Shown: one piece after another, positions 1 through 32,436 of the stretch
How the letters are laid out: each line of letters begins with the position of its first letter
Numbering within the stretch: the stretch's first letter is position 1
Assembly: GCA_013360485.1 (NCBI GenBank)
Contig: JABWBN010000021.1
Coordinates: 1 to 32,436, forward strand
Length of the DNA stretch: 32,436 nucleotides
From: Burkholderiaceae bacterium
Lineage (GTDB): Bacteria > Pseudomonadota > Gammaproteobacteria > Burkholderiales > Burkholderiaceae_C
Direction of reading: 5' to 3'
Program-made: the position numbers and the translations under genes
Notes under the pieces: model-generated
Databases searched by the model: none
What the model saw: the letters and a program-made list of their open reading frames with translations, nothing else
Told to the model about the DNA's origin: nothing

Positions 1-268
1 ACTCGAACTCGACCCCGACGAGGCCCCGGCACCACCGGAGGCCGGCGCTGCGTCGCCCCCCGAACTCGTGGGCGTGTCGTCGGCTCCGCTGGACCCGGGG
101 GCCGGATGGCTGGCTTGATTCAGCGCTTCTTACCCAACCACTGCGAGCAAACCATGGCACTTACCAAATTCGGATTCATCGTGACGGGCGACGACTTCAT
201 TCAGCACCAGGGAACAGAGCGGTTCTCGATGAAGGTCGTCGGGGTCAGAAGCGCAAGCCAGGGCCCTG
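1..268. repeat. Left arm of a 268-bp inverted repeat at the window ends
   Basis: Bases 1-268 match the reverse complement of 32169-32436 without gaps. Mismatches fall at left positions 100, 101, 146, 183, 228, 240 and 261, so bases 1-99 are identical in both arms. The arm holds the tail of one gene and the first 38 codons of a DUF6506-type gene. Similarity stops abruptly after base 268. The four differences inside the DUF6506 reading frame are all synonymous, which suggests two diverged, selected gene copies rather than a recent copy. Confidence 0.95.
2..118 (+). CDS. 3' end of an unidentified gene (partial)
   Basis: An open frame enters from the left edge and stops at TGA 116-118. The visible 38 residues are rich in Pro, Ala, Glu and Gly and end in GAGWLA, like a flexible C-terminal tail. 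I do not recognise the protein. It lies 35 bp upstream of the DUF6506 gene on the same strand, and the same two-gene arrangement recurs inverted at the right end, so the pair was probably duplicated together. The edge cuts the gene, so no function can be given. Confidence 0.5.
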   Translation, partial: LELDPDEAPAPPEAGAASPPELVGVSSAPLDPGAGWLA

Positions 269-441
269 CTGTCGCACGTGAAATGGTCGCCGAGGGCATC
301 CAACTGATCGAGCTCTGCGGCGGCTTTGGTCCAGTCTGGACATCGAAGGTACTCGAGGCGATCGAGTACAAGATCCCGGTCGGCTCGGTATCCTATGGGC
401 CGGAGTCCATCGACGGCATGTACCACCTGTTTGCCAAGTAG
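154..441 (+). CDS. DUF6506 family protein
   Basis: A 95-residue soluble protein that resembles the DUF6506 family. It opens with KFGFIVTG and carries the block ELCGGFGPVW in the middle and GPESIDGM near the C-terminus. The function of the family is not known to me. I chose ATG 154, because MALTKFGFIVTG is the natural family start. An in-frame ATG at 106 would add 16 residues that overlap the upstream stop codon. No membrane segment or signal peptide is visible. A 5' fragment of a second copy lies inverted at the right end of the window. A stem-loop at 512-546 lies downstream. Confidence 0.75.
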   Translation: MALTKFGFIVTGDDFIQHQGTERFSMKVVGVRSASQGPAVAREMVAEGIQLIELCGGFGPVWTSKVLEAIEYKIPVGSVSYGPESIDGMYHLFAK

Positions 442-511
442 CGGGTCGGATGGCTCGCGGCGATCTGGCAGGGATGCGCCGTGGTGCGGCCCAGGGGATC
501 GATGACGTGTG

Positions 512-546
512 GTGCCGCCGTAACGGTGGCGCCCACGTTACGGCAC
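512..546. terminator. Candidate bidirectional terminator hairpin
   Basis: GTGCC, a 3-nt bulge and GTAACG (512-525) pair with CGTTAC plus GGCAC (536-546) around a 10-nt loop. It sits between the DUF6506 gene (+) and the stop codon of the small membrane protein (-), where a shared terminator would be expected. There is no T tract on either side, so the call rests on stem quality and position. Confidence 0.4.
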
Positions 547-852
547 GACCACCGACAACACCAACGACAAGAGCGCGCACAAGAAGGCCGCGAATCCACC
601 GAAGACGACTGACGACGCCTTCCGTGCCATGAAATTGGTGGGCGCGCGCCCATGCTCCGCCACAGCCAGGAAGCCGCTCAGTAGCAGGAGAAGCGACAGG
701 GTGAAGAGCACGATGGCAATCTTGACACCAGGCTCGTAGGAAGACGATCGCGAAGCAAAGACCAACGCAGCTATGGCGGCTGAGTCAATGGCCAACAGCG
801 TCTTCATCCAGTCCAGTACGTGAGGCACATCGGCCTTGTGGAGCTTGATCAT
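538..852 (-). CDS. Small membrane protein, unknown function
   Basis: A 104-residue protein with three predicted membrane segments: about residues 20-33 (weak), 42-63 (a long Leu/Val/Ile run) and 83-103. ATG 852 is preferred because GAGG lies 5 nt upstream of it, whereas the longer frame to 909 adds a Pro/Cys-rich stretch unlike a protein start. The N-terminus (MIKLHKADVPHVLDWMKTLL) is amphipathic. The protein is about the size of small bacterial inner-membrane proteins of unknown role. I do not recognise the family. It converges with the DUF6506 gene. Confidence 0.6.
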   Translation of the reverse strand: MIKLHKADVPHVLDWMKTLLAIDSAAIAALVFASRSSSYEPGVKIAIVLFTLSLLLLLSGFLAVAEHGRAPTNFMARKASSVVFGGFAAFLCALLSLVLSVVVP

Positions 853-1171
853 CACTACCTCGTTGGGAAACGTTGGAAGGTGCCCCGCTGGGCATGCGCA
901 CGGGGCCATGGAGCGTTAGGTCATTGCGCTCAGCTCGCGAGTGTGCCCCGGTACCCGGGCATCGGCAATACCTGGCCGGCCTGCGCGTGACGGCAGTTGC
1001 CTACCGGCAGGCACCCGCGGTTCGGGCGACGAAGCTCGAAGAAGCGTGGCATTTTGGGGTGTTTCAGGATGTTCAGATGGCCCGGATCCGGCTAGCCTTT
1101 GGCATGCCGAAATGGGCGCGGTTGCACGCCGTCGGCACCGGTTTCGTCCACTTCCATGGGGCGACTGATCG
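853..1171. other. Intergenic, 319 bp, between divergent genes
   Basis: This stretch separates the divergent membrane-protein and GGDEF-EAL genes, so it should hold promoters for both. I see only a small imperfect inverted repeat at 945-960 (GCCCcGG/CCcGGGC) and a second one near 990-1015. I saw no convincing -35/-10 pair and no credible small gene. Confidence 0.5.
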
Positions 1172-3748
1172 ATGCGTAGGAGTGCTTCTTCGAGTGCGCG
1201 AGTGACCGATCCGCTGCCGGCACCGCCACCTGCCGTGCATGAAGTCGAGGAGCTGCGGGTTGCGGTCGAACGGTTGCAGGCAGCCGAGCGGCTGCAGCAC
1301 GCGCTCTATGCCATCACCGATCTGGCCAGTGCCGGGCTGGGCATCCACCAGACGCTGCAGCGGCTGCACGCCGTTGTTGGCGGGCTCATGCCGGCAGAGA
1401 ACTTCTTCGTGGCGCAGTACGACGACGCCACCGCCACCATCACGTTCCAGTACTTCGCCGACATTCGAACCGAGTCGCCACCCATCGATACGCCTATACC
1501 GCTGCAGGTACTGGAGCAGGGGCTTACGTGGTACGTGATCCACGATCGCAAGCCGCTGCGTGGATCGCTGGAGGAAATCGGTCGCCAGGTGTCCGGCCCG
1601 CTGAGGGCGCGCGGTGTCGATGCAGCGGATTGGCTCGGTGTACCCATGCTGGATGGCGCCGATGTGAGCGGCGTGCTGGTTGTGCAGAGCTATGAGCACA
1701 AGGGCATCTATGACGAAGCATCGCAGGCACTCCTGACCTTCGTGGCCTCGCATGTGCAGACTGCACTGCAACGTTGGCACACGCATGACGCGCTGGAGCG
1801 GGCCGTCGCCAGCCGCACCGCTGAACTGGCATCGGCGAACACCGTATTGCGTGCGGAGGTGGCAGCGCGGCAGCGCGGCGAAAACCTGCAGCAGGCGTTG
1901 TACCGGCTTGCCGAATTGAGCAGCAGCCCGGTCAGCTCGGACGAATTCCACCGCGAGGTGCATGACGTGGTCGGGGGGCTGCTCAACGCCGCAAACTACT
2001 TCGTCGTTCTGCCCAGCGCAGATGGCACCGAACTGCACGTACCCTATCACGTCGATGAGCGCGACCCGACCATCCACCGGCGGCCGGCTGGCCGTGGGTT
2101 GACCGAGTACGTCTGGCGTACGGGCAAGCCATTGCTGGCCGAACCCGAGCAGATCCGCGAACTGGAGCTGTCGGGTGAGGTCAAGGTGTGGGGAGCGTGG
2201 CCCACATCGTGGCTCGGGGTGCCGCTGCGCTGCGAAGGAGCCACCCTCGGCGTGCTGGCCGTGCAGAGCTATACGCCTGAGACGCGCTACAACGAGCGCG
2301 ACCGGGACCTTCTGGTGTTTGTGTCGCATCAGATCGCCAGCAGCCTGGAGCGGCGGCGGGCGGCGGATGCCTTGCGCGATGCCAACACAGCGCTCGAGTT
2401 GCGGGTCGAGGAGCGAACGCGCGAGCTGCGCGAGCAGATCCAGGTGCGCGAGCGCGTGGAGGAGCAGCTCAAGCACGAGGTTGTCCACGACGCGCTGACC
2501 GGGCTGCCCAACCGGAAGTACCTGCATGACCGGCTCAGCCGTTTGTGTGCTGCGTACAAGCGCGACGCGCGCCGCGCTTTCGCGGTGATGTTCATGGACA
2601 TCGACCGGTTCAAGCTGATCAACGACAGCATGGGCCACCACGTCGGCGACGAGGTGCTACGCGAAATGGCCAAGCGGCTGAAGGGCGCGCTGCGCGAGCC
2701 CGATGTGGTGGCTCGTCTGGGGGGCGATGAGTTTGCGGCACTGCTCGAAAACGCCGCTCAACCAGATGCTGCGGCTCACATCGCCCAACGCCTGCTCAAG
2801 TCGCTCGAGCCGCCCATGTTGGCGGGTGGGCGAGAGATCGTGATCAGCTCGAGCATCGGGATCGTCATCAGCGACGATCCCGATGCGGGCGCTGACGACC
2901 TGCTTAGGCAGGCCGACGCGGCCATGTACCGCGCCAAGGCGAATGGGCGGCACCGTTTCGAGTTCTACGACAAGGAACTGCACCTGGACGCCATGCGCGT
3001 GCTCGACCTCGAGTCCGAACTGCGCGAGGCCATCAAGGGCAACGAGTTCATCCCCTACTTCCAACCGGTGGTCGATCTGCGCTCACGCAAGGCCGTCGGC
3101 TGCGAGGCTTTGGTCCGCTGGAAGCACCCGCGTCGCGGAATCATCGGGCCGGCGGAGTTCCTGAAGACGGCTGACGACAACGGGTCGATCGAGGACATCG
3201 ATTGGCTGGTCTACGACGCAGCTTGCGCTGCAGTCGCTCGACGCTCGGCCAAGTCGGGTTCGCTGGCGTTGAACGTCTCGCCCCGACACCTCAAGCGCGA
3301 GACCTTTGTGCCCAAGCTGCTGGCCGTGCTCGACTGGTATGGGTTGGCGCCGAGCCAAGTCTGCCTGGAGATCACCGAATCGGCGCTCATCGACAGCCCG
3401 CAGACTGCCGCTGCCCGGTTGCGCCGGCTGCGTGAAGCCGGGGTGCAGCTTGCACTTGACGACTTCGGCACCGGGTTCTCGTCGCTCGCGCACGTGCACC
3501 AGTTGCCGTTTTCGGTGCTGAAGATCGACCGCAGTTTCGTCGCCGGACTCGATCCCGCGCACCCATCGGAGGCCGGCCGCGCTGTGGTGAAGGCGATCAT
3601 GGCGCTCGGCCGCTCGCTCGACCTGAAAGTCATCGCCGAGGGGGTCGAGACCGAAGGGCAACGGCTTGCCCTGCTCGAGCTGGACTGCACGCTGGCGCAG
3701 GGCTACCTGTTCGCGCCACCGCTGGCAGCGCCACCTGAAGTCGACTGA
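1172..3748 (+). CDS. GAF-GAF-GGDEF-EAL cyclic-di-GMP enzyme
   Basis: An 858-residue cytoplasmic protein with no membrane segment. Two GAF-type sensor domains (about 40-200 and 245-405) are each followed by an Arg/Glu-rich helix that looks like a signalling coiled coil. A diguanylate cyclase domain follows (about 440-600) with intact GGDEF at 517-521 and an upstream RxxD inhibitory I-site (REPD). The last domain is a phosphodiesterase (about 615-858) with EAL at 645-647, LNVSP, EITES, DDFGTG, KIDRSF, AEGVET and QGYLF, so the catalytic and metal-binding positions look complete. Both activities appear possible; which one dominates cannot be read from sequence. The start is uncertain: ATG 1172 has only a weak ribosome site, and GTG 1202 is an alternative. 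The gene faces the hybrid kinase tail to tail. Confidence 0.93.
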   Translation: MRRSASSSARVTDPLPAPPPAVHEVEELRVAVERLQAAERLQHALYAITDLASAGLGIHQTLQRLHAVVGGLMPAENFFVAQYDDATATITFQYFADIRTESPPIDTPIPLQVLEQGLTWYVIHDRKPLRGSLEEIGRQVSGPLRARGVDAADWLGVPMLDGADVSGVLVVQSYEHKGIYDEASQALLTFVASHVQTALQRWHTHDALERAVASRTAELASANTVLRAEVAARQRGENLQQALYRLAELSSSPVSSDEFHREVHDVVGGLLNAANYFVVLPSADGTELHVPYHVDERDPTIHRRPAGRGLTEYVWRTGKPLLAEPEQIRELELSGEVKVWGAWPTSWLGVPLRCEGATLGVLAVQSYTPETRYNERDRDLLVFVSHQIASSLERRRAADALRDANTALELRVEERTRELREQIQVRERVEEQLKHEVVHDALTGLPNRKYLHDRLSRLCAAYKRDARRAFAVMFMDIDRFKLINDSMGHHVGDEVLREMAKRLKGALREPDVVARLGGDEFAALLENAAQPDAAAHIAQRLLKSLEPPMLAGGREIVISSSIGIVISDDPDAGADDLLRQADAAMYRAKANGRHRFEFYDKELHLDAMRVLDLESELREAIKGNEFIPYFQPVVDLRSRKAVGCEALVRWKHPRRGIIGPAEFLKTADDNGSIEDIDWLVYDAACAAVARRSAKSGSLALNVSPRHLKRETFVPKLLAVLDWYGLAPSQVCLEITESALIDSPQTAAARLRRLREAGVQLALDDFGTGFSSLAHVHQLPFSVLKIDRSFVAGLDPAHPSEAGRAVVKAIMALGRSLDLKVIAEGVETEGQRLALLELDCTLAQGYLFAPPLAAPPEVD

Positions 3749-3811
3749 TCAGGCGGTGGCGGCAGCACCCGATCGCCGGTCAGCTGCAGACACCGACCTG
3801 GGGTGCCATCG

Positions 3812-6652
3812 TCACGATTTCGCGCCCCCCGCGACCTGCATCAATTGCACTTCAAGCCGATGGGCATCGATCGCGTTCAGGAACATCTGGAGTGCATCGA
3901 CCACCGGTGCCGGGTCGGGCCATGAAACCGGCTTGCCACTGTCCATGGCCAGCATCACCTGTTCGCGCAACAGCGACTCGAAGTGCAGTGCACGCGCCCT
4001 CAGGTCGTCGGCTCCCAGAGTGGCTGCCAGACCCTTCAAGGTGTGGACCTGTCGCAGCGCGGAGTCGTGATCACCCCTTCGGCGCGCGTCTTCGAGCGTC
4101 TGGGTAGTCTCCTCGTGGCATTGCCGAAATCGCTCCAGCACGGTCTCCACCAGCGCATCGCTGCCGAGCAACTGGCGTGCCTTTTCGAAGTCGATGTCGC
4201 ATCGACTGACCTGCATCGGCGAGCACGGCGGGCTGACTCCCGTTGCCGCTGCTTCCGAGGTTCCAATCTCATCCGCACTGGCACTTGCCATCAGGGGATG
4301 GTTCAGCCAGGTGCCAAGGCTTTGCCACAGCCGCTCCGGCTCGGTCGGCTTGGTCAGCACATCCTGCATGCCCGCTGCCAGGCATCGCGCCAAGACATCA
4401 CTCCTGGCGTCGGCTGTCAGGGCGATGAGTGGAAGCTGGCGCCATCGCTCGTGCTGGCGAATCTCCAGCGCGGTCGCGTATCCGTCCATCACCGGCATCT
4501 GCAGGTCCAGCAGCACGAGGTCGAACGTGTGCGTTTCCGCCTCGGCGAGTTCTCGAAGCAGCGCTTGCCCGTCGCCCACGCAAGTCACCTGCAGCCCCAC
4601 CGACTCGAGCAACTCGGTCGTGATGTGCTGGTTCACCGGGTTGTCTTCGGCCAGCAATACACGCTCGCCGTCGAACCGAGCAGTGTCCGCGTTGTCTGCG
4701 CTCGTGTCCCGCTCAACCACGGCAGCCTTGCTCGCGGCAACGCCCGTCTCTTCCGCACGATCGAACGGCAGTTGAAACGCGAACACGCTTCCGGCGCCCG
4801 GTGCGCTCTGAACCCGCAACTCACCGCCCATCAGTCGCACGAGCCGCTGGGCAATCGCCAAGCCCAGCCCTGTGCCGCCGTGGGTCTGTGCCGTCGACGC
4901 GTCGGCCTGCTCGAACGGCTCGAATACCCGAGCCAACTGCTCGTGCGTCATTCCGATGCCGGTGTCGCGCACCCGCACGAACAAGTCCACGCCAGAGCGG
5001 ACCGAAGGCGAACGGACACCGACTGACATCGATACGCGCCCCCCCTGTCCGGTGAACTTCACCGCATTTGCACAAAGATTGAGCATGACTTGCGTCAGCC
5101 GCAGAGCGTCACCCACCAGATGCGCCGGCACCAGTGGATCGGTGTCGACCGAGAACGCGACCTCTCTTGCAGCGGCCATCAGGGCGACGACCGCGCTCAC
5201 GTCGGACAACACCGCGTTGATGGCAAACTGGCTCTGGCACACACGGAGACGGCCCTCCTGGATTTTCGAGAAATCCAGCACGTCGTTGAGCAGCCCCAGC
5301 AGCGTGCGCCCTGCCCTGTGGATCTTGTCGAGGTAGTCGTGCGTTCGCTCATCGTGCTGCCCCTGCAGTGCCAGGTGGGCCAGGCCAATCACTGCATAAA
5401 GCGGTGTGCGGATCTCGTGGCTCATGTCCGCGAGAAACGCGCCGCTGGCTCGCGCGGCCGTCTCAGCCTGCAACCGTGCCGCGCGCTCGCGCTCGAGCGC
5501 ATGTTCCAGCATGAGCGCCTGCACGCGCAACGCGGATGCTGCGGCCATCAGTTCGGCTTGCAGCGCGGCGTAGCGGGCACCTGAGTCGTGCGCGGCCTTC
5601 CAATCCTCCAGCGCTACGTGCGTCAGGCGCTCCTGCTCGGCCAACAGCAATGGCAGATAAGTCACTTCGCAACGGTCGCTGTATTCACGCGCCTGGGTGA
5701 TGGCCTGCAGCGAGCCCTGTGGGTCGTCGCACCGCAATGCCAGCGTCGCTTTGGCCAAGCCCAAGTGCAACATGAACACCTGCACCCAGTTGCGCTGTCC
5801 GCCGTCAAGGTTCTGCTCCTTGAGCTTCGCCTCCAACTGATCGAGCCAGCCCCTGGCCTGCTCTACCGTCGTTCCGCCCTTTGCGGCCAGGTGTATGGCC
5901 ACCGTTTGGCCGTAGAGCGTGTGCCGTTCCAGCGGCGCCGAGCCGAACTCGGCCATCCAGCGTGCCATCAGCGCCTGCGATCTCTGGGGCGACCCCAACG
6001 CCAGATGCGCCATGGCGAGACTGGGCGGCGTCGAGCGTCGTCGGTTGACCAAGTCGTGGCGCTGCGCCAGGGCCAGCGCCTCGGTGAAGCGCTCCACCGC
6101 GTCGTGAAAGCTGCCGTGATTGAAATGCAGGAACCCCAGATTGTGGAGCGCCAGTGCAGTGGCACAGTCCTCGCCCATCTCGCGGGTGATGTCCAGCCCG
6201 AGCAGGGCGTAGCGCAGGCCATCGTGCACGTTGCGTGTCGCCAGCGACGTCACCACATGGGCGTTGCAGCAGCGGAAGCGACACCAGTCGGGAAGCGTAT
6301 TGAACTGCGGGGTGACGCAGCGCGCGAGGACGGCCGAAGCCCCCTCACCGTCGCCCAACGACGAACGCAGCGCGGCAGCCGACGCATGGCACATCACCGA
6401 GCCCTTGGTCAACCGCAGTGCCTCGAACTCCAGCCTCAGGTCGTGAACCTCGGTGAGCAGTTCCGGTCGGGCGCGGCGAGTGATTTCGCCCTCGAGCACC
6501 CAATAGCGGGCCCACAGACCCTCAGGCCCGTCCGGGTCGACCTGTGCAGCGGCGCGGGCCAGCGTGCTCGCGTGCTCCATGTCCCGGTACGCAGTGCGCC
6601 ACAAAGTCTGCACCAGGGCAGACTCGTCGGCCAGTCGCTGCACTTGCTCCAT
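3812..6652 (-). CDS. TPR-containing hybrid histidine kinase (HisKA-HATPase-REC-Hpt)
   Basis: A 946-residue protein with no transmembrane segment. The first ~380 residues are helical repeats of TPR type and probably form the sensor or partner-binding part. A short coiled coil leads into HisKA with the phospho-accepting His412 (SHEIRTPL). The ATPase domain has its N box ([10 protein letters not shown]), DTGIGM and GGTGLGLAI. The receiver domain has AEDN and phospho-acceptor Asp716 (LLDLQMP). The C-terminal Hpt domain has His870 (VHTLKG). All four phosphorelay stations are therefore present in one chain, and the output partner must be another response regulator not seen here. ATG 6652 has AGGAG about 10 nt upstream. 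The chemoreceptor gene lies upstream on the same strand of DNA only as a downstream neighbour in coordinates; the two are not obviously co-transcribed. Confidence 0.93.
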
Positions 6653-6745
6653 CGCGGCCTGCTCCTCATTGGGAGAGGCGCCACTTTACGCCAATTGTGA
6701 CAAGTTGCGACGTGAAGCGATACCGATAATCGCGTGTCGATCCAC

Positions 6746-8296
6746 TTATGCCCGGAGCCGAAAGACGGCAACGGCCTCCAGCAGGTGGGCCGCCTGCTGA
6801 CGCAGGCTTTCGGCCGCCGCGGCCGACTCTTCGACCAGCGCAGCGTTTTGTTGCGTGGCCTGGTCCATCTGGCCCACCGCGTCCCCTACCTGCGACACGC
6901 CTGTGCTTTGCTCAGCGCTTGCCGCGCTGATACCGGCCACGATGCCGGTCACGCGGCCGATGGCCTCGACGATGCCCTGCATGGTTGCGCCCGCGCGGTC
7001 GACCTGGGTGGCGCCGTGGTCGACCTGCGCGACGCTGGCCGCGATCAGGTTCTTGATCTCCCGTGCAGCGTCGGCGCTGCGTTGTGCCAAGTTGCGCACC
7101 TCGGTGGCAACCACGGCAAAGCCTCGACCTTGCTCGCCAGCGCGCGCCGCCTCGACTGCAGCGTTCAATGCCAGGATGTTGGTCTGGAATGCGATGGCGT
7201 CGATCACGCCGATGATGTCGGCGACCCGCCGGCTGCTCTCGCTGATGCCCTGCATCGTGCGCACGACGTCGGCAACGGCGGTTCCACCCTGCGCGGCGAT
7301 GTCGGCCGCTCCTTGCGCGAGCTGATCGGCCTGGCGCGCGTTGTCGGCGTTCTGGCGGACAGTCGAGCCCAACTGTTCCATCGAAGCCGCGGTTTGCTCC
7401 AGTGCGCTGGCTTGCTCTTCGGTGCGCTGGCTCAAGTCGAGGCTGCCATTGGCGATCTGCGCACTGGCGGTGGCCACGCATTGCGCGTCCGCGCGCACGG
7501 TGCCAACCACGCGGGCGATGTTGTCGCGCATGATCTGCAAGGCGTGACCCAAGCGCGCCAGTTCGTCGTGACCGCGGCTGTCGATCTGGGTGCCGAGGTC
7601 GCCATCGGCGATCCCGCGGATCGAGACGATCGACGCGTCGAGCGGCGCCATGATCGATCGACCAATCAGGGCACTGAAGGTCAGGCCCAGCAGCGCGGCT
7701 ATGCCCAGCGTGAGCCACAACGCGACGCGCGAACCAGCGACGACGCCCGTGAATTCCTGAGCGCTCAGGCCGGCAAACGCATTGCCGGCCTCTACGGTGC
7801 GTCCCACGTCGGCCCGGTGCTGGGCGAACAGTTTGTGCAGCGCTGCGAGGTCGGCTTGCAGCGCTTCACGTGGTTCGCGAACAGCCCGTTCAGACAGGGC
7901 ACGGGTGGCAGTCAGCAACTGCTCGGCCGATTGGTGCTGCGCACCCAGCAACTGGCGCTCGAGCCCGAACGGTGGGTTGGCACGCCAATGCTGCACACGG
8001 GCGGCGTACTCGTCGCCCAGGCGCTTGATCTCGGCCTGCGCTTCGCCCGCACTGAGCGTGCCATCGACCAACTGCGATGCCACCAGACGCAACTCGATCA
8101 AGTACATCGGCGGCGGCAGGATGTCGGCCACCACGTCTTTCGACACGAAGACCCGTTCGCTGAGTTGCGTCAGCCGCTGGGCGGCCCACAGACCTACCGC
8201 CACAGCGGCTGTCAATGCCAGTATGCTCAGGCCGGACAGCATGCCCAGCCGCGTGCGGATGGTGGTCTTGCGTAGTGCGTGGCTGATAGCGGCCAT
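6746..8296 (-). CDS. Methyl-accepting chemotaxis protein
   Basis: A 516-residue chemoreceptor. A membrane helix at about 17-40 is followed by a ~150-residue periplasmic region that looks like a four-helix-bundle sensor. A second membrane helix (about 190-212) leads into a HAMP domain and a long helical signalling domain. The CheA/CheW-contacting hairpin tip is clear ([20 protein letters not shown], then [18 protein letters not shown]). There is no C-terminal CheR-binding pentapeptide of the xWxxF kind; the protein ends AVFRLRA. ATG 8296 is chosen because GGAG lies 7 nt upstream and [16 protein letters not shown] fits a chemoreceptor start. No che genes are nearby, so it must feed a pathway encoded elsewhere. 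The ligand cannot be inferred. Confidence 0.95.
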
Positions 8297-8603
8297 GTCA
8301 TGACTCCGTTGTGACGTGAACTGCGATGCGTCACACGACGATGCACGCCGTACCCGCGTCACACCAGGCCTTCTGGCGAACCCGATACAGCAGTGGGCCG
8401 CGCGCTACTCGCTACGGGCGCAATGTTGCGCCTGATCTGCCACCGGCAAGTGCGGAAGTTGCGTGGTATTGCGGTGCCAATTCGACGCAGGTCCCAACCG
8501 CATGGCGCTCGTTGCCCGCATGTCGCCTGCCGATGCGACAGGTACCGTCACCCCAAACCCGTGCGACGGCCCGCTTGCGCAGGTTCTCGCCGCCAGAATA
8601 GGC
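8297..8603. other. Intergenic, 307 bp, upstream of the chemoreceptor
   Basis: This lies between the chemoreceptor start and the end of the Bug-AraC gene, both on the minus strand, and should contain the chemoreceptor promoter. GTGACG-like words recur in its chemoreceptor-proximal third. I found no sigma-28 or sigma-54 type promoter, terminator hairpin or credible gene. Confidence 0.45.
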
Positions 8604-10535
8604 TCAGTCGTGGCTGCGCCGCCCGCGTTGCGCCGCCGCCCCCAGTCGGGCCCTGGCTTGTCGGTCGCGGTCGAATTCGCGGCAGGTGGGGCAATGCCGA
8701 TGCTGCGCTCGAACATGGCGCAACAACTCGTTCGAGCGCAGGCCCACCACGCGTACCTGAGCCGTGTCGCGCAGCGCGCTCGGGTGGTCACCCAAGTGGC
8801 TCATGAAGGCCCGCAGCATGTGGCCGCTGTCCGTGTATCCGGTCAAGTGCGCGATCTGCCCCAGTGGAAGGTCCGGCTCGAGGACCGCAAGTTGCACGGC
8901 GAACATGAGGCGTTGCCAGGCCACGACGCTTCGAAACGGCAAGCCGACTTCATCTGAAAACACCTTTGACAGCCGTGCGGTGGACAGCCCCATCTCGCGC
9001 GCGACTTGATCGAATTCGATGTCCAATTTGGTCTGGACCCGCCGCAGCGCCCAAGCCAGGCGGGAGTCGTTCTCGCGGCGGGCACAGGGGTCGCAGCCCA
9101 GTGCTTGCATTGCACGCTCGGCGAGCGCACGTGCGGTGCCCAGGCCGATGCGGCCGCTCTCGGTGCGCACCACGTGCGACCACAAGTCATCGGGAACGGC
9201 GCCGTCCATCACCGTGACGGGCATCGTGCACAAGCGCTTCAGAGCGACGAAGGACGGGTGGGTCACGTTGACGCCCACGACCACGATCGTGGAACTCGCT
9301 CCGACCAGCCGGTGGGGTGTCAGAGGATGGATCAGGGCCGCTCGCACAGGGCCGATCGCCGACGATACCGTTATGGCGTCGCCATCGCCGACCTCCACGG
9401 TGAACCCAACCGAGCCACTGGTGAACGCGAGCAGCACATCATGGCGTTGAACCCAGGTTGTCTCGCCGCGATGCCAACCCACCACGTTGGTTCGGCCATC
9501 GCATGCAACGATGGTCTTGGCCACCTCGACATGCCCGGCGGGATCGACCAGCGACGATGCCCAGTCCTGCACATCTGAGCTGGAGCCGCTGGTCGCCGGG
9601 CGAGTCGCTCGGAGGGTCCGCTCTGCCAAACCTTCGGGTGGCCCCGCCAACGGCACGATGCCTTGTGCCGCCGTAATCTGGGCGAATGGGGCCGACAGCA
9701 CGGTTGCACGCAATGCGCGCTGCAACACCTCCACCGCTGCGGCATCGGTGCCGGGTGGGGCAACCAAACCAAACCAGGCCGCATCGGACACTGCGGGCAA
9801 GCCGAGCTCGCTGAACGTGGGGGTGTCAGGCAACAGCACCGACCGCGTCGTGTCGGCGACGGCCAGCGCACGAACGCTGCCGTCGCGGAGGTACGGCAGC
9901 AACGTGGGCAGGCTCTCGAAGATCAGGTGCACGTCGCCGCGTACCAGCGCGTCGAAGTACGAGCGCGTGCTGCCGTCTTGGCCGACGTGCTCGAAGGGCA
10001 GACCGGTCAGGCGCATCAGGCGGGTCAATCGGGCATGACCCAGGGTTCCCACGCCCCGTGTCGCGAACCGCAACAGCGTGTTCGACGTCGGCACCATGGC
10101 AACTAGATCGCGCAACGTGCGCACCGGAAGCCGAGCACAAATGCCAAGTACGCTCGGGACGCTGGCCACCGTACCGATGGGCACCAGCGCGCGGGCCTCG
10201 GCGTCACGCTTGAGGTGATGCACGACCGCCGCGGCCCTCAGGGTACTGACTGTCGCCAGCCCCAGGGTGCAGCCGTCAGCCGGGGCGTTGGACAGCACAT
10301 CGATGCCCTGTGTCCAGCTCCGGCCACTGCCATTTCGCACGACGACCACGGTGCACAGCTGCGAAGCAAGCAGCGGCGCCAGCATGCGCGCCACCAGGTC
10401 GGTGCTGCTGCCCGGGGCGAACGAGTCGAGCAAAGTGATGGCCCCTGGCGGCGCCAACACGCCCAAAGACGCCGCTAGCGCGCCGCCACTGACTGCCGTC
10501 TCGCTGACTGCCCTGAACCGAAGTTGCCGCTTCAT
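8604..10535 (-). CDS. Bug-type binding domain fused to cupin-like and AraC DNA-binding domains
   Basis: An uninterrupted 643-residue frame with three parts. Residues ~30-310 resemble Bug/TctC binding proteins of tripartite tricarboxylate transporters: FAPGSSTD in place of the usual FxPGGxxD, GTLGHARL, an FExLP strand, RALAVADTTRS and LLPDTPTFSELGLP. Residues ~335-475 look like the cupin ligand domain of AraC regulators (WHRGE, then HPLTPHRLVG). Residues ~500-590 form a double helix-turn-helix of AraC type (VAREMGLSTARLSKVF and IAHLTGYTDSGHMLRAF). No strong signal peptide is present, which fits a cytoplasmic one-component regulator that uses an extracytoplasmic-binding fold as sensor. ATG 10535 is preferred to TTG 10583. 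It is divergent from a LivJ-like binding protein, its likely target. No tctA or tctB is nearby. Confidence 0.85.
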   Translation of the reverse strand: MKRQLRFRAVSETAVSGGALAASLGVLAPPGAITLLDSFAPGSSTDLVARMLAPLLASQLCTVVVVRNGSGRSWTQGIDVLSNAPADGCTLGLATVSTLRAAAVVHHLKRDAEARALVPIGTVASVPSVLGICARLPVRTLRDLVAMVPTSNTLLRFATRGVGTLGHARLTRLMRLTGLPFEHVGQDGSTRSYFDALVRGDVHLIFESLPTLLPYLRDGSVRALAVADTTRSVLLPDTPTFSELGLPAVSDAAWFGLVAPPGTDAAAVEVLQRALRATVLSAPFAQITAAQGIVPLAGPPEGLAERTLRATRPATSGSSSDVQDWASSLVDPAGHVEVAKTIVACDGRTNVVGWHRGETTWVQRHDVLLAFTSGSVGFTVEVGDGDAITVSSAIGPVRAALIHPLTPHRLVGASSTIVVVGVNVTHPSFVALKRLCTMPVTVMDGAVPDDLWSHVVRTESGRIGLGTARALAERAMQALGCDPCARRENDSRLAWALRRVQTKLDIEFDQVAREMGLSTARLSKVFSDEVGLPFRSVVAWQRLMFAVQLAVLEPDLPLGQIAHLTGYTDSGHMLRAFMSHLGDHPSALRDTAQVRVVGLRSNELLRHVRAQHRHCPTCREFDRDRQARARLGAAAQRGRRSHD

Positions 10536-10957
10536 CCTGATACCCCGGACACGCGTCCGGCGCCCAGACACGCTGTCGGCCAAAACCCCGTCGGGATCGC
10601 GCTCAGCGGGTGATCTTCGGCCGCGGCGCGCGGGTCAACCGATCGCCACCACTTGCGAATCATCTGGAGTGGGCAAGGGCAAACTGACGACATTCTGACG
10701 AGCTGCGGATAACGGAACATGGCAGGTCACCCGTGAGGGCTGACCTCAATTGGACTCCATGCCCGGTTCGGTCATGGAGCAAACTCTTGGCGGTTGCCAA
10801 TGAATGCGATGAATGGTCGCTGGTGCGGCCTCAACGGCAGGTCGAACGCGCCCCAATCACAAGTGGAAACTCTTGACCTCGGGAGTTCCACCCTGGTTGC
10901 CTGCGCCGCAACCATCCATATTGCGCCGTCGAACGCACAGGCTTTCATGAGGTACTG
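10536..10957. promoter_or_regulatory. Divergent control region between the Bug-AraC regulator and a binding-protein gene
   Basis: This 422-bp gap contains several ordered repeats. A perfect inverted repeat CTCCATG-N11-CATGGAG lies at 10755-10779. The 9-mer AAACTCTTG occurs twice in the same direction, at 10781-10789 and 10867-10875, 86 bp apart, close to eight helical turns. The second copy lies in a near-perfect inverted repeat TGGAA(A)CTC-N10-GAGTTCCA (10864-10890) that also contains a -35-like TTGACC (10873-10878). AraC-family proteins often bind spaced direct repeats, so these are candidate operators. No firm -10 box was found. Confidence 0.5.
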
Positions 10958-12112
10958 ATGACTACTCCCGGTATTCGGGCTCCGGCTCGGGCGATCGCAG
11001 GCTTCCTGCTCGCGCTGGCATCGTTGACGTGCGCAGCGCAAGGGCTGTTGTTGGCGCAAGTCGCGTCGCTGCGCAACCCAGCGTCCGCCGTCAACGCCCA
11101 TGGCATGAAGGTTGGCATACAGGCCTACTTCGATCAGGTGAACGCGCAAGGTGGCGTTCATGGCCAGAAGGTGCTCTTGCGCCATGAAGATGACGAGCTG
11201 GCAGCGCCCAAGATGGTTGCCCTGGCCAAGCAGCTTGCCGGCGATCCCAAGGTGCTCGCATTTGTCGGCTTCCTGAACTCGGGCGGGCTGGCCGAACTGG
11301 CCAAGAGCAACATGCCGGGCCAGACCGGCATCGCGATGATCGCGCCACTGCAGGGCGAAAAGGCGATCGTCGGCGCGCCGAACTTCTTTCCGTTCCGGTC
11401 GGGCTACACCGACGAGTTGCGCGCCATCATGCGCGAGGCGCGCCAGACCGAGCGCAAGCGCGTGGTGATCGTCTCCATCAACTTTGCATTTGGGCCCACG
11501 ATGGGCCCGTATGCGGCAGAGGCAGCGAAGGCGGCGGGCGTGCCTGTTGCCGCACGCCTGACGCTCGACGGCGACCCGGCGAAGTTCGAAGCCACCATTG
11601 ATGCCGCGGTGGAGGCAACCGCAAACGCGCAGGCCGATGCGGTGGTCCTCGTCGCTGCCGGCCGCTATGCCACGGGATACATCCGCGCGCTCAAGTCCAC
11701 GCCGGCAGGGCGTGCACAGGTGTACGCCATGTCCGTAGTGCTCCCAGAAGACGTCGTCAAGGCCGTGGGTGTCGATGCCGCGCGCGGCATGGTCTTTGCC
11801 CAGCCGATGCCGTTCCCGTATTCTGCCGCGCTGCCCCTGGTAGCGGACTACCAGCAGACGATGAAGAAGTACGCCGCCAACGAGCCGCTGGGCTACGCCA
11901 GCCTCGAGGGGTATGTGGGTGCGCGAGTGGCAGTTGAAGCGCTGCGACGTGCCGGGCCGAACCCCACGCGCGACAAGATCGTGCAGGCGCTGCACGCGTT
12001 TGGCGAGTTCAACCTCGGCGGTGTCTACCTGCACTACAGCCCGCGTCAGCGCAGCGGCTGGGGTCAGGTCGAGCTCACCATCCTGGGCGCGCAGGGCAAG
12101 CTCATCCGGTGA
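10958..12112 (+). CDS. LivJ-like periplasmic amino-acid-type binding protein (orphan)
   Basis: A 384-residue exported solute-binding protein of the branched-chain amino-acid family (Peripla_BP_6 type I fold). Residues 1-27 form a signal peptide ending in CAAQG. The mature part has the usual opening (NAHGMKVGIQAYFDQVN), the conserved GGVHG turn and a C-terminal FNLGGVYLHYSP block near the end of the fold. ATG 10958 has GAGG 5 nt upstream. There are no permease or ATPase genes nearby, so it must use a transporter encoded elsewhere or serve as a sensor. It is transcribed away from the Bug-AraC regulator, which probably controls it. The ligand is unknown; an amino acid or aromatic acid is typical for the family. 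Confidence 0.9.
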   Translation: MTTPGIRAPARAIAGFLLALASLTCAAQGLLLAQVASLRNPASAVNAHGMKVGIQAYFDQVNAQGGVHGQKVLLRHEDDELAAPKMVALAKQLAGDPKVLAFVGFLNSGGLAELAKSNMPGQTGIAMIAPLQGEKAIVGAPNFFPFRSGYTDELRAIMREARQTERKRVVIVSINFAFGPTMGPYAAEAAKAAGVPVAARLTLDGDPAKFEATIDAAVEATANAQADAVVLVAAGRYATGYIRALKSTPAGRAQVYAMSVVLPEDVVKAVGVDAARGMVFAQPMPFPYSAALPLVADYQQTMKKYAANEPLGYASLEGYVGARVAVEALRRAGPNPTRDKIVQALHAFGEFNLGGVYLHYSPRQRSGWGQVELTILGAQGKLIR

Positions 12113-12113
12113 C

Positions 12114-12140
12114 CAGCGGGGCCTTGGCCCGCCACCGCTG
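12114..12140. terminator. Candidate bidirectional terminator between convergent genes
   Basis: CAGCGG (12114-12119) pairs with CCGCTG (12135-12140), and GGCC-tt-GGCC pairs inside it, with a 5-nt bulge on one side. It begins 1 nt after the stop of the LivJ-like gene and lies just before the stop of the convergent ArgE-like gene. No T tract is visible. Confidence 0.4.
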
Positions 12141-12154
12141 CGCCCACAGCCTGT

Positions 12155-13462
12155 TCAGCCGTTGGGCTCCTCGGGCAGCAAATCGCTGATCACGCGCGCA
12201 ATCAGCGCCTCGCATTGCGCCAGCTGCGACATCTCGACGTACTCATCGGGCCTGTGAGCCAGAGAGATGGACCCGGGCCCGATCATCACGGTTGGGATTC
12301 CGTCGCGCTGATACCAGCCGGCCTCGGTGCCGAAGCTGACATACCGCGGGCGCTGCGCGCTCGCTCGCGACAGCCGGCGCAGCAGCGCCGCGACCCGGCC
12401 ATTGCCGTGTGCACTCTCGCCCGCGAACTCGTATGGCGGCAGGTAGGAACGGCGCACCCACTCCACCGCTGCGTCGGGGTGCTGCGCGCGCATGCGCGGC
12501 AGCATTTCCGTTTCGAGGAACTGTCGCAACTCCGCCTCGAACTGTTCGACGTTGGTTCGGGGCAGGTGTCGCATCTCGACATCGAACTCGCACAACGACG
12601 GCACCGTATTGGCACTCAGGCCACCCCGGATCATGCCGGTCTGCACAGTGGAGTGGTGTACGTCGTAAGCCCGGTCGGGTTCTTCGCGCTCGAGCCGGCG
12701 AGCGGCCAGCGATTGGATCTGCAGCACGATAACCGCTGCGTTCTCGATTGCGTTCATCGCACGAGGAACGAGCGCCGAGTGTGCATCCTTCCCGCGCACG
12801 CGGCAAACCCAGTGCGCACGCCCCTTGTGGCCGACCACCGGTTGCATTTCGGTCGGGCAACCCAGCAGACAGCCCTGTGGCATGGGCGACGTGACGTCAC
12901 GCATGTCGACCAACAGGCGCTTGACGCCATCCATGCTCGTCTCTTCGTCGAAGGTCAGCGCGATATGGATGGGGCGCTCGAGTCCCGCCTCGATGATCCG
13001 CGGCACCATGGACAGGCATGCGGCAATGTATCCCTTGGCGTCCGCCACGCCGCGACCGTAGATTCGGCCGTGCCGCTGCACCGCTACGAAGGGGTCACTC
13101 GTCCAGGTCTGGCCACTGACCGGCACCACATCGGTGTGCGCGGCAAGCATCAGGCCCGGCAGATGACCCGTGCCAACCGACGCGAACAAGTTGGCCTTGC
13201 GCCCCTGCGAATCGAAACTGAGCCGGCAAGGCACGCCATGCGACTGCAAGTACTCGCGGCACCAGAAAATCAGCTCGAGGTTGGACTCCGACGACTCGGT
13301 GTTGAACCCCACCAGCTTGCGCAGGATTTCGAGCGTGGCCATCGTCGGCAAGGGGCCGGGCACGTTGTCGAGCACGAATGGCGGTGGCGCAACCTGCCGA
13401 CCGGATGACCCGCGTCCGGCTGGCGCGCTGCGAGCAAAGTCGATAGGGGGCGTTCGATTCAC
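12155..13462 (-). CDS. argE: M20 family metallohydrolase, ArgE-like (acetylornithine deacetylase family)
   Basis: A zinc-dependent amidohydrolase of peptidase family M20, closest in motif layout to ArgE, which removes acetyl from N2-acetylornithine and related N-acyl amino acids. Visible sites are the metal-ligand block AAHTDVVPV (His109, Asp111), the bridging-Asp block GRGVADAKG, the general-base pair FDEETS, the dimer-domain GKDAHSA and the C-terminal GSISLAHRPDEYV with the last His ligand. GTG 13462 is chosen because AAGAGG lies 6 nt upstream. It gives 435 residues, about 40 more than typical ArgE; ATG 13342 would give a family-standard 395. The context (a second M20 enzyme, orphan amino-acid binding proteins) suggests scavenging of N-acyl amino acids rather than arginine synthesis. 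The exact substrate is inference. Confidence 0.9.
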   Translation of the reverse strand: MNRTPPIDFARSAPAGRGSSGRQVAPPPFVLDNVPGPLPTMATLEILRKLVGFNTESSESNLELIFWCREYLQSHGVPCRLSFDSQGRKANLFASVGTGHLPGLMLAAHTDVVPVSGQTWTSDPFVAVQRHGRIYGRGVADAKGYIAACLSMVPRIIEAGLERPIHIALTFDEETSMDGVKRLLVDMRDVTSPMPQGCLLGCPTEMQPVVGHKGRAHWVCRVRGKDAHSALVPRAMNAIENAAVIVLQIQSLAARRLEREEPDRAYDVHHSTVQTGMIRGGLSANTVPSLCEFDVEMRHLPRTNVEQFEAELRQFLETEMLPRMRAQHPDAAVEWVRRSYLPPYEFAGESAHGNGRVAALLRRLSRASAQRPRYVSFGTEAGWYQRDGIPTVMIGPGSISLAHRPDEYVEMSQLAQCEALIARVISDLLPEEPNG

Positions 13463-13501
13463 GACGATCCTCTTCTTGTGGGGTTGACGCTGGGCGCCGG
13501 A

Positions 13502-13519
13502 AAGTGTGCAAAGTGTGCA
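13502..13519. promoter_or_regulatory. Tandem direct repeat (AAGTGTGCA twice)
   Basis: Two abutting exact copies of AAGTGTGCA lie 40-57 bp upstream of the proposed GTG start of the ArgE-like gene, overlapping where its promoter or operator should be. A tandem 9-mer in phase with one helical turn could be a regulator site. It could also be chance or slippage. Confidence 0.35.
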
Positions 13520-13654
13520 CGCCGGTCGGGCCCTGGCGCAAGTGGCCGCGAGTGCTGGGCGAGCGCACTCGGGCAGTGCGTTGACGCACCCGCGGCCTGC
13601 TGTCAACTGCGCGGCCACACAGGTGTGTTGCGCACCGTGCCGCCCACGCAATGC

Positions 13655-13673
13655 CTATGACAACAATGCATAG
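13655..13673. promoter_or_regulatory. Candidate LysR-type operator (CTAT-N11-ATAG)
   Basis: The site is a perfect dyad CTAT-N11-ATAG and so satisfies the T-N11-A rule for LysR-family recognition sites. It lies between the divergent M20 genes, and the only LysR gene in the window is immediately beyond the second of them. Control of both M20 genes by that regulator is inferred. Confidence 0.5.
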
Positions 13674-13801
13674 TTTGGGCACGCTTGTCGCTGCTGTTTC
13701 CAGGTGGCGCCGGTATCGTGGGCAGCAACAGCGCCGGCTGGCTCAATGGACATGCGAGCCCTGCCGACGCGAGCATTGCCAACAGCGTTCCGGAGACCTG
13801 C

Positions 13802-15019
13802 ATGACGTTGACCACCGCCGCGCCCAAGGTGGAACTGGAGCACCTGAGCGACCGCGCGCCCATGTTGCGCGAGTTGCGCCGACGCATTCACCAGCACCCT
13901 GAACTGGGCTACGAAGAAGAGGCCACCAGTTCCATGGTGGCCTCGCTGCTCCAGGAGTGGGGTTGGGAAGTCACGCGCGAGGTGGGCGGCACAGGCGTGG
14001 TGGCTGTGATGCAGGCGGGCACGGGCTTGCGGCGCATCGGGCTGCGCGCCGACATGGACGCGCTGCCCATTCAGGAGACCTCCGGCCTGCCGTGGGCCAG
14101 TCAGAACGCGGGCGTAATGCATGCCTGCGGCCACGACGGGCACACCGCCATGCTGCTGGGCGCAGCGTGGCACTTGGCGCGCACGCGGGCATTTGACGGC
14201 ACTGTCACCTTGATATTCCAGCCGGCCGAGGAACTGGGGGCCCACGGTGGCGCGCAACGCATGCTGGCCGATGGCCTGTTCAAGCGCTTTCCGTGTGACA
14301 CCGTCTTCGCGGCGCACAACCACCCCGGGGCGCCGGCGGGCCACTTCCTGATCAGGCGCGGGCCATTCATGGCCGCGTCCGATCAAGTGAGCATTCGCAT
14401 CATCGGGCAAGGCGGGCATGCTGCGCGGCCACACCTCACGGTGGACACCACGTTGGTCGCAGCCAGCCTGGTGGTTGCGCTGCAGTCGGTGGTGGCGCGC
14501 AACGTCAACCCGCTGGACAGTGCCGTGCTTACCGTCGGCGCCTTGCAGTCCGGAAAAGCTGCCAATGTCATCCCCGGCCATGCCGCTCTCGAGCTCAGCG
14601 TTCGAAGCTTCGACCCCAAAGTTCGCGAGTTGCTCAGGCAGCGCATCCACGAACTGACGACGTCGCATGTGCAGGGCTACGGCGCCAGGGCCGAAGTGCA
14701 GTTCCTCGACGGAACCCCCATGGTGGTCAACGACAACCGTGCCGCTGCCCTGGCCGAGCGCGTGGCCGTTGCGCTGGTCGGACGCGACCGCGTGGACGGC
14801 CAGGCACCACTTCAGATGGGCGGCGAGGACTTTGCGCACATGCTCATGGCATGTCCCGGTGCGCTGGTACGAATCGGCAACGGCTGCGACCAGGGGCAGC
14901 CCATGCTGCACGACCCCCGCTACGACTTCAACGATGCCATTTTGTGCACCGGAGCGGCATTCTGGGCGCGGCTGGCACAAACCTATCTGGCAGACGGTAT
15001 GGGTGCCGATGCGAACTGA
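13802..15019 (+). CDS. M20D amidohydrolase, hippurate hydrolase-like
   Basis: A 405-residue metal-dependent amidohydrolase of the M20D group, which includes hippurate hydrolase, IAA-amino acid hydrolase and N-acyl-amino-acid amidohydrolases. Visible motifs are the N-terminal RRxIHQHPELGYEE, RADMDALPI, the Cys/His metal block MHACGHDGHTAMLLG (Cys109, His111), FQPAEE with the catalytic Glu pair, the AAHNHPG ligand His, GGHAARPH and the C-terminal GGEDFAHM. Nothing essential is missing. ATG 13802 has GGAG 6 nt upstream, which sets it above the upstream start at 13685. It probably hydrolyses N-acylated or benzoylated amino acids in the cytoplasm. It is divergent from the ArgE-like gene and its last 37 bp overlap the convergent LysR gene. 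Confidence 0.93.
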   Translation: MTLTTAAPKVELEHLSDRAPMLRELRRRIHQHPELGYEEEATSSMVASLLQEWGWEVTREVGGTGVVAVMQAGTGLRRIGLRADMDALPIQETSGLPWASQNAGVMHACGHDGHTAMLLGAAWHLARTRAFDGTVTLIFQPAEELGAHGGAQRMLADGLFKRFPCDTVFAAHNHPGAPAGHFLIRRGPFMAASDQVSIRIIGQGGHAARPHLTVDTTLVAASLVVALQSVVARNVNPLDSAVLTVGALQSGKAANVIPGHAALELSVRSFDPKVRELLRQRIHELTTSHVQGYGARAEVQFLDGTPMVVNDNRAAALAERVAVALVGRDRVDGQAPLQMGGEDFAHMLMACPGALVRIGNGCDQGQPMLHDPRYDFNDAILCTGAAFWARLAQTYLADGMGADAN

Positions 15020-15942
15020 TCCCACGGCGGCGCTGACGCACGCGCCTGGGCAGTCACCCACTCGACGAATGCTTGAACGGCACGCGTAGGCGTGCGCGAG
15101 CGTGGCAGGCATAGGTAGTAACCCCGACCGGTCGAAGCCGGTTTGCCCATCGGCACATCGATGCGTCGTGCCGTCCACTCGCGCTCGACCAGGCACGACT
15201 GCACCACTGCGATACCGAGATCGGCGACAACCGCCTCGATCAACGCCGCAGCCAGGTCAAACCCAGGGCCCAGCCGCAACGCCGCCGGGTCGACACCGTT
15301 GGCCTGTGCCCATGTCGACCAATTTCCGGGGTATGCCTCGTGGTGAAGAAGCGAGTGCGCCAACACATCGCCGGGCTGACGCAAGCTGGCCGTTCGGTCC
15401 GGATGGCAGACCAATACGATCTCACGCCCGACCAGATAGGTGGCCTGTATGTGCCGCGGCCAGCGACTGCCGGCGTGGGTTCGCGTGTCGATCCATGCGT
15501 CCACATCGTCGGCCGCGTAGGCGCCATCGGCCCGATAGGGCCTGATCTGGAGCTTGAGCCAAGGGTGTTGGCGTGCCAGATCGGGCAGCCGCGGCACGAG
15601 CCAACGCATGTTCAGCGATGTGATCACGCTGAGTCTGACCACGTCACGGTCTCGGCGTGCCGCCCCGGCGCGGCCCACCGCCTCTTCCAGCACCTCGAGC
15701 GCCGGCTTCACGCGCGCGTAGTACACCTCACCGTGCGCGTTCGGGCGCACACCGTCGGTTCCCCGATCCAGCAGCGCCTGGCCCAGCCGCGCCTCCAGGC
15801 GCAACACAGCGCGGCTCACCGCACCCTGCGTCACGGCCAGCCGCTGCGCTGCCCGCGAAAAGCCGTTGCACTCGACGACCGCGACGAACGCGTGCAGTTC
15901 GGTCAAGGAAGGCGAACGGATGCGCATGCGCAATGATGACAT
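14983..15942 (-). CDS. LysR-family transcriptional regulator (GcvA-like)
   Basis: A 319-residue LysR-type regulator. The N-terminal winged helix-turn-helix is clear (LTELHAFVAVVECNGFSRAA, then LAVTQGAVSRAVLRLEARLG). The remaining ~230 residues form the ligand-binding domain, with the GcvA-group pattern of an IDTR strand near its centre and a VADLGIAVVQS segment. The start is either ATG 15942 or ATG 15927 (MRIRSPSL); neither has a strong ribosome site. The gene overlaps the end of the M20D gene by 37 bp tail to tail and is divergent from the second LivJ-like gene across 126 bp. It probably controls those neighbours. A LysR-type box lies between the two M20 genes. Confidence 0.92.
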   Translation of the reverse strand: MSSLRMRIRSPSLTELHAFVAVVECNGFSRAAQRLAVTQGAVSRAVLRLEARLGQALLDRGTDGVRPNAHGEVYYARVKPALEVLEEAVGRAGAARRDRDVVRLSVITSLNMRWLVPRLPDLARQHPWLKLQIRPYRADGAYAADDVDAWIDTRTHAGSRWPRHIQATYLVGREIVLVCHPDRTASLRQPGDVLAHSLLHHEAYPGNWSTWAQANGVDPAALRLGPGFDLAAALIEAVVADLGIAVVQSCLVEREWTARRIDVPMGKPASTGRGYYLCLPRSRTPTRAVQAFVEWVTAQARASAPPWDQFASAPIPSAR

Positions 15943-16001
15943 GTCGTCATGGCGATGTGCGCGCCTGTCGTTCGACGCGCGCCGGCGCAGTCGGTCAAAT
16001 T

Positions 16002-16013
16002 GCTCGCGCGAGC
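16002..16013. promoter_or_regulatory. 12-bp perfect palindrome in the lysR/binding-protein intergenic region
   Basis: GCTCGCGCGAGC lies in the 126-bp gap between the divergent LysR gene and the second LivJ-like gene. The same gap also holds an inverted GCGCGC pair upstream of it. Position suggests a possible operator, but no family consensus is matched, so this is tentative. Confidence 0.25.
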
Positions 16014-16068
16014 CCGCCCAAGGCAAGCTCCACCCAGCCAACGCCCATCCAGACCCAGAGACGCCAGA

Positions 16069-17298
16069 ATGCCCTCGATTGGCTTCAAGCCAGCGATGAG
16101 GACGTTGCCCGGTTCGCCCGAGCGCGCTCGTCACCCTGGCGCAGCGCTGAGCGTGCGCTGGCGCCGCTTGGTCGCGTCCGGGCTTATCGCCTGGGCCTTC
16201 GCAGCGCAGGCCGGGCCAGGCGTTCATGCCGATCGCATCGTTCTGGGCCAATCGGCCAAGCTCAGTGGAGCCAGCGGCACACTCGCCGGCGTCCAATACC
16301 GGGCGGGCCTGCTGCTGGCGTTCGACCAGGTCAACCGCGAAGGTGGCGTGCACGGCAGGCGCATCGAACTGGTGTCGCTCGACGACCGCATCGACCCTGT
16401 CCGTGCTCGCGCCAACACGCGCGAGCTGATCGAGCGGGTGGGGGTGCTGGCCATGATCGGCAGCACCTTCAGCAACACGGTGCTCGGCGCCTTGCCTGTG
16501 CTGGCCGAACACGGCGTGCCGCTGATTGCGCCCTACACCGGTGTCGGCGACCTGTACACGGGTCGCCATCCCTTGGTCTTCATGTTGCGTGCCAGCTTCG
16601 ACGACGAGCTATCGGCGATCGTGCGCCATCTGGGCACTGTGGGGTATCGCCGCGTGGGCATCGTTCACTACGCCATCCCCATGGGTGATGCCCTGGCCAA
16701 CGACCTTCGCCGGCGCTTGGCCGCAATCGCACAGGGCCTTGCACAAGTGCTGCCCATGGCTCTGGCCTCGCCTGATCCCGCTGCCGCAGCGGCACCGGTT
16801 ATTGCTGGCGCAGCCGTCCATTGCGTGGACTTGATGCTCCTCGGAGTTTCCGGCCGCGACGCCGCCGAAGTCATCCGCGGGCTGCGCACCCGCTGTCCGG
16901 GTACGCAGTTCATCGCACGCAGCCTCGTCGACCCGATCATGCTGCGCAAGGAGCTGGGAGAGCACTCGACCGGCATCATGCTGACCCAGGTGGTGCCCAA
17001 CGCGGCTCGTGGCGAGCACCCGCTCGTCAAGGGCTACCGCAGCCTGCTGGCGCGGCGGCAGCCACCGTCGACCATGGACCCCACCGAGTTCGAAGGCTAC
17101 CTGGCCGGGCAGTTCATGATCGCCGCACTGCGGCAAGCCGGGCCCCAACTCGACCGAGACGCGCTGATCCAGGCGCTCGAACACACAGCCATCGACGGGC
17201 CGGATCACTATCGCCTCAGATTCGCCCGGGGCGAACGCGTGGCCACCCGCTACGTGAACATCGTGATGCTGGCCGACGGCCAGCGCTGGGTGGATTGA
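16069..17298 (+). CDS. Second LivJ-like periplasmic binding protein (orphan)
   Basis: A 409-residue solute-binding protein of the same type I fold family as the one at 10958. It shares the early GQSAKLSGASGTLAGVQYRAG-type opening and the VNREGGVHGRRI turn, and carries FEGYLAGQFMIAALRQAG near the C-terminus. The start is ATG 16069, which leaves a long N-region before the hydrophobic export segment (LVASGLIAWAFAAQA), or ATG 16096, which gives a more usual signal-peptide length. It has no transporter partner genes nearby. It is divergent from the LysR gene and ends at a strong tandem terminator. Two orphan binding proteins so close together suggest related ligands, perhaps products or substrates of the M20 enzymes; that is inference. 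Confidence 0.9.
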   Translation: MPSIGFKPAMRTLPGSPERARHPGAALSVRWRRLVASGLIAWAFAAQAGPGVHADRIVLGQSAKLSGASGTLAGVQYRAGLLLAFDQVNREGGVHGRRIELVSLDDRIDPVRARANTRELIERVGVLAMIGSTFSNTVLGALPVLAEHGVPLIAPYTGVGDLYTGRHPLVFMLRASFDDELSAIVRHLGTVGYRRVGIVHYAIPMGDALANDLRRRLAAIAQGLAQVLPMALASPDPAAAAAPVIAGAAVHCVDLMLLGVSGRDAAEVIRGLRTRCPGTQFIARSLVDPIMLRKELGEHSTGIMLTQVVPNAARGEHPLVKGYRSLLARRQPPSTMDPTEFEGYLAGQFMIAALRQAGPQLDRDALIQALEHTAIDGPDHYRLRFARGERVATRYVNIVMLADGQRWVD

Positions 17299-17320
17299 CG
17301 CGGTCGAACCGTTCCGACCA

Positions 17321-17387
17321 CGCCGGCCCCACTCCAGGCCGGCGCTTATGGGCCTGCTGCGTCGATGATGCAGCAGGCCCGTCTTTT
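17321..17387 (+). terminator. Tandem intrinsic terminator
   Basis: Two perfect stems follow the second LivJ-like gene. The first is CGCCGGCC-N8-GGCCGGCG (17321-17344). The second is an 11-bp stem, GGGCCTGCTGC (17350-17360) with GCAGCAGGCCC (17370-17380), followed by GTCTTTT. The T run is on the plus strand, so it ends plus-strand transcription. The convergent CZB gene stops 30 bp further on. Confidence 0.85.
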
Positions 17388-17416
17388 CGTGAGCACGGTG
17401 CAGGGTCGGGAGCCGT

Positions 17417-17770
17417 CTACAGCTTCGCCTCCCGCTTCAGCGCCCCGATGGCAATGACCACTGCGTTCGACGCCACAGCGTAAGGCGATCCTGGGGCCAA
17501 CATCTTCTCTGCCTCGGCAAAGCGCTTGTTGTTGATCACTTCGGCCACTTTGCTGGCTTCCCGATGAAAGGCGGCGTGATGCCGCATGCAGTCGGCGTGC
17601 GATCCCATTGAGCCGAACAGTGACTTCGATTCGCCATGCAGCCACTTGCCAAGCACGCAACAGTTGTCTTTCGCGATGGTCGGTGCGTCCAGGGTCGACT
17701 GCGCCGAAATGGCTCCTCGCAGCTTCACCTTCCAGTCCGAATGCGCCCTGATCGCCTCGTTCAGATCCAT
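17417..17770 (-). CDS. Stand-alone CZB (chemoreceptor zinc-binding) domain protein
   Basis: A 117-residue soluble protein that consists of little more than a CZB domain. The zinc-ligand pattern is complete: His10 (AHSDWK), Cys38 in the CxLGKWL signature, and His65 with His69 (HAAFH). CZB domains normally sit at the end of chemoreceptors or diguanylate cyclases and sense zinc or oxidants. Here the domain is free, so it could act in trans on the chemoreceptor or the c-di-GMP enzyme in this window or on partners elsewhere; this is inference. ATG 17770 has GGAG 6 nt upstream. Longer upstream starts in the frame lack a ribosome site. Confidence 0.85.
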   Translation of the reverse strand: MDLNEAIRAHSDWKVKLRGAISAQSTLDAPTIAKDNCCVLGKWLHGESKSLFGSMGSHADCMRHHAAFHREASKVAEVINNKRFAEAEKMLAPGSPYAVASNAVVIAIGALKREAKL

Positions 17771-18225
17771 TGTCGTCTCCATTTGTGTGTGCGAGAACCC
17801 GACTCGCAGGGTGAGCGGGCACTGTAGTTCCATGTGCAGAAGACTGTCAACGCCATCGGTCACCGCATTGGGCTGCCAGATGCACATTGCGACCCACTCG
17901 GCGCTGGTATTGCCCGACGCTGCGTCCTGTCATACGATGCTCGCTTCTGTCACGTGCCACGCACGTTGATCCGGCCCGTCAGCCCACGTTTCACGGGTCG
18001 CCACTGCGGTGGGGGCATTCTTCGCGGCGCTCAGCCGCATGCGCTGCACGTCTCATTTCGGCGTGCACAGGGGCCACCGCTCGGTGCCTCTGCTGTCTCA
18101 GCTGCTCGAATTTCTGGCGCTCTGCCGGTGTTCGAGCCGGCTCTGTGGGTCCACCACGACGCTCCGCTCGCAGCTCAGCGGGCCATCACCGCGACCGCAG
18201 ATTGGTCGCATGAACGGATGTCTAT
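17771..18225. other. Intergenic, 455 bp
   Basis: This gap lies between the divergent CZB gene and the first of two unknown coupled genes and should hold both promoters. A plus-strand frame crosses most of it, but it runs on through the next gene in another frame and has an improbable Cys/His/Arg-rich composition, so I do not call it. I saw no strong hairpin, tRNA or promoter. Confidence 0.45.
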
Positions 18226-18612
18226 ATGGAGAACAACCAAGGGGAGTTGGGGGCACTGCTGTCGGCGGTGCTCAAATTTGGGAGTCGAGAAGACCTTCGG
18301 GTCGAGGGTGCGTTTCGCGCACAGTCACTGGTGCCAGCGGCACTGGCTTTCCTGCCGCCGCCGTGGGAACAGGAAACGTGGGTGATCCACGGCTCGTCCG
18401 ACGGCGCGCGGGTGATCGCATTTGCCCCGCCGGCGTGTGCGGCGGAAGCAGCCGCACTGTCGCTCCGATGGTCCACTCCGGCGCCCGCCGTTCTGCTCGG
18501 CGAGACGTCACTTCGCAGCCGCGACCTCATCGTCGTCGCGCTGCGCGGTGTCGAGTTGCCGGCGGACCTCGTACCAGTCGCTGAAATCCTTCGAACGAAG
18601 GAGGGCGCGTGA
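18226..18612 (+). CDS. Hypothetical protein, first gene of a coupled pair
   Basis: A 128-residue protein with no recognisable family, signal peptide or membrane segment. It is Ala/Leu/Pro-rich with two Trp. Codon third positions are mostly G or C, like its neighbours, which supports real coding. The ATG has only a weak ribosome site. Its TGA overlaps the GTG start of the next gene (GTGA at 18609-18612), so the two are almost certainly translated together and probably work together. I cannot suggest a function. Confidence 0.6.
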   Translation: MENNQGELGALLSAVLKFGSREDLRVEGAFRAQSLVPAALAFLPPPWEQETWVIHGSSDGARVIAFAPPACAAEAAALSLRWSTPAPAVLLGETSLRSRDLIVVALRGVELPADLVPVAEILRTKEGA

Positions 18613-19019
18613 TCCTCGGGCGAAGTCGCGATCTGAGCCATTGGCTCCGCCACCTGGTGGCAGATCCATCGATACAGCCGCCAGTCGCGGTCGAGCGCGT
18701 GTCGCTCGTCTTCGCCCAGGTGCTGAGCGTCCAGGGTCTCCCGTGCTTGCCCGTGAGCCCACTCGCAGGCTTCTACGGCTGGTCGATCGACAACGTATCG
18801 GTCGTCGGTTTCGTGCCCGAAGGCGTTGCCACAAGGGCATTGGCGTCGGCAATGGCCGACGGTTCCGTCACCGTCGATCTCGAATGGGGCGCGCGAGTGC
18901 CCGCATTGGACGTCGGCTTTCAGCGCTGGCACGTCGGATGGATCCGCTCCATCCGCACCGTAGCCCGCGATCCCGCCATACACATCGCCGACCTTGTAGG
19001 CGAGTGGTGGCACACCTGA
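18609..19019 (+). CDS. Hypothetical protein, second gene of a coupled pair
   Basis: A 136-residue soluble protein with a GTG start that overlaps the preceding stop by four bases. It is notably Trp-rich (HWLRHL, GWSIDN, QRWHVGWIRS, and the terminal GEWWHT). No family is recognised and there is no signal peptide or membrane segment. It is followed within 3 bp by a strong intrinsic terminator, so the pair forms a closed two-gene unit. Confidence 0.6.
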   Translation: MILGRSRDLSHWLRHLVADPSIQPPVAVERVSLVFAQVLSVQGLPCLPVSPLAGFYGWSIDNVSVVGFVPEGVATRALASAMADGSVTVDLEWGARVPALDVGFQRWHVGWIRSIRTVARDPAIHIADLVGEWWHT

Positions 19020-19021
19020 CT

Positions 19022-19061
19022 CGCCCCCTCGTCGCATCGCGGCCTGGGGGCGTTTTCTTTT
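19022..19061 (+). terminator. Intrinsic terminator of the coupled pair
   Basis: CGCCCCC (19022-19028) pairs with GGGGGCG (19046-19052) around a 17-nt loop and is followed directly by TTTTCTTTT (19053-19061). It begins just after the stop of the second gene. It also insulates the downstream peptide-transport operon, which must start its own transcription between here and 19290. Confidence 0.85.
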
Positions 19062-19290
19062 CGAGCGACCCCACACCGACCGCCCTTGATGAGCCCGGGC
19101 TGGCATGACCAAATGACATAGCGGCCCGCCCGACCGTCGATGGACTCGAGGCTGCCCGTGGGTCACAGTGATGCCCCACGAATGGGGCGCAGCCGCTGCC
19201 AGCGAGCAGCGCCCCGCACCCGACTCACCGCCATCGAATGGCGTGCCACCGCCGCCAGTGCGCTGGCGCGCATACCCGGAACCACAGTCC

Positions 19291-20274
19291 ATGATCGCCT
19301 ACATCGTCCGTCGCATGCTGCAGACGCTGATCGTGCTGCTGAGCGTGGCCTTCATCGCCTTCATGCTGTTCCAGTACATCGGCGACCCGGTGACGAACCT
19401 GTTGGGCCAGGACGCCACGCCCGAGCAACGCGAGCAGTTGCGTGCCGATCTCGGGCTCGACCAGCCCTTCATCGTGCAGTTCACCAAGTTCGTCGGCAAT
19501 GCGGTACAGGGCGAGTTCGGCCTGTCGTTGCGCCAGGGCCGCAAGGTGTCCTCGCTGATCGCCGAGCGCCTGCCGGCCACGCTCGAGTTGGCCGTATTGG
19601 CCGCGGTGCTGGCGCTGCTGATCGGCATTCCGATGGGGGTGTATGCCGCGCTCAGGCGGGGCAATGCGTTGTCGCAGCTCATGATGACCTTCTCGCTGCT
19701 GGGTGTGTCGTTGCCCACCTTCCTCATCGGCATTCTGCTCATCCTGATGTTCTCCGTGGTGTGGAAGGTGCTGCCCAGCTTCGGCCGGGGCGACGTGGTT
19801 CAGATCGGACCCTGGACCAGCGGCTTCTTCACGGTGGATGGCTGGCGGCATCTGGTGCTGCCCGCCGTCACGCTGTCGATCTACCAGCTCACGTTGATCA
19901 TGCGGCTGGTGCGTGCCGAGATGCTGGAGGTGCTGCGCACCGACTACATCAAGTTCGCCCGAGCCCGAGGCCTGCGCGACATGGCCATCCACTTCGGCCA
20001 CGCGCTGAAGAACACGCTGGTGCCGGTGATCACCATCACGGGCCTGCAGCTCGGCGGCTTGATCGCGTTCGCCATCATCACCGAGACCGTCTTCCAGTGG
20101 CCAGGCATGGGGCTGCTGTTCATACAAGCCGTGCAGTTTGCCGACATCCCGGTCATGGCGGCCTACCTGTGCCTGATCGCGCTGATCTTCGTGGTCATCA
20201 ATCTCATCGTCGACCTGCTGTATTTCGCGGTCGACCCACGCCTGCGGGTCGAGCAACCCGCGGGCGGCCACTGA
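19291..20274 (+). CDS. dppB: Dipeptide/oligopeptide ABC transporter permease, DppB-like
   Basis: A 327-residue inner-membrane permease, the usual length for DppB/OppB. It starts with the family signature MIAYIVRRMLQTLIVLLSV and has about six membrane helices. The cytoplasmic EAA loop that docks the ATPases is visible (DYIKFARARGLRD, then HFGHALKNTLVPV), as is the conserved FQWPGMG near the end. ATG 19291 is chosen on the family start; the upstream ATG at 19168 would add a Pro/Ala-rich stretch unlike the family. It is the first gene of the transport operon. A binding-protein gene follows after 72 bp. Confidence 0.95.
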   Translation: MIAYIVRRMLQTLIVLLSVAFIAFMLFQYIGDPVTNLLGQDATPEQREQLRADLGLDQPFIVQFTKFVGNAVQGEFGLSLRQGRKVSSLIAERLPATLELAVLAAVLALLIGIPMGVYAALRRGNALSQLMMTFSLLGVSLPTFLIGILLILMFSVVWKVLPSFGRGDVVQIGPWTSGFFTVDGWRHLVLPAVTLSIYQLTLIMRLVRAEMLEVLRTDYIKFARARGLRDMAIHFGHALKNTLVPVITITGLQLGGLIAFAIITETVFQWPGMGLLFIQAVQFADIPVMAAYLCLIALIFVVINLIVDLLYFAVDPRLRVEQPAGGH

Positions 20275-20346
20275 ACCCGACGCGCTGGCGTCAGCCCTTC
20301 CCGTTCCAGCCACTGCCCCACAACAAACGACCGGAGACAACCCCCC

Positions 20347-21930
20347 ATGAAAACCACTCGAACCATGCTTGCCTCGACCCTGATTGCCGCCGCCGCGGCC
20401 ATGGCATGCATCGGCGCGCACGCGGCAACGCTGCGTGTGGCCAACCAGGGTGATGCCACATCGATGGACCCGCACTCGCTGAACGAGTCGTTCCAGCTCT
20501 CGTTCACCGGCAACATCTACGAAGCCCTCACGGCCCGCGACAAGAACCTCAAGCTGGTGCCCGGATTGGCCACCGGATGGAGCCAGCCCTCGCCAACGGT
20601 GTGGCGCTTCGCGCTGCGCAAGGGCGTGGCGTTCCACGATGGCGCGCCCCTCACCGCCGACGACGTGGTGTTTTCGCTCAGGCGCGCCGCCGGTGAGGGC
20701 TCCGACATGCGCAGCTACACCGCATCGATCAAGGATGTGCGCAAGGTCGACGACCACACCGTCGACGTGGAGACCAACGCCCCGTTCCCGATCCTGCCCA
20801 ACCTCATGGCACAGATCTACATCCTCAACAAGGCCTGGTGCGAGCAGAACAAGGCCACCACACCGGTCGATCGCCGCAAGGGCATCGAGAACGCTGCCAG
20901 CTTCCGCACCAACGGCACCGGCCCCTACCGCCTGAAAGAGCGCCAACCCACGACGCGAACGGTGCTGGTGCGCAACCCCGCCTACTGGGGCGCCGTGGAG
21001 GGCAACGTCGACGAAGTGGTCTTCACGCCCATCGGCAGCGACGCCACCCGCGTGGCCGCCTTGCTGTCCGGCGAAATCGACCTCATGGAGCCCGTGCCGC
21101 TGCAGGACGTCGACCGCCTCAAGGCCAACGCCAATGTGAGGGTGATGCAGGGCCCCGAGCTGCGCACCATCTTCCTGGGCATGGACCAGAAGCGCGACGA
21201 GCTGCTGTCCTCGAACGTCAAGGGCAAGAACCCGCTCAAGGACGTGCGGGTGCGCCGTGCCATCTACCAGGCCATCGACATCGAGACCATCAGGAACGTC
21301 GTCATGCGCGGTGCCGCCACCCCCACCGGCCTGCTGGTGGCGCCCGGCATCCGGGGCTTCGTGCCCGAGCTGAACAAGCGCCTGCCGTACGACCCGGCGG
21401 CCGCCAAGGCGCTGCTGGCCGAGGCCGGCTACCCCGGCGGGTTCGAGCTGGGCATGAACTGCCCGAACGACCGCTACGTCAACGACGCCGAGATCTGCCA
21501 GGCCGTCGCGGCGAACCTGGCCCGCGTGGGCATCAAGGCGAACCTTCAGGTCGAGAGCAAGGCCACCTACTTCCCGAAGCTGATGCGGCGCGACGTCGGC
21601 TTCTACATGCTGGGCTGGGCGCCCGGCACCTACGACTCGCACAACCCGCTGAACGGCTTGATGTCGACACCCGGCGACAAGGGCGTGGGCAACTTCAACA
21701 TCGGCAGCTACAGCAACGCCCGCGTGGACGAGCTGACCCGCCTGGTGCAAAGCGAAACCGACCAGGCCAAGCGAAACGCGTTGATCGCCGAAGCCTTCAA
21801 GGTACACCAGGACGAGGTGGGCCACATTCCGCTGCATCAGCAGGCACTGGCCTGGGGCATGAAGAAGAACATCGAGCTGGTGCAACTGGCCGACAACTAC
21901 ATGCCGTTTCGCTGGATCACGGTGAAGTAA
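20347..21930 (+). CDS. Peptide ABC transporter substrate-binding protein (SBP_bac_5 family)
   Basis: A 527-residue periplasmic binding protein of the DppA/OppA family. Residues 1-26 form a signal peptide ending AHA. The mature chain shows the family pattern: DPHSLNESF, the FHDGAPLTADDVVFS block, TNGTGPYRLKE and RRAIYQAIDIETI. There is no lipobox, so it should be freely periplasmic. GGAGA lies about 8 nt upstream of ATG 20347. It captures di- or oligopeptides, or possibly another peptide-like ligand, for the adjacent permeases. Its position between the two permease genes is less common than an operon start. Confidence 0.94.
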   Translation: MKTTRTMLASTLIAAAAAMACIGAHAATLRVANQGDATSMDPHSLNESFQLSFTGNIYEALTARDKNLKLVPGLATGWSQPSPTVWRFALRKGVAFHDGAPLTADDVVFSLRRAAGEGSDMRSYTASIKDVRKVDDHTVDVETNAPFPILPNLMAQIYILNKAWCEQNKATTPVDRRKGIENAASFRTNGTGPYRLKERQPTTRTVLVRNPAYWGAVEGNVDEVVFTPIGSDATRVAALLSGEIDLMEPVPLQDVDRLKANANVRVMQGPELRTIFLGMDQKRDELLSSNVKGKNPLKDVRVRRAIYQAIDIETIRNVVMRGAATPTGLLVAPGIRGFVPELNKRLPYDPAAAKALLAEAGYPGGFELGMNCPNDRYVNDAEICQAVAANLARVGIKANLQVESKATYFPKLMRRDVGFYMLGWAPGTYDSHNPLNGLMSTPGDKGVGNFNIGSYSNARVDELTRLVQSETDQAKRNALIAEAFKVHQDEVGHIPLHQQALAWGMKKNIELVQLADNYMPFRWITVK

Positions 21931-21934
21931 TCCC

Positions 21935-22846
21935 ATGCAAACCACGCTGCAGCGCTTCTTTGCCGGCGACGTCTGGCACAGCTTCCGCTCCTCGCCCACC
22001 GCGGTGGGTGCGGCGCTGATCGCCGCGGTGTGCCTGCTCGGTGCCCTTGGCGCCGAGTGGGTGGCACCGTTCAATCCCTTCGATCTGGCCACGCTCGAAC
22101 TGGGCGACGCCCGCCGGCCGCCGGCCTGGGCCCAAGGCGGCAGCAGCCAATACCTGTTGGGAACCGACGACCAGGGGCGCGACATCTTCTCGGCGGTGAT
22201 CTACGGGGCGCGCATCTCGCTGTTCGTCGGGTGCGCCTCGGTCGTCCTGTCGGTGGTCGTCGGCGTGTGCCTGGGCCTGCTGTCGGGCTTTGCGGGCGGC
22301 AAGACGGACGCGCTCATCATGCGCGTGTGCGACATCATGCTGTCGTTCCCGTCCATCCTCATCGCGCTGCTGATCGATGGCGTCGGTCGGGCGCTGTTTC
22401 CGAACGCGCACGACACCCTGGCCTTCGCGGTGCTCATCCTGGCCATCGCACTGCCAGGGTGGGTGCCCTATGCGCGCACCGTACGTGGCTCCACGCTCGT
22501 CGAGCGCAACAAGGAGTATGTGCAGGCCGCTCGCGTCATCGGCGTGCGGCCGCTGCGCATCATGGCCCGGCATGTGCTGCCCAACGTGCTGGGCCCAGTG
22601 CTGGTGCTGGCCACCATCCAGGTGGCCCATGCCATCCTGACCGAAGCCACCCTGTCGTTCCTGGGGGTGGGCGTGCCGCCCACATCGCCGTCGCTGGGCA
22701 CGCTGATCCGTGTGGGCAACGACTTCCTGTTCTCGGGCGAGTGGTGGATCACGATCTTCCCGGGCCTGATGCTGGTGTTGATTGCGCTGTCGGTCAACCT
22801 GCTGGGCGACTGGCTGCGCGATGCGCTCAACCCTCGCTTGCGGTGA
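21935..22846 (+). CDS. dppC: Dipeptide/oligopeptide ABC transporter permease, DppC-like
   Basis: A 303-residue inner-membrane permease and partner of DppB. It shows the DppC/OppC features: an N-terminal membrane segment, then LLGTDDQGRDIFSAVIYGAR, the ATPase-docking EAA loop (EYVQAARVIGVRPLRIMARH) and TLSFLGVGVPP before the last helices. It starts 5 bp after the binding-protein stop, with a GGTGAAG ribosome site inside the preceding coding sequence, so the two are tightly coupled. The first ATPase gene follows 11 bp later. Confidence 0.95.
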   Translation: MQTTLQRFFAGDVWHSFRSSPTAVGAALIAAVCLLGALGAEWVAPFNPFDLATLELGDARRPPAWAQGGSSQYLLGTDDQGRDIFSAVIYGARISLFVGCASVVLSVVVGVCLGLLSGFAGGKTDALIMRVCDIMLSFPSILIALLIDGVGRALFPNAHDTLAFAVLILAIALPGWVPYARTVRGSTLVERNKEYVQAARVIGVRPLRIMARHVLPNVLGPVLVLATIQVAHAILTEATLSFLGVGVPPTSPSLGTLIRVGNDFLFSGEWWITIFPGLMLVLIALSVNLLGDWLRDALNPRLR

Positions 22847-22857
22847 GACCCACGACC

Positions 22858-23844
22858 ATGACCTCTGCAAACCTGCTCGAAGTGAAGAACCTGCGCGTGG
22901 AGTTCACCTCGCGCCACGGCAAGCTGCTGGCTCTGGACGACATCTCGTTCTCGATCGCGCCCGGCGAAATACTCGGTGTGGTGGGTGAGTCCGGCGCGGG
23001 AAAGTCGCTCACCGGCGCGGCCATCATCGGCCTGCTCGAGCCACCCGGGCGAATTGCCGCCGGCGAGATTCGCCTTCAGGGCCAGCGCATCGACAACCTG
23101 CCGCCGGCGCACATGCGCACCATCCGCGGCCGCCGCATCGGCGCCATCTTCCAGGACCCCCTCACCTCGCTGAACCCGCTCTACACCATAGGCCGGCAAC
23201 TGGTGGAAACCATCCGCACACACCTGCCCATGAACGAGCGCGATGCGCGAACCCGGGCCATCGCGCTGCTGGAAGAAACCGGCATACCCGCCGCCGCGCA
23301 GCGCATCGACCAGTATCCGCACCAGTTCTCAGGTGGCATGCGCCAACGGGTGGTCATTGCACTGGCCCTCGCCGCGCAGCCGCAGTTGATCGTGGCCGAC
23401 GAGCCCACCACGGCGCTGGACGTGTCGATACAGGCCCAAATCATCGCCTTGCTCAAGCGGTTGGCCAAGGAGCACGCAGCGGCGGTGATGCTGGTCACGC
23501 ACGACATGGGCGTGATCGCCGAGACCTGCGACCGCGTGGCGGTGATGTACGCCGGGCGCATTGCTGAAATCGGCCCCGTGGGTGCCGTCATCCACAGACC
23601 GCGGCACCCCTACAGCGAAGGCCTGATGGGCTCGATCCCGTCCATGACGCACGAACGCGAGCGCCTGTTGCAGATCGACGGCTCCATGCCACGGCTCAAC
23701 AGCATCCCCGCGGGTTGCGCGTTTCATCCGCGTTGCCCGCAAGCCGGGCCACGCTGTCGAAGCGAACGGCCGGAGTTGATGGCCGCCGGCGCCACGCAGG
23801 CGGCCTGCTGGCTGGCCGCAGCCGATTGGAAGGAAGCCGCATGA
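22858..23844 (+). CDS. dppD: Peptide ABC transporter ATPase, DppD-like
   Basis: A 328-residue ATPase that powers peptide import. Walker A is GESGAGKS (Lys49), the Q loop FQDPLTSLNP follows, the signature is FSGGMRQR, and Walker B has Asp181 with catalytic Glu182 (VADEPTTALD); a VTHD switch follows. The C-terminal extension has the oligopeptide-transporter cysteine motif C-x5-C-x6-C with a further Cys near the end, a region that binds an iron-sulphur cluster in some homologues. ATG 22858 matches the family start (LLEVKNLRVEF). Its TGA overlaps the next ATG (ATGA). Confidence 0.96.
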   Translation: MTSANLLEVKNLRVEFTSRHGKLLALDDISFSIAPGEILGVVGESGAGKSLTGAAIIGLLEPPGRIAAGEIRLQGQRIDNLPPAHMRTIRGRRIGAIFQDPLTSLNPLYTIGRQLVETIRTHLPMNERDARTRAIALLEETGIPAAAQRIDQYPHQFSGGMRQRVVIALALAAQPQLIVADEPTTALDVSIQAQIIALLKRLAKEHAAAVMLVTHDMGVIAETCDRVAVMYAGRIAEIGPVGAVIHRPRHPYSEGLMGSIPSMTHERERLLQIDGSMPRLNSIPAGCAFHPRCPQAGPRCRSERPELMAAGATQAACWLAAADWKEAA

Positions 23845-24854
23845 TCGAGGGCAACTCAGTGACCCACCCGCTCGTGCAGGTCAAGGACCTGGCCAAGACC
23901 TTCGACGTTTCGGCACCCTGGCTCAACCGGGTGATCGAGCGCAAGCCGCGCGTGGCGGTGCATGCGGTGGACGGTGTGAGCTTCGACATCGAGCGCGGCA
24001 AGACGCTCGCGCTGGTGGGCGAGTCGGGTTGCGGCAAGAGCACGGTGGCGCGCCTGCTGGTAGGGCTGTACGGACCCACGCGCGGGCAGGTGCACTTCGA
24101 TGGCCAGCCCACCGCACACGGCCAGAGCCCGGCGCGCGCGCGGCGCGACATGCAGCGGCGCATGCAGATGATCTTTCAGGACCCCTATGCCAGCCTGAAC
24201 CCGCGCTGGAAGGTGCTCGACATCGTGGCCGAGCCGCTGCGCGAGCACGGCATGGCCGACGAGTCCGGCATGGCCGCGCGCGTGGCCGAGCTGCTGGGCT
24301 CGGTGGGGCTGGCCGCGGCGGATGCCGGCAAGTTTCCGCACCAGTTCTCGGGCGGGCAGCGCCAGCGCATCTCGATCGCGCGGGCGCTGGCCACCGAGCC
24401 TGAGTTCCTGGTCTGCGACGAGCCCACCTCGGCGCTCGACGTGTCCGTGCAGGCGCAGGTGCTCAACATCATGAAAGATCTGCAGCGCGAGCGCGGCTTG
24501 ACCTACCTCTTCATCTCGCACAACCTGGCGGTCGTGCGCCATGTGGCCGACGAGGTGGGCGTGATGTATCTCGGACGGCTCGTGGAGCAGGCGCCGAAGA
24601 AGGCCGTATTCGAGGCGCCGCAGCACCCGTATACCCGCATGCTGCTCGACGCCATCCCCGATGTGGCCATGAGCGGGCGCTCACGCTCTCCGGTTCGTGG
24701 CGAAGTGCCCAACCCGCTGCATCCGCCCGGAGGCTGCGCCTTTCACCCGCGCTGCCCGCATGCGGCGCCGCGTTGCAGCAGCGAGCGGCCCGTGATGCTG
24801 ACCCGCCATGGCCACCGGGTGGCCTGCCATGCCGTCGAGGAAGGGCGGCTGTGA
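23841..24854 (+). CDS. dppF: Peptide ABC transporter ATPase, DppF-like
   Basis: A 337-residue second ATPase that pairs with DppD. The family-specific N-terminal insert is present (VQVKDLAKTFDV and KPRVAVHAVDGVSFDI). Walker A is GESGCGKS (Lys66), the signature is FSGGQRQR, and Walker B has Asp193 with Glu194 (CDEPTSALD); the switch is ISHN. The C-terminal CAFHPRCPH cysteine motif is kept. ATG 23841 overlaps the dppD stop by four bases and has GGAAGGA upstream, so the two ATPases should be made in equal amounts. It is the last gene of the operon and converges with a lipoprotein gene 10 bp away. Confidence 0.96.
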   Translation: MIEGNSVTHPLVQVKDLAKTFDVSAPWLNRVIERKPRVAVHAVDGVSFDIERGKTLALVGESGCGKSTVARLLVGLYGPTRGQVHFDGQPTAHGQSPARARRDMQRRMQMIFQDPYASLNPRWKVLDIVAEPLREHGMADESGMAARVAELLGSVGLAAADAGKFPHQFSGGQRQRISIARALATEPEFLVCDEPTSALDVSVQAQVLNIMKDLQRERGLTYLFISHNLAVVRHVADEVGVMYLGRLVEQAPKKAVFEAPQHPYTRMLLDAIPDVAMSGRSRSPVRGEVPNPLHPPGGCAFHPRCPHAAPRCSSERPVMLTRHGHRVACHAVEEGRL

Positions 24855-24864
24855 CGATCGCCGT

Positions 24865-25257
24865 TCAAGACCGCCGACCGGTCATCGGAAACACCTGACC
24901 GTTGAAGTAAGTGACGGTGCCGCTGAACGACCGGTCATCGGCGTCCAGCGCACCCCGAAACACCACCTCGCCGTTCGGCGACTCGACCGTCATGACGATG
25001 GCCCGGGCCTGGACCGTCAATCGCCGGATCGGCAGCACGTTGGTGCCCTGATTCGTCGTCAGCGTGCCCTGGTAATAGGTGCCCTGCGCAATGAGCTGCA
25101 TCGCGCCCAGCGTCTTGGCCTTGCCGGTATCCACCTCGAATAGCCAGTGGCCGGCCAGGCTCGGTGCGGGCAAGTCGGCCGGCGCCGGGGCGGTGGCGCA
25201 GCCCACCGAAATGGCGGTGGCGGCTGCGGACATGACCAGTCGTGCGTGCATGTTCAT
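24865..25257 (-). CDS. Small lipoprotein, unknown function
   Basis: A 130-residue exported protein. A hydrophobic export segment ends in a slightly degenerate lipobox, SVG-Cys20, so it is probably lipidated, although the -3 residue is not the usual Leu. The mature part is predicted to be mostly beta strand (GHWLFEVDTGK, YYQGTLTT, SFSGTVTYFNGQVFPM), which suggests a small beta-barrel or lipocalin-like fold. CGGAG lies 7 nt upstream of ATG 25257. No family is recognised. It converges with dppF with almost no gap, and no terminator is visible between them. Confidence 0.65.
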   Translation of the reverse strand: MNMHARLVMSAAATAISVGCATAPAPADLPAPSLAGHWLFEVDTGKAKTLGAMQLIAQGTYYQGTLTTNQGTNVLPIRRLTVQARAIVMTVESPNGEVVFRGALDADDRSFSGTVTYFNGQVFPMTGRRS

Positions 25258-25516
25258 GATGGGGCTCCGTTGAAACGCTGCACCTTAGCGCCGCACCGGC
25301 CCTGAAGCCATCGCCTTGCGACGAACAACGGTCTGGCCGGCGCCAACTGCGCCGGCAACCGTGCGCAGCTTGCACGCCCACATCGCGGAGTATCCGTGCA
25401 TGCCCTCTTGCGCCGGACCCATCAGCCCGGCGGCATTCCAAATGAAAAAGAGCCCGCCACGGACCGGCTGTTCAGCCGACCCATGGGGGCTCAGTCAGAT
25501 GGCGCGCAAGGCGCGC
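25258..25516. other. Intergenic, 259 bp, with two hairpins
   Basis: This should contain the lipoprotein promoter. It holds a strong hairpin at 25329-25361 (outer CGGT/ACCG; inner 8-bp GCCGGCGC with GCGCCGGC around CAACT) and another at 25501-25517 next to the exporter stop. No gene is seen. Confidence 0.5.
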
Positions 25517-25517
25517 C
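25501..25517 (-). terminator. Candidate terminator after the EamA-like gene
   Basis: GGCGCGC (25501-25507) pairs with GCGCGCC (25511-25517) around a 3-nt loop, immediately at the stop codon of the minus-strand exporter gene. There is no T tract, so it may be a weak or Rho-assisted stop, or part of the general hairpin richness of this region. Confidence 0.35.
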
Positions 25518-26350
25518 TAAGCGGCGAGTCGTTTGGGCCAATACGCGATGAGCGCACCGACGACGATTGTCGCCATTGCGACCAGGCGCGGCACTGTGGG
25601 CGCCGGCTGGTCTAGTACCCACACCCCCACCGCCGCGCTGAACGGCAATTGGAAGATGTAGGTGAGGGGCGCGAGCTGCGCCGTTTCAACGCGGGCCTGG
25701 GCCAGCGCGTATAGCGTCTGGCCAAGTACGCTTACAGCCGGGACCGCGACCAGCAGGAGGGTGCCCTGCAGGCCGAGGGCCGGCAGCGGCGACGACGGCG
25801 CAATCAGCCACCAGCCGGCGACGACGGCGACGCCACCGACCCCCATGTAGAAAGTCGAAGTGGCCGCGCTTTCGTTGAGGAGCGCCAGGCGCCTGTTTAG
25901 GACGACCTGCGCCGCATTCGCGGTCGCGCCGGTCAAGACTATCAGAATCCCGGCCGCGTCCGTCGCGCCGGCTGTGGTCGCCAGGGCCGTAACCCCGGTC
26001 GCACAAACGGCGACCGACAGGGCTTTCGCCCTAGACGGGGCCTCGACCCGGGACACCCAACCCCAGACTGTGGCCATGGCCGGCCACGAAAAGCCGAGTG
26101 CCGTGACTACCGGCAGCGGTAGACGCGTGGCTCCAACAAAGGCACCGACTGTAACCATCGCCAGCAACGCTGATCGCGCCAGCTGGAACCCCAGGTGGCG
26201 GGTTCTCACGAACGACAACCCGCCAGAGGTCCAAGCGCCCATGACGAGCGCTAGAACCATTCCGCCGACGTAGCGGACGGTTGTCAGCCACAGTATGGTG
26301 AGCGCGAACTCACCGGCTAGCGTTGCCGTTGTTGCGTGCACGGCGATCAT
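25517..26350 (-). CDS. EamA/DMT-type transporter, possibly 5'-incomplete
   Basis: A 277-residue inner-membrane protein with about nine hydrophobic helices in two similar halves, as in EamA/DMT exporters (a TVRYVGG start in the first half; LGQTLYALAQARVETAQLAPLTYIFQLPFSAAVGVWVL in the second is the typical final repeat pattern). The substrate is unknown; the family exports amino acids and metabolites. ATG 26350 is the only good start, but it falls inside what should be the first helix; upstream in-frame residues (GQWVAACWL) look like its beginning, yet no ATG, GTG or TTG precedes them at a sensible distance. Either the 5' end is altered or a rare start is used. The ATG overlaps the stop of a 71-residue frame (TAATG). 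Confidence 0.75.
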   Translation of the reverse strand: MIAVHATTATLAGEFALTILWLTTVRYVGGMVLALVMGAWTSGGLSFVRTRHLGFQLARSALLAMVTVGAFVGATRLPLPVVTALGFSWPAMATVWGWVSRVEAPSRAKALSVAVCATGVTALATTAGATDAAGILIVLTGATANAAQVVLNRRLALLNESAATSTFYMGVGGVAVVAGWWLIAPSSPLPALGLQGTLLLVAVPAVSVLGQTLYALAQARVETAQLAPLTYIFQLPFSAAVGVWVLDQPAPTVPRLVAMATIVVGALIAYWPKRLAA

Positions 26351-26565
26351 TAGCCAGCACGCTGCAACCCACTGGCCCCGACCGACAAGGTTCGGGGGAA
26401 AGAAAATTTGGCCTCTGATAAGTCCTTGCTGCCCCCTACCGACCCACCAGCACGGCGCCACGCATGATTGCGCAGTCGGCGCGCCAGAAGGCGGCGGAAG
26501 GCTTGGGCGTATTCCGCCCGGAAGAAGTGGTACCTCGTGACCCGAGGCAGGTGGACGAGCACCAT
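26350..26565 (-). CDS. Possible 71-residue small protein or gene remnant
   Basis: A short frame that fills the gap between the acyltransferase-like and EamA-like genes. Its first ~40 codons show G/C-rich third positions and an Arg/His/Tyr/Phe-rich sequence (YHFFRAEYAQAFRRLLARRL); the remaining codons look less like coding sequence. Its TAA overlaps the exporter ATG (TAATG), which would allow translational coupling. There is no good ribosome site. It could be a real leader protein, a remnant of a broken gene or chance. Confidence 0.3.
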   Translation of the reverse strand: MVLVHLPRVTRYHFFRAEYAQAFRRLLARRLRNHAWRRAGGSVGGSKDLSEAKFSFPRTLSVGASGLQRAG

Positions 26566-26624
26566 CGCGCGTCCAGTAAGAGAGGGTGGCGCGCCTCACG
26601 GCGGGCCGCGGTGATTGCGCTGTG

Positions 26625-27293
26625 TCAGCGGGGGCGGCGCGCCGCCATTTCATGGAACGGCTTGGGGCCGTGCCATTCCCATGGCGGCGCGGCGTTCTGC
26701 TCGGCCGCCCTCTGAAATTGGTTGACGGTTGCCCCGTCAACCTCGCCCGTCCGCGTGAGAACGCCTAAATAGGCTTCTCCCGCGAACGTGACGACCCCCA
26801 TGTTCAGGGGTCCCAACACCTGGTAACCCAGGCGTCGGACCCCCGAAATCGCTCGGCCGTCGGCCATGTTGATCCCGCACTGGAGTGCGGGAAAGACTTC
26901 GCCGTAAACGGCGAACGTCGCAGCCCAACGATGGAGGGCCTGCCTTATCGCTTTGTATGCACCACCGCCCTCACGGGCGGCCGCTCGTCCGAAGTATAGC
27001 ACAGGCCCCGGTGGGGGCTCATAGCCCCCGAGGCCACCCAGAATATGGGTGGCCTCGCACATTTCTCCGAAGCCGCCCTCGAAGAGGGCGACGATGGCCG
27101 TCGCGACGAGGTTTGATTCCTCGTCGCGAGCGACAATGAGCCGCGCGTTTGGCGGGTCGTTCTCTGGCTCGAGCCAAAGAACGGAGCCCGCGAACGAGCC
27201 CGTCCCCCAGTAGTTCAGCGCGCGGAGCGCGCTGACTTCCGCATGGTCGGCCTCTTGGCCGAGCCGAATCTCTATCTTTTTTTCTTTTTCCAT
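26625..27293 (-). CDS. GNAT-fold / N-acyltransferase-like protein
   Basis: A 222-residue soluble protein that I read as a distant acyltransferase of GNAT or N-acyl amino-acid synthase type. The strand pattern RLIVARDEESNLVATAIVAL, then a helix with KAIRQALHRWAA, then ISGVRRLGYQVLG is the usual layout (mid strand, helix, then a Y-containing late strand). No clean acetyl-CoA loop (Q/RxxGxG/A) is visible, so catalysis is uncertain. The start is ATG 27293 (MEKEKKIEIRLG). The coding sequence is packed with perfect inverted repeats (see findings). The EamA-like exporter lies downstream on the same strand, so a make-and-export pair is conceivable. Confidence 0.5.
   Translation of the reverse strand: MEKEKKIEIRLGQEADHAEVSALRALNYWGTGSFAGSVLWLEPENDPPNARLIVARDEESNLVATAIVALFEGGFGEMCEATHILGGLGGYEPPPGPVLYFGRAAAREGGGAYKAIRQALHRWAATFAVYGEVFPALQCGINMADGRAISGVRRLGYQVLGPLNMGVVTFAGEAYLGVLTRTGEVDGATVNQFQRAAEQNAAPPWEWHGPKPFHEMAARRPR
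27013..27129. repeat. Cluster of consecutive perfect hairpins inside a coding region
   Basis: Four perfect inverted repeats lie almost end to end: 27013-27029 (7-bp stem, 3-nt loop), 27029-27057 (12-bp stem including the closing A-T pair, 5-nt loop), 27074-27090 (7 bp, 3-nt loop) and 27101-27129 (10 bp, 9-nt loop). All are inside the acyltransferase-like gene. More follow at 27158-27183 and 27215-27235, and precede at 26720-26742 and 26873-26892. Confidence 0.9.
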
Positions 27294-27880
27294 ATTTCCA
27301 ACCGGAATCCTCCGGCGGGGCCCGCCGTGCGCCGCAAGCGCGCGTGAACGGGAGAAGACAACCACCGTGCGGTGGCCAGTCTCGACCGGGGTGGTCGAGG
27401 GGTTCTTCGACCGGATGCGCAATGCACCGGTGAACCCTTAGGCTGCCCAAAATTGGGCGACGGTCACCAACCCGGAATTGGGAGGTGCCGTTGACATCAC
27501 CAGCGGGAGCTGGCGTCAGATCGGGAGCGAGGCCCGACCTTGAAAACCCTCGCAAGAGGGCGGCGTGCCGACAAGAGCGGACACGACAGCCATGCCTGGG
27601 CTGCACAGGAAGAAAGCGGACACCGATCGAGCGGCCAGCGCTTGGCGACACTGTCGATGTTGAGGCGCGCGAGGGCCCGTCCCCTGGGTCGAGGAGGTGA
27701 GCAGGTTTGTGGCCTGCCCCGGGTCAGTGGGCGCAGAGCGCCTCGCGCATCGGCAGTCTCGTGTGCCGGGCACCTCGAAGTCAACGAAGAATCGGCGCAG
27801 ATCGAAGGCGTTGTGCGTACCGGTTTTCCATTGACAACGTATGCTGGCTTTGCTAAGCGCCGACCGTGTCGGCGCCGTGG
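27294..27880. other. 587-bp stretch without a convincing gene; inverted-repeat rich
   Basis: This lies upstream of the acyltransferase-like gene and downstream of a lipoprotein gene, both on the minus strand. Several frames cross it but are Arg/Pro/Ser-rich and unconvincing. It holds hairpins at 27313-27327, 27381-27399, 27445-27458, 27500-27513, 27547-27560 and 27701-27717, plus an arm pair GAGGCGC (27662-27668) and GCGCCTC (27738-27744) that encloses the last of these. A consensus-like TTGACA is at 27831 on the plus strand, but no plus-strand gene follows. A structured RNA is possible but unproven. Confidence 0.4.
27857..27875 (-). terminator. Candidate terminator after a lipoprotein gene
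   Basis: GCGCCGAC (27857-27864) pairs with GTCGGCGC (27868-27875) around a 3-nt loop, 5 bp after the stop of the minus-strand lipoprotein gene at 27881. It is followed on that strand by TTAGCAAAG rather than a T run. Confidence 0.45.
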
Positions 27881-28249
27881 TCACTCGAGTTCGCAGTCCG
27901 CGTCGAACTCCGATGTCACCCCGGCCTTGCGGCTGAGGTTGTCTTCGGTTTTTTTCGCCACCAAGTCCCCGAACGCTTGGGGGTCAGCCGCCACGGCGGG
28001 CGACCCCAGCTCGTGACAGACGGTGCCGGCCGCGGCGCCGAAGTTGGATCGCGCCGAGACCTCCTTCCCCGCATCGCTGGCGGACAACTCCATGTCGAAC
28101 TCGATCGCGCAACGAATGCGCACAACACCTTGGGCATCGGCGCACTGCACGGTCTCCTCGATTGATATTGACCCGGCTTCGCAGCCGGTCAGGACTAGGG
28201 TGACGACAAGCCCGATCAGGGCTCCAAGGAACTTTTTTGTTGTCTTCAT
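27881..28249 (-). CDS. Small lipoprotein, unknown function
   Basis: A 122-residue lipoprotein. It has a classic lipoprotein signal peptide: basic start (MKTTKKF), hydrophobic core and lipobox LTG-Cys23. The mature domain has four further Cys (in QCADAQ, IRCAIEF, VCHEL and DCELE) that could form two disulphides, and several acidic residues. It recalls small secreted domains of the DUF4333 kind, but I am not sure of the family. The ribosome site is weak. It lies in the same direction as three further unknown genes upstream and may share their transcript. Confidence 0.65.
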   Translation of the reverse strand: MKTTKKFLGALIGLVVTLVLTGCEAGSISIEETVQCADAQGVVRIRCAIEFDMELSASDAGKEVSARSNFGAAAGTVCHELGSPAVAADPQAFGDLVAKKTEDNLSRKAGVTSEFDADCELE

Positions 28250-28345
28250 GGTGTTTCATGCCGGCCAATACGGCGGCCGGCGGCCGTTTGAGACATGGGT
28301 TCACTCCAATCGCACAGCGCGGTGTTGGGCGCAACGGTGCGTCAA

Positions 28346-28363
28346 GCTCGGCGTCGGCCGAGC
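28346..28363 (-). terminator. Candidate terminator hairpin
   Basis: GCTCGGC (28346-28352) pairs with GCCGAGC (28357-28363) around a 4-nt loop, 2 bp after the stop codon of the minus-strand gene at 28366. It is followed by TTGACGC, so there is no T tract. If functional, it separates the unknown three-gene unit from the lipoprotein gene. Confidence 0.4.
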
Positions 28364-28365
28364 GG

Positions 28366-28779
28366 TCATTCCTGTTGCCAGGCTTCTTCGTTGAGTCGCC
28401 GCCACTTGAGTGGCTGCGTCGTGAACAGGATGCCGGATCTTTGATCCTGATCCGTTGCCGGACGATGCCATGACGGATTGAGGTGGCGCCAGGTTGGGCG
28501 CACGCTGAGTTCCAGGGTGCTGAACCACTTGACCTGTCGCATGAGTGCCCGGCCGCACTCGCCAAAGCGGCCGATGATCAGCCACACGTCGCCCGCACTG
28601 GTATACGCGTCGATCGCGAGCAGCTTGCCCTCGCAGATGGGGGACCCGTCCACGGCACGGATGCCGGCGATGTATAGGCCCCGGACCCAACAGGTGGGCT
28701 CGGCGCCGAATGGTCGAGGTGCCTGGCGCATGCGCGCCAGGGCGGCAACCGGGTACCGCAAATCGATGTAGGAGCTCAT
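28366..28779 (-). CDS. Hypothetical protein (third gene of an unknown unit)
   Basis: A 137-residue soluble protein of no recognised family. It is rich in Trp and Arg and has three Cys (PTCWVRG, SPICEGK, FGECGR). The central part (LLAIDAYTSAGDVWLIIGRF) looks like a beta hairpin. ATG 28779 has GGGAGGGG about 6 nt upstream, a good ribosome site, which supports real translation. It lies 82 bp after the 102-residue gene and in the same direction, so it may be a partner of the putative outer-membrane protein. The gene itself contains perfect hairpins, for example a CCTGGCGC/GCGCCAGG stem near 28730. Confidence 0.6.
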   Translation of the reverse strand: MSSYIDLRYPVAALARMRQAPRPFGAEPTCWVRGLYIAGIRAVDGSPICEGKLLAIDAYTSAGDVWLIIGRFGECGRALMRQVKWFSTLELSVRPTWRHLNPSWHRPATDQDQRSGILFTTQPLKWRRLNEEAWQQE

Positions 28780-28861
28780 GAGCGGCCCCTCCCGTTTCTC
28801 TCATTCATACTTGGTTGGCGCCGTTGGTTACGCCCCGGCGCGGGCGGTGAGGGTTTGAGCG

Positions 28862-29170
28862 TCAGTGCAAGCGGTGGGCCTGCACCAGTGTGATGAACTC
28901 CGTTCGGAGCACCTTCGTCACGACGAAGGGCACGAGGATGTTCGGATCGCGACGGATCTGACGTCGCCATTGCCGCATTTCCTGCGACGAGGTCGTCAAG
29001 GGCAGGAACACCTTGACCGGAGTGAGTCCCGCTGCCGCGGTCCAGCCGATCAAGACCGGCACCGTGACGAGGGCATCCTCCAGCTCGACGTGCCACACGG
29101 GTTCGGGCGGCGCGGTGCCGTTGTCGAGGAGGACTTTCAGTTGGCGGAGGTTCTTTTCCAATGCCGACAT
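28862..29170 (-). CDS. Hypothetical protein (second gene of an unknown unit)
   Basis: A 102-residue soluble protein with a helical N-terminus (ALEKNLRQLKVLLDNG) and a beta-rich middle (VWHVELEDALVTVPVLIGW). No signal peptide, membrane segment or family is recognised. ATG 29170 has a full AGGAGG 5 nt upstream, the strongest ribosome site I saw in the window, placed in the 9-bp gap after the outer-membrane gene. That tight spacing argues that the two are co-expressed and functionally linked. Confidence 0.65.
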   Translation of the reverse strand: MSALEKNLRQLKVLLDNGTAPPEPVWHVELEDALVTVPVLIGWTAAAGLTPVKVFLPLTTSSQEMRQWRRQIRRDPNILVPFVVTKVLRTEFITLVQAHRLH

Positions 29171-29179
29171 GTTTTCCTC

Positions 29180-30817
29180 CTAGAAGCTCAGCGCCACACC
29201 CAACCGGGCGGCAATGCCCCAGCCGGGGCGTACTCCAGATTGAGGCGGCGTGGTTCCGGCAGGCGTCCACGTGGCACCCCTGCCCGGCATTGCGGCCGAC
29301 GTGGCAACGTAACCGCTGATGTTCGGTCCGAACCGATGCCTGAGTTGGTGGCCGAATTGCAGGCCGCCGGCTTCACCCGGTGCCCGCTGGCCGGCCATCA
29401 GCATGAGCATCTCGCTGTTGCCGCGCACGAAGCGCGCAGCCAAGGCACCTGTGGTGGCGTTGCCGCCCTTCCACGTGGCTTGCTGGCCGACGAGCAGCAC
29501 GCTGCCCACTGCATGAGACCAGCGCAGGCTGGCCTGAAGCACGGTGCGGTCGCCGTAGTTGGCCTGCACGGCCACTGCGGCATCAACCGGGCCGTTGTTC
29601 ACGGCGACTCGGAAGCCGCTTTCACGCAGCCCGATCGTTGCGGTAACCTCTGCCGGGCCCAGCTTGCGCTCGACCGATGCCGCCGAGCTGCGCAGCGCGG
29701 CAGGGCCGCCCACCTGATTGACGAGCAAGGCGCCGCCAAGGGCCACCGGCCCCAGCCCGTGGGCAATCAACCCACCGCGGCCGGAATCAAGGCCCAACAC
29801 CGACCAGACGCGGCCGACCTCGAAGTGAGTGCCCTTCCAGTCCAGCACCGCCGCCTGACGGCGGTTCAGCAGTGCAAAACCAGTGTCACCGAGCTTGGTG
29901 ACGCACTGTTTGCACGTTGGGCCGAGTGCCCGCCTTTCTCGCGGCAACTCGCCTGCGAACGAGAGAAGTCCCAGTTCGGCTTCGATTCCAAGTGAAGCCA
30001 ACGGGCGCAACGCCAGGCCGACGAAACTCGGCCCATCCCCGTTGAGCGCAACCCGTGACTTGGAGTGCGCTTGGAGTTGTGCGAAGACGTCGACCCTGGC
30101 TCGGAACTGGGCCAGTGGCGCGCGCGACTTGTGCGCGGCCGAGGCGGCAGCTGCCGTGTTGGCGCCTCGTGCGGCGACCGCGAAGGGGCCGACCGACTGA
30201 GAATTTGCTTTCTGAGCCGTGGCTTGCTTGCGCTGCGCGCGGCCGGTCCTGGCTACGACTGCTTTTCGGTTGGCACCCAAGTTGACGGGTGAGCGCGCCA
30301 AAGTTGGCGCTTGTCTCTCGTCGCTTTGGACAGCCTCACGAGATCGGATAGTCCGCGTCTCGGCCCGATTCGGGCGCGCCAGCCGCGCAGCCGTAGCTTG
30401 CTTGCGCTGGGGCGAGCATGCGAGGCGCATGGCGGCGACTGCACGCGGATCAGTGAGCAGGCGCAGGCCTGAGACGCTTTCCAGCGCCTGGTAGCAGCCG
30501 CGCACGGTCTGCCGGGCAACCTTGATCTCGCCGCTTTGTGGGCCATTGGGCGCCACGCGACGTGATCGGGGGCTCTTGCGAGCGGGCTTGGACACCCTGG
30601 AGGGGGCCAGCCATTCCCGTTCAACGACCTGCACTGCGACGACGATCGCCTTTTGCGCGGCGGTCATGGTGAGTGCGAGCACGTTGGTTTCGCCGCGTGC
30701 CGGCGCTGACTCGATCACATCCGGCAGCTCCGAAGCCGGAAGTGTGGCCGCTGCAACCGCAGCGGGGGAAAGGAGTTGGATGAAGAGGATGAATAGAAGT
30801 TTGATGATGCCTTTCAT
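29180..30817 (-). CDS. Putative outer-membrane beta-barrel protein with a basic repeat-rich domain
   Basis: A 545-residue exported protein. ATG 30817 begins a clear signal peptide (MKGIIKLLFILFIQLLSP, cleaved near AVAAA). Residues ~80-250 are basic and low-complexity, rich in Arg, Ala, Gln and Thr, and the motif QRKQATA occurs twice. A CKQC pair follows near residue 295. The last ~230 residues alternate polar and hydrophobic positions with Gly/aromatic turns and end LGVALSF; a terminal Phe after alternating hydrophobics is the recognition signal for barrel insertion by BAM. I do not recognise the family. The frame could extend to 30862, but that would place residues before the signal peptide. 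Two small unknown genes follow closely. Confidence 0.65.
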   Translation of the reverse strand: MKGIIKLLFILFIQLLSPAAVAAATLPASELPDVIESAPARGETNVLALTMTAAQKAIVVAVQVVEREWLAPSRVSKPARKSPRSRRVAPNGPQSGEIKVARQTVRGCYQALESVSGLRLLTDPRAVAAMRLACSPQRKQATAARLARPNRAETRTIRSREAVQSDERQAPTLARSPVNLGANRKAVVARTGRAQRKQATAQKANSQSVGPFAVAARGANTAAAASAAHKSRAPLAQFRARVDVFAQLQAHSKSRVALNGDGPSFVGLALRPLASLGIEAELGLLSFAGELPRERRALGPTCKQCVTKLGDTGFALLNRRQAAVLDWKGTHFEVGRVWSVLGLDSGRGGLIAHGLGPVALGGALLVNQVGGPAALRSSAASVERKLGPAEVTATIGLRESGFRVAVNNGPVDAAVAVQANYGDRTVLQASLRWSHAVGSVLLVGQQATWKGGNATTGALAARFVRGNSEMLMLMAGQRAPGEAGGLQFGHQLRHRFGPNISGYVATSAAMPGRGATWTPAGTTPPQSGVRPGWGIAARLGVALSF

Positions 30818-31645
30818 AAAACACGACGGGCAGTGCCCGGGGCCGGGGATATGCGGGTGCACACCGGCGGAAGAGTGTTAGCGCCCAGTGCCGCGTGCAA
30901 TGCACCGCGCGAGGGCCTGTGCCCAGGGTGGACCGCGACATGCGGCGTCCTGGGGCTAGGGGTTAGGGGTGGTCGCGCCGTCACCCGGCATGGGCGATCG
31001 GTCGAGAAAGCGTCCCTTGCGGGATCAGGCCCAACAGGAGCCTGTTTCCGACGCATGGCGCGTCGGTCGAGTCAGCCCGTGTGAGGGGCGGCCGGGTTTG
31101 GGAACCCGGGCGAGTGACAAGGCGACTCGCAGCGCAACAAAGCAATTCGCGGTACCCGGGTCACCGGAGCGCCCCCCGGGTCCTATGCGGCTCCGGGCGA
31201 CCATCTGGCGCGAGCCAGGCCGGTTCCGGCGGAACCCGCAAGGGCACCGGTCACCAAACGACAGGCGCGATTCTGACATACCTCCCGAGTGGCCTGCCAG
31301 TCAAATTTGTCTCAAGACAGCACTCCAACGTACCGCTTCGTACCCGCGACCCGAGGCTCAGTGTTCGTGCTGCCCACAGGCCATTGAGGCCACGCCGACA
31401 AGTCGTCCGCCAGCCGCGCGGCGCCTGCTTCGGGGATGCGCTTGCACCGAGGTGCTATAGCCCAGTCCGAGCCGCTCCAGCGGGTTCGGTCGGCCGTTGC
31501 GCGGTGTCATCGCGCAGCGTCCGGTGGAACGACGGGTTGGACATCACGGCGACGACCCGCGAGGCGCCTCGGGCCAGGGCGGCGGCATGGCACCCTCGCC
31601 GTCGCCGTCGCCGTCGTCGTCGCCGTCGCCGTCGTCGTCCGCCGC
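30818..31645. other. 828-bp stretch without a convincing gene
   Basis: This lies upstream of the outer-membrane gene and downstream of the SRPBCC gene. Plus-strand frames cross it but are Arg/Pro/Ser-rich and unlike real proteins. It holds hairpins at 31092-31109 (CCGGGTT with AACCCGG, 4-nt loop) and 31222-31236 (GGTTCC with GGAACC), and a GTCGCC-type microsatellite at 31594-31641. The promoter of the outer-membrane gene should be near 30830-31000, but none is clear. No tRNA is recognised. Confidence 0.5.
31594..31641. repeat. Trinucleotide/hexanucleotide microsatellite
   Basis: Tandem GCC and GTC triplets run for about 48 bases directly after the stop codon of the SRPBCC gene on the minus strand. 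In that gene's frame past the stop it would read as an acidic Asp-Gly tract. Such runs change length easily by slippage. Confidence 0.9.
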
Positions 31646-32080
31646 TCAGCTCACTTGCTGGGCTGCCCTTCGAGCCTCTGCAAGTGCCTTCAGGTTTCGG
31701 AGCGTGACGGGAAGGCCTGAACGGAGTTGCCTCGCAAGGATGGGTCCCAGCACAATGGACAGCAGCCCTGAAAGGGTAACTCGGTGAACTACCTCAGTGG
31801 CACCTGGTACCGGGGCAAGTTCATGCTCGAAGAGCAGATGAAACAGAGGAACTCTTGACTCAACAGTGAAGCACTTGGCGGGCACGACTTGCGTAAGGAC
31901 AATGGAAACCGTGTTGCCCTTCGAAGGAGTGAGACGGCCACGGCTTCCAACCTGAAACGGGCCGTCAATATTGGCTCGCTTTGTGTCTGGATCCCAGATC
32001 GGCCAGTTCTGAACATCTGTGTAGATGTCAAAAATCTCCTCTGGAGAGGCGGCCACTACGATTCGGTGTTCAACTTGCAT
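31646..32080 (-). CDS. SRPBCC family protein (polyketide cyclase/dehydrase-like)
   Basis: A 144-residue soluble protein with the START-like SRPBCC fold, a deep hydrophobic cavity that binds lipids, polyketides or other apolar ligands. The family start is clear (VEHRIVVAASPEEIFDIYTDVQNWPIWDPD), followed by the alternating strands of the curved sheet and a long C-terminal helix (LRNLKALAEARR). The exact ligand is unknown. ATG 32080 has no obvious ribosome site. Codon third positions look less G/C-biased than in the left part of the window, which suggests a different history. It lies 88 bp from the right inverted repeat. Confidence 0.85.
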   Translation of the reverse strand: MQVEHRIVVAASPEEIFDIYTDVQNWPIWDPDTKRANIDGPFQVGSRGRLTPSKGNTVSIVLTQVVPAKCFTVESRVPLFHLLFEHELAPVPGATEVVHRVTLSGLLSIVLGPILARQLRSGLPVTLRNLKALAEARRAAQQVS

Positions 32081-32115
32081 TGGAATTGGGGATCAGTGAG
32101 AACAGGGCTTGTGCG

Positions 32116-32283
32116 TCACAACGCATCGGCGTATTGCGGGGTCGCCTCGGTGGCTGAGCAACAGCAAACAGGGCCTTGGCTTGCGCTTCTGACCCCAACG
32201 ACCTTCATTGAGAACCGCTCTGTTCCCTGGTGCTGAATGAAGTCGTCGCCCGTTACGATGAATCCGAATTTGGTAAGTGCCAT
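32116..32283 (-). pseudogene. Truncated second copy of the DUF6506 gene
   Basis: The first 38 codons match the left DUF6506 gene, with only synonymous changes. Similarity then ends after left-equivalent base 268, within the codons for SQGP. The frame runs on for 17 unrelated residues (VCCCSATEATPQYADAL) to a stop. The conserved ELCGGFGPVW and GPESIDGM blocks are absent, so the product should not be functional. The break may be an old deletion or insertion junction. Confidence 0.85.
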
Positions 32284-32436
32284 GGTTTGCCCGCAGTGGT
32301 TGGGTAAGAAGCGCTGAATCAAGCCAGCCATCCGGTTCCCGGGTCCAGCGGAGCCGACGACACGCCCACGAGTTCGGGGGGCGACGCAGCGCCGGCCTCC
32401 GGTGGTGCCGGGGCCTCGTCGGGGTCGAGTTCGAGT
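32169..32436. repeat. Right arm of the 268-bp inverted repeat
   Basis: Reverse complement of bases 1-268 with seven substitutions and no gaps. The outer 99 bases are identical to the left arm. Confidence 0.95.
32319..32435 (-). CDS. 3' end of an unidentified gene (partial, second copy)
   Basis: Mirror copy of the partial frame at the left edge: the last 38 residues and stop of an unrecognised Pro/Ala-rich protein. Of the two base differences, one is synonymous and the other changes the Ala five residues before the end to Thr (GAGWLA becomes GTGWLA). Confidence 0.5.
   Translation of the reverse strand, partial: LELDPDEAPAPPEAGAASPPELVGVSSAPLDPGTGWLA

Follow-up and report, generated by a model that had tools for sequence, protein, structure and literature searches.

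The window, by which we mean the whole stretch of DNA that was analysed, is contig JABWBN010000021.1 (32,436 nt) of assembly GCA_013360485.1, a draft genome of a Burkholderiaceae bacterium (Burkholderiaceae_C) that amounts to 4.3 Mb in 378 contigs and is 84.7% complete. On the reverse strand, at 8604..10535, lies a gene for a protein of 643 amino acids in which a Bug domain, a cupin-like barrel and an AraC DNA-binding domain follow one another. The gene runs from an ATG at 10535 to a stop at 8604-8606, with an in-frame TTG at 10583 as a possible alternative start, and its frame spans 676 codons from stop to stop, well inside the 32-kb contig (C26). A random frame of 643 codons with this base composition would be expected to contain about 14 stops, and the probability that it contains none is about 5e-7. 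The content and order of the domains, the single frame, the folds and the ancestry of the Bug half were all computed directly. The original prediction had described a single-frame combination of these three parts, and it is borne out by the open frame of 643 codons, by Pfam matches to TctC and HTH_18, and by the modelled barrel.

The regulator gene is separated from a divergent gene by an intergenic region of 422 bp (10536..10957), which is a candidate operator. It holds an imperfect 18-nt direct repeat at 10544-10580, although two-copy families of this kind often arise by chance; no sigma-70 consensus was found in 10536-10957, and no promoter or operator was identified there. The divergent gene (10958..12112, forward strand) encodes a Peripla_BP_6 solute-binding protein and is a candidate target of the regulator by its position only. 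It is followed by a gene for an M20 deacylase of the acetylornithine deacetylase type on the reverse strand (12155..13651; TIGR01892, 328 bits against a cut-off of 297.7), the true start of which is probably internal, and by a gene for an M20D amidohydrolase on the forward strand (13685..15019; TIGR01891, 352 bits against a cut-off of 153.75), with a LysR regulator gene coming next. Two Peripla_BP_6 genes, at 10958-12112 and 15949-17298, flank the M20 hydrolase genes and the LysR gene, and no ABC transporter subunit was found among the nine neighbouring proteins scanned (ORFs up to 19292). The hybrid histidine kinase encoded at 3812-8362 of the window has receiver and Hpt domains as well as weak TPR matches, and its gene adjoins a chemoreceptor gene on the same strand.

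The absence of tctA from the vicinity, as originally stated, was confirmed, all three tctA matches in the genome being on other contigs. Contig C357 probably carries a complete tripartite transporter locus at 2548-5323, where a Bug gene and a tctA gene on the same strand are separated by about 0.8 kb. When the DNA of the fusion locus was compared with the 20 other genomes of the genus (14 candidates scored in each), a piece of the divergent gene, 66% identical, was found in one genome only; an earlier query with locus DNA had been dominated by matches to chemoreceptor genes.

The N-terminal half of the protein is a two-lobed TctC/Bug binding domain (about residues 31-311; 9603..10445, reverse strand), which was recognised by Pfam TctC (PF03401; 113 bits against a cut-off of 27, residues 48-297), by its match to solved structures, by its fold and by its place in a tree. 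Among solved structures it is closest to terephthalate-binding proteins (8hkb, E 1.6e-40, over residues 30-301), and in fold comparison its model resembles TphC, 2dvz, BugD, MatC and Bug27; the 17 best fold matches are all TctC/Bug proteins, with target-normalised TM scores of 0.70-0.84. The model reaches a pLDDT of at least 70 in 24 of the 27 ten-residue blocks from 31 to 300, with a minimum of 49 at block 101-110, and the final helix typical of Bugs is shortened. A linker (residues 312-338; 9522..9602, reverse strand) that is of low confidence in both models leads on to the AraC half, and the interval between the two halves has no 19-residue stretch with a hydropathy above 1.35, so that no membrane span was seen. 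The halves were modelled separately, and their relative placement is therefore not given by the models; in a full-length model the AraC half was of low confidence. Structure prediction, which had been suggested along with the original prediction, gave credible folds for both halves. A mixed Bug/AraC alignment (A3) was discarded, as it wrongly placed the barrel onto the Bug part.

In a tree of 46 Bug sequences, the Bug half paired with a Bug of the same genus, L037 (support 97/91), and this pair was nested in a clade with 14 further Bugs (L056-L069; support 98/92). Downstream of all 15 of these Bugs (L037 and L056-L069), 62-140 bp past the last sense codon and on the same strand, the motif DSPHSG is encoded, and it was found behind none of the 30 other Bugs, for which the flanks covered 0.2 to 4.5 kb and one had no downstream sequence. 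DSPHSG is a motif of N-formylglutamate amidohydrolases (FGase), and Pfam confirmed that two of the proteins encoded there are FGases (E 8e-69 and 5e-71). The 15 FGase-linked Bugs represent the closest loci kept among the matches listed. The subfamily occurs in many genera of the family, with an FGase-type gene next downstream in every one of the 15 sampled cases, which suggests a ligand class for these Bugs. The divergent neighbour of L037 is a LysR regulator gene. Among the matches listed, the FGase-linked Bugs are the closest relatives of the Bug half, at 35-41% identity, but they are separate genes of 321-340 amino acids, with signal-peptide-like N-termini and no fused regulator. Where most members of the clade have the elements ATVST and GxGSLGH, the fusion protein has ATVST and GVGTLGH.

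The end branch of the Bug half is very long (2.09, where L037 has 0.83 and the median is 0.21) and its composition is atypical, so its placement is less sure than the support values suggest. The Bug comparisons omit two sequences from the bacterium's own genome, L004, whose frame is cut short, and L005, which had no local BLAST match. NCBIfam, searched at 1e-5, matched neither the Bug half nor seven other Bugs and so named no Bug subfamily. Only one FGase match was obtained in the genome. It is on a contig of 10.7 kb, where it directly follows an imidazolonepropionase-like gene, and the ORFs there, judged by eye, resemble an operon for histidine use. This gene was considered as the former partner of the Bug half and was not supported, as its contig carries none of the genome's seven Bug matches.

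Many residues that are conserved in Bugs have been replaced in the fusion protein. Of 59 columns with 80% conservation among Bugs, it misses 18, making it the fourth most deviant of the 46; two Bugs from its own genome (L003 and L007) rank above it and another (L006) just below. Relative to the 14 other clade members, the Bug half keeps 68 of 133 conserved columns and L037 keeps 91. Of 123 columns in which at least 14 of the 15 clade Bugs agree, it retains 66, and of 50 columns that vary among these FGase-linked Bugs, it has their commonest residue in 5. Agreement in clade-signature columns was 11 of 40; when the signature was defined with L037 left out, the counts out of 48 columns were 14 for the Bug half and 13 for L037. 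Among the lost positions are the P and Y of the P-Y-K/R-G loop, which reads GQDG in the fusion. An excerpt of PMC8556258 gives P-F-x-A-G-G-x-x-D as a conserved Bug motif; the corresponding site here is S-F-A-P-G-S-S-T-D, in which F, the first G and D are kept and P, A and the second G are lost.

The same excerpt reports that the side chains of T155 and T242 of TphC hydrogen-bond terephthalate directly. Read by spacing through the alignment with the Ideonella protein and the residues named in that excerpt (PMC8556258), these two positions are Leu and Ala in the fusion, and likewise Q150 corresponds to Arg and K177-G178-T179 to D-G-S. The Leu at the position of T155 and the Gly that follows it are common to the FGase-linked clade. 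Terephthalate is improbable as the ligand because these TphC pocket residues are replaced. Judged from the sequence, the altered residues may reflect a changed ligand or a weakened pocket, both of which are compatible with them. Since hydrolysis of N-acylated amino acids is common to the loci of the closest Bugs and to the fusion locus, our guess is that the ligand is an amino-acid derivative of the N-acyl or N-formyl amino acid type.

Residues from about 325 to 590 align along their full length with stand-alone AraC regulators, which indicates that a complete AraC regulator, and more than a DNA-binding domain, is present. A cupin-like beta barrel of the effector-type N-terminal domain (residues 343-422; 9270..9509, reverse strand) is supported by alignment, by an eight-strand model and by likeness to ToxT, Rns and CsvR, while no Pfam cupin match was obtained in the fusion protein and a weak one in 1 of the 27 aligned AraC sequences. 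The AraC DNA-binding domain, with two helix-turn-helix units (residues 491-590; 8766..9065, reverse strand), is supported by Pfam HTH_18 (PF12833; 54.6 bits against a cut-off of 33.6, residues 512-590), by the model, and by the match of a profile of the 27-row AraC alignment to the AraC structure 2k9s (E 2.8e-17). The model of this half, made with 27 sequences, has a mean pLDDT of 78.5 and shows eight strands at 343-422 followed by helices and the two helix-turn-helix units, and its best fold matches are the whole regulators ToxT, CsvR and Rns (best E 1.2e-9). Cupin-type AraC regulators, both in sequence (L013, L032, L035 and L097) and in fold (ToxT, Rns and CsvR), match the whole C-terminal half, about residues 343-590, but they have no binding-protein domain in front and no such tail as follows here. 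This C-terminal tail of 53 residues (591-643; 8607..8765, reverse strand), largely helical in the model, includes a Cys-Pro-Thr-Cys motif within HRHCPTCREF, which, from its sequence, is a possible metal or redox motif; the aligned relatives have neither the tail nor the motif.

The fusion was seen in one draft genome only. Searches with the full protein returned, besides the fusion gene itself, no match past residue 344 among the matches listed, whether in the genus (21 genomes) or in samples of the family (399 genomes), the phylum (398) and the class (369); in the latter three samples, which overlap and include the bacterium's own genome, scoring was limited to 3 candidates per genome. The C-terminal half gave only partial AraC matches, of 21-41% identity, in 299 genomes of the family (up to 7 candidates scored), 399 of the order (up to 5) and 21 of the genus (all). 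None of 544 matching plasmid records covers 80% of the fusion protein, no relative of the fusion was found on viral contigs, and a pattern scan of genome contigs yielded 64 stretches and no relative. A scan of genome contigs for an AraC motif yielded at least 592 stretches and at least 402 relatives; of the loci of the best 80 of these relatives, 6 contained Bug frames, 8 in all, and within its locus no such frame ran on into an AraC part, one of the 8 extending past the locus edge. Long frames behind the AraC matches G311, G303 and G305 were read and had no Bug match in those loci. Scans of this kind would miss a fusion whose Bug and AraC parts are both unrelated to those of this protein. A literature search found no described Bug-AraC protein. 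The view that the architecture was undescribed thus agrees both with the literature found and with the sequence searches, in which no other single-frame fusion appeared.

The bacterium's own genome has 4 Bug matches to the fusion at 1e-20, the fusion included, against 4 to 59 in the 20 other genomes of the genus (among the matches listed). In Ramlibacter rhizophilus (L094), a Bug gene with its own stop (2408-3382) is followed on the same strand, after a gap of 106 bp, by a cupin-AraC gene that begins at 3489. A FAD-binding monooxygenase-like gene, an amidohydrolase gene, the Bug gene and the cupin-AraC gene lie together on one strand at 149-4325, possibly as a locus for aromatic catabolism that has a Bug and a regulator to itself. 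Because this Bug pairs in the tree with L003 and not with the fusion, the case shows that such a neighbourhood occurs and does not represent an ancestor. Adjacent, unfused Bug and AraC genes are one conceivable route to a fusion.

The best explanation as a whole, and one to which we give about an even chance, is that the fusion product is a cytoplasmic ligand-sensing one-component regulator. A fusion event would have attached a Bug of the FGase-linked subfamily to the N-terminal side of an entire cupin-type AraC regulator; the Bug domain would close on a small carboxylate in the cytoplasm, and the closed domain would alter the pairing of the AraC part or its DNA binding. The regulator would control its own gene and the divergent Peripla_BP_6 gene, and perhaps the adjacent M20 hydrolase genes. 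We infer the location, ligand, targets and mechanism; action as a cytoplasmic one-component regulator is plausible. A cytoplasmic location is assumed on the grounds that a regulator must be in the cytoplasm to function. We put forward more tentatively a two-sensor regulator, in which a Bug from an amidohydrolase locus, moved into the cytoplasm, might read an N-formyl or N-acyl amino acid while the barrel reads a second signal, with no membrane partner involved.

Other accounts of the gene have to be weighed against this one. The fusion could be recent or neutral, in which case regulation by the AraC part would rely on the cupin-like barrel, and the Bug part would be a ligand-blind passenger that adds only bulk or aids pairing. 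The long branch, the loss of conserved pocket-loop residues and the completeness of the AraC half by itself are in keeping with such a history, but the Bug fold is predicted with fair to good confidence, and conserved columns are kept much more often than variable ones (66/123 against 5/50), part of this constraint predating the fusion. The Bug part is also free of stops, although the need to read through to the AraC part could alone have kept the frame open. On balance we think a passenger role unlikely. It is more doubtful still, and very improbable in our view, that the gene is an artefact of assembly or binning that joined two genes. The genome is a draft of 378 contigs and no second genome has the join, but the join preserves strand and frame, it lies in the linker between the domains, and G+C by codon position runs across the junction of the two halves without a break. 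Nor is there a near-copy that could have caused a false join, the other Bug matches of the genome being 26-30% identical to the fusion and the C-terminal half having no other match at 1e-6. The other two frames of the gene, read by eye, contain no continuation of the Bug or the AraC part. A frameshift or a join of two genes, which the original prediction had named as what could undo it, is accordingly unlikely, and neither this reading of the frames nor the G+C by codon position gave any trace of a frameshift.

The remaining account, that the product is exported as a Bug and that its AraC part is non-functional in the periplasm or made from an internal start, turns on the N-terminus (residues 1-28; 10452..10535, reverse strand). 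This segment is basic and then hydrophobic and, by hydropathy, is signal-peptide-like or the relic of a signal peptide. Its net charge is +3 over the first 12 residues, and its best 12-residue hydropathy is 1.73, a value that 5 of 45 Bugs do not exceed and that 2 of 26 AraC relatives reach or exceed; with 11 residues, 5 of 37 Bugs are at or below the fusion protein. The original claim that a clear signal peptide is absent is therefore not secure, since the hydropathy is within the range of the weaker Bug signals, though the protein lacks the element P-x-[RKQ]-x-[IVL] that comes after the signal in 40 of 45 Bugs. Charge and hydropathy speak for export, and GTG codons in frame at residues 322 and 338 for an internal start. 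Against this account stand the missing element and the prolines that, by eye, come after the one plausible-looking cleavage site; residues 281-420 include no in-frame ATG, and inspection by eye showed no strong ribosome site ahead of the GTG codons. If the protein were exported, its DNA-binding domain would be useless, which would tell against the regulator. We regard export as improbable, if less so than an artefact, and interpret the N-terminus with moderate confidence as the relic of a signal peptide.

The cytoplasmic regulator that we favour has partial counterparts among known systems. The parallel originally drawn with LacI and LysR regulators is apt, and XylR is closer, as it has an AraC domain together with a LacI/GalR-type binding domain. 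In XylR (4fe4, 4fe7) the sensor domain is in front and the AraC domain is C-terminal, as in the fusion, with the AraC profile matching residues 289-383 of 412; its sensor is of the LacI/GalR type, whereas that of the fusion is TctC/Bug, and XylR is not known to have an extra cupin-like domain. A weak NCBIfam match (E 0.059) linked the fusion to the DNA-binding part of Btr of Bacillus subtilis, presumably a cytoplasmic protein with an AraC domain and a binding-protein-like domain in one chain, which we assume to be of another binding-protein family and in the reverse domain order. The Bug/TctC proteins themselves (TphC, TBP of Ideonella sakaiensis, BugD, Bug27 and MatC) match residues 29-305 in fold and sequence, but they are exported single-domain proteins, while the fusion has a shortened C-terminal helix, an AraC regulator after it and an altered pocket loop. 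Fusions of binding proteins with AraC domains are already known, since the title of Ni et al. (2013), as it appears in PMC8647362, describes XylR of Escherichia coli as a LacI/GalR-type binding domain with an AraC domain. What is new is the direct joining of a Bug domain to an AraC DNA-binding domain, the barrel lying between the two. Excerpts of PMC5812351 and PMC9602780 describe a Bug, BctC, that takes part in regulation through the BctDE two-component system of Bordetella pertussis. BctC works from the periplasm through a sensor kinase that is a protein of its own, whereas in the fusion the Bug is joined to the DNA-binding protein itself.

Bugs number in the tens to hundreds in some bacteria, with 79 and 100 members in two model strains according to part of PMC9602780 and 434 in one Rhodoplanes according to part of PMC5994714, and a review (PMC5812351) proposes that their role is one of signalling instead of transport. 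Periplasmic binding proteins have also been joined to DNA-binding domains in the laboratory (PMC6079105). The weight that one gene in one draft genome can bear is limited. If the fusion is indeed a regulator, it would be direct evidence that the Bug fold can serve as a sensor, a question that could then be addressed with one protein, and it would be a natural counterpart to the laboratory fusions, linking the over-expanded Bug family directly to the control of transcription.
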